Source: Fibrobacter sp. UWEL (GTDB lineage: Bacteria; Fibrobacterota; Fibrobacteria; Fibrobacterales; Fibrobacteraceae). Taken from it: a stretch of 64,000 bases of DNA. The stretch covers positions 186,001 to 250,000 of the forward strand of contig NZ_FRBE01000001.1 of assembly GCF_900142535.1 (NCBI RefSeq), written 5' to 3'. The translations under genes were made by a program, and so were the position numbers. This document shows, piece after piece, positions 1 through 64,000 of this stretch. Position 1 is the stretch's first letter. Every line of letters starts with the position of its first letter. The notes under the pieces are model-generated. The model saw only the letters and a list, made by a program, of their open reading frames with translations. It did not search any database and had not been told where the DNA came from.

Positions 1-363
1 GTACTTATAGATAAAGCGTCTGTCCTGGGTAATGGAGTTCCCGCAAAGCAGGTTGCCGCCTTTTTCTGTGTAAGGCTTGATCAGGTCCAGAACCATCTTC
101 TCGCAGTCAGCGACGGTCAGTTTCGACTTGCGGCAGCGATCCACCAGACCACTTTGGGTGTGATGTCGCTTGTTCCAGTCGTCCATGCCTTCAAAAACAT
201 TTTCGGGCTGATGTACGGCAAGAACCGGTCCCTCGGTAATCACCTTGAGATTTGGGTCGGTCACGATGGTGGCCACTTCAAGGATTACATCCTTGTCGGG
301 GTTGAGACCTGACATTTCAAGGTCTATCCAGACGAGATTGGGGGAACTTTTCCATCTTACCAT
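1..363 (-). CDS. orn: Oligoribonuclease, N-terminal part (runs off window)
   Basis: This is the first 121 codons of a DEDD-family 3'-5' exoribonuclease that degrades two- to five-nucleotide RNA remnants in the cytoplasm. The translation begins MVRWKSSPNLVWIDLEMSGL; the Asp and Glu of WIDLEM are the first two metal-binding residues. It continues with the family-typical MDDWNKRHHTQSGLV and LLCGNSITQDRRF blocks. The ATG at 361-363 follows the reading frame cleanly and aligns with the usual family start. Family length is about 180 residues, so roughly one third, including the last catalytic His/Asp, lies outside the window. It is divergent from fabF, with 186 bases between them that must hold both promoters. 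Confidence 0.93.
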   Translation of the reverse strand, partial: MVRWKSSPNLVWIDLEMSGLNPDKDVILEVATIVTDPNLKVITEGPVLAVHQPENVFEGMDDWNKRHHTQSGLVDRCRKSKLTVADCEKMVLDLIKPYTEKGGNLLCGNSITQDRRFIYKY

Positions 364-549
364 AGTGCGGCAAATTTAGCTTTTTTGATGAAAAAGACTG
401 ATTTCCCATGCCGTTCGTCAGCCTTTTTAGCCCTTTTATCAAAAACTTACATTTTGTATACATTAAAACACTTTAATGTAAGTTCTTTGTTTGCTATATT
501 TGGCGTAGCTAAAACAAACTAATAATCTCAACATTTGGGTTAAGAAATT

Positions 550-1779
550 ATGGAAGAAGTTGTAATCACTGGTATGGGCTGCGTTTCTGCCCTTGGCAAC
601 ACTCCCGACCTTCTCTGGGACAACCTCCTGGCTGGTAAGTCCGGCATCACTCCGATTACTCGCTTTGATGTTACCAATTTCACCACCAAGTTCTCTGCCA
701 GCGTCAACGAATTCGTTGCAGACGAATACTTCTCTGCTCGCGACCAGTCTCGCTATTCTCGCAGCATCCAGTATGCCGTTTATTCCGCATACAAGGCTCT
801 TGCTAATGCTGGTGTTGACCCTGCTGCTGAAGATCCGAGCCGCGCCGGTGTGATTATCGGTTCCGGTATCGGTGGTATGAAAATCTATACCGACACTTGC
901 GTTGCCTATGCAACTCGCGGTCCTAGCCGTGTGTCTCCGTTCTTCATCCCTATGGCAATTACTAATATGCCTGCTGGTGAAGTTTCCAACCGTATCGGCT
1001 GGATGGGCCCCTGCTTCGCAGTGACCTCCGCTTGCGCTACTTCCAACCACGCCATTGCCGCTGCATACGACGCCATCCGTCTTGGCCGTGCAGATATCAT
1101 GCTGGCCGGTGGTGCTGACGAAACCGTTAACGAAGTTGCTGTTGCTGGTTTCTGCTCCATGAAGGCTCTTTCCAAGCGTAACGACGATCCTACTACCGCT
1201 TCCCGCCCCTTCGATGTTGATCGTGACGGTTTCGTGATTGGTGAAGGTGCTGGTGTTCTCGTTCTCGAAAGCCTTTCTCACGCTCAGAAGCGTGGCGCAA
1301 AGATCCTCGCTCGCGTTGCTGGCGTTGGCATGAGCGCAGATGCTCACCACATGTCCGCTCCCCGCGAAGATGGCGAAGGCGTTCGCATGGCTATCGAAAT
1401 GGCTCTCCGTGATGCTAAGATCGCTGCTTCCGACGTTGGCTACGTCAACACCCACGGTACTTCCACTCCCCTTGGCGACGTTGCTGAATGCTCCGCTCTT
1501 GAAAAGGTCTTCGGTCTCCGTGATACCCTCAAGATCAACTCCTCTAAGTGCATGATCGGTCATGCTCTTGGTGCTGCTGGTGCTCTCGAAGCAATCATCA
1601 CCATCAAGTCCCTCCAGAACCAGATGATCCACGCTACCACCAACGTGTTCAATCAGGACGAACGCATCCACTTCGACGTTTGCGCCAACAAGAACACTGC
1701 TCATAGCTTCAAGTATGCTATGTCCGATGGCTTCGGCTTCGGTGGTCACAACAGCGTTGTGCTCCTGGCTCGCGACTAA
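550..1779 (+). CDS. fabF: Beta-ketoacyl-ACP synthase II
   Basis: Condensing enzyme of type II fatty-acid elongation, joining malonyl-ACP to a growing acyl-ACP in the cytoplasm. The 409-residue protein has the usual FabF length. The thiolase-fold triad is visible: Cys162 in TSACATSNHA, His302 in NTHGTSTPLGD and His338 in IGHALGAAGA, with Lys333 just before the last. The GFGFGGHNS block near the C terminus is also typical. No acpP or fabD lies beside it, so here it stands as a single gene, divergent from orn and followed by a terminator. FabF rather than FabB is favoured by the overall motif pattern, but sequence alone does not settle chain-length specificity. Confidence 0.93.
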   Translation: MEEVVITGMGCVSALGNTPDLLWDNLLAGKSGITPITRFDVTNFTTKFSASVNEFVADEYFSARDQSRYSRSIQYAVYSAYKALANAGVDPAAEDPSRAGVIIGSGIGGMKIYTDTCVAYATRGPSRVSPFFIPMAITNMPAGEVSNRIGWMGPCFAVTSACATSNHAIAAAYDAIRLGRADIMLAGGADETVNEVAVAGFCSMKALSKRNDDPTTASRPFDVDRDGFVIGEGAGVLVLESLSHAQKRGAKILARVAGVGMSADAHHMSAPREDGEGVRMAIEMALRDAKIAASDVGYVNTHGTSTPLGDVAECSALEKVFGLRDTLKINSSKCMIGHALGAAGALEAIITIKSLQNQMIHATTNVFNQDERIHFDVCANKNTAHSFKYAMSDGFGFGGHNSVVLLARD

Positions 1780-1841
1780 TAAGACCGCTCGGCTTAACTT
1801 CACATGAGTACATGTGTTTGAGCCTCGCTCTCACAAAAACG

Positions 1842-1866
1842 CCCGCTTTAAAAGCGGGTATTTTTG
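1842..1866 (+). terminator. Intrinsic terminator after fabF
   Basis: The arms CCCGCTTT and AAAGCGGG form a stem followed by TATTTTTGT, 60 bases after the fabF stop codon. The preceding A-run makes it potentially bidirectional. Confidence 0.8.
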
Positions 1867-1894
1867 TTCACGGAAAGTTCGCGTTAGCACTTGA

Positions 1895-1942
1895 TATAAT
1901 CTTCTTGCCATCTTGGGGTTGTGCCCGGGATGGCTTTTTTTT
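1895..1942 (+). promoter_or_regulatory. Possible -10 box and terminator-like leader hairpin before the DUF2279-like gene
   Basis: A perfect TATAAT lies at 1895-1900. About seven bases later the arms GCCATC (1907-1912) and GATGGC (1929-1934) form a hairpin with a GGG/CCC inner pairing. It is followed by eight T residues. The GTG start of the next gene is only 13 bases further on. This could be an attenuator-like leader or a second terminator for fabF; no convincing -35 box is seen. Confidence 0.45.
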
Positions 1943-1954
1943 ATTTTTTGCCCC

Positions 1955-2896
1955 GTGAAAAATTGGATTAGAAACATTTTGATTGGCGGTCTGGTATTTT
2001 TTGGAACCGCACAGGCGAATAATTTTCTTGGCCCTCTGACTTGGCGTGATTCCACTTGGGATTACCGCAGTGAAGATCCTGAGGATTCCGTAAGGACGTT
2101 GAACCCCCTGAAGCTTACTGGGGTGGCTTCTACCACTCTTATTGCTTATGGTGCTGCCTACTGGTTTGTCTTTGACAAGGGCTGGTGGGGAGAAAATGGC
2201 AGCGATTTCCATTTTGAAAATGATTTCGATTATGCCCTGAACTTGGATAAACTCGGTCATTTTGCATCTGGCGTTGTGTTGGGCGAATTGTTCTACGAAG
2301 GTTATCGCTGGTCGGGTGTTTCTGAATTCTACTCCTATTTGTTTGCCGGCCTTTCCGCTATGTCTACTCATATTGCTGTGGATGTGAAGGATGGGTTTGC
2401 TCCTAGTTGGGGCTTTAGCATTTTTGATGTGCTTTCTGGTTCTATTGGCGGTTTCTTGCCCATGGCGGAACGTTATGTGCCCTTGTTCAAGTACGTGGAT
2501 CTTAAGTGGAGTTACTGGATTAACACGAAGGTTTATTACCGACAGAATCATCAGGCTTCTGATGGTATCTTTACGGATGACTATGTGAACCAGACTTATT
2601 GGGCTAGTTTCAAGCCGTATCGCTTGCTGCCGGCTGCTGCCCGTAGGTATTATCCTAGCTGGCTTGCCATTGCTGCTGGTATCAGTATTGATGAGGGTGT
2701 GTTCATCAAGCATTATGAGGGAACGCCTCATAGAGAGGTTTATATTGCCCTGGATTACGATTTGGAAGCTTTAAGACCTCAGAGCCGTTGGGCTCGATTC
2801 CTGGTGAAGACCCTCAATTACTTCAAGTTGCCCGCTCCTACCGTACAAGTATATCCCGACGTCAAGTGGTTCTTGATGTATCCTATTAAGTTTTAG
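1955..2896 (+). CDS. DUF2279-like periplasmic/membrane protein
   Basis: A 313-residue protein of unknown function. The GTG at 1955 is chosen because it starts MKNWIRNILIGGLVFFGTAQA, a good signal peptide ending in AQA; the in-frame TTG at 1913 would put a terminator hairpin inside the gene. The centre has NLDKLGHFASGVVLGELFY and STHIAVDVKDGF, the His- and Asp-containing hydrophobic segments I associate with the DUF2279 family of predicted periplasmic or outer-membrane proteins. Aromatic residues are abundant towards the C terminus, as in an envelope protein. No clear Shine-Dalgarno sequence precedes the GTG. The family assignment is from memory of the motif, not from a search. Confidence 0.6.
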   Translation: MKNWIRNILIGGLVFFGTAQANNFLGPLTWRDSTWDYRSEDPEDSVRTLNPLKLTGVASTTLIAYGAAYWFVFDKGWWGENGSDFHFENDFDYALNLDKLGHFASGVVLGELFYEGYRWSGVSEFYSYLFAGLSAMSTHIAVDVKDGFAPSWGFSIFDVLSGSIGGFLPMAERYVPLFKYVDLKWSYWINTKVYYRQNHQASDGIFTDDYVNQTYWASFKPYRLLPAAARRYYPSWLAIAAGISIDEGVFIKHYEGTPHREVYIALDYDLEALRPQSRWARFLVKTLNYFKLPAPTVQVYPDVKWFLMYPIKF

Positions 2897-2897
2897 A

Positions 2898-3027
2898 ACG
2901 TGGGGAAAACTCGGGATAGGGGGCTTTGGTAGTAGCCTCTCCGCTCGGCTCACTTCGTTCACCCGCTTCGCTACGCTTGCGGACTCGCTCCGATTCTACC
3001 ACCAAATCCCCCTAGTACGTCCCACGT
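2898..3027. repeat. Long imperfect palindrome, about 130 bp
   Basis: The ends ACGTGGG (2898-2904) and CCCACGT (3021-3027) are inverted copies. Inside them TAGGGGGCTTTGGTAGTAG (2918-2936) is matched by CTACCACCAAATCCCCCTAG. The middle is a string of CGCT/CGCTTCG-like short repeats. No start codon or ribosome site gives it coding potential. It lies just after the DUF2279-like gene. Confidence 0.65.
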
Positions 3028-3055
3028 CTTAATAGGCTGTGGGGCTTTTCGCTGG

Positions 3056-3070
3056 CGTAGGGATGGCTCG
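3056..3070 (+). repeat. 15-mer shared with the proS downstream region
   Basis: CGTAGGGATGGCTCG occurs here and again at 39640-39654. In both places it sits 12 to 16 bases before an intrinsic terminator and in the same orientation relative to the hairpin. Confidence 0.55.
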
Positions 3071-3082
3071 GGATGCAAAAAA

Positions 3083-3110
3083 GTCCAGCCCATAGGGCCG
3101 GACCTTTTTG
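3083..3110. terminator. Bidirectional terminator between convergent genes
   Basis: The arms GTCCAGCCC and GGCCGGAC pair around CATAGG-type loop bases, with A6 on one side and T5 on the other. It lies between the convergent DUF2279-like gene and the porin gene and could serve both. Confidence 0.75.
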
Positions 3111-3165
3111 AGAGCGAGCGCAAATCGTAGGTTTTAAGCCTTACGTACTGCGCGAGCGGTCTTCA

Positions 3166-4671
3166 TTAGAAATTAAAGACGGTTTCAACACCCATCTTGA
3201 AGCCAACATCTTCGTCGTCGTTGTTGTCGCCAACGGGGATGTCAAACATACCGGTTGCCATGATGGAAACGTTTTCGACGGGGTCGATGTAAACGCGTGC
3301 ACCGCAGTCGAGGGTGGAGATGTCTGCGTCGTCATCGAGAGTGTTGGTGTGGAATTCAACGGGGATACCGATCTTGATGAATTCAGCAAACTTGAATGCC
3401 GGTTCTGCGTATGCGAACATGTATTCCGGAACGTCGTTAGCGATTTCGTTACGGTTCAGATCGTCGTCAGAGAGGAAGGCATAGAAGAAGGAAGTCTTGA
3501 TCTGGAAGATGGAAACTTCGAAGCTGGGTTCAACCAAGATAGCGTGAGCGACAGAAGTCATGTCGACGTTGCCGCCGTCTGCCAGGTAGTCAGCATGGAA
3601 GCCGTAAACAGCGCGGAAGCTGAAGCCACCGAGGTTCAGGCCTGCGTCGATACCAGCATGGAGTTCGTTGTGTTCAGCTTCCTGGTAGGACTTGTAGTCG
3701 AAGTACGGACGGAGGTGCTGACCAGCATAGTTGAATTCGTATGCGGCATGGAAGTTGTAGTTAGCGTCGTCATCTGCGGAAACACGGAGGTCGTTGGAGT
3801 TACGACCGAAACCGATGCCCAGTTCCAGACCAGCGAGGCCAACCTGAATACCGCGAACGTCGTGGTCGATCATGCCAGCAGCCTGCTGGTAGGTCTTGGT
3901 GTAGTTGTAGTAAGCCTGGAAGCCGCCTTCACCGAAGGAGAAGTCGCCCATCTTCACGAAGAAGAAGTCAGCGGGCTGGTACTTGATGAATGCAGAGTTG
4001 TAACCGATGCCTGCATTTTCGGTGTTGGTTTCGCCTTCGAGAACCAAACGTGCAGACCACTTGTCGTTGAACTTCACGTCGGTGTACAATTCAACGTCGG
4101 TGAAGTATTCGTGCTTGAGGTCGCCATCAGCAAACAGGTCGTTGGTGTATGCGTCAACTTCGACCATACCGGAGAACTTGACTTCCATGTTAGCCTTGGA
4201 AGTACCTTCGTTCATGGAAGCCTTCAGAGCGTCCATTGCATTGCCAGCTGCGTTTGCAACTTCGGAAGGATTGGTGTCTTCAGCAGCGGGAGCAGCTTCA
4301 GCGGCAGCCTTTTCTTCTTCAGCCTTCTTAGCTTCAGCAGCGGCCTTTTCTTCTTCAGCCTTCTTAGCTTCAGCAGCAGCCTTTTCTTCTTCAGCCTTCT
4401 TGGCTTCAGCAGCAGCCTTTTCTTCTTCAGCCTTCTTAGCTTCAGCGGCAGCCTTTTCTTCTTCAGCCTTCTTGGCTTCAGCAGCAGCCTTTTCTTCTTC
4501 AGCCTTCTTAGCTTCAGCAGCCTTAGCTTCGTCTGCAGCCTTTACGGAGTCAGCCTTAACTTCAGCAGCGGGTTTTGCGGGGGCTGCGGCGGGAGCTGCA
4601 GCGGGGGCCTGAGCAAATGCGCCAGCGGCAGCGATGCCGAGGACGATTGCGGAGAGCTTCATCTTGTTCAT
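3166..4671 (-). CDS. Outer-membrane porin-like protein with Ala/Glu/Lys repeat region
   Basis: A 501-residue secreted protein. Residues 1-20 form a signal peptide (MNKMKLSAIVLGIAAAGAFA). A Pro/Ala stretch follows, then residues about 40-130 are dominated by the 12-residue unit KKAEEEKAAAEA repeated six times, a charged helix resembling the middle part of TolA. Residues about 155-501 are alternating amphipathic strands ending in VFNF, as expected of an outer-membrane beta-barrel. AAGGAGATAGAG just before the ATG is a strong ribosome site. I infer a periplasm-spanning helix tied to a barrel; the transported substrate is unknown. Confidence 0.72.
   Translation of the reverse strand: MNKMKLSAIVLGIAAAGAFAQAPAAAPAAAPAKPAAEVKADSVKAADEAKAAEAKKAEEEKAAAEAKKAEEEKAAAEAKKAEEEKAAAEAKKAEEEKAAAEAKKAEEEKAAAEAKKAEEEKAAAEAAPAAEDTNPSEVANAAGNAMDALKASMNEGTSKANMEVKFSGMVEVDAYTNDLFADGDLKHEYFTDVELYTDVKFNDKWSARLVLEGETNTENAGIGYNSAFIKYQPADFFFVKMGDFSFGEGGFQAYYNYTKTYQQAAGMIDHDVRGIQVGLAGLELGIGFGRNSNDLRVSADDDANYNFHAAYEFNYAGQHLRPYFDYKSYQEAEHNELHAGIDAGLNLGGFSFRAVYGFHADYLADGGNVDMTSVAHAILVEPSFEVSIFQIKTSFFYAFLSDDDLNRNEIANDVPEYMFAYAEPAFKFAEFIKIGIPVEFHTNTLDDDADISTLDCGARVYIDPVENVSIMATGMFDIPVGDNNDDEDVGFKMGVETVFNF
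4295..4510 (-). repeat. Six 36-bp tandem repeats within the porin gene
   Basis: Six direct copies of a 36-bp unit, starting with GCTTCAGC on the plus strand, run without gaps. Each encodes one 12-residue KKAEEEKAAAEA unit on the minus strand. Copies differ only at silent or near-silent positions such as TTAGC/TTGGC and GCGGC/GCAGC, so copy number could change without a frameshift. Confidence 0.9.
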
Positions 4672-4822
4672 CTCTATCTCCTTGATAGTTATTGTGAATT
4701 CCGATGTGTAATTTAGTTAGATTATGGGATTTTTGCACCCCTCTATTGAATTTTTTGGTACTTTTTCGTGGGGTGAAATAAATTTGTATCTTTTTGATAC
4801 GCAACGACTTTACGGTTTCAGT

Positions 4823-5395
4823 ATGAAGTTTACACGTTTTGTTTTAGGCTTTTCAATTCTTGCAACAAACCTCTGGGCATTGCCTCAGACGGGAACCTTT
4901 TTTGACTCCCGAGACAACAAGACTTATAGGACCGTAGTAATCGGTTCCAAGACCTGGTTTGCGGAAAACTTGAGCTATAAGACCAAGAGCGGTAGCGAAT
5001 GTTACGACAGTAAGGACGCCAACTGCCAGAAGTATGGTCGTCTCTATACATTTGAAGCCGCCAAGAAGGCCTGTCCTGCTGGTTGGCATCTTCCCGAGAA
5101 TGAGGAATGGACCTGGTTCAAGACATTCATCGAGGATAGTGACGGTAAGGAAGCCGCCTGGATGAGCCTGAAATCCCGAGACAAGTGGGATGGCTCAGAC
5201 CGCTACGGCTTTGATGTGGTTCCCGCGGGAAAGGCTACGGATGAATTCCTGGAACTTGGCGTATCCGCCCATTTCTGGAGTGCCACTGAAGAGGACGGAG
5301 ACGCCTACGGTTGGCATCTGGCCCCTCCCGGCGATTTTTCCCGTGACTTTGACATTAGCACCAACATGTATTCGGTGCGTTGTCTAAAAAACTAG
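4823..5395 (+). CDS. FISUMP domain secreted protein
   Basis: A 190-residue exported protein. MKFTRFVLGFSILATNLWA is a signal peptide, and the ATG at 4823 is chosen because it gives this export signal directly. The mature part is a single Fibrobacter succinogenes major paralogous domain: DSRDNKTYRTVVIGSKTWFAENL, then CYDSKDANCQKYGRLYTF, ACPAGWHLP, FWSATE and a final SVRCLK. Four or more Cys residues are placed as in the family, probably in disulfides. The family is abundant in Fibrobacter and has no proven biochemical role. A second copy lies at 14734. Confidence 0.85.
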   Translation: MKFTRFVLGFSILATNLWALPQTGTFFDSRDNKTYRTVVIGSKTWFAENLSYKTKSGSECYDSKDANCQKYGRLYTFEAAKKACPAGWHLPENEEWTWFKTFIEDSDGKEAAWMSLKSRDKWDGSDRYGFDVVPAGKATDEFLELGVSAHFWSATEEDGDAYGWHLAPPGDFSRDFDISTNMYSVRCLKN

Positions 5396-5418
5396 ACTAG
5401 AGAACCTGCGGACCTGGT

Positions 5419-6387
5419 TTAGAACTTGTGGTCCCAGCTGAAAGCAATGCGGTAGAAGGACCATTCCCGTCCGGTTTTCTTCAGCAGCGGTTCTTCGTCG
5501 GCATTTTCGTGATCCGTTGCAAAGCTGCGTCCCCCTTCGAAGGTAATGAGGGTCATGAGTTCGTTCTTGGCGTTCAGCTTGAAGTTCATCAGGAGGCTCA
5601 GGTCAATCCACATAAAGTCGCCGTCAAAGCCCTGGTAGACTTTCTTGTAGTCTGCCGGATCGTAGTGTCCGTAGAATTCTGCCATGAACCCCACCATCTG
5701 GAGGGCGATGGGCATCTGGTAGCCTAGGACCGCCGTCACATCGTACTGCCAACCGTTTGCTTCACCGGGGAAGACCTGCCAGGACCATAGGTCTCCGTCA
5801 TCCACGCCGGTAATGCCTTCGTAAATCCACTTGTAGGAAGCCTGCATTACCACATGGCTCCAGTCTCCTTCGATCAGGGCGCCCGTATCGAACTGGAATG
5901 TGGCCTTTGCCCAGTAGTCGTAGTAGTAGTTTCCGAAGGGAGTCAAGCTCTTGTATTCCTGTTTCTTCAGACTATAGACGCTCATTCCGTCAAATCCCAG
6001 TGGATTCCAGCCGGTGCCGATGGAGCCGCCTGCGGAAAATACCAGGAAGGGTACGGGTGTAAAGTCCAGGCCGACCAGGGGGCGGATTGTCAGGGGGGAC
6101 AGTTCAAAGATTCCATTGAATTTCACATTGGCGCCTTTCAGGAGCCAGTGTTCCCCTAGGGGGGTGGGCAAGGTGTAGGTGGCGTTGAAACGGGTAACTG
6201 CCTTTGCTCCGCTAAAAGGTCCGTTCAGTCCTGCAAAGTGATCATCTCCAGCTTCATAATCTACATCGGTGTAGATGGCGGCGATGGTGGTTAGGGACAA
6301 GTCAAGATGACTCTTGGTACTTTCGTCGGCTTCGCCTGCAAAGAGTGCGGCAGGTAGGAGAGACAATGTAAGCAATTTCTTAAACAT
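5419..6387 (-). CDS. Predicted outer-membrane beta-barrel protein
   Basis: A 322-residue protein with signal peptide MFKKLLTLSLLPAALFAGEA and a body of aromatic-rich alternating strands ending in SWDHKF, the C-terminal Phe typical of outer-membrane barrels. The ATG at 6387 is preferred over the GTG nine bases upstream because AAAGG lies ten bases before the ATG but directly abuts the GTG. I recognise no family. It is convergent with the FISUMP gene; 253 bases separate it from the divergent fibro-slime gene. Confidence 0.65.
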   Translation of the reverse strand: MFKKLLTLSLLPAALFAGEADESTKSHLDLSLTTIAAIYTDVDYEAGDDHFAGLNGPFSGAKAVTRFNATYTLPTPLGEHWLLKGANVKFNGIFELSPLTIRPLVGLDFTPVPFLVFSAGGSIGTGWNPLGFDGMSVYSLKKQEYKSLTPFGNYYYDYWAKATFQFDTGALIEGDWSHVVMQASYKWIYEGITGVDDGDLWSWQVFPGEANGWQYDVTAVLGYQMPIALQMVGFMAEFYGHYDPADYKKVYQGFDGDFMWIDLSLLMNFKLNAKNELMTLITFEGGRSFATDHENADEEPLLKKTGREWSFYRIAFSWDHKF

Positions 6388-6533
6388 TACGAACACACCT
6401 TTATTTAATCCTTCTTGAAATAAAAGATAGTTACAAATTGACTTTTTGCGGAAATTCGTTTGTATTTAGGCATTTTTTATAAAATAATGCGAAAAATGTT
6501 CTCATTTTATTTGATTTGTTTTTTGAGAAACCC

Positions 6534-6550
6534 ATTAGCAATTTGCTAAT
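6534..6550. promoter_or_regulatory. Operator-like inverted repeat upstream of the fibro-slime gene
   Basis: ATTAGCA-ATT-TGCTAAT is a perfect 7-bp inverted repeat with a 3-base centre. It stands in the AT-rich divergent spacer, 91 bases before the fibro-slime start. It has no T-run, so it looks like a dyad binding site rather than a terminator. The regulator is unknown. Confidence 0.4.
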
Positions 6551-6640
6551 GAAAGTAAATATTTCTAAAAGTAGGCTGTTCTCAAAATAAATAATGTATT
6601 TTCTCATTACTCACGATAAATGAGTAAGGGATTGTGATTT

Positions 6641-9600
6641 ATGGGTAGACCTACTTTAGGGCGTGCTTTGGGCATGCTCGCTTTTTGGGTTGTTGCCGCT
6701 TTTGGCTTGGCAACGGGTGCGGAAACTTCTTCTGAAACGTCAAAAACCATCGCGTTTTATACTCCATGGAGCAACACAAATGCGGTTTTGTTTGTGGATG
6801 GCGACTCTGTTGCTACCATGACTTCCCTCAAAAATTACTGTGGATGGTTCAAGGCGGATGTGACTGTCCCCGCTAATGGCCTAAAGGTGTATTTCAAGCA
6901 GACCGTCGGTAGAAATTATGTGGGTTCCGAAGGTATGACTTTGGATGAGCCGACCATTGCTACTGAAATTGTCCTGGATTCTGTAGCCGCTCTGACGGAT
7001 ACTGTCTGGGTACAGGGGTATAAGACCGGCGCTCCTTCCCAATTTTCCCAGTTCCCTGGGGTTTTGGGGGATTGCCCTCTGAAAAAATTCCCGGTAACCA
7101 TGTTCGACTGGCTCCACGGAGACAAGGGTGATGGCAATGGCGCTGGCAAGAATGGCGATCCTGCCAATGGAATCAGCGCGGACTTTGGTTCCGGTGGGTG
7201 CAATAGTGGCGATAGAGCTGGTTCTAATTTTACCGCTTCCAGAGTGTATGGCGATTCCGTCTACAAATACATGGGTGGTATGGTGGAACGTGAATTGGGC
7301 GCAAACGGTGTACCGGTAATGGCTGATCCGTTCCCTACAAATTGCAAGAATACTAATCACTTGAATGAATGGTTTCTTCCGGAATCTCTGGCGGTAGATG
7401 CAAATGGCAATACTCTCACCAATATGACTTGCCGCGACCTTTACATCTCTATGGATGATGAAGGTTTTTGGCTGGCGGAAGTATCCAAGGATAATATTTC
7501 CGAAGGAAATGAGTTCAATAAGGGCGGTATGTTCCTTCTGGATGATTTTAAGTTCCTGGACGCGGAAGGAACCGTTGCTAATCCTTACTTTGAACAGGTG
7601 AGAGGCTCTGATGGAAGAAAGCATAATTTTGGATTTACCATGAAGATTCAGGCTACTTTCGAATATGTGCCTGGACAGTACTTTGATTTCCTGGGTGATG
7701 ACGACGTGTGGGTTTTCATCAATAACAAGTTGGTGGTGGATATTGGCGGTCAGCATGGTCAGATTCCAGGTGCCGTAGATCTGGACACCATCGGACAGAA
7801 TAATCCCGCTGAAAAGCTGGTCCCGGGACAGCTATACAATTTCCACATTTTCTACGTGGAACGCCATACCGGATCTTCAAATTTCAAGATGCGTACGTCT
7901 ATCGATCTGCAGGTGGATGCTTCCATTTTCGTGACCTCTGAAGAGAGAGGGGATGAGGTTGTCTATGACGTGTGGCAGATTAATAAGCGTAACAAGTTTG
8001 CCTGTGGAAACGATGTAAGCAACCAGGATACTGTCATTACGGGTGGTGCATCCAACTATAGATTGACCGGTGGAAATCTGGTAAATCCCATTGTGTTTGA
8101 ACCGGGCTCTTACTTCGATGGTGGCCTCGTGATTTCCAGTGACTCAACGTTTAGTATTAACGTGGAGGCCATCAAGGCGGCTGGAGCTCTTGTCCCGGGA
8201 CATTATTTCCTGGAAGTTTCCCTGAAATCTGATCCTAGCCAGTCTACTCGAATTGAAATTGTAGTTCCTATCTATGACATTCCTACGGTGGCTTTTGCAA
8301 GCGAAGAATGGAATGTTCTCGGAAAGGAAGTTTCTGGCGATACGCTGCAAATTGGCGACTGGGCTTATGCCACCTATAAGGTGAACGTAACTTTCCTGGA
8401 AGAGTGGGCTACGGTGAATAATTATAACAGGAAAATCAACCTGGCATTCTCTGATCCCAACATTGATATTCTGGATGCTGAAGATGGAAAGAAAATCACT
8501 TACGTCAATCTGGATTCCAATGGTCGAGCCACCTTCTACGTCCATGCTAATGCTCCTGTTGCTGGTGTGACTTTAACGGCGAAGGGCGCTGCTGCAGGCA
8601 ACTCTGTCTGGAAGAACTTGAATTTCCCGGAACCGCCTATACCTCAGGTAGTGAAGGCTATTGTGCATGATCGCAATGGAGATGGACGTGTGGATAGTCT
8701 TCATGTTCAATTTGACCGAGCTATCAATAGCAAAACCGTTTTAGATTCTATCCAGTTTACATTTGGTGAATCCTTCATGACCACCACAAAGTTCAAAATC
8801 GTGAACGGAATGGAATTGATTGCTTTGGCAGAAGATGTAAATCCTACGATGTGTGCTAATGAGAAAAATTGTGGATTTGGCAGCCGTCAGTTTACGGGAG
8901 GTTCTTCTGGCTTATATACGGGTTCCTTGAATAGCTGGTTTACCTATTCCGATAACGGGAGTAAGAGCCATTTCTATAAGGAAGATGAACCTATTGCTGA
9001 TGGTGCGGGGCCGATTATCTTGAGTGCTGTAAAGACCAAGGGGGATGATGGCAATCGATACCTTTCCCTCACCTTTAGTGAAGTTATTTCCGAAGAATCT
9101 CGACAGAATATAGCTACGCTTCTTGAATTTATTTGCACGCGCGGGGGCGTGAACGAAACACCGGAAGCCCCTGCTGCTCAGACTGGGTTTGGAAGTAAGA
9201 TGGTGCTGGTTTATAGCTCTGTAACAGATGATATGGTGCTGCCTACTAGTGGAGATCGAGTTCGTTTTGCTCTAGGATTGAATTACGTTCGTGACTTGGT
9301 TGGAAATGGCCCCCATGCCAATAACCCGTGGGCTGTAGTCACAGGTGATCAGGAATTGAAAAATCAGAATCCTAGTGTGATTACAGTGGGCGAGGACCCT
9401 TATGGAATTATTGAGAACGAACGGATTACTCAGCCTTTCCTGGTGGCAGATAATGGTCAGACCGTTCAGCAAATTGGCGACTCCTTGGGTGTTCAGGGGA
9501 GCCTGGTGGATTTCGATATGGCAAAGATCATGATGGAAGAGTCGCAGAATGCGGTAAATGCTTTTGACGCCTTTGTTGAATCTAGACTGGGTAGTACTAC

Positions 9601-10321
9601 AACTTATGACACCGCCATCACTTCCATTAGCGCCGATGAGGCCTTGGTAATGGTTTTCTCTGATATTCGCACCGGCGTGGTAGGGGAAAACTTTAATTTC
9701 AGTACTGCTACTGTGACGGCCATTATGGATGGATCCATTACGGAATTGAATTACTCAACCATGATTCCTGCAGAGGAACAGGAAATAATTTCTAGACTGG
9801 TTCAGAATAATATTGACGCCAATACGGATACCGTCATTACAGTGAGCAATATTTCCACCGTGACCCAGTCCGATATTTTTGAACAGGTGAGATCAGGTGC
9901 CCTGGATAAGGATTTGGCTGCTGCAGGTGTGAACCAGATTCTGGTAAATGCCATTAAGAATGGTGAGGTAGATGAATTCAATATTGAGTCATACCGAAAT
10001 GGTTCTAAATCCTTGGTTTCCGACGATGCTGTTTTTCTTGTCTATCATACTTATTACTATACCCAACTTGGTAACTATGTGGGTGGTACTTCTGGCCGCA
10101 TTAAGTGTTCCGATCCCTCTGTGTATGGAGAGCGTGGCTGCTTGGAAAACAAAGGCAGGCTGTTCCTGGCTTGGAACATGCGTTCGGATGATGGTCGTCT
10201 TGTGGGAACAGGGGCCTATATCTCCCGACTAGAACTGAAAATAGTGATGAACGGAAAGACTATCTTGCGCCAATCCGATGACACGATTATTGGCGTACGT
10301 AGAGGGAAGGACATTAAATAA
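6641..10321 (+). CDS. Large fibro-slime domain surface protein
   Basis: A 1226-residue secreted protein. The N terminus has a hydrophobic export signal (LGMLAFWVVAAFGLATGA). Residues about 145-430 form a fibro-slime domain: TMFDWLHGD, FEYVPGQYFDFLGDDDVWVF, NNKLVVDIGGQHG and FHIFYVERHTGSSNFKMRTS, a PA14-like calcium-type sugar-binding fold. Near residue 677 HDRNGDGRVDSL looks like a calcium-binding loop heading an Ig-like module. The C terminus (NMRSDDGRLVGTGAYI...LELKI) resembles the FlgD-like Ig domain at the end of many Fibrobacter secreted proteins. Such proteins are linked in Fibrobacter to attachment to cellulose; that role is inferred here. AAGGGA precedes the ATG. Confidence 0.8.
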   Translation: MGRPTLGRALGMLAFWVVAAFGLATGAETSSETSKTIAFYTPWSNTNAVLFVDGDSVATMTSLKNYCGWFKADVTVPANGLKVYFKQTVGRNYVGSEGMTLDEPTIATEIVLDSVAALTDTVWVQGYKTGAPSQFSQFPGVLGDCPLKKFPVTMFDWLHGDKGDGNGAGKNGDPANGISADFGSGGCNSGDRAGSNFTASRVYGDSVYKYMGGMVERELGANGVPVMADPFPTNCKNTNHLNEWFLPESLAVDANGNTLTNMTCRDLYISMDDEGFWLAEVSKDNISEGNEFNKGGMFLLDDFKFLDAEGTVANPYFEQVRGSDGRKHNFGFTMKIQATFEYVPGQYFDFLGDDDVWVFINNKLVVDIGGQHGQIPGAVDLDTIGQNNPAEKLVPGQLYNFHIFYVERHTGSSNFKMRTSIDLQVDASIFVTSEERGDEVVYDVWQINKRNKFACGNDVSNQDTVITGGASNYRLTGGNLVNPIVFEPGSYFDGGLVISSDSTFSINVEAIKAAGALVPGHYFLEVSLKSDPSQSTRIEIVVPIYDIPTVAFASEEWNVLGKEVSGDTLQIGDWAYATYKVNVTFLEEWATVNNYNRKINLAFSDPNIDILDAEDGKKITYVNLDSNGRATFYVHANAPVAGVTLTAKGAAAGNSVWKNLNFPEPPIPQVVKAIVHDRNGDGRVDSLHVQFDRAINSKTVLDSIQFTFGESFMTTTKFKIVNGMELIALAEDVNPTMCANEKNCGFGSRQFTGGSSGLYTGSLNSWFTYSDNGSKSHFYKEDEPIADGAGPIILSAVKTKGDDGNRYLSLTFSEVISEESRQNIATLLEFICTRGGVNETPEAPAAQTGFGSKMVLVYSSVTDDMVLPTSGDRVRFALGLNYVRDLVGNGPHANNPWAVVTGDQELKNQNPSVITVGEDPYGIIENERITQPFLVADNGQTVQQIGDSLGVQGSLVDFDMAKIMMEESQNAVNAFDAFVESRLGSTTTYDTAITSISADEALVMVFSDIRTGVVGENFNFSTATVTAIMDGSITELNYSTMIPAEEQEIISRLVQNNIDANTDTVITVSNISTVTQSDIFEQVRSGALDKDLAAAGVNQILVNAIKNGEVDEFNIESYRNGSKSLVSDDAVFLVYHTYYYTQLGNYVGGTSGRIKCSDPSVYGERGCLENKGRLFLAWNMRSDDGRLVGTGAYISRLELKIVMNGKTILRQSDDTIIGVRRGKDIK

Positions 10322-10335
10322 TCCTTGACATATAC

Positions 10336-10349
10336 TGCACAAAAGTGTA
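10336..10349. promoter_or_regulatory. LexA-type SOS box upstream of the helicase
   Basis: TGCACAAAAGTGTA matches the Fibrobacter LexA consensus TGCNC-N4-GTGCA with one mismatch (GTGTA for GTGCA). It ends 12 bases before the helicase ATG. It is nested in a larger perfect dyad: ATACTGCACAAAA at 10332-10344 is inverted at 10351-10363, so the right arm overlaps the start codon. Confidence 0.7.
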
Positions 10350-10361
10350 TTTTTGTGCAGT

Positions 10362-12671
10362 ATGAATAAGTTGGATGCAGAACAGCGGGAAGCTGTAGAA
10401 AATACCGAAGGTTTTGTTCGTGTGATTGCAGGTGCGGGGTCCGGAAAGACTCGTACCTTGACTCAGCGCTACCTCTACCTGGCCAAGGAGCTGGGAATTT
10501 CTCCATCCAACATTCTCTGCGTCACCTTTACCAACAAGGCTGCGGGCGAAATGAAGAGCCGTATCCGCACTATGCTGAAGGGTGACGATTCCGGCTACAT
10601 TTCTACTTTCCATGGCTTTTGCGTTCAGTTCCTGCGAGAGGATATTCATGTCCTGAATTATCCCAAGGAATTCATGATCCTGGATGAAGATGACCAGAAG
10701 GCTTTGCTGAAAAAGTCCTACGCCGAGCTGGGCCTGCATCTAAATGACCTGAAGATCAGTAGCGTCATGGATTTTATTGGCGGTCGCAAGGCCAACGAGA
10801 CGGATTACGTTTCCCTCTTTGCGGAAAAGAACGGGGAGGACTTGCTGGAACTGATTGAGTCTGCGCCCGACAAGTGGCATAAGGTTTATTACCGCTATCT
10901 TTACGAACAGCGCAAAAACTTTGCCCTGGATTTTGATGACCTGATTTTAGTGACGCTTTATATCTTGAAGCGTTTCCCGGAAAAGCTGGAGAAGTGGTCC
11001 AAACGCATGATGTATATCATGGTGGATGAATTTCAGGATATTGACGGTCAGCAGTATCAATTGGCGGAACTGTTAAGCAGCTACCATAAGAATCTATTTG
11101 TGGTGGGGGATCCGGACCAGACCATTTATACTTGGCGTGGTGCCGATGTGAATCGTATCCTGGATTTTGACCGCCATCATGAGGGTTGCAAGACCATTCT
11201 CTTGCAGAACAACTACCGTTCTACGCCCAGCATTTTGAAAGTTCCTGATTCCGTCATCAAGAATAACGAGTTCCGTATTGAAAAGGTGCTGCGCCCCATG
11301 CGCTCGGGCGGCAAGACTCCTGTTTTCTATCACGCCAAGAATACTCGCAAAGAGGCTGAATGGATCGTTGAACGCATCCAGCAGGCGGTGGAAAATGGGG
11401 TGGATTACAAAGACATTGCGGTTTTGTACCGCATGCATTCCCAGTCTCGTTCCGTGGAAGAAGCCTTGATGAGTAAGGAGATTCCCTATAAGGTTTATAG
11501 CGGGATTGGCTTCTATCAGCGTCAGGAAGTGAAGGATGTGCTTTGCTACCTGCGTATATTGGTGTATGGCGATGACTTAAGCTTTATGCGTGTGGTAAAT
11601 ACGCCCAAGCGTATGTTTGGCCCCAAGAAGCAGGCTATCCTCCAGAATTATGCTGCCAGTCGCGGGCTTAATCTCTACGACGCCCTATTAGAAATTTATG
11701 TGGCTGCTGCCGCCGAAGATGCCGCGGTAGAAAACGAAACGGTCAAGCCTGATCTGGATTGTTCCGCCTTTATGTCCCGTACGAAAGTCGGGGAGTTTGT
11801 CCAGCTGATTGAAAAGTACCGTAGCGCCTATAAGGATATGGCTGTAAGCGATGTCTTGACCAAGATGCTTCGTGAATCGGGCTACGAGGAAATGCTCCGC
11901 CTGGATGGGGACGATGATCGCCTCAGCAATCTGGCAGAATTAAAGCAGGGCGTCATGGAATTCGAGAAGAACTTCGAGGAAGACGCTACTCTGGATGAGT
12001 ACCTGCAAAATATCGTGCTGTTCACTAACGCGGATGTGGATTCTCAGGTCCCTGAGCTTGCCGAAGGGAACGGTGGTTCGGCGGGCTCACTAACCTTAGA
12101 TCGCAAGAATAAGATTCAGCTCATGACCATCCATAACGCCAAGGGTCTGGAATTCCCCTACGTATTTGTGTGCGGCCTGAACGAGGGCTGTTTCCCGGTG
12201 AAGCGTGTGAAGAACAAGGTCCAGCTGGAAGAGGAACGCAGGCTAGCTTACGTGGCCTTGACCCGTGCGGAAAATGTTCTCTGCATGAGCGATTCCGAGG
12301 ATAGCGCCGGCGGTGACGTGCAATGCCGTTATCCATCCCGATTCCTGCTGGAAATGAACATGGATGATCTGGATATTGTCCAGGGATTTAGCGACGAATG
12401 GTATCGGGCTGCCAAGCAGCATATTGCGGAAGTGGATCGCAATCGCGAGCTGGGAGAGGGCCTGAATCTAGATGATTCCGGAGTAGACGGAGTTTCCGGC
12501 AAGAAGGCTCCCGTGGCGAAGTTTGCCGAGGGGGACCGTGTGGTCCATAAAATTATGGGCGCCGGTACCATCGTTGGCATCGACGCCGAGAATTTCTATT
12601 ACGAAATCAAGTTCGATAAGATTGCGACCCATAGGGCCATACAGTTTGATTATCCGCTAGAAGCTGAGTGA
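10362..12671 (+). CDS. UvrD/PcrA family 3'-5' DNA helicase
   Basis: A 769-residue SF1A helicase that unwinds DNA with ATP in nucleotide-excision and recombination repair. Walker A is GAGSGKT at residues 24-30 and Walker B is MVDEFQDID. The GDPDQTIYTWRGAD, NYRSTPSIL, LMTIHNAKGLEFPYVF and VALTRAE motifs follow in the usual order. The C-terminal segment (FAEGDRVVHKIMGAGTIVGI) is the Tudor-like RNA-polymerase-binding tail found in PcrA/UvrD. The ATG at 10362 gives a standard N terminus; a TTG three codons earlier is unnecessary. The LexA-type box before it suggests SOS induction. PcrA and UvrD cannot be separated from sequence alone. Confidence 0.92.
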   Translation: MNKLDAEQREAVENTEGFVRVIAGAGSGKTRTLTQRYLYLAKELGISPSNILCVTFTNKAAGEMKSRIRTMLKGDDSGYISTFHGFCVQFLREDIHVLNYPKEFMILDEDDQKALLKKSYAELGLHLNDLKISSVMDFIGGRKANETDYVSLFAEKNGEDLLELIESAPDKWHKVYYRYLYEQRKNFALDFDDLILVTLYILKRFPEKLEKWSKRMMYIMVDEFQDIDGQQYQLAELLSSYHKNLFVVGDPDQTIYTWRGADVNRILDFDRHHEGCKTILLQNNYRSTPSILKVPDSVIKNNEFRIEKVLRPMRSGGKTPVFYHAKNTRKEAEWIVERIQQAVENGVDYKDIAVLYRMHSQSRSVEEALMSKEIPYKVYSGIGFYQRQEVKDVLCYLRILVYGDDLSFMRVVNTPKRMFGPKKQAILQNYAASRGLNLYDALLEIYVAAAAEDAAVENETVKPDLDCSAFMSRTKVGEFVQLIEKYRSAYKDMAVSDVLTKMLRESGYEEMLRLDGDDDRLSNLAELKQGVMEFEKNFEEDATLDEYLQNIVLFTNADVDSQVPELAEGNGGSAGSLTLDRKNKIQLMTIHNAKGLEFPYVFVCGLNEGCFPVKRVKNKVQLEEERRLAYVALTRAENVLCMSDSEDSAGGDVQCRYPSRFLLEMNMDDLDIVQGFSDEWYRAAKQHIAEVDRNRELGEGLNLDDSGVDGVSGKKAPVAKFAEGDRVVHKIMGAGTIVGIDAENFYYEIKFDKIATHRAIQFDYPLEAE

Positions 12672-13250
12672 TTAAAACGTAATAGCGGCAATGACGCCCA
12701 TGAGAATACCTGCGTAGACGCCGCCTAACAGGTCATCAGCCATCACGCCCCAAGCGCCGGGGAAAGCTTCGAACTTGTGGATGCCCAGAGGCTTCAGAAT
12801 GTCAAAGAAGCGGAATAGTCCAAATCCAATTGCCAACAGCCAGGGGGCTGCCAGAAGGGCGGAACTGCTGACAAAGGCAAATGTCATAAAGATTCCGCAC
12901 ACTTCGTCAATGACAATCCAGCCCGGATCTTCCGTCTGGGTGTCGTTCATTGCTTTCTTTACGAAAGGTATTGCAGCAAAAAAGACGATGAGGGCGGCTG
13001 CGAGAAAAGCGAAATTGATGGTCAGGTTCCCGAGGGGAATGGAAATGTCCAAGCAGGGGCACTTGCTAAACAGCAATGCCATAGGGTAGGCGACGATGGC
13101 TGCAGCCAGGCTTCCCATGGTGCCGGGAGCCTTGGGACTCATGCCGGAGCCAAAGAAGGTACAAATCTGTGCGGAGATGAAATCTGTACCGCGCCACTGG
13201 TGAGGCACGCGCTTCTTGCCATATTTTTCTTTCAATTCTTCTTTATTCAT
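12672..13250 (-). CDS. pgpA: Phosphatidylglycerophosphatase A
   Basis: A 192-residue inner-membrane phosphatase that removes the phosphate from phosphatidylglycerophosphate to make phosphatidylglycerol. FFGSGMSPKAPGTMGSL is the PgpA signature and DPGWIVIDEVCGIFMTF carries the acidic metal-binding residues; four hydrophobic segments follow the family pattern. I choose the ATG at 13250 (MNKEELKEKYGKK) because the ATG at 13262 lies inside a palindromic repeat element. The gene follows hflX on the same strand by 35 bases and abuts the convergent helicase gene directly. Confidence 0.88.
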   Translation of the reverse strand: MNKEELKEKYGKKRVPHQWRGTDFISAQICTFFGSGMSPKAPGTMGSLAAAIVAYPMALLFSKCPCLDISIPLGNLTINFAFLAAALIVFFAAIPFVKKAMNDTQTEDPGWIVIDEVCGIFMTFAFVSSSALLAAPWLLAIGFGLFRFFDILKPLGIHKFEAFPGAWGVMADDLLGGVYAGILMGVIAAITF

Positions 13251-13257
13251 ATTCAAT

Positions 13258-13283
13258 GTCATCCCCGGCTTGACCGGGGATCT
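13258..13283. repeat. 26-bp palindromic element, GC-stem copy
   Basis: Ends GTCAT and ATCT enclose the arms CCCCGG and CCGGGG with the loop CTTGA. It fills the hflX-pgpA gap. A copy of equal length with the same loop but a different stem is at 21567-21592. Confidence 0.75.
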
Positions 13284-13285
13284 AG

Positions 13286-14650
13286 CTATTCATCGTAAAT
13301 TCCTGGTTCGCGCCAGTCTTCGTCACGCTTGCTGTTAAAACTCTTGTCGGAAACGCTTTCTGCCGGATGGGCGGGCCAGGGCGATTCAACCACCTCCTTG
13401 ATTTGCGCGGCCTGGGCCTCGCGCTTCTTGTGCCAGGTGGCCAGCTGTTCCTTGAACGCTTCTCTCAGACGTTCCATGCCAATATTCTCTCGGGCACTGA
13501 CCTGAATGGCTTCGGGATAATTTTCCGACAGTTCCTTTCGACGTTCTTCATCGCAGACTTCCACCTTGTTGAATACGCGGAGTCTAGGCGTTTCCGGACT
13601 GATGATCCCTTCCAGCGTCTTGTGGGTCACTTCCAGATGTTCCCTGTAGTCGGGTGCGCTACCGTCTACCACCTCAAGGATACAGTCGGCGTGGGCGGCT
13701 ACCCCAAGGGTGCTCTTGAAGGTTTCGATTAAATTGTGAGGCAGCTTGCGGATAAATCCCACGGTGTCGGACAAAATGATGCTTTCTCCATCCAGGAACA
13801 GCTTGCGTGTGGTACTGTCCAAAGTGGCAAACAGCTTGTCTTCCACATAGACATCTGCGCCTGTCATACGGTTGGTAAGAGTGGACTTACCTGCGTTGGT
13901 GTAGCCGACGATACCCACATGGAAAATGTCACTGCGATTCTCTGCCTGGCTTTCTCGGGCGTCTTCAATTTTTTCCAGCTTCTTCTTCAGTTCCTGAATT
14001 CTTTTACGAATCAGTCGGCGGTCCGTTTCCAGCTGGGTTTCACCAGGACCTTTCGTTCCGATACCGCCGTTGTGCTGGCGGCAAAGGTGAGTCCACGCAC
14101 CTGTTAGGCGGGGCATCATGTACTGCAACTGTGCCACTTCCACCATAAGGCGGCTTTCGGCAGTAACTGCATGCTTTGCAAAGATATCCAGAATAAGACC
14201 GGTACGGTCCAAAACTTTTATTCCGGGAAGTCGTGCTTCCAAGTTACGCACCTGGGAACCAGAAAGGTCATCGTCAAACACCACCATCTTGGCATCGTTT
14301 TCTTCCAGGGCAATCTTGACCTGGTTCACCTTGCCTTCACCAATCAGCGTTGCTGCGTTGAACTGCTGGACGCGCTGCAAAAAACTCTGGACGACTTCTG
14401 CACCGGCGGTTTCTGCAAGTCGGCCTAGTTCCGCCAGCTGTTCTGTGGCAAGCCAGGGGCGAACCTTGGGAGTTGCGATTCCGATCAGGATGCAACGTTC
14501 CTTTTCCACCTTATTTTCCTTCAGGCCTCTTTCCCCACGGGATTTGCGGGGCTTCTCGGATTCGGTAAATTCGTCGGCGTGCTCACTGTCGAGCCCACGG
14601 TTGAATTCCAGGGCGTTTCCACGATTTCGCTGGTTGTCTTGTCTGCGCAC
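13286..14650 (-). CDS. hflX: HflX ribosome-associated GTPase
   Basis: A 454-residue GTPase that binds the 50S subunit and helps split or rescue stalled ribosomes. The HflX N-terminal domain is recognisable (VVFDDDLSGSQVRNLE, RTGLILDIFAKHA, GGIGTKGPGETQLETDRR). The G domain follows with G1 GYTNAGKST, G3 DTVGFIRKLP and FNKVE in place of canonical NKxD. The start is uncertain: GTG at 14650 yields a 50-residue charged extension without an evident ribosome site. An internal GTG at 14509 (MEKERCILIG) is preceded by AAGGA and matches the usual family start. It is divergent from the second FISUMP gene. Confidence 0.9.
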   Translation of the reverse strand: MRRQDNQRNRGNALEFNRGLDSEHADEFTESEKPRKSRGERGLKENKVEKERCILIGIATPKVRPWLATEQLAELGRLAETAGAEVVQSFLQRVQQFNAATLIGEGKVNQVKIALEENDAKMVVFDDDLSGSQVRNLEARLPGIKVLDRTGLILDIFAKHAVTAESRLMVEVAQLQYMMPRLTGAWTHLCRQHNGGIGTKGPGETQLETDRRLIRKRIQELKKKLEKIEDARESQAENRSDIFHVGIVGYTNAGKSTLTNRMTGADVYVEDKLFATLDSTTRKLFLDGESIILSDTVGFIRKLPHNLIETFKSTLGVAAHADCILEVVDGSAPDYREHLEVTHKTLEGIISPETPRLRVFNKVEVCDEERRKELSENYPEAIQVSARENIGMERLREAFKEQLATWHKKREAQAAQIKEVVESPWPAHPAESVSDKSFNSKRDEDWREPGIYDE

Positions 14651-14676
14651 TCAGTAGTTCCTATTGGTTTTATACT

Positions 14677-14696
14677 GCACTAATATAGCATAGTGC
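14677..14696. promoter_or_regulatory. Dyad in the hflX/FISUMP divergent spacer
   Basis: GCACTA and TAGTGC form a 6-bp inverted repeat with an 8-base spacer. It contains a TAATAT -10-like element. The half-sites resemble LexA half-sites but the spacing is wrong for the Fibrobacter consensus. Confidence 0.25.
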
Positions 14697-14733
14697 GAGA
14701 AATTGTGGCGCCGCAATAATTATATTGTAGCCC

Positions 14734-15345
14734 ATGGGAATGAAGTCTTTATGCTGTATATTAGTTCTTTTTTTGATGCTTCCGGTTCTTTCGTTCGGTG
14801 CTTCCAAGGCGGCCAAGAAAAACGAGGTGAAGGATCCGCGCGACAAGCAGGTTTATAGAACCGTTAAAATCGCAGGAAAGACCTGGCTTGGTGACAATCT
14901 GAACTATAACTCCGAAGGTAGTTTCTGCTTGAAAGATGATGACAACAATTGCGAAGCCTATGGCAGGCTGTACACTTGGGATGCCGCCCAGGTTGCGTGC
15001 CCCGCAGGTTTCCACCTGCCCTCTCACGACGATTTTGAATCACTCTGGACTGCTGCCGGTGCGGACTTCAACGCCGGTTATTTAGTCAAGACGACTTACG
15101 GCTGGAAAGGCAATACCAATGGCAACGATACGCTAAAGTTCAGCGCCATGGCCGCAGGCAACCGCTTTGACGATGGTACTTACGGTAACCTGGAAAAATT
15201 CGCCTTCTTCTGGACCTCCGACGATAAGCTGGAAGGAATCGGGGCGGGGAATGCTCGCGTGTGGTATCTGACCAACAAGTCCATGGCCTTCAGCTATACT
15301 AGCAAGCCTAAGGACTTTGGTTTTTCCGTCCGTTGCGTGAAATAA
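14734..15345 (+). CDS. FISUMP domain secreted protein
   Basis: A 203-residue exported protein: signal peptide MGMKSLCCILVLFLMLPVLSFGA, a short Lys-rich linker (SKAAKKNEVKDPRDKQ) and one FISUMP domain. VYRTVKIAGKTWLGDNLNYN, FCLKDDDNNCEAYGRLYTWD, ACPAGFHLPS and a final GFSVRCVK parallel the protein at 4823 block by block, with the Cys residues conserved. Start could be this ATG or the one two codons later. It is followed after 15 bases by an ABC permease gene and may be co-transcribed; a functional link is not shown. Confidence 0.83.
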   Translation: MGMKSLCCILVLFLMLPVLSFGASKAAKKNEVKDPRDKQVYRTVKIAGKTWLGDNLNYNSEGSFCLKDDDNNCEAYGRLYTWDAAQVACPAGFHLPSHDDFESLWTAAGADFNAGYLVKTTYGWKGNTNGNDTLKFSAMAAGNRFDDGTYGNLEKFAFFWTSDDKLEGIGAGNARVWYLTNKSMAFSYTSKPKDFGFSVRCVK

Positions 15346-15360
15346 CTATATTGGGAATTC

Positions 15361-16428
15361 ATGAAAATTCGCTTGACCACAGAAACGAAAAACAGACTGA
15401 AGCGCTTCCGCAAGAATAAGCGTGCCTTCTGGTCCTTGATCGTCCTGGTGGTGGCTTACCTCCTTTCCTTGACCAGCCCCTGGACTGTAAACGACAAACC
15501 GCTTTACATGAGCTCCAACGGAAAGTCCTATTTCCCTGCCTTCGCCCGCTATAGCGAAAAGGATTTTGGTGGAACTTACGATACGGAACCGGATTATGCG
15601 CTCCTAATTGCAGAGGCTGATGAATGCCATGCGGATGGCTTTACCGGTTCCAACTGCGATGATATCTGGACCATCATGCCGCCAATTCCTCACGATCCTT
15701 TGAAGGCGGATTTGGATGATGATGGAACTCCGCCTTACGCTCCCAGCGGCAAGCACTGGCTGGGCACAGATAGCAATGGACGTGATGTTCTTTCCCGATT
15801 GATTCATGGCTTTAGAATTTGCATTAGCTTTAGTTTGCTGCTGACTTTGCTGGGAACGTTCCTAGGCATTGTCATTGGCGGTATTCAAGGCTACCTCGGG
15901 AAGTTCTGGGATACGGGTATGCAGCGTATGATTGAAATCTGGTCTTCGCTGCCTATGCTTTACGTGGTGATTCTCATCGGTAGTATTTACGGTCGCAGTT
16001 TCTGGCTTTTGATCCTCATTATGGCAGCCTTCAACTGGATTTCCCTCAGTTACTACATGCGTGGGGAATTCCTGAAGTTGCGTAATATGACTTACGTCCA
16101 GTCAGCCAAGGTGCTGGGACTTTCCCATCGTCATATTTTCTTTAAGGAAATTCTGCCCAACGCCATGACCCCGGTGGTGACCTTGTTCCCCTTTACCCTT
16201 ATTGGCGGTATCGGTAGCTTGACTTCCCTGGACTTCTTGGGTTTTGGCCTGCAGCCTCCCACACCTAGTTGGGGCGAGCTTATGAGCCAGGGATTGAACA
16301 ATCTTTACGCTCCCTGGATTTCTGTCAGCACGGTTCTTGCTCTTTTCGTGACTTTGCTCTTGACCACTTTCGTTGGGGAAGGCGTCCGCGATGCTATGGA
16401 CCCCAAGTCCGGAGATCGATATGAGTAA
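15361..16428 (+). CDS. Oligopeptide-type ABC transporter permease (YejE/OppC-like)
   Basis: A 355-residue inner-membrane permease. One N-terminal membrane segment (FWSLIVLVVAYLLSL) is followed by a periplasmic loop of about 90 residues and then the conserved binding-protein-dependent permease domain. GTDSNGRDVLSRLIHGFRI marks the start of that domain, and the cytoplasmic coupling helix is at GLSHRHIFFKEILPNAMTPV. The long loop before HWLGTD is like YejE. GGGAA sits six bases before the ATG. It overlaps the downstream ATPase gene by eight bases. The matching second permease and substrate-binding protein are not in the window. Confidence 0.85.
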   Translation: MKIRLTTETKNRLKRFRKNKRAFWSLIVLVVAYLLSLTSPWTVNDKPLYMSSNGKSYFPAFARYSEKDFGGTYDTEPDYALLIAEADECHADGFTGSNCDDIWTIMPPIPHDPLKADLDDDGTPPYAPSGKHWLGTDSNGRDVLSRLIHGFRICISFSLLLTLLGTFLGIVIGGIQGYLGKFWDTGMQRMIEIWSSLPMLYVVILIGSIYGRSFWLLILIMAAFNWISLSYYMRGEFLKLRNMTYVQSAKVLGLSHRHIFFKEILPNAMTPVVTLFPFTLIGGIGSLTSLDFLGFGLQPPTPSWGELMSQGLNNLYAPWISVSTVLALFVTLLLTTFVGEGVRDAMDPKSGDRYE

Positions 16429-17488
16429 AGTCCTTTCGGTAAAGAACTTGTCTGTTGCCTTTGGTTTTTCTAAGGGCAAGAAGGGTGCTTTCGTTTGCAA
16501 GGAAGGAACTCCCTTGCAGGTGACGGATCGTGTCAGCTTCGATATCCACAAGGGTGAATTCTTTGCCCTGGTAGGGGAGTCCGGTTGCGGCAAGAGCGTG
16601 ACCGCCATGAGCATCCTGCGCTTGCTCCCGCAGCCCAGCGCCCAGATTGTGGACGGCGAAGTCCTGTTTAACGCAGATGTCATCCCGAGCGAATCCTCTC
16701 ATGTTATCCCGAGCGAATCCTCTCATGTCATCCCGAGCGAAGCCGAGGGATCTGTTGACCTTGCGAAGCTTCCTCTTACAGAATTACAGAGAATCCGCGG
16801 GTCCGAAATTGCCTGTATTTTCCAGGAACCCATGCAGGCTTTGAATCCTGTTCTATCCATCAAGAAGCAGCTGTTGGAAGTCTGCAAATCTCTCGATACC
16901 ATTCGAGAACAGTTGAAGTCTGCAGGCTTTACCGATTCGGAACGTGTGCTGGATTCCTATCCTCACGAGCTTTCCGGTGGCATGCTCCAGCGTGTGTGTA
17001 TCGTCATGGCGCTGCTGGCTAATCCCAAACTGATTATCGCCGATGAACCGACCACTGCGTTGGATGTGACGGTCCAAGCTCAAGTTCTTGCCGTTCTGAA
17101 GGAGATGGCCTCCAGGTCCGGTACCGCAGTTCTTCTCATTACTCATAACATGGGTATCGTCTCTCAGTACGCCGATCGCGTGGCTGTCATGTATGCAGGT
17201 CGCATTGTGGAGATGGGCGGTGTGGATGACGTCATTAACGATCCGCTCCATCCCTATACGAGAGGCTTGCTGGCCGCTATTCCCGAAAGCCATAGCCAGA
17301 TGAAGAACCTGAAGTCCATTCCCGGTTCTGTTCCGCACCCTCGGGACTTTGTATCGGGCTGCCGCTTCGCCGATCGCTGCGAGCGCTGCATGCAGGGCTC
17401 TCCCGAACTTCAGGCCAAGTGCCGCTCTACGGAACTTCCCCCGAAGGCGGAAAAAGACGGACACTGCGCCTTCTGCTTTAATCCGTAA
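16421..17488 (+). CDS. Oligopeptide-type ABC transporter ATPase (OppD/DppD-like) with in-frame repeat insertion
   Basis: A 355-residue ATPase for a peptide importer. The ATG at 16421 overlaps the permease stop and has GGAG ten bases before it. Walker A is GESGCGKS, the signature is LSGGMLQRV, Walker B is [13 protein letters not shown], and the C-terminal domain has the Cys-rich [11 protein letters not shown] block of oligopeptide ATPases. Between Walker A and the Q-loop, after GEVLFNADV, the protein carries about 24 extra residues made of the octapeptide VIPSESSH repeated. These are encoded by three 24-bp tandem copies of a dispersed noncoding-type repeat. All catalytic motifs remain intact, so the protein is probably functional. 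Confidence 0.87.
16679..16753 (+). repeat. Three in-frame 24-bp repeats inside the ABC ATPase gene
   Basis: Three consecutive units begin GTCATCCC, GTTATCCC and GTCATCCC, each followed by GAGCGAA. The first two are 24 bp and nearly identical. The third ends GCCGAGGGATCT like the dispersed element seen elsewhere in the window. Unit length is a multiple of three, so the frame is kept. Confidence 0.88.
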
Positions 17489-17503
17489 TTTCAATACATA
17501 ACG

Positions 17504-17533
17504 AAAAGGGCCGCGGATTCACCGCAGTCCCTT
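17504..17533. terminator. Hairpin between convergent ABC ATPase and sirtuin genes
   Basis: AAGGG...GCGG and CCGC...CCCTT pair imperfectly around ATTCA. There is no strong T-run, so termination is only a suggestion from its position between convergent genes. Confidence 0.4.
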
Positions 17534-17559
17534 AATAAATCATAATTCGTATTTCATAA

Positions 17560-18249
17560 CTACTTAAACGCTTCGCACCACTTGGGAACGATTTCCGTTG
17601 CCTTGCCCTGGATGCTTACGTCCGTGTAGGGATCGGAAGCGGGAACTTCCAGATTCAGGCAGGTAACCTTTGCTCCGTGGGAATGTGCATAGCTCTTGAA
17701 GCCTGCCGCAGGATAGACCACGCTGCTGGTTCCGATATAGACGAATTCTTCGCATTCGGAAAGAGCCTGCTGGATTTCTTCCATGTAGTGAGGAGTTTCT
17801 TCGAAGAAGACGATGTCCGGACGGCTCATGGCTCCACAGAAGGGGCAGATGGTGTCCATGGTTTCATCTTCATAATAGTTAAAGCGGTGTACGGGATTTC
17901 TCTCGCAGCTTAAGCTCTTGAGGGAGCCGTGCATGTGGAGTACCTGACGGCTGCCTGCACGTTCGTGAAGGTCATCCACATTCTGGGTCACCAGCAGGAA
18001 TTCATCGCCAAGACGGCGTTCCAGTTCCACCAGAGCCTTGTGGGCTGCGTTGGGCTGATGGTCTGCCAGACCTCTACGCAGGAAGTTGTAGAAATCCTTC
18101 ACTCGCTTGCGGTCACGCTGGTAGCCGCGAGGGGTGCAGACGTCTTCAATGTTTTCATGTTCCCACATACCGTCGTTACCGCGGAATGTGCGGAGTCCGG
18201 ATTCTGCGCTAATGCCTGCGCCAGTCAGTACGACAAGACGTTTCTTCAT
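17560..18249 (-). CDS. cobB: Sirtuin NAD-dependent protein deacylase
   Basis: A 229-residue cytoplasmic deacylase that removes acyl groups from lysine using NAD. LTGAGISAESGLRTFRG (8-24) binds NAD, TQNVDDLHERAG (88-99) follows, and His107 of HMHGS is the catalytic base. The zinc site shows Cys115 and the CPFC pair at 135-138. In the class III acyl pocket Tyr54 is kept, but the residue aligned with the Arg of Tyr-x-x-Arg is Leu57, with Arg at 58. AGGAGG stands a few bases before the ATG. It starts nine bases after the dipeptidase gene on the same strand, so the two probably form an operon. Confidence 0.9.
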   Translation of the reverse strand: MKKRLVVLTGAGISAESGLRTFRGNDGMWEHENIEDVCTPRGYQRDRKRVKDFYNFLRRGLADHQPNAAHKALVELERRLGDEFLLVTQNVDDLHERAGSRQVLHMHGSLKSLSCERNPVHRFNYYEDETMDTICPFCGAMSRPDIVFFEETPHYMEEIQQALSECEEFVYIGTSSVVYPAAGFKSYAHSHGAKVTCLNLEVPASDPYTDVSIQGKATEIVPKWCEAFK

Positions 18250-18258
18250 AGCGGCCTC

Positions 18259-19650
18259 CTAGGATAATCCCTCAAAGAACAGGGCCTCTGCAAGAATGCC
18301 TCGTTCAAAGTCGGGGAGGTAAAGACTTTCGTTTTCGCCGTGGGCATTGCATTCCGGATCTTCCAAGCCTGTAAGGAGAATGGGAATGTTGCCGAAGGTG
18401 TTGCGGAACAGTTCTGCTCCAGGAATACTTGCGCCACAGCCAATGAACTTGGTGGGGCTTTCGTAGGCGGTAGCCATGGACTCGCTCATCAGCTTAAAGA
18501 AAGGATGGCTGGTGTCCGTCACAAAGGGATTGGCTCCGTCTTCCGTTGTAATTTCGCAGGTGATACCAAATGGTACCTGCTGCTTGATAAAGTCTACCAG
18601 CAAGTCGGTGCAGCGGTCTGCGTCCATGCCGGGAGCAAGACGTATACCGATGCGGGCATAGGCGCTGTCTTGCAGCACGTTGCCGGCGTTCTTGCGGTTG
18701 CCCACTTCCATGGCGGTAACCGTAATGGAGGGTCTACGCCAGTTGGCCAGGAGAATTTCATCTTCAGGAACCAGGAGTTTTGTTTCCGACAGTACGCCGC
18801 CATCGTTACGGAAAATTTCTTCCGTCATGCCCAGGCTCTTGTAGGATGCCAGTTCTTCTGCTGTAGGGGGTACAAGACCGTCTTCGAAGTGGGGAATAAG
18901 AATGTTGCCCTTACCGTCGGTAAGATTTGCAATGATGCGGCAAAGGACCTGCCCGACGTCAGGAATGGGGCCGGACCAGGATCCGGAGTGGAGCGGGGCC
19001 TTGGTTGCCTTCAATTCTACGGAAACGGCGCTCATACCACGAAGGGTGGTGGTAATGGAGGGGGTACCGCGGGCGAAGTTGCCCAGGTCCGCTACGATTA
19101 CGGCGTCGCACTTCAGGAGCGCGGCATGTTCCTTGAGAATCTGAGCAAAGCCTGCGCTTCCGGATTCTTCCTCGCCTTCGATAATGAACTTCAGGTTCGG
19201 TCCCTGATCCTTCTTTGAGGCGCGTACCAGCTCGAGGGCTGCCAGATGGGTGATGATGCCAGCCTTGTCATCGGCGGTACCGCGGCCGTAAAGGCGTTCC
19301 CCATCGGCGCTGAGGGTGGCTTCAAAAGGCTTCGTATTCCACAGGTGCTCACGCATGGGGGGCTGCACATCGTGATGGGCGTACAGCAGGATGGTGGGCT
19401 TGTCGGGGGAGGTCAAACTTTCGCCATATACCGTATGGCGGCCGCTTTCTGGAGTAAGGAACTGGATGTTCTTGAGGCCTGCTTCTTCGAACATTTTCTT
19501 GACGGCTTCAGCGCTATCCAGCACGTATTTCTGATCAAAATTGTCAAAACTGATGGAGGGAATACGCACGAGACTGGACAAGCGGTCGATGTAGCTTGCC
19601 ATGTTGTCGTGTACAGTCTTCTTAAGTTGTTGATCCATAGAGCTTTTCAT
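18259..19650 (-). CDS. M20 family metallo-dipeptidase
   Basis: A 463-residue zinc peptidase of the M20/M25/M40 family, nearest in pattern to cytosolic CNDP-type dipeptidases. LLYAHHDVQP carries the first metal His and catalytic Asp; GRGTADDKAG gives the bridging Asp; FIIEGEEESGS gives the general-base Glu and metal Glu. The lid domain (STLRGMSAVSVELKA-like region) and C-terminal metal His (GENESLYLPDFERG follows NAHGE) are present. No signal peptide, so it is cytoplasmic. Start could be this ATG or the ATG four codons later (MDQQLKK). It probably heads a two-gene operon with the sirtuin. Confidence 0.85.
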   Translation of the reverse strand: MKSSMDQQLKKTVHDNMASYIDRLSSLVRIPSISFDNFDQKYVLDSAEAVKKMFEEAGLKNIQFLTPESGRHTVYGESLTSPDKPTILLYAHHDVQPPMREHLWNTKPFEATLSADGERLYGRGTADDKAGIITHLAALELVRASKKDQGPNLKFIIEGEEESGSAGFAQILKEHAALLKCDAVIVADLGNFARGTPSITTTLRGMSAVSVELKATKAPLHSGSWSGPIPDVGQVLCRIIANLTDGKGNILIPHFEDGLVPPTAEELASYKSLGMTEEIFRNDGGVLSETKLLVPEDEILLANWRRPSITVTAMEVGNRKNAGNVLQDSAYARIGIRLAPGMDADRCTDLLVDFIKQQVPFGITCEITTEDGANPFVTDTSHPFFKLMSESMATAYESPTKFIGCGASIPGAELFRNTFGNIPILLTGLEDPECNAHGENESLYLPDFERGILAEALFFEGLS

Positions 19651-19795
19651 TCACAAAATAATCAAATATTCCTTAATAGAAAATAGTAAAGAAAGGGCCA
19701 TTTGGATTTAACAACCATATATTTTATATTTTTGTAAGTAGAGTTTAGCCCCAATGGTGATTAAAGTCACTTGATACAAATAAGGGAACCCGAAA

Positions 19796-20983
19796 ATGGC
19801 TTTTAATTGCGTGAATCACGAATATTATCTGCGCTTTAGCGACCGAGTTTTGGCTTTTATTCGTAAGGTTTTTCATAACAATCCGGAATTTAGACACGAT
19901 TCCCTGAAGCATGTGGCAAGATTTGCTCCCATTATCCCCTTCATGAGCGGTCGACCTTCCAAGAAAAAGAATTTGAAGAGGGTCATTTCTTTCCCGGACC
20001 ATAGCAATTCCCTGTACCTGGGCTGTCCCATTATCCTGGCCGCTGGTGCCAACAAGACCGCCAAGCGCATTTGTGATTACGCCAATATGGGTTTTGGCGG
20101 TATTTCTGTGGGTACCGCTACCCGCAATTATCGCGAAGGTAATACTCATCGTCCCCGTATCGGCTTTTTGGAAGAAGACCGCGCCATTCACAACAGCATG
20201 GGCTTGAACAACGAAGGCGTTGAAGTGATTGCCAAGCGAGTGGACCAGCAGTTGACCAAGGCTCACAAGGTGGGCATGTGCGTAGGCGTTTCCGTGGCGG
20301 AAACTCCGGGTCTTACTGACGAAAACGAAAAGCTGAAGGACGTGGTGGAAAGTTTCTCCATTGCCTACAAGGCTGGCGACTATATCGAAATCAACGTGAG
20401 CTGCCCCAATACGGGCGAATCCCGCGTGGATATGGACTTGACCCTGACGGAAAAGATCTTTTCAGAGATTATGAAGTTCCGCAATTCCCAGACTCTTCGT
20501 AAGGCTGTTTATGCCAAGATCAGCCCGGATCTTTCCGAACGTCACCTGGTGAACATTATGGACATGCTGGTCCGCTGTGGCGTGAACGGCGTTGTGGTGG
20601 GAAATACTTATCCCACCAAGAAGATGAGTGAACTTCCTGTCCAGACCAAGTTTGAAAACTTGACGCCCCTTCGTGCCGATGGTGACTGCGGTGGTATGTC
20701 TGGCCGCCCCCTTTACGAAAACATGATGTGGAACGTGAAGTACATTCGCGAACATTACCCCCAGATGAGTGTTATTGCCTGTGGTGGTATTGACCATGGT
20801 TTCAAGATTTACGACCTGATCAAGATGGGCGTGGATGCTGTACAGTGCTACTCTGTGGTAGCTTTCCGCTGGATGGCTGCTCATGCCATGCGTAAGGAAC
20901 TGGAAGTGGCTCTTGCAGAAGAAGGCTACAGGAGTTTGCAGGAGTACGATGACCGTAATCCGAAGGTCACCAAGCTTCAGTAA
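19796..20983 (+). CDS. pyrD: Dihydroorotate dehydrogenase, class 2-like
   Basis: A 395-residue flavoenzyme that oxidises dihydroorotate to orotate in pyrimidine synthesis. LAAGANKTAKRI begins the barrel; NSMGLNNEGVEV resembles the NRMGFNN block of the membrane-associated, quinone-linked class 2, as does the N-terminal helical extension. The active-site loop reads INVSCPNTGE with Cys203, whereas class 2 enzymes normally have Ser there and class 1 enzymes have Cys. VVVGNTYP and ACGGIDHG bind the FMN phosphate. No pyrK neighbour is seen. AAGGGA precedes the ATG. The mixed signature leaves the electron acceptor open. Confidence 0.85.
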   Translation: MAFNCVNHEYYLRFSDRVLAFIRKVFHNNPEFRHDSLKHVARFAPIIPFMSGRPSKKKNLKRVISFPDHSNSLYLGCPIILAAGANKTAKRICDYANMGFGGISVGTATRNYREGNTHRPRIGFLEEDRAIHNSMGLNNEGVEVIAKRVDQQLTKAHKVGMCVGVSVAETPGLTDENEKLKDVVESFSIAYKAGDYIEINVSCPNTGESRVDMDLTLTEKIFSEIMKFRNSQTLRKAVYAKISPDLSERHLVNIMDMLVRCGVNGVVVGNTYPTKKMSELPVQTKFENLTPLRADGDCGGMSGRPLYENMMWNVKYIREHYPQMSVIACGGIDHGFKIYDLIKMGVDAVQCYSVVAFRWMAAHAMRKELEVALAEEGYRSLQEYDDRNPKVTKLQ

Positions 20984-21003
20984 TCTTGCCTTAGGGGGTC
21001 AGG

Positions 21004-21558
21004 TTGAGACTACTTCTGTTCATTCTTGCTTTTAGCGTTTCCGCCTTCGCAGGTTATTTCCTGGAAGAAGACATTCCTGCCCAGAAGAATACTCGGGAGA
21101 TTTCCCCCTTGCGTTTAGGCGTTGGGGCTGACTTAGGTTTTTACCTCAATTCTCCGGACTTAGGGCTGGATCTATCGGGCGAATATCGAATTCATAAAAA
21201 TCACTCGCTGGATTTATTCGCTGGGACCCTGTTTGGTGGGGAAATGTACGAAGTAGGGTTGAATTGGAGGTTTTTCTTCATCACCGGCCTGGAAGAGTCT
21301 GGCCATGATGACTTCCTCAGAATCGGCCTGTCTGGAACATATTTTGAAACGGATGGGGAAGGGAAGTTCCCGCCCAGAATTTCCGTTGGCTATGGACGTG
21401 ATTTCATGTTCCTGAAAAATGCGGACTTTCTCTGCCGCCTGGAAGTGAGGGCTTCCTACCTGTTGACGGATTCCTATAGTGATCATGACGAGGACAGTGT
21501 GGTTCGAAGGACGACGCACTTTATTGCAAATCTATCCTTCGGGGTATTCTTCTTCTAG
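21004..21558 (+). CDS. Small predicted outer-membrane barrel protein
   Basis: A 184-residue protein starting at TTG (MRLLLFILAFSVSAFAGYF), with AGGGGGTCAGG immediately upstream as ribosome site. The signal peptide is followed by alternating strands (LGVGADLGFYL, LDLSGEYRI, YEVGLNWRFFFI) and a C-terminal FGVFFF, as in small eight-stranded barrels. I recognise no family. It starts 20 bases after pyrD and may be transcribed with it. Confidence 0.6.
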   Translation: MRLLLFILAFSVSAFAGYFLEEDIPAQKNTREISPLRLGVGADLGFYLNSPDLGLDLSGEYRIHKNHSLDLFAGTLFGGEMYEVGLNWRFFFITGLEESGHDDFLRIGLSGTYFETDGEGKFPPRISVGYGRDFMFLKNADFLCRLEVRASYLLTDSYSDHDEDSVVRRTTHFIANLSFGVFFF

Positions 21559-21566
21559 ATTTTTAC

Positions 21567-21592
21567 GTCATTCTGAACTTGAATCAGAATCT
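21567..21592. repeat. 26-bp palindromic element, AT-stem copy
   Basis: Ends GTCAT and ATCT enclose the arms ATTCTGA and TCAGAAT around A-CTTGA-A. Length and CTTGA loop equal those of the element at 13258-13283, but the stem pairs differ. It lies between the barrel gene and the PDZ-thioredoxin gene. Confidence 0.7.
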
Positions 21593-21610
21593 GCTTTTAG
21601 AGGTTTTAAC

Positions 21611-22372
21611 GTGAAAAGACTTTCGGTATTATTGCTTCTGCTTGCTTCCTATGTATGTGCCACCCCCTGGCTGGGGGCTACCTTCAAGCGTGTCACTCAT
21701 GAGAATCATCTGGCCCTTCGCATTATTGGCGTCCATCCGGAGTCAGGCTGCTTTACCGCAGGTGTTGTGGCGGATGACTTGATCGTTGGCATTCAGGGAA
21801 AGGTTCTGACGGATATTTCTCAAGTTCAGGATGCAGTTTCCAAGGGCAAGGCTGGACAGACCATCAAGCTGGACGTAGTTCGCGCTGATAAGAAACTTTC
21901 CCTGAAGGTGAAGCTGACGGACCGTCCCGATGATATTAGCAGCCTTACTGGTTCTGCCATCGGAAGCAAAATTGCGAAATTTGGGGAGAATTTCTACCAG
22001 AACTCTTCAAAACGTAAGGAAAAGCCAAAGGCAACCCTCCTGGATTTCTGGGCAACCTGGTGCGGCCCCTGTCGCAAGACCTTGCCGGTTCTTGCTAGCG
22101 TTTACAACAAGCATTCCAAGGATGGACTTGAAGTCATTGGCATTTCTAGCGAAGATTTGAACACCTTGAACGCCTTTTATGGTCAACACGCCTCTCCCTA
22201 TCCCCTTTATAGGGATGCATCTCAGGATTTATGGCGTCGTTATGGCATCCGTGCGGTGCCAACTTTGATGCTTTTGGACCAAAATGGCTATATCAAGCAG
22301 GTTTGGAGTGGTGCTCCTAGCGAAGCAATGGTGGAAAAGTTGGTCCTGGAAGTCCTGCAGGAGGCCCGTTAA
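21611..22372 (+). CDS. Exported PDZ-thioredoxin fusion protein
   Basis: A 253-residue protein starting at GTG 21611, which gives the signal peptide MKRLSVLLLLLASYVCA. Residues about 20-105 form a PDZ domain (GVHPESGCFTAGVVADDLIVGIQGK). Residues about 130-253 are a TlpA/ResA-like thioredoxin domain with the redox motif WCGPC and the cis-Pro segment AVPTLML. Periplasmic thiol chemistry on a bound client peptide is a reasonable inference. AGAGGT lies upstream. The order PDZ then thioredoxin in one chain is unusual. It may be co-transcribed with the preceding barrel gene. Confidence 0.8.
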   Translation: MKRLSVLLLLLASYVCATPWLGATFKRVTHENHLALRIIGVHPESGCFTAGVVADDLIVGIQGKVLTDISQVQDAVSKGKAGQTIKLDVVRADKKLSLKVKLTDRPDDISSLTGSAIGSKIAKFGENFYQNSSKRKEKPKATLLDFWATWCGPCRKTLPVLASVYNKHSKDGLEVIGISSEDLNTLNAFYGQHASPYPLYRDASQDLWRRYGIRAVPTLMLLDQNGYIKQVWSGAPSEAMVEKLVLEVLQEAR

Positions 22373-22429
22373 GGCTTCGTAAAGATAAATTAAGAAGACA
22401 GATAGCCCATTAATAGTTAAATTCCGGGT

Positions 22430-24130
22430 ATGAAATTCGATTTCCTGAAAATTGCATGTGCCTTTGCTCTGACAGCTTCTTCCAGTATTTTTGCTGCTGG
22501 GGAGGCTCCATCGGAATATTTTGACTGCTGGTTGGAAAAACCCTCTAATATTATCCCCTCGGAACGTACCCGTATTGGTGCCGACAAGAAGGATGTGAAT
22601 GTTTGTGGTTGCTACCGAGTCAGTGAAAAAGCTGGCACACCCAAGCAGGTGACCAAGGTTTTCAGTATCCCAAAGCCTCGTGTAACGGACTGCTCCGGTG
22701 AGTCCTGCAGTAACGAAATGGCTATGAAGCAGTGCATTGACTATGTTCAGTCCGCAACTGCTACCTTGAGAGACTTTGGCATGGGCCACAGGATGGAAGG
22801 TTCCATTGCTACCAGTTTTGACGGTGATGGCTGGCAGGCAACTCCCTTTGGCGAATATTACGAGAAGAATGCCGAAAAGGCTGATGATATTAGCTGTTTC
22901 TTCAATATTCATGAACGTCCCAATGCACCTGTAGATAACCGCCTCCATCCGGAAAACTTTGCTTTCTCCGGTATGCCCAAGAAGATGGTGCCCTCTGCCT
23001 TGGGTCGCTTTACGGACTATAGCGATATCCGCTGTCTGGATAACGGCGAACTGACGGGCTTCTCCTTCAATGGTTATAAGGAAAACCTCCGTCATGTGGA
23101 CAAGGAAGGCCGTCTTCAGGGCGAAGAAATCGGTTACTTGAACGATCCTTCCTACCCGAGACAGCAGGATTCCAAGTGGGGACAGGTCATTTGGACTTCC
23201 AACCACAAGAACGGCATGCGAGAAGGCAAGTCCTATTTCTACAAGTCCAGCGTTCAGGACGGTAGCGACAAGAATTACTACTTCAAGCATCTTGAAGTGC
23301 CTTACAAGCAGAACTTTAAGGATGGTATGGCACACATCATTGCCGATAACGGCTTTGTGATGGCTGATGTCCCCCTGAAGCGCGATGGTATTCACGGTCG
23401 TATGACGGTGAACAATCCCTTCAAGAAGAAGAAGATTACCTTGACCTTTAATGCCAACCAGCTGGAAGGCTTTGTGGACTTCGGTGATTTTGGTGGTGTG
23501 TACCACAACGGCCTGCCTAACGGCCTCTTTACCTTCTGGGCCATCAAGGACACCTGCTACCAGTGGATGCCGGGTGAGACTGTTTGCCATACAGAACGTA
23601 TCCGCAAGACCCAGTGGGGCTCCTATAAGATGGGTAAGTTCAGCGGCAAGATGGAATGTTGGGATGGCACCAAGGGTGGTGTCGACCTGCTCTGCCCGGA
23701 ACTGCCTGCTGATTCTCTGATTCCGGCTTCTGTCCGTGATTCTATCGCTAAGCTTGATTCTGCTGCCACTAAGGGCGATTCTGCTGCTATGGCTGCCGTC
23801 AAGGAAGGCAAGATCAAGGAAATGAAGGAAAAGGCCGAACAGATTCGTGCCAATGCAGCAAAGGCTCGCGAAGCAGCTATGAAGGCCGAACTTGCTGCCA
23901 AGCAGGCTGAAGAAGAAGCTGCCAAGGCAGAAGCTGAACTCCTCAAGGAAGAAAATCCTGCAGAAGCTGCACCTGCAACTCCCGCCCCTGCAAGAGACGT
24001 GTCCGCTGGCTGGGAAGACGATGACGATGATGAGGAAGAAGCTCCCGTAAAGGCAAAGCCCGCCAAGAAGAAAAAGGACAAGAAGTCCAAAAAGGACAAG
24101 AAAAAGTCCAAGAAATCAAAAAAGAAATAA
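22430..24130 (+). CDS. Secreted MORN-like protein with coiled coil and poly-Lys tail
   Basis: A 566-residue protein of unknown function. MKFDFLKIACAFALTASSSIFA is a signal peptide. Residues about 25-100 hold several Cys pairs (DCW, CGC, DCSGESCS). Residues about 200-430 contain MORN/YwqK-like strands such as KNGMREGKSYFY, GVYHNGLPNGLFTFW and YKMGKFSGKMECWDG. Residues about 455-520 are an Ala/Glu/Lys coiled coil, then comes a Pro/Ala linker. An acidic patch (EDDDDDEEEAP) follows and the last 25 residues are almost all Lys and Ser. The tail could bind an anionic surface polymer or nucleic acid; that is speculation. Confidence 0.65.
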   Translation: MKFDFLKIACAFALTASSSIFAAGEAPSEYFDCWLEKPSNIIPSERTRIGADKKDVNVCGCYRVSEKAGTPKQVTKVFSIPKPRVTDCSGESCSNEMAMKQCIDYVQSATATLRDFGMGHRMEGSIATSFDGDGWQATPFGEYYEKNAEKADDISCFFNIHERPNAPVDNRLHPENFAFSGMPKKMVPSALGRFTDYSDIRCLDNGELTGFSFNGYKENLRHVDKEGRLQGEEIGYLNDPSYPRQQDSKWGQVIWTSNHKNGMREGKSYFYKSSVQDGSDKNYYFKHLEVPYKQNFKDGMAHIIADNGFVMADVPLKRDGIHGRMTVNNPFKKKKITLTFNANQLEGFVDFGDFGGVYHNGLPNGLFTFWAIKDTCYQWMPGETVCHTERIRKTQWGSYKMGKFSGKMECWDGTKGGVDLLCPELPADSLIPASVRDSIAKLDSAATKGDSAAMAAVKEGKIKEMKEKAEQIRANAAKAREAAMKAELAAKQAEEEAAKAEAELLKEENPAEAAPATPAPARDVSAGWEDDDDDEEEAPVKAKPAKKKKDKKSKKDKKKSKKSKKK

Positions 24131-24139
24131 TGACGGTCC

Positions 24140-24157
24140 TCCTGAGGAAACTCAGGA
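24140..24157 (+). other. Tetraloop hairpin just after the MORN-like gene
   Basis: TCCTGAG-GAAA-CTCAGGA is a perfect 7-bp stem closed by a GNRA-type GAAA tetraloop, ten bases after the stop codon. It precedes the terminator at 24168 and may protect the mRNA 3' end. Confidence 0.45.
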
Positions 24158-24167
24158 TCAGCTGTAA

Positions 24168-24196
24168 AAAAATCGAGGTTTTAAACCTCGATTTTT
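24168..24196. terminator. Bidirectional terminator between the MORN-like gene and dnaA
   Basis: AAATCGAGGTTT and AAACCTCGATTT form a long stem with A-run before and T-run after. It can terminate both convergent genes. Confidence 0.85.
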
Positions 24197-24231
24197 CGTT
24201 TATTCATTTCATGACTTAATCTTGAAAAGAT

Positions 24232-25554
24232 TTAATCGTGGATTGAATTCTTTAAGCTTTCAATCAAGCGAGCGAAGCTGGGGTCTGTTTCCATTTCCTT
24301 CTTGATGCTCTTGATGGCGTGAACCACAGTGGAGTGGTCCTTACCGCCAAAGCGGGAACCGATGCTCTGAAGGCTGATGGGGGAGCATTCGCGCATGAGG
24401 TACATGGCTACCTGACGTGCCTTGGAAATTTCCTTGGTGCCGCGGCCCGTTTCAATAAGCTTTGCTTCGGGAACTTCGTAATGCTTGGAGACGGCGTGAA
24501 GTACGGCGTCCAGGCTAACACGGCGACGGAGGGTAGGAGCGATTTCTGCAACCACCTTCTGGGCGATGTTCATGTCAATATCGTGATTCATCAAACTGGA
24601 CTGAAGGGTGAGCTTGATGATGGCGCTTTCCAGGCAGCGGACGTTACTTGCGATGTTTTCTGCAAGATAGTGAAGGATGTCGTCGCTGATTTCCAGATGA
24701 CGTTCCTCGGCCTTCTTGTGGAGAATGGCTTCGCGGGTTTCTACGTCAGGAGGCTGAATATCGACGGTCAGACCCCAGGCGAAACGGCTCACCAGACGGT
24801 CGGAAAGGTTCTTCACTTCTGCTGCAGGTGCGTCGGAGGTGAGAACGATCTGCTTGCCTGCCTGATGCAGTGCATTAAAGATCAGGAAGAATTCATTCTG
24901 GGTTTCGTTCTTGCCGGTCCAGTTCTGAATGTCGTCCACCAGCAGGATATCAACTTCGTTGCGGTAGAAGTCGCTCATCTCGGTGATGCGCTGTTCGCGC
25001 AGGCACTTCATGTACTGCTGGGAAAAGTCTTCGGAAGTCAGGTAGCAAACTCGCTTGGTGGGGTCTTCTTCCAGGATGTAGTTACCGATTGCCTGGAGCA
25101 GGTGAGTCTTGCCAAGTCCAGAAGAACCGTAGATGAACAGCGGGTTGTACTGAGTTCCGTCGGGATTGCGTGCAACTGCGAGAGCTGCGTTGAATGCCAG
25201 CTGGGCCTTGTCGCCGGGCACGAAGTTTTCAAAACGGAAACTGCCGGAAAGGGGAACGCTGGGCTTAACAAAATCCTTGAAGGTATTCTGGGAAGCGGAC
25301 TGCTGGACAGCGGCTTCCTGCTGCTGGAAATCGAATTCCATGGCGCCTTCTTCATGGCTCACTTCCTTCCAGGCGAGACCAATCAGAGCCTTGTAAGCGC
25401 CATAGACGCCTACGTCCAGTCCATTGGGAACAGAAATTACGGCGTGGCCAGTGGTCTGGCTAGAGAGCTTGGTCTGAGCAAAATAGGTCTTATAGACCGT
25501 GTCAGAAAGCATTCCACGGAGATAATTCAAACATCTTTCCCATTCGACGGACAT
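24232..25554 (-). CDS. dnaA: DnaA replication initiator, complete
   Basis: A 440-residue AAA+ protein that binds and opens the replication origin. Domain I is residues 1-65, a short Gln-rich linker spans about 75-100, and the AAA+ domain begins at FRFENFV. Walker A is GSSGLGKT (143-150), Walker B is VDILLVDDIQ (Asp207, Asp208), and the arginine finger is Arg257 in DRLVSRF. Domain IV carries GGKDHSTVVHAIKSI, the DNA-binding signature. All functional parts are present. No dnaN or recF is adjacent, and its promoter region has a long dyad. A second dnaA-type gene begins at 62947. This copy is the better candidate for the working initiator because its key residues are intact. Confidence 0.95.
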   Translation of the reverse strand: MSVEWERCLNYLRGMLSDTVYKTYFAQTKLSSQTTGHAVISVPNGLDVGVYGAYKALIGLAWKEVSHEEGAMEFDFQQQEAAVQQSASQNTFKDFVKPSVPLSGSFRFENFVPGDKAQLAFNAALAVARNPDGTQYNPLFIYGSSGLGKTHLLQAIGNYILEEDPTKRVCYLTSEDFSQQYMKCLREQRITEMSDFYRNEVDILLVDDIQNWTGKNETQNEFFLIFNALHQAGKQIVLTSDAPAAEVKNLSDRLVSRFAWGLTVDIQPPDVETREAILHKKAEERHLEISDDILHYLAENIASNVRCLESAIIKLTLQSSLMNHDIDMNIAQKVVAEIAPTLRRRVSLDAVLHAVSKHYEVPEAKLIETGRGTKEISKARQVAMYLMRECSPISLQSIGSRFGGKDHSTVVHAIKSIKKEMETDPSFARLIESLKNSIHD

Positions 25555-25598
25555 GGTATTTCCCTCTTCCTAGTTCAGCAAGTCGCTGAATTCAAATC

Positions 25599-25652
25599 TA
25601 TCAACAATTGGATACCAAATGTAGTAAAAGTTGAGTAAATTGTTGATAAGTT
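25599..25652. promoter_or_regulatory. Long dyad in the dnaA upstream region
   Basis: TATCAACAATT (25599-25609) and AATTGTTGATA (25638-25648) are perfect 11-bp inverted arms, 45 bases upstream of the dnaA start. The right arm runs into GTTGATAAGTT (25642-25652), an 11-mer also present upstream of the second dnaA-type gene. It may be an autoregulatory site. No classical TTATCCACA box is seen. Confidence 0.45.
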
Positions 25653-25808
25653 TGACCCTTGAAGGTGAAAAAAAACATTTTTTTTACATGGTAATGACAT
25701 TGTATCTCGTTGATACATAATGAGTTACTTGTTTGAGCACCTTTTAACCCCTTACTGAACCTTGTGTTCCCCAGGACCCTCTTTCCAATTTCTATATTTG
25801 GCTTCGTT

Positions 25809-26369
25809 ATGGAAATTTTGGATACTTTGACGTATTGGTTTTGGATCCCGGTTCTTTTTTGGGTGGGTCTCTATTTCTGGTTTCATAGGGTGTCTTACCC
25901 CCTGTACATGAAAAAACTGGTGAAAAATGGCCAAAAGTGGGCCTATGTTCCACGAGTTCGTTCCTATTTCAAGCTTTTTGACTTGATTTTTACCCTGGTC
26001 ATGGCTGCCGTTTCCGCCTTGCCTGCCATTTGGGTGATTTATAATTGGACGGATTTGGAATGGTTCTATGGTTTTGCCGTATCTCCGCTGTTCTTGATCG
26101 TGGGGGTGATTCTTTGCAAAATTGCGAAGAAGAGTACCGCTAACATGTATCGCAACGCCTACTTCCTGGAATATCGCAGGGTGCGTTATGAAAGTGAAAG
26201 TAAGGGAGATTTCCGCAGTGAAACGGATGTTCAGAATCGAACGATCTGGAGCTTCACCAAGAAGCTGAAGGAAGCGGAATCCAAGGGCCGCCTGTGGGAG
26301 ATGGTGTATCTGATGAGCAAAACCAAGAAGATTCCACCTGATGTCTATGCGGAGACCATGTATGGCTAA
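25809..26369 (+). CDS. Small inner-membrane protein of unknown function
   Basis: A 186-residue protein starting at ATG 25809. Three hydrophobic segments are seen: FWIPVLFWVGLYFWF near the N terminus, DLIFTLVMAAVSALPAIWVI in the middle, and YGFAVSPLFLIVGVILC. A basic, charged cytoplasmic tail of about 75 residues follows. I recognise no family. Its stop overlaps the squalene/phytoene synthase start by eight bases, so the two are translationally coupled and it may anchor or assist that enzyme. This is inference from position. Confidence 0.65.
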   Translation: MEILDTLTYWFWIPVLFWVGLYFWFHRVSYPLYMKKLVKNGQKWAYVPRVRSYFKLFDLIFTLVMAAVSALPAIWVIYNWTDLEWFYGFAVSPLFLIVGVILCKIAKKSTANMYRNAYFLEYRRVRYESESKGDFRSETDVQNRTIWSFTKKLKEAESKGRLWEMVYLMSKTKKIPPDVYAETMYG

Positions 26370-27483
26370 TATTCTTGAACAGGCTGGAGTGGGCGAGGCC
26401 GTGCTTTCCGGAAAGGAGGCGTGGGCTTATTCCGAAGATATTCTGTTGAAGGTTTCTAGAACTTTTGCCCTGAATATTAATGCGCTTAAGGGTAAGCTCC
26501 ACAAGAGCATTCTCCTGGCGTACCTGTATCTTAGAATCGCGGATACGGTGGAAGACGATCCGGACATGAATGCTTCTGAAAAAGAGGCCCTGCTGGATAA
26601 ATTCGCCAGTATTTTTAAGACTGCGGAGTTGAAGGACGAGGCCGTTAGCGCTTTTGAAGATGCCCTCCCTGCTAGCTGGCGTGCTCGGGCTACGGAACCT
26701 TATTTTGATTTGTGCCTGCATACTCATGTGGTGGTTCCGTTGCTGAAGGAACTGCCGGAAGTGTATGCCGCTCCCGTTCGTGACGTGACCATCGAAATGT
26801 GCGGTGGTATGGCCAAGTTCGCCAAGCGTCAGGAAGCTGCCTTAAGCTCCGGATGGTTTACTCTGGAATCTGTAGGTGATTTGGATGAATACTGCTATTA
26901 TGTGGCCGGTATTGTAGGAAAACTCCTTACGCATTTGTTTGCCGCAGACACCTGCTTTATTAACGATGTCCGTAAGGCGGAAATGCAGAAGCTGGATGTA
27001 AGCTTTGGCCTTGCTCTCCAGATCGCCAACATCGTGAAGGACTGCCGCGAGGACTCCGAACGTCGAGTCTGTTTCGTACCCGAAGAAATTTGCCGCAAGT
27101 ATGGCTTCGCTCATTCCTATGATATGTTCGTGGGGAATGATGTACTGTCTGGAATGTCTGCGGAGGATCGCGCCGACTTTGAAAAACGTCGTGCGGCCGT
27201 TATGGGTGAACTGGTCCAGAAGGCATGGAAACATCTGGACGACGCCATCGCCTATACCAAGCTCATTCCAAACATCAAGATGCGCACCCGTCTCTTCTGC
27301 CTGTGGCCGCTGTTCATGGCCGCCGAGAACATGAAGTTGATCGGTGATGGTTCCAGCATTTTCGCCTCCGACAAGAAGGTGAAGATTACCCGCGACACCG
27401 TGAAGCAGATTGTGAAATCCACCATGAAGCATTTCTACAGCGACAAGTGGATCGACAAGAGATATAGTGAGGTTCACTCCTAG
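26362..27483 (+). CDS. Squalene/phytoene synthase family protein
   Basis: A 373-residue prenyl synthase that condenses two C15 or C20 diphosphates head to head. The two Asp-rich motifs are YLRIADTVEDD (Asp61, Asp65) and ANIVKDCREDSE (Asp227, Asp231). EYCYYVAGIVGKLLTHLF is the conserved block between them. The pattern resembles squalene synthase more than phytoene synthase. The ATG at 26362 overlaps the upstream membrane-protein gene. No other isoprenoid or carotenoid gene is nearby, so the product is not determined by context. The lack of a C-terminal membrane helix means it may rely on the coupled membrane protein. Confidence 0.82.
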   Translation: MANILEQAGVGEAVLSGKEAWAYSEDILLKVSRTFALNINALKGKLHKSILLAYLYLRIADTVEDDPDMNASEKEALLDKFASIFKTAELKDEAVSAFEDALPASWRARATEPYFDLCLHTHVVVPLLKELPEVYAAPVRDVTIEMCGGMAKFAKRQEAALSSGWFTLESVGDLDEYCYYVAGIVGKLLTHLFAADTCFINDVRKAEMQKLDVSFGLALQIANIVKDCREDSERRVCFVPEEICRKYGFAHSYDMFVGNDVLSGMSAEDRADFEKRRAAVMGELVQKAWKHLDDAIAYTKLIPNIKMRTRLFCLWPLFMAAENMKLIGDGSSIFASDKKVKITRDTVKQIVKSTMKHFYSDKWIDKRYSEVHS

Positions 27484-27484
27484 T

Positions 27485-27563
27485 TGTCATTCTGAGCGAA
27501 GTGTTAAGTATGTTGCGTAATGTCATTCTGAGCGGAGTGCGAAGCACGTAGTCGAAGAATCTA
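27485..27563. repeat. Two copies of the GTCATTCTGAGCG element
   Basis: TGTCATTCTGAGCG starts at 27485 (followed by AAGTG) and again at 27521 (followed by GAGTG). The second copy is complete and ends GTCGAAGAATCT. The same ends occur in the in-frame repeats of the ABC ATPase gene and the elements at 13258 and 21567. They fill the gap before lspA. Confidence 0.75.
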
Positions 27564-27572
27564 GAGGATTTA

Positions 27573-28169
27573 ATGAAGTTTTATAACAAGTTGCCGTTCC
27601 ATATTGCAGTCATTATTTTCAGCATTGTCTCTGACCAGCTTACCAAGCTTTGGGCCTTGTCCCGCTTTTCCAATGAGACGGGTGCTCCTAATCATGATAT
27701 CATCAATGTGGTGGGCGAGTTCATTCGTTTTCAGCTGGTGTTCAATAAGGGAGCGGCCTTTAGCAGCCGCCCTCAGGACCTGATGCCCTTCTTGCCGCCT
27801 TGGCTTTTCTTCCTGCTGATTTCCATTGTGGCCGCAGTGGTGCTGTTCTGGTTTTACAAGTCCATCGATAAGCGTGACTATCTGAGCCGCCTTGGCATTG
27901 TCATGATTATTGGCGGTGCCATCGGTAACTTCATTGACCGCATGCGTCTGCAGATGGTGGTAGACTTTATTGACTGCGACTTGCCTGATTTTATTATGAC
28001 CCGTTTCCCCACATTTAATGTGGCGGATTCCTTCGTGACCGTAGGCGTGGCTTTTGTCCTTCTTTCTCCCTTCATCCTGAAGAAACTGCATAAGCAGATC
28101 AAGGAAGAGGAAAAAGCCAAGAAGGCAGCAAAGGCTGCTGCATCCGTACAGGCTACTGAAGAAAAATAA
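27573..28169 (+). CDS. lspA: Lipoprotein signal peptidase
   Basis: A 198-residue inner-membrane aspartyl protease that cleaves the signal peptide from diacylglyceryl-modified prolipoproteins. Four hydrophobic segments are present. The catalytic aspartates are in IIGGAIGNFIDRM and FNVADSFVTVG; NKGAAFS is the conserved N-terminal loop. The C-terminal 25 residues are an Ala/Lys/Glu-rich extension not needed for catalysis. It precedes rluD by 12 bases, the common lspA-rluD order. Its substrates in this window include the lipoproteins at 49185 and 56639. Confidence 0.93.
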   Translation: MKFYNKLPFHIAVIIFSIVSDQLTKLWALSRFSNETGAPNHDIINVVGEFIRFQLVFNKGAAFSSRPQDLMPFLPPWLFFLLISIVAAVVLFWFYKSIDKRDYLSRLGIVMIIGGAIGNFIDRMRLQMVVDFIDCDLPDFIMTRFPTFNVADSFVTVGVAFVLLSPFILKKLHKQIKEEEKAKKAAKAAASVQATEEK

Positions 28170-28181
28170 GGCCGAAGAATT

Positions 28182-29465
28182 ATGAATTATCTTGTAGACG
28201 AAAAGAAGAATGGTGAACGCATCGATAAGTTCCTGACGAGCGTTCTGGAAAATGTTTCCCGCACTGATGTGCAGAAGATGATTGCTGCCGGCGACGTGAA
28301 GGTGGGTGGGGTTCCTACTCCCAAAAACTTCCGTGTGGAAACGGGCATGGTGGTGGTCTGTGGTGAAATTCCCGAGAAGGAAGCATCCACCTTGGAACCT
28401 CAGGATATTCCTCTGGATATCGTCTACGAAGATGATGATATCGTCGTGATTAACAAGCCTCGTAATCTGGTGGTTCATCCCGGTGCTGGCGTTAAGGATG
28501 GTACTCTGGCCAACGGTCTTCTGTACCATTTCAAGGAAAACCTTTCTACGGTGAATGGCGCTCTCCGTCCGGGCATTGTCCATCGTCTGGATAAGGATAC
28601 TCCGGGTTTGATGGTTGTGGCTAAGAACGATAACGCTCACCGTCACTTGGCTCACCAGCTGGAAACCCGCACTCTCCATCGTACTTATAATGCTTTGGTG
28701 TGGGGTAGCCCCCGTGACCTGGAAGGAACCATTGACGCTCCCATCGGACGTAATCCCCGCAACCGCTTGAAGATGGCTGTGGTGGATGGCGGTAAGGAAA
28801 GCCGTACCCATTTTGAAGCCAAGAAGTTCTTTGCCTTTGCAACCCTTCTGGAACTGCAGCTGGAATCTGGACGTACTCATCAGATTCGTGTCCATAGCCG
28901 TTATATGGGTCATCCTGTTGTCGGTGACCCGCTGTATGATGGTCGCGATGGTTGCTTGAACCGCGTGCAGCCCCTTCTCCGTGAAGTGGCTGAAAAGGTT
29001 CTGGAAATCGCTCCCGCCCAGTTGCTGCAGGCTGTGAAGATTGAACTGATTCATCCTACCACCGGCAAGAAGATGAAGTTCAAGGTTCCTCTGGAAAAGC
29101 CCTTTGACCAGGTCCTGAAACTTTTGAAGAAGGAATGCCCTGCTGACGCTCCCGTCTTTGATGAAGATGAAGGCTTCCGCGACTTCGATCCGGAAATGCG
29201 TTTTGAAGGTGAACCTGACTTTGTTGATGAATATGAAAGCGATGAAGTCCTGGCTCTACTTCCGGAAGAAGCTTGCCCCTATAAGGAACGTAAAACTCGT
29301 GCAGAACGTCTTGCAGAACGTAAGGAACGTGCCGCTGCCCGCAAGGCCAAGGCTGCCGAACGCAAGCTGATTAAGCAGATGAAGGCTGCCAGCAAGAGGG
29401 GCGTATCCGCTGAAGACTTCGTGGAACCGGGTTACGAACCGACCATTGATCCGAACCTGTTGTAG
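28182..29465 (+). CDS. rluD: RluD-type 23S rRNA pseudouridine synthase with C-terminal extension
   Basis: A 427-residue enzyme that isomerises uridines in 23S rRNA. Residues about 10-60 form an S4 RNA-binding domain and residues about 75-310 are the RluA-family catalytic domain, with Asp137 in HRLDKDTPGLMVVAK. RTHQIRVHSRYMGHPVVGDPLYD is the second conserved block. The family is usually about 320 residues; the last 100 residues here are an added tail, first acidic (PVFDEDEGF, DEYESDE) and then Arg/Lys/Ala-rich. The tail may contact the ribosome. It follows lspA in an apparent operon. Confidence 0.9.
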   Translation: MNYLVDEKKNGERIDKFLTSVLENVSRTDVQKMIAAGDVKVGGVPTPKNFRVETGMVVVCGEIPEKEASTLEPQDIPLDIVYEDDDIVVINKPRNLVVHPGAGVKDGTLANGLLYHFKENLSTVNGALRPGIVHRLDKDTPGLMVVAKNDNAHRHLAHQLETRTLHRTYNALVWGSPRDLEGTIDAPIGRNPRNRLKMAVVDGGKESRTHFEAKKFFAFATLLELQLESGRTHQIRVHSRYMGHPVVGDPLYDGRDGCLNRVQPLLREVAEKVLEIAPAQLLQAVKIELIHPTTGKKMKFKVPLEKPFDQVLKLLKKECPADAPVFDEDEGFRDFDPEMRFEGEPDFVDEYESDEVLALLPEEACPYKERKTRAERLAERKERAAARKAKAAERKLIKQMKAASKRGVSAEDFVEPGYEPTIDPNLL

Positions 29466-29496
29466 TTCGGAAAAAATGATATAGATTTACTGTACC

Positions 29497-30375
29497 ATGA
29501 ATCTTGAATACGATGATCTAGTTGCCATCTTGAAGGAAATACCTTCCTGTATTTTCTTTAAGGATAGGGATTGCAAGTATGTATTTGCAACCCATTATTG
29601 GCATCACCTGAATCAGAAAGGTGAAAATTGGACCATCGAAGGTAAGACCGATCTTGAAATTCGCAAGAACAAAGAAAATGCAATGAAGGCTCTGGAAGCC
29701 GATAAGCATATCCTTGCCACTGGCGAAATGCAGGATTATGTCATTAGGGAAGATGGCGCTGATGGCGAGGAACAGTATCTTCGGCTGATCAAGAAACCGG
29801 TACGAAACCGCAATGGCGAAATCATTGGCATTGTGGGCCTGATCAATGATGTCACCAAGGAAACGGTACTGCAGAAGCAGCTGGATGGATACATCCAGGA
29901 ACTGAAGGTGGCCAGCGAAACGGATCCGCTGACAGGTTTGCTGAATCGTCGAAGCGCCCTCGTCAAGTTTAAGCACATTGCAAATGCCAAAACCACTGGT
30001 GTCTATTGCCTGATGGACGTGGACGAATTTAAACAGATCAACGACGGTTATGGCCACGATGTTGGTGATGCTGTGCTGGTGCAAATAGCCCAGGCCTTAG
30101 GTTCTACCTTCCGTGACAAGGATGTGGTAGTTCGCCTTGGCGGTGATGAATTTTGTGTATTTTTGGCGGATGTCCATGATGTGGATTTTGCCGATACCAT
30201 TATCCAGCGTTTTATTACGAAACTGAAAAATGTTCGAATTCCCGAAATGGGAGATAAGCTGATTTCTGTAAGTTATGGTTTGGCCGCGACCACGGTGGAT
30301 ATGCCTATAAAGGAAATGTACAAGGCGGCCGACGCTAACATGTACGAACAGAAAAGAGCGAAAAAGGCTTTATAA
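29497..30375 (+). CDS. PAS-GGDEF diguanylate cyclase
   Basis: A 292-residue cytoplasmic signalling enzyme predicted to make cyclic di-GMP from two GTP. Residues 1-120 are a PAS domain (KEIPSCIFFKDRDCKYVF and IIGIVGLINDVT), then a short coiled coil. The GGDEF domain covers about 140-292, with the intact active site GGDEF at 215-219 and an inhibitory RxxD site at 206-209 spaced five residues before it. No membrane segment is seen. It ends one base before the MurC-like gene, so the two are probably co-transcribed. Confidence 0.9.
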   Translation: MNLEYDDLVAILKEIPSCIFFKDRDCKYVFATHYWHHLNQKGENWTIEGKTDLEIRKNKENAMKALEADKHILATGEMQDYVIREDGADGEEQYLRLIKKPVRNRNGEIIGIVGLINDVTKETVLQKQLDGYIQELKVASETDPLTGLLNRRSALVKFKHIANAKTTGVYCLMDVDEFKQINDGYGHDVGDAVLVQIAQALGSTFRDKDVVVRLGGDEFCVFLADVHDVDFADTIIQRFITKLKNVRIPEMGDKLISVSYGLAATTVDMPIKEMYKAADANMYEQKRAKKAL

Positions 30376-30376
30376 A

Positions 30377-31798
30377 ATGGAATCTTATTTCTTTATTGGT
30401 GTTGCTGGCGTTGGTATGAGTGCCATTGCTCAGTACTTGTCTGGCCGCGGTGTTGAAGTTCGCGGTTCTGACCGTCAGTTTGGTGAATTTTTGGCTGGCA
30501 ACTGTGAGAAACCTCGCGTCATGGAACAGCTGGAAGAATGCGGCGTCAAGTGCTTTGCCCAGGATGGTTCCGGCATTGTGGCGGGACTCACTGCGGTTGT
30601 TGTAAGTACTGCCATCGAAGATACCAATCCGGATTTAAAGCGCGCCAAGGAATTGGGCGTTGCTGTAATGCACCGCAGCGAAATGCTGGCCAAGATTTCT
30701 AAGGAAGCAAAGACTATTGCCGTGAGCGGTACCAGCGGTAAATCTACGGTGACCGCCATGATTTATCACATTCTGCAGTACGCCGGATTACAGCCTTCTG
30801 TGATGACTGGCGCTGGTCTTGTGAACCTTCAGAAAGATGGTAAGATTGGTAATGCAGTTAGCGGTGCTGGCGAATGGCTGGTAGTTGAAGCTGACGAAAG
30901 CGATGGAACTCTAGTCCGCTACGAACCTGAAGTTGGACTCATCCTCAACGTGGACAAGGACCACAAGGAAATGAGCGAACTGCAGGAAATCTTCGGCAAG
31001 TTCCGCAGCAACATTTTGAACAACGGCAAGACTCTGATTGTGAATGACGCTCACCCGCTGGCAAAGCCTTTCAGCCAGGATCGTCACAACGACTTCGGTA
31101 CCGAAAGTTACGTCGGCGTTCAGGGAATCGATTTCCGCACCGATGGCCCGTCCATCATTTTCCGCTGCCGTCACAACAATGAACTGGTGAAGTTTACGGT
31201 TCCGCTGCCGGGCCGTCACAACATGGAAAATGCATTGGCCGCAACAGCCGCAGCACTCCAGGCCGGCGTAAGTCTGCGCACTTGCGCTGATGCCCTCAGT
31301 TCTTTCCCCGGCGTGTTCCGTCGTCATCAGATTCTTGGAACCTTCAACGGCGTTACTCTGGTGGATGACTTCGCTCACAATCCTGCAAAGATTTCCGCCA
31401 GCATCAAGAGCGCCCAGAGCTTTACTGCTGGCCGCGTTCTTGCCTGGTTCCAGCCTCATGGATTTGGTCCCACTCGTTTCTTGCGCAATGACCTGGTGGA
31501 ATTCATCAACAAGGCCCTGCGCGGTGCCGATGGTGAACGCGCTGCCGATTCCATGTACTTCAGCGAAATTTACTACGCTGGTGGTACTGTCACTCGCGAC
31601 ATCTCCGCAGGTGATTTGGCTAACGATTTGACGAAATTGGGTTCTGACGCGATATTCATTGAGAATCGTGATGAATGCGCCAAGGCTATGGTTTCTGCCG
31701 CAAAACCCGGTGATACCATCTTGCTTATGGGTGCCCGCGATCCTAGTCTTGAAAAATTTGCACAAAGTGTCCAGAAATTGCTGGAAAATAAGGCATAA
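30377..31798 (+). CDS. MurC-like Mur ligase
   Basis: A 473-residue ATP-dependent ligase of the Mur family with MurC architecture. The N-terminal Rossmann part has FFIGVAGVGMSAIAQYL. The central ATPase has SGTSGKSTVTAM at 117-128 and VVEADESDGT. The C-terminal domain has LVDDFAHNPAKI. MurC normally has GTHGKTT in the P-loop and DDYAHHPTE in the third domain, so this copy differs at diagnostic positions. It may be a paralogue with another substrate, for example in peptidoglycan recycling, while a canonical MurC lies elsewhere. It starts one base after the diguanylate cyclase gene and ends before a terminator. Confidence 0.75.
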   Translation: MESYFFIGVAGVGMSAIAQYLSGRGVEVRGSDRQFGEFLAGNCEKPRVMEQLEECGVKCFAQDGSGIVAGLTAVVVSTAIEDTNPDLKRAKELGVAVMHRSEMLAKISKEAKTIAVSGTSGKSTVTAMIYHILQYAGLQPSVMTGAGLVNLQKDGKIGNAVSGAGEWLVVEADESDGTLVRYEPEVGLILNVDKDHKEMSELQEIFGKFRSNILNNGKTLIVNDAHPLAKPFSQDRHNDFGTESYVGVQGIDFRTDGPSIIFRCRHNNELVKFTVPLPGRHNMENALAATAAALQAGVSLRTCADALSSFPGVFRRHQILGTFNGVTLVDDFAHNPAKISASIKSAQSFTAGRVLAWFQPHGFGPTRFLRNDLVEFINKALRGADGERAADSMYFSEIYYAGGTVTRDISAGDLANDLTKLGSDAIFIENRDECAKAMVSAAKPGDTILLMGARDPSLEKFAQSVQKLLENKA

Positions 31799-31848
31799 AT
31801 CAAGATCGTTTATCAAATACAGACTTATTTATTTGACAATATTCATTG

Positions 31849-31880
31849 AATCTCCGATAAATATATCGGAGATTTATTTT
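31849..31880 (+). terminator. Terminator-like hairpin directly before the unknown gene pair
   Basis: AATCTCCGAT (31849-31858) and ATCGGAGATT (31865-31874) form a perfect 10-bp stem with a 6-base loop, followed by TTATTTT and then the ATG at 31881. It may end the MurC-like transcript or act as an attenuator for the next gene. No Shine-Dalgarno sequence remains between stem and start. Confidence 0.6.
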
Positions 31881-33194
31881 ATGTTCAGAAAAGTAATTAA
31901 ACTAGATGCGTTTAAAAATTATGGTATAACAAGTCGAATTCCACAGGAGTGTGCATTTATAGAAACACTTCCTCAATCGGGTCGATTTTTACCTTTATTT
32001 TTTCAAGTTGAAGGTTTTTTGCAATCAGAATCATTAGAAGAATCATTAAAGAAATTTTTAGATAGAGAATGTCCGGAAATAAATGATTTTCTAGATGGCA
32101 AATCTTTTATGATAGATGATTGTTCTTTTGTGGTGAATTCTTATAGAGATGTTTTTCCTTCGGAAATTGCTGCATTGCAAAATTCAAAATTGATGATTCA
32201 AAATCAAAGTCCCTATATTGAAATACTTAATTTCTTTGATGATTGTGATTCGCCTGATTTTATTGAAACAGAAATCCAAAATGATTCTTGTAGAATAACG
32301 AATTATAAAATAGATTGCGATGCCACATCACGGCAGAAAGTATCGTTTATCGTTCATTTTGATTTGAAAATTCAGTTGAAAAAAAGAATACAGAGCTTGC
32401 CGTTAGAAAATTTTTTAGCGCCGATTCCTATTCCAAATAATATTCGTTTTTATAATGTCTTGAAAGTCGTTCTAGAAAATTCTGGACAGTTCTATATCAA
32501 TGAAAAAAAATGCATCAAGTTGAAAAATCGAAATCTAGAAGATTCTGAAAATTCATTTTTATGGGATATTCGTGATTATTTAGGAAAAACATCATTGGTC
32601 GATTATTTCAGTTTATTGCAAAATGAAATTGTGAATTCCTATTGGAAAGATAAATTGAATTTTTTCTCGGAATATAGGAAGGATGGTTTTGATTTATGTG
32701 GAAAACGGCTTTTATTTAGAGAATCATCAAATAATCCGGAATTAAATGCGCTTTATATTGATTTCCCCTTAAGGATGAAATCGCCTTTGTTAAAAGAACG
32801 TCTTGAAAAATTACTAGAAGGACTCGGCGCGGGGCTTGAAAAAATACAGTCGGGGGAAACGTTCCGTTCTCAATCCATAACCCATCCAAATAAAATATGC
32901 AAGGATTTATATATCCGTTTTTTAAAATCAAAAGAAGAGCCTGCATCTCAATTTTTAGATCGCCGGCAGAAATTTATAGACGGAATGAAATCCATCCAGG
33001 ACGGCCTGCAATCGGCCTTGCAATATCTTGAAAAAGAAGTGTGGAACAAGGAAAATGATAATCCAGTAGATCATTTAGGCGAAATTTATTTACAAACCAT
33101 GCGTTTAGATCCGATAGTATTCTCAGAAAGTGAAGTCCCTGCGTTGAAAAACTACGCCTGTCAAATGATCAGCGGGACTCTTCTGGAAATATAG
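31881..33194 (+). CDS. Unknown AT-rich protein, first of a tandem paralogue pair
   Basis: A 437-residue protein I do not recognise. No signal peptide or membrane segment is seen, so it is probably cytoplasmic. It is related to the next gene: INDFLDGKSFMIDDCSFVVNSY matches LNGFLDGNAVSLKKNVFSIQSY, VSFIVHFDLKIQLKK matches VHFQVRFDMDVSLKK, WKDKLNFF matches WRDKLMFW, and LDPIVFSESEVPALKNYA matches LDPLEYAESDNPHIKKLA. Two 60-base lines counted by hand are 27-28 percent G+C, against about 45-52 percent in neighbours. The ATG directly follows a hairpin and lacks a ribosome site. Confidence 0.7.
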   Translation: MFRKVIKLDAFKNYGITSRIPQECAFIETLPQSGRFLPLFFQVEGFLQSESLEESLKKFLDRECPEINDFLDGKSFMIDDCSFVVNSYRDVFPSEIAALQNSKLMIQNQSPYIEILNFFDDCDSPDFIETEIQNDSCRITNYKIDCDATSRQKVSFIVHFDLKIQLKKRIQSLPLENFLAPIPIPNNIRFYNVLKVVLENSGQFYINEKKCIKLKNRNLEDSENSFLWDIRDYLGKTSLVDYFSLLQNEIVNSYWKDKLNFFSEYRKDGFDLCGKRLLFRESSNNPELNALYIDFPLRMKSPLLKERLEKLLEGLGAGLEKIQSGETFRSQSITHPNKICKDLYIRFLKSKEEPASQFLDRRQKFIDGMKSIQDGLQSALQYLEKEVWNKENDNPVDHLGEIYLQTMRLDPIVFSESEVPALKNYACQMISGTLLEI

Positions 33195-33202
33195 AGGATG
33201 AA

Positions 33203-34546
33203 ATGGCTCGATTGTCTTTTAAATACAATGTCTTTAAAAATGAGGGATATAAAAACAGGGAACGGAACTCTACGGCATACATTCGCTTTATGGAGTATCC
33301 TGACGGCACACCGTTTCGTGGAACTTTTGAAGAGTACATGGATCTGGTGGAAAAGAATCCGAAACTCTTTAATTTCCCTCCTCTGGTGATTGAAACCACT
33401 GGATTTCTAGCATGCAGCAATCTCGGTAAAATTTGCAAGTCCCTTGCCATTAGAAAGTGCAGGGATTTAAATGGTTTCCTGGATGGAAATGCAGTTTCGC
33501 TTAAAAAGAATGTCTTTTCCATTCAAAGTTATGCCAGTCTTTTTCCGGATAAGGCTTCTGCCCAACGTTGCTTCAGCCGTATGATGGCAAATCATAGTCC
33601 CTTCATTTGTGTCAAGCCTCTTTTTGACGGAGTCTATCCTCAGACGGTATGCATTCACGAAGACTCTGTCAAGGTTCTTGGATTTACAAAGGAACCTCGC
33701 GACCATGACGACAAGGTGCATTTCCAGGTGCGTTTCGATATGGACGTCTCCTTGAAAAAGATCGTGCCTCCCATGGAAAAGTCTTGCCTTAAGAGTCCCA
33801 TTTGCTGGGAACATCATAAGCAATTCTATAGTCTTGCCAGAACGTTAAATGACCATCTGGATCATTTCTATTTTGTTGAATATCTTGATGCCGTGATGCT
33901 TAAGAACGAATCGGATGAAGAATCGGATCGGACCTTCTGTATGGAATTTCAGAATCAGATGGAAAATTGCCTTGTTGGGGATTACATCCGTACGCTTCAT
34001 CCCTTCCTTGGGTCCAGCGAATGGCGGGATAAACTGATGTTCTGGATCAATCCCGAAAAGTTTGATTTCAAGAAACCTCCCTATCAGTACATTTACTCCG
34101 GTTTCTATAACTTCATTTATGAAGTGCCCCATCCGACTTGCTCCAACAATTTGAGGTTGCACGTCAATTGGCATATGGACAGCCGACTGATTAATAACTT
34201 GAAAACTGCGTACGAGCAAATTGAGAAGAAAACCATGGAAATGATATTCTCCCGTATGCCCTACACGATTCAGGTGGGAGAATTTTATTTCGTAGCTCAA
34301 ATTCGAGATGTGCGGACCATCCAGAAAATGGAAGAACATTGCCTTCATGTTTTTAACGCCATGAAGAACTTCTATGATTACATCCAGCAGGAAATGATTT
34401 CGAGGGGAGAGGATTTCCTCCAGCACATTTCCCGAGTGGTGTTGGAACAGATCAAATTGGATCCTCTTGAATATGCGGAGTCCGATAATCCCCATATCAA
34501 AAAATTAGCTACCGCTTTGGTAAACGGTAGCTATTATGGAGAATAA
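33203..34546 (+). CDS. Unknown protein, second of a tandem paralogue pair
   Basis: A 447-residue protein I do not recognise, homologous to the gene just upstream over most of its length. It starts eight bases after that gene with GAGG as ribosome site, so the two form an operon. The shared blocks are GFLDGN (about residue 95), the HFQVRFDMDVSLKK strand pair (about 175), WRDKLMFW (about 275) and the C-terminal LDPLEYAESDNPHIKKLA. There is no signal peptide or membrane segment. Unlike its partner, its base composition (about 45 percent G+C in one hand-counted line) matches the chromosome. Function unknown; a terminator follows. Confidence 0.72.
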   Translation: MARLSFKYNVFKNEGYKNRERNSTAYIRFMEYPDGTPFRGTFEEYMDLVEKNPKLFNFPPLVIETTGFLACSNLGKICKSLAIRKCRDLNGFLDGNAVSLKKNVFSIQSYASLFPDKASAQRCFSRMMANHSPFICVKPLFDGVYPQTVCIHEDSVKVLGFTKEPRDHDDKVHFQVRFDMDVSLKKIVPPMEKSCLKSPICWEHHKQFYSLARTLNDHLDHFYFVEYLDAVMLKNESDEESDRTFCMEFQNQMENCLVGDYIRTLHPFLGSSEWRDKLMFWINPEKFDFKKPPYQYIYSGFYNFIYEVPHPTCSNNLRLHVNWHMDSRLINNLKTAYEQIEKKTMEMIFSRMPYTIQVGEFYFVAQIRDVRTIQKMEEHCLHVFNAMKNFYDYIQQEMISRGEDFLQHISRVVLEQIKLDPLEYAESDNPHIKKLATALVNGSYYGE

Positions 34547-34551
34547 TCCCT

Positions 34552-34576
34552 GCGGGTATTAACCCGCTTGTATTTT
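34552..34576. terminator. Bidirectional terminator after the unknown pair
   Basis: GCGGGT and ACCCGC pair around ATTA, followed by TTGTATTTTA. It separates the unknown pair from the convergent agmatine deiminase gene. Confidence 0.6.
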
Positions 34577-35597
34577 ACTTGCTTTCGTGCTTGCTCATGC
34601 AGTGCAAGCTTCCGCCTTCCTCAATCACAGTGCGGCAGTCGATGCCAATCACCTTCAGCTTGGGGAATACGCTTTCGAAATACTTCTGGGCGATTGCGTC
34701 CTTGGGGCTCTTGTACTTGGGGAAGATGAGAGCGCCGTTGGCATGAATGTAGTTCATGTAGCTAGCCGGAAGAATCTGTCCGTCGTCCAGAACGCGCTGG
34801 GGAGGCAGGGGCAGAGTGTCCACCTTTGCCTTCTTGCCGTAGTGAGCCTTCATGAATTCTTCTATCAAGTGTTTTGCTTCGGCGAGAATAGGAGTGTTGG
34901 GACTCTTCTTGGAATCTTCCCAGCACATGACCACGCGATCCTTGGCAACAAAGCGAGCAACGTTGTCGATATGACCGTCGGTGTGGTCGCCGTGGAGACC
35001 GTGGGGGAGAATCAGCAGGGACTTGAGACCGAATGCGTTGCAGAGAGCCTTGATCACCTTGGTCAGGTCCTTGTCTGCATTGCGGTTCTTGCCGATGAGA
35101 CAGTCCAGAGTGGTAATGCCCAGACCGTCGCCGTTCACTTCGATAGCGCCACCTTCAAAGATGTAAGGAACGCTCTTGTCCATCTTGTAGCCGAAAGCTT
35201 CTGCAATGGTAGAGGGGATGGCGTTGTCGAGGTTCCAGGGAGGGAACTTGGCGCCCCAAGCGTTGAACTGGGTTTCGGAAATTACAGTCTTGTCGCCCTT
35301 CTTCATAAAGAACGGACCGTAGTCACGAATCCAGATGTCGTTGGTCTTGAGGAAAATGACGCTGACGGGGAAGGGGCGGTCTGCCAATGCAAACTTTTCT
35401 TCGAAGGTCAAAAAGTTCTTGGAAGGAACCAGCACGTTCACTGGCTGGAATTCGCTGATGGTGCGGATCAGGTTGATGTAAAACTTACGGATGTTAACGC
35501 CGCGTTCGCCGTACCAGTTCTTTTTGTTGTGGGGGAAGGCGAGCCAAGTAGCTGCCTGTTCTTCCCATTCTGCAGGATATCTAACTGAATTTGCCAT
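34575..35597 (-). CDS. aguA: Agmatine deiminase
   Basis: A 340-residue enzyme of the peptidyl-arginine-deiminase-like fold that hydrolyses agmatine to N-carbamoylputrescine and ammonia. WIRDYGPFF, FEGGAIEVNG, HGDHTDGHIDNVARF and the C-terminal GGSLHCMS (catalytic Cys333) are the family motifs in order. It lies downstream of the N-carbamoylputrescine amidase gene on the same strand, 209 bases away across a repeat region. Together they supply putrescine from arginine-derived agmatine. No arginine decarboxylase is in the window. Confidence 0.92.
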   Translation of the reverse strand: MANSVRYPAEWEEQAATWLAFPHNKKNWYGERGVNIRKFYINLIRTISEFQPVNVLVPSKNFLTFEEKFALADRPFPVSVIFLKTNDIWIRDYGPFFMKKGDKTVISETQFNAWGAKFPPWNLDNAIPSTIAEAFGYKMDKSVPYIFEGGAIEVNGDGLGITTLDCLIGKNRNADKDLTKVIKALCNAFGLKSLLILPHGLHGDHTDGHIDNVARFVAKDRVVMCWEDSKKSPNTPILAEAKHLIEEFMKAHYGKKAKVDTLPLPPQRVLDDGQILPASYMNYIHANGALIFPKYKSPKDAIAQKYFESVFPKLKVIGIDCRTVIEEGGSLHCMSKHESK

Positions 35598-35616
35598 AAA
35601 TAAGTCCTTAAAGATA

Positions 35617-35806
35617 AGGGTATAGGGTGCAGGGGATAGGGTATAGAGATTAGAAACTAGAATCTAGAGATTAGGGTATAGGGTGCAGGATATAGATGAT
35701 TGCTGGATAAGAACCTTACGGAATTCAAAAAAAGGACGAAGCATCCGGACAAGTTAGCACTTGCATCTAGCTGCCCTAGCCCCTAGAAACTAGACCCTAG
35801 CCCCTA
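35617..35806. repeat. Repeat-rich spacer between aguB and aguA
   Basis: AGGGTATAGGGTGCAGG occurs at 35617-35633 and exactly again at 35673-35689. Between them is TAGAAACTAGAATCTAGAGA. From about 35767 related inverted motifs appear (CTAGCCCCTAGAAACTAG, CCCTAGCCCC). It has no coding potential and splits an otherwise coherent two-gene pathway. Confidence 0.7.
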
Positions 35807-36673
35807 TTATTCTTCACACCAAATTTTCAAGATGTCGCCGTACAAGTCAACGCGGCGATCGCGGAAATGCGGCCACCAGCGGCGATTGAATTCGGTTTCG
35901 CCTAGGTCAATTTCCACAATGGATGCACCCAGGAAATCGCATTCGCACTTGTTAATCAAGAATCCATCCGGAGCGGCCACAAAGCTTGTGCCCCAGAAAG
36001 TCAGTTCCCCTTCGGTACCGATGCGGTTGGCGCTTAGCACGAAGGTGCGGTTTGCAATGGCGTGGCCGCGCATCACGGTCACCCAGCTGTCCTGCTGGCG
36101 CGGGTAAAGTTCCTTAGGTTCAGATTTCATCCAGCCGATAGCGGTGGGGTAGATTAGCAAGTCTGCACCCTTCAGGCTCATGATGCGGGCTGCTTCCGGG
36201 AACCACTGATCCCAGCAAATCAGAACGCCAATCTTACCTGCGGAGGTCTTGATAGGTTCAAAGCCTGTGTCGCCAGGAATGAAGTAATACTTTTCATAGA
36301 AGGCAGGATCGTCGGGGATGTGGCTCTTGCGATAGAGACCAGCGATGCTTCCGTCACGTTCAAAGACGAAGGCGGAGTTGTGGTAGATGCCGCGGGCGCG
36401 CTTTTCAAAGAAGGGAAAGACCACTACTGCGTTCAATTCCTTGGCAATTGCCTGCCATTCCTTGACGATGACGTCATCCTTTTCGATGGCCATGTCAAAG
36501 AAATCTGCGTTTTCTTCAAACGGGAAGTAGGGTGTGTGGAACATTTCGGGGAGAATGACGATGTCAATTCCCTGGCCCTTCAGCTTGAGAGCTTCGGCCT
36601 TGTACCATTCATTGTTGGACTTGGTATCACCAGTCCACTTTCCTTGGAGGGTAGCGGTCTTAATTTTCTTCAT
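35807..36673 (-). CDS. aguB: N-carbamoylputrescine amidase
   Basis: A 288-residue nitrilase-superfamily amidohydrolase that converts N-carbamoylputrescine to putrescine, carbon dioxide and ammonia. The Glu-Lys-Cys triad is visible in ILPEMFHTPY, LYRKSHIPDDP and VLICWDQWFPEAAR. The HIPDDPAFYEKYYFIPG block is typical of AguB rather than other nitrilases. I take the ATG at 36673 (MKKIKTATLQ) over a TTG two codons upstream. It precedes agmatine deiminase in the direction of transcription. Confidence 0.92.
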   Translation of the reverse strand: MKKIKTATLQGKWTGDTKSNNEWYKAEALKLKGQGIDIVILPEMFHTPYFPFEENADFFDMAIEKDDVIVKEWQAIAKELNAVVVFPFFEKRARGIYHNSAFVFERDGSIAGLYRKSHIPDDPAFYEKYYFIPGDTGFEPIKTSAGKIGVLICWDQWFPEAARIMSLKGADLLIYPTAIGWMKSEPKELYPRQQDSWVTVMRGHAIANRTFVLSANRIGTEGELTFWGTSFVAAPDGFLINKCECDFLGASIVEIDLGETEFNRRWWPHFRDRRVDLYGDILKIWCEE

Positions 36674-36714
36674 GCTCAAAATGTAGAATTTTATAAGACC
36701 GTCAAGAACAATCT

Positions 36715-37821
36715 CTATTGGATTGTATCCTGAACCATACCTGTTTCGGATTCACCTGCAAAAATATCAAAGGTCATGGAACCGATGACTGCGCCGTTAC
36801 GATAGGCGGTTTCTACGCGATACTTTCCCGGGGGAGCGTTCTTTTTGCGGGAATAGCTGCGATAACCTTCGTCACGGCCACCCTGCACCACCATTCGTTC
36901 AGAACTTATTTTATCTACAAGTTTGAACTTCCCTGTACGAGGGTCGGCATAGTACCAACGGTACTCAATCTCTGCCTTCAAATCCGTAGGGGCGTATACG
37001 GAAGAAACGAAATAGATCATGGGATCGTCGCCTTTATGGACGCTAGGGGCAACAAGGCCTACTTTTTGCCAGAAAGAGGGTGCGTCCAGTTCGCAGATGT
37101 ACGTCTTGGTGTCCAGGTTCTTACAGGCTGCTTGTTCCTTCATAACCAAAGGTACGGGAGGAACCAGGTTTGCCATGTAGGAGATGATGAGTAGAACGCA
37201 GATTACTGCAGGCGCGATAAGCACATAGAAACGATATTTGGAAATCTTCCATACCAGGGCGCATACGCCGAAAGACAAAAGGGTACTAATAAAGAACCAG
37301 ATAAAGCCGATGCGATTCACCAAGTGAGGAATTGCAAAATTCAGGAACATGGTTCCCAGCAGGCAGAACTGTGCTAAGCTGATGGCGAAACTTTCGTAAC
37401 GCTTTTGCAGGAATTCGTTACAGACCAGCAGTACGGCTAGCAGGACCACCAGGATGAAGGTGGTGAAGGATCCGCTGCTCTTGAAATAGCACACCACCAG
37501 GGCGCTGAACATGCTACCAAAGCAGAATTGGATTGCCCAGGAAAACCTTTGTTTCCAGGCTTCGCTCCACTCGCGGTTTAAAAATCCATGCTTCTTGGGA
37601 GCGTCTTCGTCCAGTACGGCTGCGTTATGGGCCGAAAGCAGAATGGTAATGATCAAGGCGCCCAGGTAGTAGGCTACCAGGAAGAGAATATCAAAGCCGT
37701 CAATACGTTGACCGAGGGTGATGGAGTCCCAGCTGAAACCGCCCAGGAAGGCGATGGCCGGAAAAAACTTCTCAATTTTCTGGACAAAGGGTTTTGCGCG
37801 GAGGTTATCTACGAATTGCAT
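36715..37821 (-). CDS. DUF2914 integral membrane protein
   Basis: A 368-residue protein starting at ATG 37821 (MQFVDNLRAKPF). About seven hydrophobic segments cover residues 25-220. A soluble, probably periplasmic, C-terminal domain of about 140 residues follows, containing IEYRWYYADPRTGKF and APPGKYRVETAYRNGAVIGSMTFDIF. That domain matches my memory of DUF2914, which is often attached to membrane proteins. No catalytic residues are evident. It runs in the same direction as aguB with 41 bases between, but coupling to polyamine synthesis is not shown. Confidence 0.68.
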   Translation of the reverse strand: MQFVDNLRAKPFVQKIEKFFPAIAFLGGFSWDSITLGQRIDGFDILFLVAYYLGALIITILLSAHNAAVLDEDAPKKHGFLNREWSEAWKQRFSWAIQFCFGSMFSALVVCYFKSSGSFTTFILVVLLAVLLVCNEFLQKRYESFAISLAQFCLLGTMFLNFAIPHLVNRIGFIWFFISTLLSFGVCALVWKISKYRFYVLIAPAVICVLLIISYMANLVPPVPLVMKEQAACKNLDTKTYICELDAPSFWQKVGLVAPSVHKGDDPMIYFVSSVYAPTDLKAEIEYRWYYADPRTGKFKLVDKISSERMVVQGGRDEGYRSYSRKKNAPPGKYRVETAYRNGAVIGSMTFDIFAGESETGMVQDTIQ

Positions 37822-37899
37822 AGTTGAAAAATACAAAAAATTGCTAACTTTAAGCCCGAAAAATTTGACTTACAATCCGTCTGGATTTAAAGGATCGTT

Positions 37900-39594
37900 A
37901 TGAAACTCTCTAAGTACTTCTACGTCACGCTCCGCGAAACGCCCAGCGATGCTACCATGCCCAGCCACATCTTCCTGATGCGCGGTGGTTATATCAAGCC
38001 GGTTTCTACTGGTATCTACTCCATGATGCCTATCGGTTTTCGCGTGATCCAGAAGATCACCAACATCGTCCGCGAAGAAATGAACAAGATCGGCGGTATC
38101 GAAGTGGACCTGCCCGTGGTTCAGACCGCAGACCTGTGGAGCGAATCTGGCCGTTACCAGGCCATTGGCGAAGAACTGCTCCGCTTTAAGGATCGTAACA
38201 ACCACAACATGGTTCTTGCCATGACTCACGAAGAAGCCATGACCGATATGGCTCGCTACGTGCTGAACAGCTACAAGCAGCTGCCCTTCATGCTGTACCA
38301 GTTCAAGACCAAGTACCGCGACGAAGCCCGTGCCCGTGGCGGTCTGATCCGCGTCCGTGAATTCCTCATGAAGGACGCCTACAGCTTCCATTCTTCTCAG
38401 GAAGACCTGGACAAGCACTACCAGGAAGAATACGATGCATACCTCCGCATTTACCGCCGCGTGGGCATTGAACCCGTGGTCGTGCAGAGCGATACCGGCA
38501 TCATGGGCGGTAAGGTTGCCCACGAATTCATGCTGGACACTCCCAACGGCGAAGACTACCTGATTCTCTGTAAGAAGTGCGGCTACCAGGCCAACCGCGA
38601 AATCGCAAAGTTTACCCGCGAAACCTACAAGGGCGACGCAAACGCTATGCCCGAAAAGGTTGAAACCCCGCACTGCCCGTCTATCGAAGAACTGAGCGCA
38701 TTCCTGAAGATCGACCCGAAGTCCACCGCAAAGTGCGTGTTCTTCGACTTCGAAGGCAAGCTCATTACCGTTATGGTTCCGGGCAACCTGGATGTTTCCG
38801 AAATCAAGCTCCACAACCTGCTGAAGGCCAAGGAACTTTACCCCGCAGACGACACCCTCATCAAGGCTTGCGGCATGGTTCCGGGCTTTGCTAGCCCCAT
38901 CGGTTCTCACGACACCCGCATCATCGTTGACGAAGCTCTGGCCGACGCATGCGATCTCGTGATGGGCGCTAACGAAGAAAACTACCACTTGCTGCACTGC
39001 ACTCCCAAGCGCGACTTCCCGGCATTTGAAGTTGCCGACATCGCCGAAGCACAGGGTGGCTGCAAGTGCCCGAGCTGCGGCGAAGGCCTCTCCGAAACCC
39101 GCGGTATCGAACTGGGTAACATCTTTAAGCTGGGCACCAAGTTCTCTGAATCCATGGGTGCCAAGTACCTCACTGCCGAAAAGACCACCGCTCCTGCAAT
39201 CATGGGTTGCTACGGTATCGGTATCGGCCGCTTGATGGCTTCCGTTGTTGAAAACAGCCATGACGACTTCGGCCCCATTTGGCCCAAGTCCATTGCTCCT
39301 TTCCAGGTGGAAATCGTTCCCATCGGTAAGGAACCGGAACTGGTAGAACTTGCAGAAAAGTTCGAAGCAGAACTTGAAGCTGCTGGCATCGACGTCCTGG
39401 TGGATGACCGTGACGAACGTCCGGGCGTTAAGTTCAAGGATGCTGACCTGTGGGGTTCTCCGGTCCGTATCGCTATCGGCAAGAAGGGTCTTGCAAATGG
39501 TGAAGTGGAATGGAAGTTCCGCAACGAAAAGGAATTCACCATGGTCAAGGTGGAAGACGTCGTTGCTAAGGCAAAGGCTTACTTCGCTGAGTAA
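37900..39594 (+). CDS. proS: Prolyl-tRNA synthetase
   Basis: A 564-residue class II aminoacyl-tRNA synthetase of the bacterial type, charging tRNA-Pro. Motif 1 lies around GFRVIQKITNIVREEM; motif 2 includes YRDEARARGGLIRVREFLMKD; motif 3 is GCYGIGIGRLMASVVE. The editing INS domain sits at about residues 225-395 and has CKKCGYQANREIAKF. The C-terminal anticodon domain ends near the stop. AAGGA precedes the ATG, and the strongly biased codons indicate high expression. Confidence 0.96.
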   Translation: MKLSKYFYVTLRETPSDATMPSHIFLMRGGYIKPVSTGIYSMMPIGFRVIQKITNIVREEMNKIGGIEVDLPVVQTADLWSESGRYQAIGEELLRFKDRNNHNMVLAMTHEEAMTDMARYVLNSYKQLPFMLYQFKTKYRDEARARGGLIRVREFLMKDAYSFHSSQEDLDKHYQEEYDAYLRIYRRVGIEPVVVQSDTGIMGGKVAHEFMLDTPNGEDYLILCKKCGYQANREIAKFTRETYKGDANAMPEKVETPHCPSIEELSAFLKIDPKSTAKCVFFDFEGKLITVMVPGNLDVSEIKLHNLLKAKELYPADDTLIKACGMVPGFASPIGSHDTRIIVDEALADACDLVMGANEENYHLLHCTPKRDFPAFEVADIAEAQGGCKCPSCGEGLSETRGIELGNIFKLGTKFSESMGAKYLTAEKTTAPAIMGCYGIGIGRLMASVVENSHDDFGPIWPKSIAPFQVEIVPIGKEPELVELAEKFEAELEAAGIDVLVDDRDERPGVKFKDADLWGSPVRIAIGKKGLANGEVEWKFRNEKEFTMVKVEDVVAKAKAYFAE

Positions 39595-39639
39595 TGACTA
39601 GGGAAGGCTCCGCCCTCCCTAAAACCCTCCTTTCCCAAA

Positions 39640-39654
39640 CGTAGGGATGGCTCG
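39640..39654 (+). repeat. 15-mer shared with 3056-3070
   Basis: CGTAGGGATGGCTCG lies between proS and its terminator. The only other copy I saw is before the terminator at 3083. Confidence 0.55.
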
Positions 39655-39670
39655 ACCCCCTTTAAAATAG

Positions 39671-39699
39671 TCCTCGGTTATAGGCCGAGGGCTTTTTTT
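39671..39699 (+). terminator. Terminator after proS
   Basis: TCCTCGG and CCGAGGG form a stem around TTATAGG, followed by eight T residues. It ends the proS transcript before the glyA promoter. Confidence 0.85.
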
Positions 39700-39780
39700 T
39701 ATCTTATTCCGCCTTTTTAGTCTTTAAGAGATGCCTAGAATTATTATCTTTGTGATGCAAAAATTTCAAGGAGCAACTAA

Positions 39781-41064
39781 ATGCTGAAATCTACACTGCA
39801 ACAGACCGATCCGGCTATCTACGCTATCATCCAGGAAGAAGCCGAACGTCAGGAATATGGCATCGAACTGATCGCCTCCGAAAACTACACCTCCAAGGCC
39901 GTCATGGAAGCTATGGGCTCCGTGCTGACCAACAAGTACAGCGAAGGCTACGTCGGCAAGCGCTACTACGGTGGTAACGAAGTGATCGACAAGATGGAAG
40001 CTCTCGCCATCGAACGTTGCAAGCAGCTCTTTGGTTGCGACCACGCCAACATCCAGCCCCTTTCCGGTTCTCCCGCAAACGCAGCTGTTTACATGGCTGT
40101 CCTCAAGCCGGGTGACAAGGTCCTGGGCCTCAAGCTCGACCACGGTGGACACCTTTCTCACGGCCATCCGGTGAACTTCTCCGGTATGCTCTACAACTTC
40201 GTCCAGTACGAAGTGGATAAGGAATCCGGCCGCATTGATATGGAAAAGGTTCGCGAAGTTGCTCTCCGCGAAAAGCCCAAGATGATTCTCGCAGGCTTCT
40301 CTGCTTACAGCCGTAACCTGGACTGGAAGAAGTTCAAGGAAATCGCCGACGAAGTTGGCGCCCTCACCATGGCTGACATTTCTCACGTTGCTGGCCTCAT
40401 CGCTGGTAAGGCTATCGAATCTCCGGTTCCTTACTTCGATATCGTCACCACCACCACTCATAAGACTCTCCGCGGCCCCCGTTCTGCAATCATTATGTGT
40501 AAGGACAAGATGATCAAGAAGATCGTCAAGGGCGAAGAAAAGGAAGTTTCCCTGCCCAAGGCAATCGACGCAGGTCTGTTCCCGGGTATGCAGGGTGGTC
40601 CCCACGATCACATCAACGCTGGTAAGGCGGTTGCATTCCTCGAAGCTCTCCAGCCGGAATTCCAGACCTACGCTCAGAACATCATCAAGAACGCTAAGGC
40701 TATGGCCGACGAACTGATGAAGCTGGGTTACAAGATCATTTCCGATGGTACCGACAACCACCTCATGGTTGTGGACATGACTTCCAAGGGTATCGGCGGT
40801 AAGGATGCTGAAGTTGCCATGGAAAAGGTTGGCATCTCCTGCAGCCGTTCTACCATTCCGTTCGACACTCGCAAGCCCATGGATCCGTCCGGTGTTCGTC
40901 TTGGCACTGCTGCCATCACTACCCGCGGCTTCGACGAAGAAGATTCCCGCGAAGTGGCTCGCATCATCGACCGTTGCATCCAGAACAAGGACAACGAAGA
41001 AGGCCTGAAGGCTATCCGTCAGGAAATCGTCGAACTCTGCAAGAAGCACCCTTTATATAAGTAG
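39781..41064 (+). CDS. glyA: Serine hydroxymethyltransferase
   Basis: A 427-residue PLP enzyme that interconverts serine and glycine and supplies 5,10-methylenetetrahydrofolate. IELIASENYTS, YGGNEVID, GLKLDHGGHLSHGH and TTTTHKTLRGPR are family motifs; the Lys of the last binds PLP. HINAGKAVAF and SCSRSTIPFD follow. AAGGAG stands nine bases before the ATG. Codon use is strongly biased, consistent with high expression. A perfect dyad overlaps its stop codon. Confidence 0.96.
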   Translation: MLKSTLQQTDPAIYAIIQEEAERQEYGIELIASENYTSKAVMEAMGSVLTNKYSEGYVGKRYYGGNEVIDKMEALAIERCKQLFGCDHANIQPLSGSPANAAVYMAVLKPGDKVLGLKLDHGGHLSHGHPVNFSGMLYNFVQYEVDKESGRIDMEKVREVALREKPKMILAGFSAYSRNLDWKKFKEIADEVGALTMADISHVAGLIAGKAIESPVPYFDIVTTTTHKTLRGPRSAIIMCKDKMIKKIVKGEEKEVSLPKAIDAGLFPGMQGGPHDHINAGKAVAFLEALQPEFQTYAQNIIKNAKAMADELMKLGYKIISDGTDNHLMVVDMTSKGIGGKDAEVAMEKVGISCSRSTIPFDTRKPMDPSGVRLGTAAITTRGFDEEDSREVARIIDRCIQNKDNEEGLKAIRQEIVELCKKHPLYK

Positions 41065-41109
41065 TGTCGCTCGTTCGTCACGATAATAACCTGCGTTCAG
41101 CGACACTAC
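41061..41109 (+). other. Perfect 11-bp dyad overlapping the glyA stop codon
   Basis: GTAGTGTCGCT at 41061-41071 includes the TAG stop and is exactly inverted at 41099-41109. The 27-base loop has no T-run after it. It could stabilise the glyA mRNA 3' end. Confidence 0.55.
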
Positions 41110-41170
41110 CGTCAAGAACACAGTGCGTACTCTCGGGATGAATTAGGATTACTTCCAGAATTAAACAGCT

Positions 41171-41199
41171 CCAAGTCAAGTACTTGGGGTTGTTTTTTT
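41171..41199 (+). terminator. Terminator upstream of the orphan ABC ATPase
   Basis: CCAAGT-CAAGT-ACTTGG is followed by GGTTGTTTTTTT. It probably ends the glyA transcript and lies just before the ABC ATPase start. Confidence 0.7.
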
Positions 41200-41211
41200 A
41201 TATTGCAGTCC

Positions 41212-42027
41212 ATGACCGCAATTAAGCTGGAAAACATTTCCTACAAATATCCGAAGGCTACTAAAGAAGCTCTTTCCCTGGTGAATCTCGAAATTCCCGA
41301 GGGGAGCTTTTTTGCCTTGCTTGGACCCAATGGGGCAGGGAAGACTACCATGCTACGGCTTCTTTGCGGTCGTTTCGGAGCATTCTCCGGCGAACTGAAA
41401 ATTGACGAAAAACTTCGCGGTCCTAATGGTTTTCTGGACCCGAAATCCTATGGCATTCTTCTTGAAAATCCCGGGACTTATCCCAAGCTTTCCATCGAAG
41501 AATACGTGAATTATTTTGCGGGGTTTTACGGTGTTTCCACATCTCGCGAGAGAATGTCGGCCCTTAGCCAAAAACTGGAACTGCCTGATCTCTCGACTCG
41601 GCTCTCCGCGCTGTCCCTAGGCAATCGTCAGAAGGTTCAAATCCTAAGAGCTATGATTCACAATCCCAAGCTCCTGATTCTGGATGAACCGGTAGCTAAC
41701 CTGGATCCGGTATCCCGAGAAACGGTGTGGAACTTGATTTCTGACTGGCGCAAGCAGGAAGGCGGTACGGCCATTGTCTGCTCCCATATCCTGGCAGAAA
41801 TGGAATCGGAAGCCACGGATTTCGCCATCATCAATAGAGGCGCTGTCCTTAAACAGGGCCGCGTGTCGGAATTAGCTTGTGATAAGAAGTCCTTCCAATT
41901 GGAACTGCCCCAGAACATGACGGAAGAACAAATCCGGACGGCCTTAGAAAAGGCTGGTCTTTCTGGAATTCAAATTAAGCAGTCCAAAACCAGCTTGTCT
42001 GACTTGTACCGCAATACGGTTCAATAA
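41212..42027 (+). CDS. Orphan ABC transporter ATPase
   Basis: A 271-residue ATPase of the drug/Na-export type. Walker A is GPNGAGKTT, the signature is LSLGNRQKVQ (LSxGx rather than LSGGQ), Walker B is LLILDEPVANLD, and the switch His is in VCSHILAEME. The Q-loop region reads GILLENPGTYP, where a Gln is usual. The ATG at 41212 is preferred to a TTG three codons upstream. No permease is adjacent; the downstream genes are convergent, so its membrane partner must be elsewhere. Confidence 0.83.
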   Translation: MTAIKLENISYKYPKATKEALSLVNLEIPEGSFFALLGPNGAGKTTMLRLLCGRFGAFSGELKIDEKLRGPNGFLDPKSYGILLENPGTYPKLSIEEYVNYFAGFYGVSTSRERMSALSQKLELPDLSTRLSALSLGNRQKVQILRAMIHNPKLLILDEPVANLDPVSRETVWNLISDWRKQEGGTAIVCSHILAEMESEATDFAIINRGAVLKQGRVSELACDKKSFQLELPQNMTEEQIRTALEKAGLSGIQIKQSKTSLSDLYRNTVQ

Positions 42028-42044
42028 ATTACAGGAGTAGACCT

Positions 42045-44003
42045 CTAGAAGGTCTGGGAAAGGTCAAAGGCGAATCGTCCCCAGTGGAAGGATTCTGCAT
42101 TCCAGTTATCCAATGTTTTCTTGAAAGCGTAGTCCAGGCGGAAGGTGAGGAACTGCCAACGATAGCGCAGGCCGAATCCAAAGCTTTCATCACGAGCGTC
42201 CTGATATTTCGGGTCGTGATCGGTAACGTAAGCCCAGTCGTAGAATTGTACAATCTGCCATTTGCGTAAACTCTTGAGGGGGAGTGTCCAGCGAATTTCT
42301 TCGTTGAATCGCAGGTAGCGTGGTGTAAGTCCTGTGTATATGAGGGTGTCGCCATTATCTTCTTCTTCGTAACCGGCGTAAATACTGCGGAAACGGTAGC
42401 CGCGTACGGATCTGGATCCACCCTGGTAGAAGATTCGTGCGTCATCTTCGATTGCCTTGGCAAAGAATTTACCCACACTGCCGCTCAATGCTCCGTTAAA
42501 AGTCCAGAATAAGGGGAAGTAAATATTTGCCGTTATTTCACCGTAAGTATAGGGATTTCCGCGCATGTTAAAGGAACTGAGATCGCCGTCCCAGTTGGTG
42601 CCAGCGCCAATGGTAGGTGCTACTCGAATACCCTTGGTGGGGTTGAAGTAATCGTCGGTATAGTCGAAGGTCAATGCAATTTCGCCTTTCAGTTTCAGCA
42701 ATTTATCTTCCAGTAGGGAGTCTCTCTTTACTGTTAATTCGTTCCCGTCTTGATCTAGAGAATCAGCCTTGCTTACCACAAATACGGTATCCTTGTTTTT
42801 GGAAACGTATCGTGTATCGATGGTCCCGCGGAATCGAATATGATTGGTGATGCCGAAGGTAATGTCTCCGCGGTTGATGATTTCGTAGCGTTCTTCGTAA
42901 CGGTCGCTGTAGGCTAACTGTTCGATTTTTTCATGGTTCAGGGTGAGGCGGTCATCAAAACGGATTGCAGTGGGGATGATGCTGAAAGATGTTCCAAAGA
43001 GTAGCGGATTTGCATAGCCTATGGACATTTCCTGCTTATGTTGTGCCACAAGGACGTTTGCAGAAAATTCGTTGAATCGTCCAAAGAAGTTCTTGTGTCT
43101 TGCTTGTGCTTGAGCGCCAAAACCGTAGATTTGTTCGTAGAAGAATCCATAGCGGGTGTCCCCGGGAATACGCTCGGTCACCTTCACATGAACGTCGGAT
43201 AAACCATCCGCCCTCAGGGAGTCTGTAAGCTTAATTTGTGTAAATAGCTGGGTCGAGAACAGCTTTGACTTGAAGGAATTGTATTGGTTACCGTCAATCA
43301 CTTCGCCGGGCTTGATTCTCCAGAGGGAGGATAGCCATGCGGTATCCGTAAGGCCTGCTTCAGAAATACTGTCCTTTTTGCCGGGACCTGCGGTGCGGTG
43401 GGTTTCGCTGATTACTCCGCCCATCAAGACCTTGGGGCCAGTTTCCACATTGACTTCAACGCGAATCTTCTTATGGGTAGTATCAATGTATTCTGTGGAG
43501 GATACGTAAGCGTGGAGATATCCTTCCGCACGGAATGCGTTCTGGATGGTCTGCAAGTCTTCTGCGATTTCTTCGTGGCTGTAGTAACGATCCTGTGCAG
43601 TATTTAAACCGCTTTTATCGAGTTCCACTTGGATGCCTTCAGGAGCTTTCACATCCACGCCACTAAATCGATAACGTTCCCCATCTCGAATGTAAATGTT
43701 GTAGCCACGCTGGAATTCGTTGGGATTGATAAAGTCTCTCTGGATTTCCAAGGCTATATCTGAACTGAAGTAGCCCATGGTATAGTAAAGTGCTTTTACG
43801 TTTTCCAGGGAAAGACGCATAATGAAGTCTTGCTTGGTGGTATCCATCTGCCCGAATTTTGCGGGTACATCCAGCTGTTCTTCAATTTGGTAGCTGGAAA
43901 ATACTTTGTTACCGTAGATGCGGACATACCAAGGATTCTTATCGGGTTCTTCTGCGAAAACCGTGAGCACAAGTGCGAGTATCAGGAAAATTACTTGCTT
44001 CAT
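42045..44003 (-). CDS. tamA: TamA-like Omp85 outer-membrane protein
   Basis: A 652-residue outer-membrane protein of the Omp85 family, probable partner of TamB in inserting beta-barrel proteins or moving lipid. It has a signal peptide (MKQVIFLILALVLTVFAEE), then POTRA-like repeats to about residue 270, for example YYTMGYFSSDIALEI and FRAEGYLHAYV. A 16-stranded barrel follows with the diagnostic FYQGGSRSVRGYRFRSI and a C-terminal Phe. The ATG overlaps the tamB stop by four bases, so both are translated as a coupled pair. BamA is excluded mainly by this coupling and the smaller POTRA region. Confidence 0.85.
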   Translation of the reverse strand: MKQVIFLILALVLTVFAEEPDKNPWYVRIYGNKVFSSYQIEEQLDVPAKFGQMDTTKQDFIMRLSLENVKALYYTMGYFSSDIALEIQRDFINPNEFQRGYNIYIRDGERYRFSGVDVKAPEGIQVELDKSGLNTAQDRYYSHEEIAEDLQTIQNAFRAEGYLHAYVSSTEYIDTTHKKIRVEVNVETGPKVLMGGVISETHRTAGPGKKDSISEAGLTDTAWLSSLWRIKPGEVIDGNQYNSFKSKLFSTQLFTQIKLTDSLRADGLSDVHVKVTERIPGDTRYGFFYEQIYGFGAQAQARHKNFFGRFNEFSANVLVAQHKQEMSIGYANPLLFGTSFSIIPTAIRFDDRLTLNHEKIEQLAYSDRYEERYEIINRGDITFGITNHIRFRGTIDTRYVSKNKDTVFVVSKADSLDQDGNELTVKRDSLLEDKLLKLKGEIALTFDYTDDYFNPTKGIRVAPTIGAGTNWDGDLSSFNMRGNPYTYGEITANIYFPLFWTFNGALSGSVGKFFAKAIEDDARIFYQGGSRSVRGYRFRSIYAGYEEEDNGDTLIYTGLTPRYLRFNEEIRWTLPLKSLRKWQIVQFYDWAYVTDHDPKYQDARDESFGFGLRYRWQFLTFRLDYAFKKTLDNWNAESFHWGRFAFDLSQTF

Positions 44004-47000
44004 TTCTTGTCCTCCTGTTCCTTGTTCTCCATATCAATATCTTCACAAGATCCAAGTCCAAGTAGACAGGGGTTCCAATAGCGGTAGGAATAGTTAATAC
44101 CGATGTTCTTTTCCACACGGTTTTCGTTTCCGACGGTACCTGTATTGGTCAGGTATTGCTTTTCAATGAGCATTGCGTTCAAGGAAACGGTGGGGGAGAG
44201 ATGGTTCTGGTGGCTGTATTCGGCTTCCTGGAATACAGGGAGGGTGTAGTTCAGACCGAACTGCAATGCTTGATCGTAAGTGGGGTTGTCACTCTGATCC
44301 TGAGTATAACCGAATACGAGGCTCATGTTCTTGATCCAGCGATCCATGGAAATAGGAATCTTAAAGTAGCTGGAATCCTTATCACTGGTGGTGGTATTGT
44401 CGAAGATCATCACCTTCATGTCGATGTCGCCGATGTAGTCTCCGCCAAGGGTCTTGTTTGCTGTTGCGGAAATGACCTTACCGATGGCCTTACCCGCAAG
44501 CTTGTTCCAGTCCGTAGATTCGTCGCCGCCATCAGCAATACATCCCAGGAATACGTTATAGTAGATAGAAGCGGTGGTTGCTTCTGTTCCGCAGTTGGAA
44601 GAAGGCATTGGCTGGGGGTTGCTGATGGTTCCCTGAATGTCCAGGTTAATGGGACAGGTTTCCGTTTCGTTTTCATTAGTCTCGGAGCAGTAGGGGAGTT
44701 CCTGGCTACTAGTCACATCCACAATACCATTTTGCCAAGCATCATCATTCCAGGAAATCTGGAAGGAATTCAGTTCAAATTCGTACAGGTCACGAATGCC
44801 GATGAAACCGCTGTTCGTGTTACTGATATCACCTCTCAGCATAGGACGTGTAGTACTTCCCAGAACCCAAACGTCCACCGTGAAGGGGAATGTGGCAAAT
44901 GGAGTTACCACCATGACGGAATCGTTCTGGGAATCGCTTATGTGTAAGGATAAATTAATGGGGCTTGCTGTGGAAATTTTTGCTTCCTGCTGACCTTTCT
45001 TACGTAGCTTCGTGGTGAAGTTGTTGAACATTGTCAGGTAGCGGTCAATGGAGGTTGGGGTCACTTCAATGTCAATGGACTTGCGGTACACCATCTTGTC
45101 GATGATGACGTTTCCACCAATGGTCTTGTTCTTGATGTGGCCTTCCTTATTGTGGGGTATGCTCAAGCTGATATCGCCACGACCAAGAGCTTGTGCTTCG
45201 CCGAACATATCATGATTGAAGGAATAAGTCATCCTTGGAATGTCTGCGGTAATCAGCAATTCATCTTCATTGTCTTCAAGATGTCCGTTAATGTCTTCCA
45301 ACTGGATGGAGTGTTCGTCCATAACGATGGTGTAGCTTTGGGACTGGATGTCCACTGCCTTCAGCTGCATGCTGTCCAGATCAAACTGTAAGGTAGCAGT
45401 GACAGATTCACCCTTGTCATTTTGTGTGGTTGCTTCCGCAATATCAACAAGTCCGTCCTGCACGGTTCCACGGACAGAGAAGGGGAAGGTAATGTCCATT
45501 TTGGCGGGCTGGAATACTGTGGAATCACTTCGAATTTCTGCGGTGATTCCCTTTAGTCCCTTGGTAATGTCTGCGGTAATGTCCGCATGCATATCCGTGT
45601 TGGTGATCTCGCTGAGGGAACCCGGTACGTACCAGGAACCGTTTACGTCGAAGGTTCCCTTGAATACCAGATCCTGGTCCACAAAACCTTCCATCCAGGC
45701 AGAGCCTCCGTTGTCACTGCCATGGGTAACGCTTACGTGACGTTGGTCGCTAAAGATATGGTCAAAGATGACTTGGGTGTTTCCGCTCCAGCCGCCAAGA
45801 CCGATGTCAAGATAAGCGTTGATTTCAACCTTTTCGTTCTGTGCGAACATATTCAGCTTCTTGATGTTGAACAGGTCGGGATGAATCTTGCGGAACTCGA
45901 TGTCGAAGAAGTCCAAGTTGCCAGAAAGGCCCATGCCCGCTTCGTAGGTCAGCTGACCATTCAGCATGCCTGTAGTGAGGGTGGAATCGTTTAGAGGTTC
46001 TAGCAGGAGAGGAATACTGAAATCTCTGGAGGAAAGATTTGCGTAAAGCACTTGAATCGGTAGCGGGGTCGTGGCCTTGAAGTCCGGGTTGGAATCGTTG
46101 GGCAAAATGAAACCACCAGATAGCTGGACGGAGTTCTTGTCGTGTTCCGCATGAGCCTGGTCTACGAAAATGGTGTCCCCGCTTTGGCGTGCCAGGATGT
46201 TTGCCTTCAAGTCGAATGCATCCAGATTTCCTTCCACATTCAGTTCTGCTTCACCACGGTTACTGTCAAAGTTCTGGCTCCAACGACCGGTGACGGTTCC
46301 ATTGATTCGGTCACTGATGTTCAGGTCCGCGAAGGGAATTGTTCTGACCACCACGCCATTGGTCTTTGCGTCAATGGTAAGGCTGTCTCCGAGCGAAATG
46401 TATACGCTACCTGTTCCCCCGTGTCGTTGGGTTAAATTCCAGCTTGTGTGAGGAGTGTCGGTTCCCCAGAATACATCACCATCAAAATCAAACGTTTCAT
46501 CTGGCGTACAGATTAAACCCTTGTTGAATACAATTCCATCCAACGTTAGTTCCAGACCCACAATGACGGAGTCTGCTTTCATATGATAGGCGAATGGTAC
46601 TTCCACGAACTTCACTTGGGCCTTCATGCTATGCCCGTCGAAGTAACCGTTAATCTTGGTATTCTTCGTCAGGATGACGTTTCCGCGAACCCAGTCCAGC
46701 GCCCATGGTTCGTATGGCGTCAGGTCCCCCGTGTAGGAGGCTATAATGCCGTTCTCTATATCCACAGTACCGTCAATGATGGATCCTTGTCTTGTTTCTA
46801 CTAGAACGTCAATCTTGTTGCCCATTTTCTCCATGGAACGAATCTCTGCGTCCAGAGGCATCATCTGGGGACCGAACTTGGCGTTCATGTGATCCACGCG
46901 TCCCTTCATCGTTCCGTTCAGTTTCGTATCAAAACTGCCCTTGAGGTAGATGGAGCCGCCTTCATTATTTCGTAGGGTTGTTTCAATTCTGATGGAATCC

Positions 47001-47884
47001 AAATCCCCGTTTACGTCAATGTCTGCATTCAATGGCATCAAGGGCCACCGTTCACCAAGGTGGGTCTTGACCTTCGCCTTGTATGTTGTCTTGCCCGTAT
47101 TGATATCTACGCTTGCATCTGCTGAAACGTTTAGTGCACCAAGACTTGGCGCTCCATGAGGCCATTCCATAGGGAGCCAGGATTCAGGATCTTCAACAGT
47201 AACGTTCACCTTGCTCTTGACCTGAGTCAGCTTATCCTTAGGAGCGTTCAGGTTTACCTTGACTTCATCATCTGCGGTCTGTACAAGAACATTGGCGTTG
47301 AGGTTCGTTCCGCTAAAGTCTGCGTCAATGTCTATGGCTGCCTTTGACTTTACGAAGTCTCCCTGCACGTCATCAGCCTTTACTGCGATGGCTCTCTCGC
47401 CTGTATTCTCTACAGTGATATTTGTGGCGCTCCAATGCTTTCCATCGGAGAGGGTCACTTTGGCTTTATTTGCCTTTATTTTTACGGGCAGGGGAATCCG
47501 GACGTTTTCGGGAATGGCTAGGTCCAGATCCTTCTTGGGTTCCTTTTCCGTTTTACCTTCGGTATTGATGTTTGCATCTACGGATTCCATGTTCAGGGTT
47601 ACTAGCTTGTCTTCACCAAGCAGGGTCGCACTGATTTTTGGATTGGTAATCTTGATGGTTGTCCCGTTTGTTTCAACAAACAAGGAATCAAAGGAATGGT
47701 CCAGTAGACCATCGATACGATAGCCGTAAGGCTTTATGGTGACTCCGGAAAATTCATGTTCCGTAGAGAGGTACCTTATTAAAAGAGCACGACCAAACCA
47801 GACGCCCAGGGAGAGGACGCCCACAATAAAGGAGGCTACAATTGCCATTCCTACAAATGTCGTTTGGTTTTTCAAATCGGGCAA
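44000..47884 (-). CDS. tamB: TamB-like translocation and assembly module protein
   Basis: A 1294-residue envelope protein. One N-terminal membrane anchor (VGMAIVASFIVGVLSLGVWF) is followed by a very long beta-rich periplasmic region of AsmA/TamB type. The C-terminal part has the TamB domain features GDISNTNSGFIGIRDLYEFEL, DLDIQGTISNPQP-type strands and RWIKNMSLVFGYTQDQ. Such proteins form a hydrophobic groove across the periplasm and work with TamA. The start is uncertain: the frame opens at TTG 47884, 12 codons before the first internal ATG, with no clear ribosome site. It heads the tamB-tamA operon. Confidence 0.82.
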   Translation of the reverse strand: MPDLKNQTTFVGMAIVASFIVGVLSLGVWFGRALLIRYLSTEHEFSGVTIKPYGYRIDGLLDHSFDSLFVETNGTTIKITNPKISATLLGEDKLVTLNMESVDANINTEGKTEKEPKKDLDLAIPENVRIPLPVKIKANKAKVTLSDGKHWSATNITVENTGERAIAVKADDVQGDFVKSKAAIDIDADFSGTNLNANVLVQTADDEVKVNLNAPKDKLTQVKSKVNVTVEDPESWLPMEWPHGAPSLGALNVSADASVDINTGKTTYKAKVKTHLGERWPLMPLNADIDVNGDLDSIRIETTLRNNEGGSIYLKGSFDTKLNGTMKGRVDHMNAKFGPQMMPLDAEIRSMEKMGNKIDVLVETRQGSIIDGTVDIENGIIASYTGDLTPYEPWALDWVRGNVILTKNTKINGYFDGHSMKAQVKFVEVPFAYHMKADSVIVGLELTLDGIVFNKGLICTPDETFDFDGDVFWGTDTPHTSWNLTQRHGGTGSVYISLGDSLTIDAKTNGVVVRTIPFADLNISDRINGTVTGRWSQNFDSNRGEAELNVEGNLDAFDLKANILARQSGDTIFVDQAHAEHDKNSVQLSGGFILPNDSNPDFKATTPLPIQVLYANLSSRDFSIPLLLEPLNDSTLTTGMLNGQLTYEAGMGLSGNLDFFDIEFRKIHPDLFNIKKLNMFAQNEKVEINAYLDIGLGGWSGNTQVIFDHIFSDQRHVSVTHGSDNGGSAWMEGFVDQDLVFKGTFDVNGSWYVPGSLSEITNTDMHADITADITKGLKGITAEIRSDSTVFQPAKMDITFPFSVRGTVQDGLVDIAEATTQNDKGESVTATLQFDLDSMQLKAVDIQSQSYTIVMDEHSIQLEDINGHLEDNEDELLITADIPRMTYSFNHDMFGEAQALGRGDISLSIPHNKEGHIKNKTIGGNVIIDKMVYRKSIDIEVTPTSIDRYLTMFNNFTTKLRKKGQQEAKISTASPINLSLHISDSQNDSVMVVTPFATFPFTVDVWVLGSTTRPMLRGDISNTNSGFIGIRDLYEFELNSFQISWNDDAWQNGIVDVTSSQELPYCSETNENETETCPINLDIQGTISNPQPMPSSNCGTEATTASIYYNVFLGCIADGGDESTDWNKLAGKAIGKVISATANKTLGGDYIGDIDMKVMIFDNTTTSDKDSSYFKIPISMDRWIKNMSLVFGYTQDQSDNPTYDQALQFGLNYTLPVFQEAEYSHQNHLSPTVSLNAMLIEKQYLTNTGTVGNENRVEKNIGINYSYRYWNPCLLGLGSCEDIDMENKEQEDKK

Positions 47885-47964
47885 AAACTTAGAAAATGAT
47901 GGTCTAACTCTTTGATGCTCAATAAGTTACAAGTGGCAAAAACGCATCAAAAATTAAGCATTGG

Positions 47965-47978
47965 TGTACAAATGTGCA
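47965..47978. promoter_or_regulatory. Weak LexA-like site in the tamB/48099 divergent spacer
   Basis: TGTACAAATGTGCA matches TGCNC-N4-GTGCA with one mismatch (TGTAC for TGCNC). It lies 121 bases before the barrel gene start. Neither neighbour is a usual SOS gene, so it may be chance. Confidence 0.2.
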
Positions 47979-48098
47979 AGAATGCTTTTTTGCTTCATCA
48001 CCCAAATGGGTTATTTTATCAAAAAAAGGAGGGGGTGCTCTTTTTTTACAAAGTTGTTTTGGTATATTTTTTGTAACAAGAAGTTAGGAGGTAATCTC

Positions 48099-49088
48099 AT
48101 GAAAAAGATTCTTTTTGCTCTGCTGACCTTCGCTGCTCTTACTTTTGCTGCAGAAAAGGTTTATCTCGCTCCCATCAGTCTGGTGGGTATGCATGGTGAT
48201 TATGCCTTGGTATCTTCCAAACTCATGAAGGCCTATATCGAAGATGATGGTCGTTACGTTCTGGTTGTGGGTAACGAACAGGACTCTGTAACGGTGGATA
48301 ATCAGGCTGCCGTTCGTGAAAAGGCTATTGCCAAGGGCTGTTCCAAGTACATTCTCGCGGAATTCACTCGTCTGGGTGAAAACGTCCTCATGTCCTTCAA
48401 ACTGTATAAGATTGATTCCGATGCTCCTATCTGGGATGACCGTCTGAAAGCTGCCAATCCGGATGATTTCGACCCGATTATCCAGCGTGTAGCCCGTAAC
48501 ATCGGCACTAAGCGTAAGGCTACCAAGGACGACGATATCTATTCTGTAACCCAGAAGGAAACTGAAGATATTACCCGTAAGTCTGTCTCTAGCTATCTGG
48601 GCGTATCTTTGGGTGGTCTCTTTGCTATGCAGCCCGATGTAGATGCTCTCGCCGGCATTTCCGTCTATCTGCATTTTGACTTCGGCTATTTGCTGGCTGG
48701 CCTCGATGCATCTTACTATGGTATTGACAATTCTCTGGAAATGGGCTTCATTAATTTGTCTGCTTACTATCCTTTCGGCTCCAGAGCACTTACTCCCTAT
48801 GTGGGCGGTGGTCTGGGCATTGGTTTCACCACCTATGATTCCGATGTGGATGATACCATGTACGACTCCGTCGATGATCGCGCCGGTCTTAGCGGCTTCC
48901 TGGGTGGCGGTCTCCTGATTAACCGTAATAGCAAGCTTCTTTTGAACCTGAATGCCCGTTACGTCCTGAATTTCTACAAGACCAGAAATTTGGAATGGCG
49001 TAAGACCGATCATGGCAAGGAACTGGTTGCTAAGGACCATGCCATCAATGGCTTCCAGGTAAGCTTCGGCATTGCCCGCGGTTTCTAA
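48099..49088 (+). CDS. Outer-membrane barrel protein with periplasmic N-terminal domain
   Basis: A 329-residue exported protein starting at ATG 48099, with AGGAGG seven bases before it and signal peptide MKKILFALLTFAALTFAAEK. Residues about 20-150 form an alpha/beta domain (YLAPISLVG, VREKAIAKGCSKYILAEFTRLG, APIWDDRLKAANPDDF) like small periplasmic TolB-N/LpoB-type folds. Residues about 165-329 are glycine-rich barrel strands (LGVSLGGLFAM, YVGGGLGIGFTTY) ending in IARGF. Family not recognised. It sits between the TamAB operon and a SurA-like lipoprotein and ends at a strong terminator. Confidence 0.68.
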   Translation: MKKILFALLTFAALTFAAEKVYLAPISLVGMHGDYALVSSKLMKAYIEDDGRYVLVVGNEQDSVTVDNQAAVREKAIAKGCSKYILAEFTRLGENVLMSFKLYKIDSDAPIWDDRLKAANPDDFDPIIQRVARNIGTKRKATKDDDIYSVTQKETEDITRKSVSSYLGVSLGGLFAMQPDVDALAGISVYLHFDFGYLLAGLDASYYGIDNSLEMGFINLSAYYPFGSRALTPYVGGGLGIGFTTYDSDVDDTMYDSVDDRAGLSGFLGGGLLINRNSKLLLNLNARYVLNFYKTRNLEWRKTDHGKELVAKDHAINGFQVSFGIARGF

Positions 49089-49114
49089 CGAGAAATTCAC
49101 ATATAAGGAATTTG

Positions 49115-49140
49115 AAAGCGAGCCTTTGGGCTCGCTTTTT
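49115..49140 (+). terminator. Strong terminator after the barrel gene
   Basis: AAAGCGAGCC-TTT-GGGCTCGCTTTT is a 10-bp stem with a T-run, 27 bases past the stop. Confidence 0.9.
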
Positions 49141-49184
49141 ATATATTTTGGCAAGTCTTAGCTATGAATATGAAGAGGATTACA

Positions 49185-51266
49185 ATGAAAGCTCGCCTGC
49201 TAGCCTTGGCTTCCAGTGTTTTATTTGTTTCTTTGACGGGTTGTAATGGGGTTGGTCCCAAGGAAACCCTCCTTGCTAAAATCAATGATGATTCTGTTTA
49301 TAAGGAAGACGTCCTGTTTATGCTGGATCATGGTCGCTATGACCATGATTCCCTGCCTCTTGGCAAGATGCTGTATGACCGTTTCTATTCCGGTTATCTT
49401 CTTTCTGAAAAGGCCCTGGTAGAATACCCAAGCTTGGAAAAAGAATGGCAGAATTTAGGTGCGTCTCTTGAAATTCGATGGCTGACAACTGTATATCGCG
49501 ATTACTATCAGACCGAATGTCTTGGTTTTCCCGATGCAGAACTGCATAAGTATTACGATAGTAACAAGGAAAAATATCCTCGTGCAGATTCCATTACAGG
49601 TTATTATGGAGTCCGTTCCGATGTCGCCAAAGACTACTTCATCCTGAAGAATAAGGTGGAGTTTGATGCGTTCCTTGCCAAGCATTTGGAACAGGTGAAG
49701 GAGCCGTCCCAGAACGATTCTGCCGAAGCAAAAAGAATTTTTGTGAATAAGCGCAGCAAGGAAATGAAGGAAAGTACCGCTGCAAATATTCTTGAAAACG
49801 AACACTACAAGATTGCCGAACTACCTCCCATTGATCCTAAGTCTTATTACGAAAAACATAAGGATCAGTACATGACGGTTCCTGGTTATGAGCTTTATGA
49901 TTTGCAGGGGAGTGATTCTGCAGCTCTTGTCAAGTTGCTTCCTGAAAATGCTGATTTGCAAGCATTCAAGCTTGCTGCGGTCAAGAATACTGCAAACAAG
50001 CTAGTTGCTGCAGACAGTGGCTACATCGGTGTGGTAAAGCAGAATTATGCAATTCCTTATGGCATTGGCATGATGAATGAATTAGATCCCGTCCTGGAGG
50101 GGAAGTCCGTAGGTTTTGTGACTCCTGTACTCCGTAGCCAGGATGGAAACTTCCATCGCTTCTACCTCGCATCTGTTGTTCCCTCGGTGGAGAAGCCTTA
50201 TGAACGTGTGGCTCCTGCCATTCTGAAGTCCATTGAGAATAAGGAACTGCTGGATGTGGATCCTTCAGTGGTCCTCATTACCAAGGATGGAAATCCTGTA
50301 TTTACGGAAGCGGACTTGATTAAGTTCAATGAAGATTTCATGAAGCGTCCTTTGACTAAGCGCAGTCATGACTGGACTGTGAAAATGCTTGCTGAACATT
50401 ATGCTTTTGCTGATGCCGCAAGACGTATTAAGCTTGATCATGAGTGGGAATTCCGCGCGCTCCTTCGTAGTGCTCGTCTGGAATTCCTGACGGAACGTTA
50501 TATGGATAGCGTGATGGTGACGGTATCCGAAGACTCCGCTAGAACTTGGTTTGAAAAGAATCTTGCTGCAGACAATCCCATGACCAAGTTTGATGACGTG
50601 AAGTATCGCATGATGGTTATGGCTTCGTTCCCGCAGGTACTCACTTTGCGCGATTACTACATGGGTTATGCCATCATGTACAAGGGGCAGGAATACAGCA
50701 AGATTCAGCTGAATCTCTTTGATCGTCGTTTCGGTGAGTATCGTGCTGCAGTGAAGGATCGTATTGCTGCAGAAGCCTATAACAAGGCTCGCATTCATCT
50801 TTACGATTCCTCCATTCCTGAATACAAGCCTACTACATATGCCCAGGCCCTGCTTTCCCGTGCCGATTCTCTTTACAAGGCCGGCAACAAGGATGACGCC
50901 TATCTCGAATACCGCACCCTGCTGTTCACCTACGGTGATGTGGATTCTCTGGCATGCAAGGCCTTGTATGAAATGGCTGATATCCGTAACGATCAGGGCC
51001 AATATGCTGAGGCTGACGCTGAATACTACGCCTTCTACAAGATTTTCCCCAAGAGCCCCAATGCAGAAAAGGCCATGTTCAGTCGTGGGTTTATCCTGAA
51101 TGAGAATTTGGGTAAGGATAGTCTTGCCCTGGAGGTCCTAGGTGAATTCGTGAACACTTATCCCAACAGCGAATTCAAGGAATCTGCAAACTGGCTGATG
51201 GATAACATCAGAAGCGGTGGAAAACTGCAGGAAGATCTTAGCAAGAAAATTGAAGAAAACCCCTAA
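49185..51266 (+). CDS. SurA/PpiD-like chaperone lipoprotein with C-terminal TPR region
   Basis: A 693-residue lipoprotein. The ATG at 49185 is preferred to 49164 because GAGGATTACA lies just before it. The lipobox VSLTGC gives Cys20 as the acylated residue. Residues about 30-110 resemble the SurA N-terminal chaperone domain (LLAKINDDSVYKEDVLFML). The middle contains parvulin-like stretches (AVKNTANKLVAADSGYIGV, DPVLEGKSVGFVTPVLRSQDG). The last 130 residues are TPR repeats as in BamD/YbgF (LYKAGNKDDAYLEYRTLL, AEADAEYYAFYKIFPKSPNAEKA). It probably handles unfolded outer-membrane proteins. Prolyl isomerase activity is uncertain. Confidence 0.75.
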   Translation: MKARLLALASSVLFVSLTGCNGVGPKETLLAKINDDSVYKEDVLFMLDHGRYDHDSLPLGKMLYDRFYSGYLLSEKALVEYPSLEKEWQNLGASLEIRWLTTVYRDYYQTECLGFPDAELHKYYDSNKEKYPRADSITGYYGVRSDVAKDYFILKNKVEFDAFLAKHLEQVKEPSQNDSAEAKRIFVNKRSKEMKESTAANILENEHYKIAELPPIDPKSYYEKHKDQYMTVPGYELYDLQGSDSAALVKLLPENADLQAFKLAAVKNTANKLVAADSGYIGVVKQNYAIPYGIGMMNELDPVLEGKSVGFVTPVLRSQDGNFHRFYLASVVPSVEKPYERVAPAILKSIENKELLDVDPSVVLITKDGNPVFTEADLIKFNEDFMKRPLTKRSHDWTVKMLAEHYAFADAARRIKLDHEWEFRALLRSARLEFLTERYMDSVMVTVSEDSARTWFEKNLAADNPMTKFDDVKYRMMVMASFPQVLTLRDYYMGYAIMYKGQEYSKIQLNLFDRRFGEYRAAVKDRIAAEAYNKARIHLYDSSIPEYKPTTYAQALLSRADSLYKAGNKDDAYLEYRTLLFTYGDVDSLACKALYEMADIRNDQGQYAEADAEYYAFYKIFPKSPNAEKAMFSRGFILNENLGKDSLALEVLGEFVNTYPNSEFKESANWLMDNIRSGGKLQEDLSKKIEENP

Positions 51267-51353
51267 AAATGACTGTAAACTTCATTTTTCGGTGAACCGC
51301 TCAATCGCTTTTAACCTATATTTAACGCACTCACATTAAAAGGTGGTATACCC

Positions 51354-51806
51354 ATGGAAATGACATTCGCAATGATCAAGCCCAATGCTGTAAAGTCTGG
51401 CTTGATTGGCCAAATTATTGCCCGTTACGAAGCTGCAGGCCTTTCCGTCTGCGCTATCAAGATGCATCAGATGACTTCTGCTGACGCTCGCGGTTTCTAT
51501 GCCGAACACGTCGAGAAGCCTTTCTTCCCGGAACTGGAAGCCTACATGACTAAGGGTCCTTCCGTGATGCTGGCTCTGGGCGGCGAAAATGCCATTCTCA
51601 AGGTTCGCGCAATCAATGGCGCTACCAATCCTGCTAAGGCAGAACCCGGTACCCTCCGCTATGATTTTGCTCCTTCCATGACCGAAAACGTTGTTCATAG
51701 CTCCGACAGCCCCGAATCTGCTGCTCGCGAACTGGACTTCTGGTTCAAGAAGGAAGATCGTTACGCTTACGAAACTCCCAGCAAGAAAGCTTGCTGCGTA
51801 CTTTAA
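51354..51806 (+). CDS. ndk: Nucleoside diphosphate kinase
   Basis: A 150-residue enzyme that transfers the gamma phosphate between nucleoside triphosphates and diphosphates. FAMIKPNAVKSGLIGQI is the N-terminal Lys motif and His115 in TENVVHSSDSPESA is the phosphorylated residue. Length is normal. AAAAGGTGG stands before the ATG. It lies 41 bases upstream of frdC with no terminator between, so it may be the first gene of that operon. Confidence 0.95.
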   Translation: MEMTFAMIKPNAVKSGLIGQIIARYEAAGLSVCAIKMHQMTSADARGFYAEHVEKPFFPELEAYMTKGPSVMLALGGENAILKVRAINGATNPAKAEPGTLRYDFAPSMTENVVHSSDSPESAARELDFWFKKEDRYAYETPSKKACCVL

Positions 51807-51847
51807 TTTTTCAACAAAAAAAGACCCCCTCAAGGAGACACAAAACA

Positions 51848-52681
51848 ATGCAATGGATCATTAAGTATCTTACTTCTTCCATTGGTAAGAAGCAGATCAT
51901 GGGATGCACTGGTGCGTTCCTCGTTCTGTTCGTTACCGGCCACATGTGTGGTAACTTCCAGCTTCTGAACTTCGATCAGGCTTCTGCCCAGGCATCCTAC
52001 AATGCCTATACTGAGTTCCTGACCGGATTCAACCCGCTCCACTTCCCCGTAAAGATGATTTACCTGGTGGAACTGGTTCTGATTGCTGCTTTTGCTATCC
52101 ACATCGGTCTCGCTATCAAGCTGAAGCTCGAAAACAAGGCTGCTCGTGGTAACGTTGGCTACGAAGTGAACGCTCGCAAGGGTACCAAGTCCTTCGCAAC
52201 CTTCTCCATGATCTGGACCGGCCTCATCATCGTTGGCTTCCTCATCCAGCACCTCACCACCCTCAAGTTCGGTGAACATTACCTCTATGTGAACGAAGCT
52301 GGTGAAGTGGTCCGTGATATGTGGCTCACCACCATCGACATGTTTGCAAACCCGGTTTGGACTGTGTTCTACCTGGTAGCACTGTTCTCCGTGGGAACTC
52401 ACCTTTTCCACGCAATCGCTTCCGCTTTCCAGACTCTTGGTGTCGCTCACCAGAAGTGGACTCCGGTCATCGACAAGTTTGGCATTGTCTATAGCGCAAT
52501 CGTTGCTCTCTGCTTTGCTGCTCAGGCTGCATTCTCTTGCTACATCGCTAACCAGCCGGAAACTCAGGCTCTCCGCGCAAAGTCTCACGAAATCCAGCAG
52601 CAGCTGGAACAGAAGAAGGCTGCAGTAGAAGCTAAGACTTCCTTTGTTGTCGGCGACGTCGTCATTTCCACCAACGTTTAA
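51848..52681 (+). CDS. frdC: Fumarate reductase/succinate dehydrogenase cytochrome b subunit
   Basis: A 277-residue membrane anchor of the cytochrome b558 type, carrying quinone site and hemes. Five hydrophobic segments are seen, with candidate heme His residues in FVTGHMCGNF, IAAFAIHIGLAI, FLIQHLTTLKFG and GTHLFHAIASAF. The ATG at 51848 follows AAGGAGACAC. The protein ends in a soluble helical tail (IQQQLEQKKAAVEAKT). It heads frdCAB; in a succinate-producing anaerobe the direction is presumably fumarate reduction with menaquinol, which is inference from the organism type. Confidence 0.9.
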   Translation: MQWIIKYLTSSIGKKQIMGCTGAFLVLFVTGHMCGNFQLLNFDQASAQASYNAYTEFLTGFNPLHFPVKMIYLVELVLIAAFAIHIGLAIKLKLENKAARGNVGYEVNARKGTKSFATFSMIWTGLIIVGFLIQHLTTLKFGEHYLYVNEAGEVVRDMWLTTIDMFANPVWTVFYLVALFSVGTHLFHAIASAFQTLGVAHQKWTPVIDKFGIVYSAIVALCFAAQAAFSCYIANQPETQALRAKSHEIQQQLEQKKAAVEAKTSFVVGDVVISTNV

Positions 52682-52696
52682 TGGAGACCATAACTA

Positions 52697-54610
52697 ATGA
52701 TTCTCGATTCTAAAATTCCTGGTGGTTCCATTTCCGAAAAGTGGACCAAGCATAAGTTTGAATTGAAGCTCGTGAACCCCGCTAACAAGCGTAAGTTCAC
52801 CGTCCTCGTGGTTGGTACCGGTCTTGCTGGTGCATCCGCCGCTGCTTCTCTCGCAGAACTGGGCTACAATGTGAAGTCCTTCTGCATTCAGGACTCTCCC
52901 CGTCGTGCACACTCCATTGCTGCCCAGGGTGGTATCAATGCTGCTAAGAGCTATAAGAACGATGGTGACTCTGTCTATCGTCTTTTCTATGATACCGTTA
53001 AGGGCGGTGACTTCCGCGCTCGTGAAGCCAACGTTCATCGTCTCGCCGAAAACTCCAACCTGATCATCGACCAGTGCGTCGCTCAGGGTGTTCCCTTCGG
53101 CCGTGAATACGGTGGCCTCCTGGACAACCGTTCCTTCGGTGGTACCCAGGTTTCTCGTACCTTCTACGCTCGCGGTCAGACCGGTCAGCAGCTCCTCCTC
53201 GGTGCATACCAGGCTCTCATGCGCCAGGTTGCAGCAGGCAAGGTTGAACTGCTTCCTCGTCGCGAAATGATGGACCTCGTGGTTGTCGATGGCAAGGCTC
53301 GCGGTATCATCGTTCGTAACCTGGTTACTGGCGAACTGGAAAGCCACGTTGGCGACGCAGTCTGCCTTTGCACCGGTGGTTACGGTAACGTTTACTACCT
53401 CTCTACCAACGCTCAGGGCTCCAACGTAACTGCAGCATACCGCGCATACAAGAAGGGCGCTGCATTTGCTAACCCCTGCTACACTCAGATTCACCCGACT
53501 TGCTTGCCCCGTCATGGAGACCTGCAGTCCAAGCTGACTCTGATGTCTGAATCTCTCCGTAACGATGGCCGTATCTGGGTTCCCCGCAAGGCTGGCGATA
53601 CCCGTTCTCCGGACCAGATCCCCGAAGAAGATCGTTACTACTACCTGGAAGAAAAGTACCCCAGCTTCGGTAACCTCGTTCCTCGTGACGTGGCTTCCCG
53701 TAACGCTAAGCAGGTTTGCGACGCTGGTCTCGGCGTTGGCAACACCAAGCTGGCTGTGTACCTGGACTTCGCAGATGCTATCAAGCGCATGGGCGTTGCT
53801 GGCGTTTCTGCTAAGTATGGTAACCTCTTCCAGATGTACGAAAAGATCGTTGACGAAGACCCGTACAAGGTTCCGATGCGCATCTTCCCGGCAATCCACT
53901 ACACCATGGGTGGTCTGTGGGTTGACTACGATTTGATGTCCACCATCCCGGGTTGCTTCGTTCTCGGTGAAGCAAACTTCTCTGACCACGGTGCAAACCG
54001 TCTCGGTGCTTCTGCTTTGATGCAGGGCCTCTCTGATGGTTACTTCGTGATCCCGTTCACCATCGGTGGCTACTTCGCAGGCACCAAGCTGGAAAAGGTC
54101 TCCGCATCTGATCCTGCTTTCGAAGACTGCAAGAAGCAGACCGCAGAAAAGATCCAGAAGCTCCTTTCCATCAAGGGTCACCGCACTGTTAACGATATCC
54201 ATCGTCAGCTCGGTAACATCATGTGGGAATACGTTGGCATGGCCCGTAACAAGGCTGGCCTCGAAAAGGCTCTCCAGGAAATCCCCGCACTCCGCGAAGA
54301 ATTCTACCAGAACGTTAACGTCGTTGGTTCCGAAGGTTCCTTCAACCAGAACCTGGAACGCGCTGGCCGTCTGGCTGACTTCCTTGAATTCGCAGAAGTC
54401 CTCACCCTCGACGCCCTCCACCGTGAAGAATCTTGCGGCGGTCACTTCCGTGAAGAAAGCCAGACCGAAGAAGGCGAAGCAAAGCGTGATGACGAAAACT
54501 TCTGCTACGTCGGTGCTTGGGAATACAAGGGCGACAATGTCAAGCCCGAACTCCACAAAGAACCTCTTACCTTTGATAACGTCCACCTCGTTACTAGGAG
54601 CTACAAATAA
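52697..54610 (+). CDS. frdA: Fumarate reductase/succinate dehydrogenase flavoprotein subunit
   Basis: A 637-residue catalytic subunit that interconverts fumarate and succinate. [19 protein letters not shown] binds FAD; His72 in [11 protein letters not shown] is the residue that usually carries the covalent [16 protein letters not shown] and [18 protein letters not shown] supply active-site His and Arg. GGA precedes the ATG. Its stop overlaps the frdB start by one base. Codon use is heavily biased, as for abundant proteins. The symbol could equally be sdhA. Confidence 0.94.
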
Positions 54611-55392
54611 TGAGCAACGGAAATATGAATATCACTCTCAAGATTTGGCGCCAGAAGGATGCCAAGACCAAGGGTCAGTTCGAAACTGTCAAGGTCAACG
54701 ATATTTCTCCGGACATGTCCTTCCTGGAAATGCTGGACATTGTCAACGAAGAACAGATGAAGCAGGGCAAGGAAGGCTTTGCATTCGACCACGACTGCCG
54801 CGAAGGCATTTGCGGTATGTGCTCTCTGGTCATCAACGGTATGCCTCATGGTCCCGACCACGGCATCACCACTTGCCAGCTGCACATGCGTAAGTTCAAG
54901 GATGGCGATACTATCGTTGTCGAACCGTGGCGCGCTGCTGCATTCCCGGTTATCCGTGACTGCGCTGTTGACCGTTCTGCTTTCGACCGCATCATCGCTG
55001 CTGGCGGCTACGTTTCCGTCAATACCGGTGCTGCTCCTGAAGCTTCCGTGATCCCCGTTCCCAAGGCTGATGCAGACCGCGCCTTCGACGCTGCTGCTTG
55101 CGTTGGTTGCGGTGCTTGCGTTGCTGCCTGTAAGAATGCTTCCGCTATGCTCTTCGTCTCCGCTAAGGTTTCTCACCTCAGCTTCTTGCCCCAGGGTAAG
55201 GTCGAAGCTAAGAAGCGCGTGCTCGCTATGGTGGCTCAGATGGACAAGGAAGGTTTCGGTAACTGCACCAACCTTTACGAATGCCAGGCTGCTTGCCCGA
55301 AGGGTATCACTGTGGACTACATCGCAAAGATGAACCGCGAATACCTCATGGCAACTGCTACCTACGCTGAAAAGGTATATGGCAAGGATTAA
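54610..55392 (+). CDS. frdB: Fumarate reductase/succinate dehydrogenase iron-sulfur subunit
   Basis: A 260-residue electron-transfer subunit between the flavin and the cytochrome b. The 2Fe-2S Cys ligands are in [16 protein letters not shown] and ITTCQLH. The 4Fe-4S set is [11 protein letters not shown], and the 3Fe-4S set uses [16 protein letters not shown] plus the last Cys of the former. The TAATG overlap with frdA implies translational coupling. A strong terminator follows. Confidence 0.94.
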
Positions 55393-55420
55393 TTAATCCT
55401 TCAATAGCCCAAAAGCATTA

Positions 55421-55456
55421 AATCCACCTAGGGTAAAACCTGGGTGGATTTTTTTT
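55421..55456 (+). terminator. Terminator after frdCAB
   Basis: AATCCACCTAGG and CCTGGGTGGATT form a 12-bp stem with one mismatch and a GTAAAA loop, followed by T8. Confidence 0.9.
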
Positions 55457-55539
55457 GTACAAAATACTTGCTTAGAAAGCTAGAATTGTAAGAATATGTT
55501 ACTAAATTTCCCTCCGTATTTTTCAATAAGGAGGACACT

Positions 55540-56451
55540 ATGAAGAAGTCTCTCATAAGTGCAATCGCATTGGCCTGTACCATGGTGGTGGCAGCAAATG
55601 CTCAGGATGATTACGAAGATTACGCATACGAAGAAGGTGTTGCCGAAAGCGCACCGGAATCCGATAGTGACTATAGCACTGCCAAGAGCAGCTACTCTAG
55701 CGAAGTGACCAAGTCCGAAGAGGTTCCCGTGGCTATGGAGCTTCCCGGTCAGAATGCTTCCGAAAAGCCCAAGAATCGTTTGGGTTTCCATTTGGGTATG
55801 GGCTTTAGCGGTACCTACGGTAACGAGAAGGCTGCTGGTTACTACTATAATCCCACTACGGATAAGTTCTATGTTGGCGAAGAAGACCCGTTTGCTGGTT
55901 ATCTCGGTTTAAACTTTGATCTCGGTTTGATGTATGTGTTCTTTGTGAATAGCAAGATTGCTATTGCACCGGAATTCAACTTCCGTGTGATTGATTACTT
56001 CAAGGAATCCGATATCTATTATGCAAAGGTCTATGATGACTACTGGCATCGTACAACTTACGAACCTGTTGATGAAAACATGATGCTTTTCGACATCGCC
56101 ATCCCGGTGATGGGCCGCTTCTATGCTGCTAAGAATTTCTACGCAGAAGCTGGTGTTCAGTTTAACCTGAATTTGGCTGGTAGCTTTACTCTGGACAACG
56201 CCGAGTATGATTACAGCGAAGACGTGGGTGACTGGGCCGGTGAATCTTTCGGCGTAAGCTTGAACTTCGGTGGTGGCGCATCCTTCAATGCTAAGGATGG
56301 CGGCTTGATTGAACTGGGCGTTCGCTTTATGCTGGACTTGACTCGTCTGGAAGCTGACGAAAAGGTTAATAACGAAGCTAACGGTTCTTATCGCGATGCT
56401 GTTGCAACTAAGGGTTGGCATATTCAGTTCGTCTGCAACTATCTGCTGTAA
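55540..56451 (+). CDS. Outer-membrane barrel protein with acidic N-terminal linker
   Basis: A 303-residue exported protein. AAGGAGG lies five bases before the ATG. Signal peptide MKKSLISAIALACTMVVAANAQ is followed by about 55 acidic and Ser-rich residues (DDYEDYAYEEG, SAPESDSDY). The barrel strands begin at NRLGFHLGMGFSG and end in IQFVCNYLL. The overall form is an outer-membrane-beta-barrel domain protein. No family is recognised. The acidic linker may bind calcium or extend into the periplasm. Confidence 0.68.
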   Translation: MKKSLISAIALACTMVVAANAQDDYEDYAYEEGVAESAPESDSDYSTAKSSYSSEVTKSEEVPVAMELPGQNASEKPKNRLGFHLGMGFSGTYGNEKAAGYYYNPTTDKFYVGEEDPFAGYLGLNFDLGLMYVFFVNSKIAIAPEFNFRVIDYFKESDIYYAKVYDDYWHRTTYEPVDENMMLFDIAIPVMGRFYAAKNFYAEAGVQFNLNLAGSFTLDNAEYDYSEDVGDWAGESFGVSLNFGGGASFNAKDGGLIELGVRFMLDLTRLEADEKVNNEANGSYRDAVATKGWHIQFVCNYLL

Positions 56452-56501
56452 TCGTTTTACATAAGAAGCCGCAAACGGTTTCGTTCCGTATTTAAACGAG
56501 G

Positions 56502-56534
56502 AACTCCCAAGGTCAAGTACCCTGGGAGTTTTTT
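56502..56534 (+). terminator. Terminator after the 55540 barrel gene
   Basis: AACTCCCA and TGGGAGTT pair around AGGTCAAGTACCC, followed by TTTT. The TCAAGTA loop resembles that of the glyA terminator. Confidence 0.75.
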
Positions 56535-56544
56535 CATTACTAAA

Positions 56545-56606
56545 AATCCCCCGGGTAAAAACCTGGAGGATGTCAAAGAATCCCCCGGGTAAAAACCCGA
56601 GGGATT
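56545..56606. repeat. Two tandem copies of a CCCCCGGG hairpin
   Basis: AATCCCCCGGGTAAAAAC occurs at 56545-56562 and again at 56579-56596, 34 bases apart. Each is followed by an inverted right arm (CCTGGAGGAT, ACCCGAGGGATT). They lie between convergent genes and probably act as terminators for the lipoprotein gene or as paired mRNA-end structures. Confidence 0.7.
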
Positions 56607-56638
56607 ATTCGTGGGGTTAGGAGGATCTTTTCTACGAC

Positions 56639-59011
56639 TTAGTTATTGTAGTAAACGATGCGGCCACCGGGGAAGGTGAAGTTCTTGCTATAGCTGCTGG
56701 TGTTGCTTACTGCAGAGGGAGTACCATTGGTGCTTACCATCTTGCTTCCGGAAATTGCAGGCTTAAATGCAATGCTGGAATTGCCGTAGAAACCTGAACT
56801 AGAGAAACTTACGTTATAATTGGTGCCTGCTTCAGAGGTGGAGGGACTGAATCCCAAAACGGTTTTACTGGAAAGAGTTGCTGTTCCGTCGGAATCAAAG
56901 GAACCGCCCATGCCGCCGCTAAGCTGGCATTCCACGATAACAACGCCGCCAGAGACAGTAAGTTCGCCGTTGGAATCCATACCGTCAGTATCACCGGAAC
57001 CAACGTTCAGATAATGATGACCGCCTGTGACAATCAGGGTACCAGAACCACTGCTCATGCCGCCCCAGCCGCCCATGCCACCAGGTGCGCCCATCCAACC
57101 CCAGTTGTTTCCGCCGCCAGGAGTGGTATTTCCGCTTCCGTCTTTACCACCTGCTGCATTCCAAGCATCGTCCGTTGCGTGGACTTCCGTGGCGCCTCCA
57201 CTGACTCGAATGTACCATGCTTCAAGACCTTCGTAGGATTCCTTCACATAGATGGTGCCGTCATTGACATAAAGGGTGGAGTCTGCATGGACACCGTCAT
57301 TACCCTTTGCGGTAATGGTGGTGTAGCCGCCATTGAAGTAGATGTTCATGTTGGAGTGAACGCCGTCATCGCCGGAGGTTACGGTAACCTTACCGCCGTT
57401 GATGTAGATATGGTTGTCGGAAGAAACGCCCTTACCAGTAGAGGTTACGTTAATGGCGGGTTCGCTAATGCTGTCGGAAATCATAATGGCATTAAATGCC
57501 TGGATGCCGTCGTCGCCAGCCTTGGTAATGTTGATGGTACCGCCCTTGATGTTCACGATACCCTTGCCTTCGGTAATGGTGGTGTCGGTACCGTTGACGG
57601 TGTATTCGTCACTCTTGATGCCGTCGCCAGAAGTAGCTGCGATGGTGAATGTACCCTTTTCGATATCCACCATGCCCTTGCCCTTAACACCGTTGTTCTT
57701 GGCGGTGACGTTCACTACGGTCTCGCCACGGAAGCGCAGGTCGTTGGAGCACTGGATTCCGTTATTGTAGTTGCCGTTGATGGTGAGGGTGCCTGCTCCC
57801 TTGATGGTCAGGTCGTCCTTTGCGTAGATGGCGGCTCCAGTTGTGTCTACCTTTGTTTCGCCATTGCTGTTCTGGTAGGTGAACGACTTTGTACGGGTGG
57901 AAGCGTCACTCAGGGTGTTGACGGTTTCCTTCTTTGCGACCACAAAGGCTTTGCTTGCCTGCTGGACGTAGATGGGGGCATCTACGGTATTTTCCAGGGT
58001 AAGTCCCTTCAGGTTCAGGTAAACGCCGGAGTCTGCCTTGGGGGAGTTGACGCGAATCTGGGCGTCTGCTGCCTTATAGGAACCGCTGAAGTCGTATTCG
58101 CCTGCGCAGCTAATCACTACTTCACCGCCGGAGACGGTAACGCAGCCGTTGTTGTTGGTAACAGTTGCGCCACTGGCTGCGTATGCAATAGCGGGGGAGT
58201 TTCCGTTGCTTTCAGAAATGTATGCGCTGGAAGAAGACTGCGTTTGATTTGCAGAAGAACTGGATGCTACGGGGGTAACAACGCTTGCGCTAGATGCCGG
58301 GGGAGTAACTTCACTTGCGCTGGAGTTTCCTGCAGGGATTGCAGTGGAAGAACTTGATTTAACGGCGGGAATGACGGCCGAACTGCTGGATACAGGAATA
58401 GGAATGACTACAGAACTGCTGGATGCCGGTTCAGAAAGGGTAATCTTGACGCAATTGCTGTTGTACATGTAGGTGCTGCCATCAGCGCCTTTGATAACTG
58501 TATTCTGGTTTACGATGGATCCGTCTGCTTCGGCACAGGTCGTCACAACGGCTACTTCAGTAGAAGATGAAGAAGTTACAACGGGAGTATCTGCAACGCT
58601 AGAGGAAGAGGCGACTTCTGTTGCGGATGGATCTTTTGTCTCAGAAGAGTTTGTTTCGCTGGGAGTTACCACTGCGCCTGTTTCATCAAAGCAGTAGGTG
58701 GTTCCGTCGTCGCCCACCATGGAAGTCAAGCCGTTGCAAGGATCAACTGCAGCCTCGGGGAAACCGTAGCTTCCGTCGGTATTGATCCAGAAACCGATGT
58801 TGCCTTCTGCGTCCATGCAGATGGTTTCGCCATTGGTGCCTGCCACAGCGGTGTAGCCGTCATACATGCAGGGGTTTGCTGTGCCTATGGGGTCAACCAC
58901 CGGTTGGACGGTGTTGGCTGCATCGTCAGAGCAACCTGCCATGAGCCCAAACGACAAGGAGGCAAATGCGGCGACTGCGGCATGTTTTCTAGAGAAAAGC
59001 TTTTTATTCAT
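56639..59011 (-). CDS. Cthe_2159-like carbohydrate-binding lipoprotein
   Basis: A 790-residue surface lipoprotein starting at ATG 59011, with AAAGGA upstream. Lipobox FGLMAGC gives the acylated Cys. Residues about 25-120 hold short Cys-bearing repeats (NPCMYDGYTAVAGTNGETIC and YCFDETGAV). Residues about 130-280 are Ser-rich linkers with VIPAVKSSSS-type repeats. The C-terminal 500 residues are a right-handed beta-helix of GDDGVHS, NGGKVTVTSGDDG and KGNDGVHAD repeats, which I match to the Cthe_2159 family of polygalacturonate-binding proteins. A role in binding plant cell wall pectin is inferred. It is divergent from the Wzi-like gene. Confidence 0.75.
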   Translation of the reverse strand: MNKKLFSRKHAAVAAFASLSFGLMAGCSDDAANTVQPVVDPIGTANPCMYDGYTAVAGTNGETICMDAEGNIGFWINTDGSYGFPEAAVDPCNGLTSMVGDDGTTYCFDETGAVVTPSETNSSETKDPSATEVASSSSVADTPVVTSSSSTEVAVVTTCAEADGSIVNQNTVIKGADGSTYMYNSNCVKITLSEPASSSSVVIPIPVSSSSAVIPAVKSSSSTAIPAGNSSASEVTPPASSASVVTPVASSSSANQTQSSSSAYISESNGNSPAIAYAASGATVTNNNGCVTVSGGEVVISCAGEYDFSGSYKAADAQIRVNSPKADSGVYLNLKGLTLENTVDAPIYVQQASKAFVVAKKETVNTLSDASTRTKSFTYQNSNGETKVDTTGAAIYAKDDLTIKGAGTLTINGNYNNGIQCSNDLRFRGETVVNVTAKNNGVKGKGMVDIEKGTFTIAATSGDGIKSDEYTVNGTDTTITEGKGIVNIKGGTINITKAGDDGIQAFNAIMISDSISEPAINVTSTGKGVSSDNHIYINGGKVTVTSGDDGVHSNMNIYFNGGYTTITAKGNDGVHADSTLYVNDGTIYVKESYEGLEAWYIRVSGGATEVHATDDAWNAAGGKDGSGNTTPGGGNNWGWMGAPGGMGGWGGMSSGSGTLIVTGGHHYLNVGSGDTDGMDSNGELTVSGGVVIVECQLSGGMGGSFDSDGTATLSSKTVLGFSPSTSEAGTNYNVSFSSSGFYGNSSIAFKPAISGSKMVSTNGTPSAVSNTSSYSKNFTFPGGRIVYYNN

Positions 59012-59235
59012 GTTGGTTCCTTTATAAATCACTCCTTGTCTAAAGATAAATTTGGCTAAAAACGCAAAAAAGGGGTTTTAGGGCGTTTATGAATTTCCTC
59101 AAAAGAATAAACGGGGTGAAAAGTTTCGTTCGGTACAAAATGACTCAAAAAGCTATGGAACGCTTGGTTCCGTTGAAATTAGAGGGGAAAAAAACTAGAT
59201 TTGCTCCAATCGATTCTTGTAAAATCAAAACATCT

Positions 59236-60759
59236 ATGAAAAAGTTTCTTTCGCTCTTCGTAGCCTTATTTGGCGTCACGGCTTTTGCCGCTTCTCCTGT
59301 TCAGGGACCGGAAAATGTCCGCAATCTCCGTCTTCTCGAAACGTCTCCTATGCTGTTTGAACTGCATCGTACGACGATTTCCGATGGACGTCAATCCTTC
59401 GCCTATCCCCGTCGCGACACCACGTTCCGTACTGCCATGAAGAAGGACTTGTCCACGGCACTTCTTGCCTACGATAACGCACATGGCGGAATGATTTTGG
59501 GCAAGGGCGGTTATGAATCCGATAAGACTCCCAGCATCGCCCTGGCTGTTTCCTTGGTGGGGGGCATGGACTACCGCGGTGGGGAAGCTCTGAACGATAC
59601 GATCTGGCCCAGCGTTGATGGAGGAATCTATCTTCGCGGCTATGCGGATTCTGTGGACTTTGTTCTGGATGCCCGTATTTACGATGAGGGGCATTTCTCT
59701 AAGTGGCCCCAGTCCTTTGATGGTGAATTTCTGGAAGTGCAGAGAGAGGAAAACAATTCGGGTCTGGAATACACCAGCTATGCCCGCTATAGAACTCACT
59801 TTGCCTTGAACTACAACTGGCTTCGTCTGGATCTTGGCCGCGATGTGATGCACTGGGGACCGGGTTACTACAACAACCTGACCTTGAACCAGTTCGCCTT
59901 GCCTTACAACATGCTGACTTTGGACATGCAGTTTGGCCCTCTCCGTGTGGTTTCCTTCTACGCGGACTTGCGTATTTACAGCAGCATGAGCGACAAGAAC
60001 AAGGATGAGACTCGAAACCTGTTCGGCCACCGCTATGAACTTGCCGTGGGTAATGCAACTTTCGGCATTAGCGAACTGCAGATGCTCTATGACAACATGA
60101 AACCCTGGCTTTTTGTTCCTACGGCGCCGCTTTTCATGGAGAAGGGAAATTACTCTGAAAGCAGCAATAACGGTGCTCTTGCTTTTGACTTTAACTATCG
60201 CCTGTTCAATGCGGTCCGCTTGTATACGGAATTCTTCCTGGACGATATGGAAAGTCCCGTAAGCCTTGTGAAGAACGATAACATCGAAGCGAAGTGGGCT
60301 TGGATGGCTGGTTTTCAGGCTGCACACAACTTTGACGTGAAGGGCCATTTGCTGGAAGCGGGTACCATTGCGGAATATGCTCGCATTGAACCTTACGTGT
60401 ACGGTCACTTTGTGAAGAATACTGCGCAGCTGGCACATCTTGGACGTCCTATTGGCAGCCAGCGTGGTCCTAATAGTCAGACGATTGACTGGACTCTTTA
60501 TGGTCGCCTGGATGGTCATATCTTTGCTTCTCTCCGTAATACCTGGGCTTGGAAGGGAACGGATTATGGTAGTGCCGTTAACGATACGACTCCCACCAGC
60601 AACCACATGAAGATCCACAAGGATTTCCTGAAGGGAGCAAAGATGGAATACTCCCTGACTCCTTCCGCAAGTTATGAAGGTCAGTATGTGAGTTTCATGG
60701 GGGAGATTACCCTCTTTAATGATCGCAAGGTTTATCTTCGTGCTGGCTTCAAGTTCTAG
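59236..60759 (+). CDS. Wzi-like capsule assembly outer-membrane protein
   Basis: A 507-residue exported barrel. The ATG at 59236 gives signal peptide MKKFLSLFVALFGVTAFA. The body matches the capsule-assembly Wzi pattern: LNYNWLRLDLGRDVMHWGPGYYNNLTLN, PLRVVSFYADL and NAVRLYTEFFLDDME, with a C-terminal LRAGFKF. Wzi binds capsular polysaccharide at the outer surface in other bacteria. No other capsule gene is close. It ends 17 bases before the U32 peptidase gene. Confidence 0.78.
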   Translation: MKKFLSLFVALFGVTAFAASPVQGPENVRNLRLLETSPMLFELHRTTISDGRQSFAYPRRDTTFRTAMKKDLSTALLAYDNAHGGMILGKGGYESDKTPSIALAVSLVGGMDYRGGEALNDTIWPSVDGGIYLRGYADSVDFVLDARIYDEGHFSKWPQSFDGEFLEVQREENNSGLEYTSYARYRTHFALNYNWLRLDLGRDVMHWGPGYYNNLTLNQFALPYNMLTLDMQFGPLRVVSFYADLRIYSSMSDKNKDETRNLFGHRYELAVGNATFGISELQMLYDNMKPWLFVPTAPLFMEKGNYSESSNNGALAFDFNYRLFNAVRLYTEFFLDDMESPVSLVKNDNIEAKWAWMAGFQAAHNFDVKGHLLEAGTIAEYARIEPYVYGHFVKNTAQLAHLGRPIGSQRGPNSQTIDWTLYGRLDGHIFASLRNTWAWKGTDYGSAVNDTTPTSNHMKIHKDFLKGAKMEYSLTPSASYEGQYVSFMGEITLFNDRKVYLRAGFKF

Positions 60760-60776
60760 CCCTAAAGGATTTCAAT

Positions 60777-62093
60777 ATGTTTAAGCCTGAATTGCTCGCT
60801 CCCGCAGGGGACTTGACCCGAATGAAATATGCTTTCGCATACGGCGCCGATGCCGTATACGCAGGCCAGCCCACTTTCTCCCTTCGTTCTCGTGAGAACG
60901 GCTTCAAGAATCTGGATGACCTGGCGGAAGGTATTGCCTACGCCCATGCCCGCGGGAAGAAGTTCTATCTCACTAGCAACATCATTCCCCGTAACGTGAA
61001 GGTGGAGTCTTTCCAGAAGGCTTTGCTTGCTGCCATTGACTTGGGCCCGGACGCTCTGATTGTGGCTGACCCTGGCTTTGTGGGCTGGATCCGCGAAGTC
61101 CGTCCTAATGCGGAAGTACACTTGTCTGTACAGGCGAATTGCACCAATTACTTGACTGCAAAGTTCTGGCAGGGTCTTGGTGTGAAACGCGTCATCTTGA
61201 GCCGCGAACTGCGCCTGGCGGAAATCCTTGAAATGAAGGAACGACTTCCGGATTTGGAACTGGAAGTGTTCGTCCACGGCGCCGTCTGTATGTCTATGTC
61301 TGGACGTTGTATGCTGTCCAACTGGGTGGTTCATCGTGATGCTAACCTGGGGGCCTGCGATAACTCCTGCCGTATGCCTTACCGCCTCTATGCCAATGAA
61401 GGTCCGCAGGTGGAAGACTATCGCGAACATGAGGGTAATTTCACTCTCCAGCGTACGGACCGTCCGGAACTGGATCCCATCGCTCTGGATGAAGATACCT
61501 GGGGTACTTACTTCATGAGTAGTCGCGATCTGTGCGCCATCGAAGTCGTTCCCGAACTGATCAAGGGCGGTCTGGAATCCTTCAAGATCGAAGGTCGTAC
61601 CAAGTCTGTTTACTACTTGAGTCAGGTGGTTCGTGCTTACCGTATGGCTATTGATTCCTGCTTCGAGCAGATTAATGCCGGTAAGGAACCTGCAATTTCT
61701 GATGAAAGCCGTCGTGCAGTGACTTATCTGGATGGTCGCGGTTTCATGCAGGGCTTCCTGAAGGGCCCGCTGCCTCAGAATTACGAATCTACCCATATGC
61801 CTGCTGATGCGGGATGTGTGGCGGCTCAGATCCTGGATTACGATGAAGCCTCCCATTCTGTCCGTGTAAATGTGAAGAATCCCTTCACCATGGACGATAA
61901 GCTGGAGCTGATGACTCCCGCAGGAATGGCTACTTGCCCGGTGGAATCCATGAACGATTTTCGTGGTGGTGCTGCTGACCGCTTGAATCCCGGCACGGAA
62001 GGTCGCGTATTTTTGCCCAAAAACGTAAAATTTGACAATAATAACGCAGAATTTTCCTTTTTTGTGAAGGATTTTCCCCAAAAATCTCTGTAA
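60777..62093 (+). CDS. U32 family peptidase, TrhP/YegQ-like
   Basis: A 438-residue protein of the U32 family. LLAPAGDLTRMKYAFAYGADAVY opens the barrel and FVHGAVCMSMSGRCMLSNW with GACDNSCRMPYRL gives the conserved Cys cluster. FKIEGRTKSVYYL completes the signature. The YegQ/TrhP branch acts in 5-hydroxyuridine formation at tRNA wobble positions, probably with an Fe-S cluster; the older label peptidase is likely misleading. AAAGGA precedes the ATG. Assignment to TrhP rather than RlhA rests on length and C-terminal layout. Confidence 0.85.
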   Translation: MFKPELLAPAGDLTRMKYAFAYGADAVYAGQPTFSLRSRENGFKNLDDLAEGIAYAHARGKKFYLTSNIIPRNVKVESFQKALLAAIDLGPDALIVADPGFVGWIREVRPNAEVHLSVQANCTNYLTAKFWQGLGVKRVILSRELRLAEILEMKERLPDLELEVFVHGAVCMSMSGRCMLSNWVVHRDANLGACDNSCRMPYRLYANEGPQVEDYREHEGNFTLQRTDRPELDPIALDEDTWGTYFMSSRDLCAIEVVPELIKGGLESFKIEGRTKSVYYLSQVVRAYRMAIDSCFEQINAGKEPAISDESRRAVTYLDGRGFMQGFLKGPLPQNYESTHMPADAGCVAAQILDYDEASHSVRVNVKNPFTMDDKLELMTPAGMATCPVESMNDFRGGAADRLNPGTEGRVFLPKNVKFDNNNAEFSFFVKDFPQKSL

Positions 62094-62110
62094 ATACATA
62101 AATTTTCGTT

Positions 62111-62572
62111 ATGGCTGTAGACGAAGCTACAAAGAAACAAGATCAACTTGAGCTCTACCAGATCGACGAGTCTGCGATCATGCCTTTCTTCGAAAGTCAT
62201 GTGGAAGAGTTGCGCAAGTTCATCGCAGAAAGGGAAGCTGCTAGGCTTTCCCTTCTGGAGCTTCTGAAACAGTACATTCGTTCCCTGAAGCAGCCCTTCA
62301 ATATGCGCCGCTACATGGACGTTCAGTCTACCTACATCCGCCAGACTCTTCAGCAACAGAACGAAGATCGTCAGCAGGCGGTGAGCCACTGGATTCAGGA
62401 AAATGCCAACAAGCATCGTTGCCGTATGATTCAGCTCCAGTGTCTCTATCTGGACCGTATTAAGGATCGTCTTCTTCCCGATATTCAGGCTCTTCTGGAT
62501 CGCAGATTGGATCATCTGCATTCAAAATTGGAACAGATGAAGTCCGAAAACGAATCCAAAAACAATCCGTAG
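62111..62572 (+). CDS. Small helical protein of unknown function
   Basis: A 153-residue, highly charged and probably all-helical protein with no signal peptide. Long amphipathic helices such as HVEELRKFIAEREAARLSLLELLKQ and DRRLDHLHSKLEQMKSENESK suggest coiled coils. I recognise no family. It starts 17 bases after the U32 gene, so it is likely in that operon, and it ends at a hairpin before the dnaA-type gene. Confidence 0.6.
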   Translation: MAVDEATKKQDQLELYQIDESAIMPFFESHVEELRKFIAEREAARLSLLELLKQYIRSLKQPFNMRRYMDVQSTYIRQTLQQQNEDRQQAVSHWIQENANKHRCRMIQLQCLYLDRIKDRLLPDIQALLDRRLDHLHSKLEQMKSENESKNNP

Positions 62573-62946
62573 TCTAACTCCTTATTATTCAATAAGTTAA
62601 GGAAAAAGTGGCGAAATCTGCGTAAAAACGCAGGTTATTTTTTTATAAACTTTTCAGAATAATTCAGCAAACACCGCTTTTCAATACCATTTTTTGTCAA
62701 GGGATTGTTCAAAAAATATCCGTTGATAAGTTGTGAAATTCATAGGGTTTCCGTTTTGATTGTTTCGTGATTAGTTGCGTAACAAACTTGTGTAGTAGGG
62801 GAGAATTGGTGTATATAAGAATTTTATGGCGAAATTCGTCTAAAAACGGCGTTTCCAAAAAAAAATGAAGGTAGGCTGCTTTTTCTCAAAACTCTTTACT
62901 TAACTTTTGTGCCTAAGTTTTTTATATCCTACCCGGTTAATATATC
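62573..62946. other. AT-rich 374-bp spacer upstream of the second dnaA-type gene
   Basis: No gene is seen. A terminator for the upstream operon lies at 62618-62640 (CTGCG-TAAAAA-CGCAG then TTATTTTTTT). GTTGATAAGTT at 62722-62732 is shared with the promoter region of the first dnaA. The remainder is rich in A/T runs. No classical TTATCCACA DnaA box is seen. It could be a regulatory region or part of an origin. Confidence 0.5.
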
Positions 62947-64000
62947 GTGCCCAATACGGTTTCTTTATTAGATCTTGTTTCGTCGCCCTGGCAGTCTGTT
63001 CTTGAACAGATTCGCATCCAGTGCAATGACTACTTCGGCCTGACTATTTTCGATGAAGTTGGTTTCGATGGTGTAGTTGACGGATATGCTTCCCTTACTG
63101 TTCCTAATGAACTTTGTGAAAATTGGGTGAACACCCATTATGGCTCTATTTTACGTAAGGCTTTTTCTTCCGTATATGGATCCCAGTTCAAGGATTACCG
63201 TATTAGACAGGTGGCTCCCTCCCAGTCTGTTCCGGAGATGAAGTTCTCCACGCCCAAGGCCCCCCTTATTCCTGTCGCCCCTCGTGCTGCAGTTAAGGCT
63301 CCCAAGGCCCCTCGTCGTCCGAAGTTGAAGCTGTACGCAAGCTTTACCTTCGAAAACTTTGTGGAAGGAGACTGCAACTCCGTGGCCCTCAAGGCTTGCA
63401 GGACTGTGTCCGAGAATCCGGGCAATCCGGATTTGAACCCGCTTTTCGTCTATGGCGCATCTGGCCTGGGCAAGACTCACTTGCTTCAGTCCATTGCCGT
63501 CAATATTCAGAAGAGTCAGCCGGCGGTCAAGGTTCTGTATTGCGACGCATACGAGTTCCTTCGTGATTCTACCGCTATGGCCAAGGCCCTGAATCTCAAG
63601 GCTGGCAATGTGCGAGATCTTGCAAATGCCTATCAGGAAAAGTACGAAAACTGCGATGTGTTGCTTCTGGATGACGTCCAGCTGCTGGAAAGAGGCCTTG
63701 TATCCCAGGAACGCCTGGCCATTTTGATCCGTCATCTGCGTGCTCAGGGCAAGCAGGTGGTGCTGTCTTGCGACCGTCATCCCTCTAGCTTTACCGGCGT
63801 TGAATCCAAGACGGAAGTGGATGCCAATTATAAGGCTGGCATTCCCAGCATTTCCGCAAAGCTTCTGGCTCCCTTGCAGTCCTGCGTGGCAGTGGGCTTG
63901 GAACAGCCTGATCTTCATACCAGACTTCAGCTGATTCAGGCGAAGTCTGTGAAAATACCCTTTGTCCAGCGGGATCGAGAGGAAATCTGCAGGTTTCTCT
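62947..64000 (+). CDS. Second DnaA-type protein, C-terminal end outside window
   Basis: The first 351 codons of a DnaA paralogue. The frame has a TAA six bases before the GTG at 62947, so this GTG is the earliest start. Residues 1-90 form domain I (WQSVLEQIRIQCNDYFG and SLTVPNELCENWVNTHYG). Residues 95-127 are a Pro/Ala/Lys linker, and the AAA+ domain starts at YASFTFENFV. Walker A is GASGLGKT (170-177) and Walker B is VLLLDDVQLL (Asp242, Asp243). The arginine-finger box, DRLVSRF in the complete DnaA, reads AKLLAPL (304-310), so the finger is lost. About 15 extra residues (from SFTGVESKTE) precede it. Domain IV is beyond the window. Confidence 0.88.
   Translation, partial: MPNTVSLLDLVSSPWQSVLEQIRIQCNDYFGLTIFDEVGFDGVVDGYASLTVPNELCENWVNTHYGSILRKAFSSVYGSQFKDYRIRQVAPSQSVPEMKFSTPKAPLIPVAPRAAVKAPKAPRRPKLKLYASFTFENFVEGDCNSVALKACRTVSENPGNPDLNPLFVYGASGLGKTHLLQSIAVNIQKSQPAVKVLYCDAYEFLRDSTAMAKALNLKAGNVRDLANAYQEKYENCDVLLLDDVQLLERGLVSQERLAILIRHLRAQGKQVVLSCDRHPSSFTGVESKTEVDANYKAGIPSISAKLLAPLQSCVAVGLEQPDLHTRLQLIQAKSVKIPFVQRDREEICRFL

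Follow-up and report, generated by a model that had tools for sequence, protein, structure and literature searches.

Several pairs of a MoxR AAA+ ATPase and a vWA protein are known to act in the maturation of client enzymes, as CbbQ/CbbO does for rubisco and NorQ/NorD for nitric oxide reductase (PMC4660213, PMC13036017), and in the rubisco case the MIDAS of the CbbO vWA domain needs one acidic residue of rubisco, which is used for docking (PMC4660213). The VMAP-type ternary conflict systems (Kaur et al., 2020, PMC7159879) combine a MoxR and vWA core with a fast-evolving third component, and the effector-associated domains (EADs) described in the same work are portable modules with copies scattered over the genome, the presence of which correlates with one core system and one copy of which is fused to a core component (PMC7159879). 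For the DUF2201 metallopeptidase-vWA proteins that are paired with MoxR ATPases, no function is described in Pfam. Here, we compare with these systems a tandem gene pair, termed A and B, that lies in a 64-kb window of a Fibrobacter genome (the window being the whole stretch of DNA analysed). We put at about even (roughly 0.5) the probability that this genome encodes at least 11 proteins, A and B among them, which share a C-terminal docking tail and work together with one MoxR AAA+/DUF2201 metallopeptidase-vWA machine encoded elsewhere. Other genomes, contigs and loci are denoted below by our own handles (G, C and L, respectively).

The gene pair and its chromosomal slot

The pair and its surroundings comprise the following features:

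30377..31798, + strand: Mur-ligase family gene (mpl-like; Pfam Mur_ligase N/M/C), left border of a variable slot, conserved in sister species
31833..31859, + strand: promoter-like element TTGACA-N16-CGATA before gene A, predicted from sequence; the sole exact match in the window, and also located upstream of many other members of the family, of five MoxR genes and of a vWA gene
31847..31876, + strand: dyad or hairpin with a 13-pair stem and a 4-nt loop; it overlaps with the -10-like box, and 4 bp separate its end from the start codon (ATG) of A
31881..33194, + strand: gene A, AT-rich, encoding a 437-aa family member with a 51% identical orthologue in G069
33066..33191, + strand: C-terminal tail of A (VDHLGEIYLQTMRLDPIVFSESEVPALKNYACQMISGTLLEI), tail profile E 4.2e-12
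33203..34546, + strand: gene B, encoding a 447-aa family member, 63% identical in G069 and 59% in G011
34418..34543, + strand: C-terminal tail of B (LQHISRVVLEQIKLDPLEYAESDNPHIKKLATALVNGSYYGE), tail profile E 9.7e-14
34575..35597, - strand: agmatine-deiminase-like gene, conserved right border of the slot; product named by eye from sequence resemblance only

Genes A and B (437 and 447 codons) lie on the + strand with 8 bp between them and, as the initial annotation had proposed, are homologous: BLASTP aligned their products with 24% identity over 471 columns (E 2e-30), and the FLDG, HFDL/RFDM..LKK, W[KR]DKL and LDP..SE blocks that it had named were found in the pair. Sequence and profile searches with A and B returned no Pfam, NCBIfam or PADLOC match, and a profile of their family gave no convincing match to PDB sequences, which bears out the view that they belong to no known family. 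The contrast in base composition noted earlier is also real, with an overall G+C content of 32.6% for A and 42.3% for B (GC3 27% and 49%) in a window of 48.9%, although the earlier figures were slightly too extreme; gene A has 27-31% G+C across approximately its first 900 bp and 38-41% near its end. This contrast had been read as a sign that one copy arrived separately. Such a reading is unsupported, because the syntenic pair of G069 differs in the same direction (34.9 versus 39.5%) and most family members (40 of 52) are AT-richer than their own flanks.

The idea that the pair might be variable was assessed across related species, and the cargo of the slot indeed differs among them. The intergenic slot between the mpl-like and agmatine-deiminase-like genes (31799-34574 in the window; L074, L036 and L075-L081 elsewhere) may hold a GGDEF gene, a lipoprotein-like gene, A and B, B alone or nothing. 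It carries A and B in the genome of the window, a GGDEF gene together with A and B in G069, B without A in G011, one other gene in G041 and G071, and a gene of this latter type plus a second gene in G024 and on one G073 contig; it is empty in G009, G003, G046, G072 and on another contig of G073. Between species, dN was 0.42 for A and 0.28 for B with saturated synonymous sites (pS 0.72-0.83), so that a codon-based selection test yields no reliable ratio and supports only a faster protein change than in the two flanking genes, for which dN is approximately 0.035 and dS 0.7-0.9. As both genes are still open and alignable, they are maintained, yet fast-diverging or exchanged.

A family with a common C-terminal tail

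Nearly all members of the family share a tail of approximately 37 residues with the motif [DSN]P-x2-[YF]-x-[DE], even where the remainder of the protein is unalignable. The tail lies within approximately 25 residues of the C terminus in nearly all members, and within 5 in most. Among 48 tails the proline is invariant and the aromatic position is always Y or F (48/48), while 42 have D or E at the acidic position (and 4 have N) and 42 retain an alanine. Several proteins of 139-607 aa carry the tail although much of their remainder aligns weakly or not at all, and in G055 two identical 71-aa ORFs directly 5' of the MoxR gene have only a short body in addition to the tail. Exceptions occur in G071, where the tail is internal and a Fib_succ_major match, weak and below cut-off, lies C-terminal to it (L156:13596-14243 and L156:4239-5171). 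The tail profile gave no match to the MoxR and vWA proteins of the loci scanned.

A search of the whole genome for further copies, as suggested in the initial annotation, revealed 11 credible matches to the tail-only profile, encoded mostly by dispersed single genes; besides A and B there are three clear full-length copies and several divergent ones. Using an iterated family profile (E<=1e-3), we found matches in 11 of 80 Fibrobacter genomes, that of the window included, and in G164, which belongs to another genus of the same family, and none elsewhere among the 167 genomes of the phylum searched with iterated profiles. The family is thus present in 12 of 111 Fibrobacteraceae genomes, most of them (ten species) from a single Fibrobacter clade, with one further Fibrobacter and one member of the other genus. 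The tail-only profile (E<=0.1) matched 13 of the 111, one of which (G159) is a weak 18-residue match, leaving 12. These genomes vary in quality: that of the window is 99.98% complete, and several others are incomplete drafts (70-99%). Viral contigs and phage and plasmid collections contained no relatives of the family.

The initial annotation had proposed A and B as an undescribed two-component system, and had named many dispersed single copies with no pairing as evidence against itself. The first word stands, in that neither the databases nor the literature found hold a description of the tail-bearing family or of its association with a DUF2201 metallopeptidase-vWA protein. 'Two-component' is unsupported, because G011 carries B alone and the members are mostly dispersed single genes, which is much of what the annotation had named as counter-evidence; tandem pairs nonetheless occur in the genome of the window and G069 (A/B) and in G024, G073, G041 and G011.

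Approximately 55 further members, some of them near-duplicates, were gathered from the fetched loci. The only invariant columns in the alignment A2 are M1, G95 and P421, and the members have no conserved catalytic or active-site-like residues and no effector domain. An AlphaFold model obtained with three input sequences, divergent members being left out, was poor, with a mean pLDDT of 45, and reaches 70-84 only at residues of approximately 90-185, hinting at an alpha/beta domain in this region. Structure searches for the fold (Foldseek, best E 0.046 and probability 0.14; VIA-align, best Z 4.0 over residues 97-186) were judged uninformative. A homologous protein of approximately 475 aa to which no function was assigned adjoins members in the genome of the window (L028:3318-4745) and in G055 (L145:1101-2534).

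MoxR and vWA neighbours and a promoter-like element

Tail-bearing genes adjoin a MoxR gene, a vWA gene or both in five genomes of two genera. In G011 (L037) and G164 (L161) the gene order is member-MoxR-vWA. In G055 this order has intervening genes, with a member and the two tail-only ORFs preceding MoxR and vWA, and in G071 a tail-bearing gene lies 1 bp 3' of the vWA gene. In the genome of the window, the MoxR gene on contig C23 has one member in front of it, and the vWA gene on contig C2 has another. The window locus lacks the member-MoxR-vWA order, as do most copies, and most members, A and B among them, are not adjacent to either gene. The vWA gene itself is adjacent to MoxR in most genomes. 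Its products match PF13203 (DUF2201_N) and PF09967 (DUF2201) above cut-off, and those of ten genomes retain both HExxH and the MIDAS motif DxSxS.

The ATPase carries the Walker A motif GNHG[IV]GKTS and the Walker B motif [VI]LFLDE in each of the eight frames (of nine) that were read correctly, and the G069 gene shows GNHGIGKTS. It falls below the Pfam AAA cut-offs, with no AAA match in G011 and 13.1 bits for AAA_5 against a cut-off of 22 in G164, and a divergent homologue in G137 scored 23.1 bits. Judged from the Walker motifs, the pairing with the vWA gene and the weak AAA_5 matches, the partner ATPase is MoxR-like. PADLOC assigned no family to the members or to the MoxR and vWA proteins of G011. 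The MoxR frame of G055 (L213:2472-3769) is split into two overlapping frames, possibly by an assembly error or a frameshift. On contig C25 of G137 (L207) there are two MoxR-DUF2201 pairs that are divergent (27-32% identical) and have no tail-bearing neighbours; one of these pairs lies beside response-regulator genes.

Each genome has one MoxR of this subtype versus up to 11 tail-bearing proteins. The subtype, counted without the 27%-identical version of G137, was found in 10 of the 111 genomes, all 10 of which also have tails, an association that is strongly confounded by phylogeny (Fisher p of approximately 1e-12); tails without a detected MoxR occur in G009 (99% complete) and G047. Because 10 of the 12 tail-bearing genomes belong to one clade, within which CimA is 96-98% identical, there are only about two independent joint presences, too few pairs for a tree-aware test. 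Since the co-occurrence comes mostly from one clade, the stronger evidence is the adjacency, which spans two genera, two contigs of the window's own genome and the tail-only ORFs.

The promoter-like element before A provides a further feature in common. Exact matches to its consensus, TTGACA-N15-18-CGATA, number 42 in 539 kb of family-linked loci, where block shuffles lead one to expect approximately 1; the contrast with a single match in approximately 270 kb of four other locus sets is a guide and not a measurement, as these control loci are gene-dense and conserved. Of the 42, most lie directly upstream of members, MoxR genes, vWA genes, the tail-only ORF or, next to members, genes for small membrane proteins. 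With up to one mismatch allowed, the element precedes 29 of 57 members versus 14 of 261 other, neighbouring ORFs (Fisher 2.6e-15), and 4 of those 14 are themselves MoxR or vWA genes. The MoxR genes of G164, G071 and G082 showed no such element, and some other accessory genes, including those for GmrSD and RloA (one mismatch), also have it upstream. The consensus could be the marker of a regulon, or a promoter type common among accessory genes of the clade.

The initial annotation had placed a hairpin directly before A, and this is confirmed: the predicted 13-pair stem has a fold z of -4.4 and none of 200 shuffles was as stable. The -10-like box lies inside the dyad, an 11-bp dyad is retained in G011 through paired substitutions (CTCCGATA..TATCGGAG to CTCTGATA..TATCAGAG), and the dyad before A is shorter in G069. 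Other elements were observed beside members: a family of small multi-pass membrane proteins in G041, G055 and G024 (L137:9427-9843, L137:12479-12823, L145:2613-3107 and L040:4961-5512), several with the promoter-like element, and a terminator-like 19-bp perfect inverted repeat (CAAAAAGAGGATCAGTTCA...) approximately 100 bp 5' of a member in L035 (6840-8213, - strand).

Candidate partners of one MoxR-vWA machine

We consider the members most likely to be cytosolic adaptors or sensors, a diversifying set that would dock by way of their tails to one MoxR-vWA machine; A and B are then probably interchangeable partners of this machine and not a stand-alone pair. By analogy with rubisco and CbbO, the almost invariant acidic residue of the tail would be held by the vWA MIDAS. 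The MoxR ATPase would next remodel the bound protein or complex, and the HExxH domain may cleave the bound partner or the partner's target. The variable body would act as a target-recognising adaptor or sensor, and if the bodies are the recognition parts, the copies in the genome would together make up a diversifying repertoire that feeds this one machine, possibly in the service of conflict or defence. A family this patchy and fast-changing would be consistent with such a role, which would also resemble the logic proposed for VMAP systems (PMC7159879). One may tentatively go further and picture a hub-and-spoke conflict system, in which up to about a dozen dispersed, fast-diversifying adaptors or sensors serve one MoxR-vWA metallopeptidase, each connecting to it by a C-terminal acidic tail and all being co-expressed by way of a common promoter type.

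Alternatively, the link to MoxR-vWA may be incidental, in which case the members would be a lineage-specific orphan family amplified in one clade, and the tail its C-terminal helical hairpin with no role in docking. The single clade behind the main co-occurrence and the distance of most copies from MoxR would suit this explanation, as would a promoter-like element that may simply be a common accessory-gene promoter in the clade (the one-mismatch copies at GmrSD and RloA). Yet adjacency has arisen in separate events, at the MoxR and the vWA gene on different contigs of the window's own genome, in G164 and in G071, tail-only ORFs lie beside MoxR, and the tail persists in proteins with an unalignable remainder; we consider an incidental link improbable.

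That the members are effectors or toxins, kept inactive and then released or activated by MoxR-vWA remodelling or tail cleavage as the effector arm of a conflict system, appears unlikely. A multi-copy, fast-evolving and patchy family would be expected of it, and some copies adjoin GmrSD, RloA/RloB (AbiL-like), MmeI-like or UvrD-helicase genes, neighbours that were chosen by eye, so that no enrichment is claimed; many other copies are flanked by housekeeping genes, and the lack of conserved catalytic residues and of an effector domain in the members speaks against this reading. The same lack of active-site-like residues weighs on the proposal that the members are clients or enzymes whose maturation depends on MoxR-vWA, in the way that of rubisco depends on CbbQO and that of nitric oxide reductase on NorQD. 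While this is the known role of several MoxR-vWA pairs and is compatible with one machine and many tails, the bodies evolve far faster than the flanking enzymes and 71-aa tail-only proteins exist, and we regard maturation as distinctly unlikely. Docking of a diversifying set of adaptors or sensors to one machine remains our preferred reading.

With the VMAP-type ternary systems, the Fibrobacter loci share a fast-evolving third component and the MoxR and vWA core and, in G011 and G164 but not at most copies, the order third protein-MoxR-vWA. No known VMAP third component was found, as VMAP-C (PF20028) had no match in any of the 12 genomes at E<=1 and the members have no Pfam match. VMAP systems are one cognate set each and their vWA protein bears variable C-terminal effectors, whereas in Fibrobacter many dispersed partners correspond to one MoxR-vWA, and DUF2201_N, a metallopeptidase domain, lies at the N terminus of the vWA protein. 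The Fibrobacter system would work like a MoxR-vWA system and is not a VMAP system, because VMAP-C is absent, there are many partners per machine and the vWA protein carries a metallopeptidase domain. The tail resembles the EADs as a portable module with genome-scattered copies that correlate with one core system, but unlike an EAD it had no match among the scanned MoxR and vWA proteins, and the bodies that bear it are homologous orphan proteins, not known effectors.

The Fibrobacter vWA proteins fall into the PF13203/PF09967 putative metallopeptidase-vWA family, to which the tail-bearing proteins were not linked in the literature searched, nor was a many-to-one arrangement described for MoxR-vWA systems in the literature found. 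The motif common to the whole repertoire of candidate partners offers a testable handle on substrate choice by MoxR-vWA systems. With the chaperone pairs CbbQ/CbbO, NorQ/NorD and RavA/ViaA, the Fibrobacter system has in common a MoxR ATPase and a vWA protein with a MIDAS motif, and it differs from them in the HExxH domain of its vWA partner. The targets of those pairs are few conserved enzymes, in contrast to the diversifying paralogous repertoire in Fibrobacter, and, if true, the many-to-one layout would represent a novel type of MoxR-vWA system, found in bacteria that degrade fibre in the gut.

Follow-up and report, generated by a model that had tools for sequence, protein, structure and literature searches.

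A second DnaA subfamily of the Fibrobacterota with derived loss of the arginine finger

The genome of Fibrobacter sp. UWEL encodes two DnaA proteins, and the second of them (DnaA2) is a member of the DnaA family but belongs to a distinct subfamily with a derived loss of the arginine finger. Both genes lie in the stretch of 64,000 nucleotides analysed here (the window), where the preliminary description had placed them: dnaA1 at 24232..25554 on the minus strand and dnaA2 from 62947 on the plus strand, open at the window end. The central claim of that description, an intact DnaA paralogue that has an ATP site and lacks the arginine finger, is supported by the reading frame and the motifs, and the dN/dS values place the paralogue under selection. 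In the reading that we favour, tentatively, DnaA2 may sit on DNA with ATP bound, as a partner of DnaA1 whose filaments it caps, nucleates or restrains. Fibrobacter are important rumen fibre degraders; a search of the open literature, subscription papers aside, returned no earlier description of the Fibrobacterota DnaA pair or of Fibrobacter DnaA paralogues, and nothing on the control of initiation in Fibrobacter.

Gene and Domain Architecture of DnaA2

The dnaA2 gene starts with GTG, covers 62947..64000 of the window on the plus strand (residues 1-351 of 492) and runs on to 64425 (G000:C1:250425). The start codon is backed by the orthologues, whose protein matches begin at residue 2. Once the contig was read past position 64000 (L005:3948-5426), dnaA2 proved to be a single unbroken frame of 492 aa, and thus the disruption beyond the window that had been allowed for is not there. 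The same extension, proposed earlier as a way to read domain IV, recovered that domain, and Pfam found all three domains in the full protein (DnaA_N E 4e-7, Bac_DnaA 1e-39, Bac_DnaA_C 4e-17). Domain I lies at 62983..63168 (+, residues 13-74, PF11638 E 4e-7), Walker A (GASGLGKT) at 63454..63477 (+, residues 170-177) and Walker B (LLLDDVQ) at 63661..63681 (+, residues 239-245). In the alignment both Walker motifs and the sensor-2 Arg are kept in DnaA2 of the window, and the sensor-2 Arg is retained in every member of the genus tabulated. The part inside the window was modelled with AlphaFold (mean pLDDT 78.5); the model shows domain I, well folded at residues 14-88, the AAA+ core and the box-VII helix, and its best matches among solved structures are the DnaA proteins of B. 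subtilis, T. maritima and A. aeolicus.

The only DnaA-domain proteins detected in this genome were the products of dnaA1 and dnaA2. The dnaA1 product, the canonical initiator paralogue (440 aa, with DRLVSRF and GGKDHSTV), reached 468.7 bits against the DnaA equivalog TIGR00362 (cut-off 343.9), whereas DnaA2 reached 297 bits. Neither the Hda model TIGR03420 (55.7 bits for the in-window part, cut-off 194.8) nor the PRK12422 model (125 of 657 bits) was passed by DnaA2. Like canonical DnaA (E. coli, B. subtilis; TIGR00362), DnaA2 has the domain order I-II-III-IV, Walker A and B, sensor 1, sensor 2 and the helix-turn-helix. It differs from canonical DnaA, with which it coexists in full-length form, in the lack of R285, in an insert before box VII, in changes at R399, H434 and T435, and in falling under the equivalog cut-off. 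Hda is also a DnaA-family AAA+ module that acts on DnaA, as is proposed here for DnaA2, but Hda lacks domains I and IV and triggers ATP hydrolysis with its own Arg finger, whereas in DnaA2 both domains are present and, here, the finger is absent. The helicase loaders DnaC and DnaI appear among the lower-ranked fold matches with a related AAA+ fold, but have neither domain I nor domain IV of the DnaA type. DciA, a protein of genomes that lack dnaC/dnaI, is reported for Fibrobacteres (PMC5109545).

Some members of the genus have, just upstream of dnaA2, a gene for a conserved 153-aa protein (62111-62572) with no significant Pfam match. An inverted repeat, CTGCGTAAAAACGCAG, read from the sequence and followed by a T-rich run (62618..62646, +), separates it from dnaA2 and is probably its terminator.

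Replacement of the Arginine Finger

In E. coli, R285 of one DnaA reaches the ATP bound by its neighbour, and the R285A variant leaves low-affinity sites unfilled (PMC6727663, PMC4451416). From this published role, a subunit with an ATP site and without a finger would form the receiving end of a filament and would allow no extension the other way. The preliminary description had reported GASGLGKT, LLLDDVQ, AKLLAPL and an insert, all as we find them; by alignment the insert between sensor 1 and box VII, FTGVESKTEVDANYKAG, is 17 residues long (63790..63840, +). It is disordered in the model, with pLDDT below 50 at residues 286-299. The DRLVSRF of ordinary box VII is replaced by SAKLLAPL (63853..63876, +), in which Pro309 (63871-63873) aligns with the arginine-finger position R285 of E. 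coli, and the box-VII helix is preserved at residues 304-311 in the model.

It had been considered that a finger might appear elsewhere in the protein, but no replacement Arg was seen near box VII. The only Args nearby are R277 (in the sensor-1 'CDR') and R326 ('TR'), and neither counts as a substitute because both sit where ordinary DnaA also has Arg. The insert of the window's DnaA2 has no Arg, and those that occur in some orthologue inserts have no fixed place. None of the 38 species read in the window's genus has R285 in DnaA2, so the loss is not an isolated error, and a new box-VII sequence, LLxxLxSCVAVG, is conserved across the genus.

It is hardly credible that DnaA2 is a decaying duplicate in which the finger was lost by drift, even if DnaA2 evolves faster than the more conserved DnaA1 and has lost its finger repeatedly. 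Between close species the dN/dS of DnaA2 is 0.05-0.09, indicating purifying selection, frames were intact in the loci read, and the conservation of LLxxLxSCVAVG already contradicts decay. The remodelled box VII is itself under selection, since the lowest dN/dS (0.02, closest pair) was found in the part made of box VII and the lid.

Distribution and History of the Pair

The preliminary description had proposed that the conservation of the second gene be checked, and DnaA2 was found throughout the phylum. Two full-length DnaAs were detected by domain search in 51 of the 53 sampled Fibrobacterota genomes, covering 14 families, and when proteins were searched over 168 genomes, 86 of the 89 good Fibrobacterota genomes returned two or more matches (counted by hand). 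The outgroups (Ignavibacteria and relatives, Aquimarina, Treponema, Clostridia and Abditibacteriaceae) had one strong DnaA each, bar one extra fragment. In one bin the protein taken for DnaA1, on a 4.6 kb contig (L065, G020:C198), groups with Bacteroidota DnaA and probably comes from a contaminant contig.

In a tree of 89 proteins DnaA2 forms one clade (SH-aLRT 99), the inner order of which broadly follows that of DnaA1, with the class Fibrobacteria apart from the Chitinispirillia-type families. This parallel branching implies that the split between DnaA1 and DnaA2 predates the last common ancestor of the phylum. The suggestion of a duplication local to the lineage was therefore not borne out by the searches and the tree; a recent duplication within the genus is ruled out by the phylum-wide presence and the DnaA2 clade. 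The shared SGLGKTHLLQ that had been taken as a sign of duplication is an ordinary DnaA motif, as GLGKTHLLQ occurs in T. maritima 2z4r. A tree that joins DnaA1 and DnaA2 is 7.6 log units worse, a difference too small for rejection (AU test p = 0.34), and the pair may have arisen by duplication or by early transfer.

In most outer families DnaA2 keeps R285 (IINRF, LLSRF). When the box-VII columns were left out of the tree, DnaA2 came out with about seven losses of the finger, six of them forced by well-supported branches. DnaA2 without R285 was found in the window's genus (none of 38 species retains it), g7, g2/g4, f2, f5, one f8 genome and one g6 genome, where the cases of f5 and g6 hinge on the alignment. 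The P-loop GKT (Lys-Thr) was present in every DnaA2 read. Judged from this tree, DnaA2 did not start out without the finger but lost it later, within the phylum, and capping cannot be the ancestral function because most families keep R285.

Nor does finger loss need to mean capping, since R285A DnaA of E. coli still initiates on an engineered origin without ATP-DnaA sites, in which all sites bind DnaA-ADP (PMC6727663). By the same result DnaA2 could be competent to initiate in its own right, with no need of ATP-driven filaments, for instance on strong oriC boxes, DnaA1 being used under other conditions. The outer-family orthologues, which exceed the TIGR00362 cut-off (489.8 and 364.3 bits), would agree with this, the higher score being that of a normal DnaA. 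We regard it nevertheless as rather improbable: DnaA2 of the window's genus stays under that cut-off, and it is the more conserved DnaA1 that in the outer families occupies the usual initiator site, flanked by rnpA/yidC-like genes on one side and dnaN/recF-like genes on the other (assigned by their size, order and conservation). The neighbours of dnaA2 are lineage-specific, and the gene does not travel with dnaA1 or oriC.

DNA Contacts and the dnaA2 Promoter

Whether a GxxDH-type signature remains in domain IV had been left to be checked; the box is there, but in the altered form NRDYATV in place of the DH[ST]TV of DnaA initiators. In the window's genus R399 is changed to Gln, H434 to Tyr and T435 to Ala or Ser, and the His434 to Tyr change extends to DnaA2 of most families. 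The same change occurs in the only strong DnaA of several Treponema and Clostridia genomes, so that it need not mean loss of DNA binding and is not a mark private to DnaA2; the pattern scan behind this comparison reached GRDY[ST]TVIH forms only, and DnaA2-like proteins may exist elsewhere.

The promoter region of dnaA2 carries a DnaA-box-like element, GTTGATAAGTTGTG (62722..62735, +), the complement of TTATCAAC, which was found by conservation. It is invariant bar one position in nine species, against a mean column identity of 64%, and belongs to an almost invariant block, TTGTCAA...GTTGATAA[GC]TTGTG (nine species). The upstream regions of outer-family dnaA2 genes often carry TGTGGATAA instead of the block. 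The 14-mer, GTTGATAASTTGTG, has two copies in the window's genome, of which the one before dnaA2 falls within window 62698-62735; two copies were counted in five of eight genomes, never in reversed form, and they often have an inverted TTATCAACA/TTATCCACA partner. In two species the second copy (G000:C15:49956; G097:C17:37153) precedes a conserved TPR gene at a distance of 16-37 kb from gidB. The 14-mer is possibly a DnaA-control or titration site, and control of dnaA2 by DnaA is plausible.

With such sites at hand, DnaA2 might be a stand-alone DNA-bound regulator, a transcription or titration factor that combines DnaA-box binding with ATP sensing outside DnaA1 filaments. This reading, which we consider unlikely though worth keeping in view, would account for the element in the promoter of dnaA2 and its other copy before the TPR gene, and for a protein that lost the box-VII finger while keeping domain IV with altered contacts at R399, H434 and T435. 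It sits badly, however, with an ATP site that was never lost and with the conservation of domain I, the part for DnaA-DnaA and helicase contact, which in genera g2 and g4 is the only domain I left.

Position of the Putative Origin

The only single-contig genome has one skew minimum, with the skew sampled coarsely, and it lies beside gidB-parA-parB with TTATCCACA and TTATCAACA boxes; this minimum and its DnaA boxes mark the putative oriC (L263 7551-10000, G144:C1 about 1.414-1.424 Mb). Both dnaA genes of that genome are far off, 0.6-1 Mb from the putative oriC, so that dnaA position is no origin marker in that family. The dnaA2 promoter region was rejected as oriC, since the window shows no lasting skew switch and, in genome G101, the skew keeps one sign across both dnaA genes; the second 14-mer copy is probably not oriC either, given its distance of 16-37 kb from gidB in G000 and G097 and a skew minimum nearer gidB in G097. 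Pairs of TGTGGATAA were sought as an oriC marker in g1 and none were found. Local GC drops to 0.365 at window 32001-34000 against a background of 0.49.

Two initiators that differ in their recognition residues might serve two origins, or DnaA2 a former second replicon, but the one skew minimum of the single-contig genome, at the coarse sampling used, and the position of dnaA2 about 1 Mb from it make this very improbable. Chlamydiales also carry a pair of dnaA genes on one chromosome, both away from the skew minimum (Waddlia, PMC2878342), a precedent from a different phylum that is likened here on gene number and position.

A Proposed Partnership between DnaA1 and DnaA2

In genera g2 and g4 (loci L106, L108, L110 and L308-L319) the DnaA1-type protein has only 44-103 residues ahead of the P-loop, and domain I was absent in frame and in the available upstream frames at 12 of 12 loci. 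That an initiator should be without domain I is already unusual. At each of the 12 loci the DnaA2-type protein does carry this domain, by a profile trained partly on three of these DnaA2 sequences; Pfam's own model matches it weakly, and these lineages evolve fast. Residue-by-residue alignment of three genomes showed that DnaA1 keeps the Arg at 285 (SRL) and DnaA2 is without the finger, with Walker B of DnaA2 altered in two of the three. What is missing from each protein is thus retained in the other. This is explained most simply if the two belong to the same assembly, and such complementary loss in two genera suggests that DnaA1 and DnaA2 work together.

We therefore return to the partner reading as the best, if tentative, explanation. 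DnaA2 would work with DnaA1 and not in its stead, binding DNA by a domain IV of its own in which the recognition residues are altered, and ATP as predicted from its motifs, and its domain I would be able to join the orisome. In the window's genus it would accept R285 of DnaA1 on its own ATP and have no finger to donate, so that a mixed assembly would end or stay short at DnaA2, which may act as a cap, a nucleation platform or a brake. In families with R285, DnaA2 may simply co-assemble, the finger-less form being a later step. The ATP binding, the physical contact between DnaA1 and DnaA2, the capping and the role at oriC or promoters are inferred; a protein that caps or regulates DnaA1 would agree with the residues that DnaA2 has lost and kept.

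The textbook view of bacterial initiation has a single self-assembling protein, DnaA, whereas eukaryotic initiators are hetero-oligomeric. A bolder and, at present, doubtful extension would be a two-subunit initiator across the phylum, with mixed orisomes in which DnaA1 donates the fingers and a finger-less, domain-I-bearing DnaA2 as end subunit sets filament length; the inactive subunits of ORC and of clamp loaders would then be comparable in logic. A conserved second DnaA that kept its ATP site and repeatedly dropped its finger would be a natural experiment on the parts that each subunit needs and, if the two-subunit reading is true, DnaA2 could reveal that a divided initiator evolved in bacteria as well.
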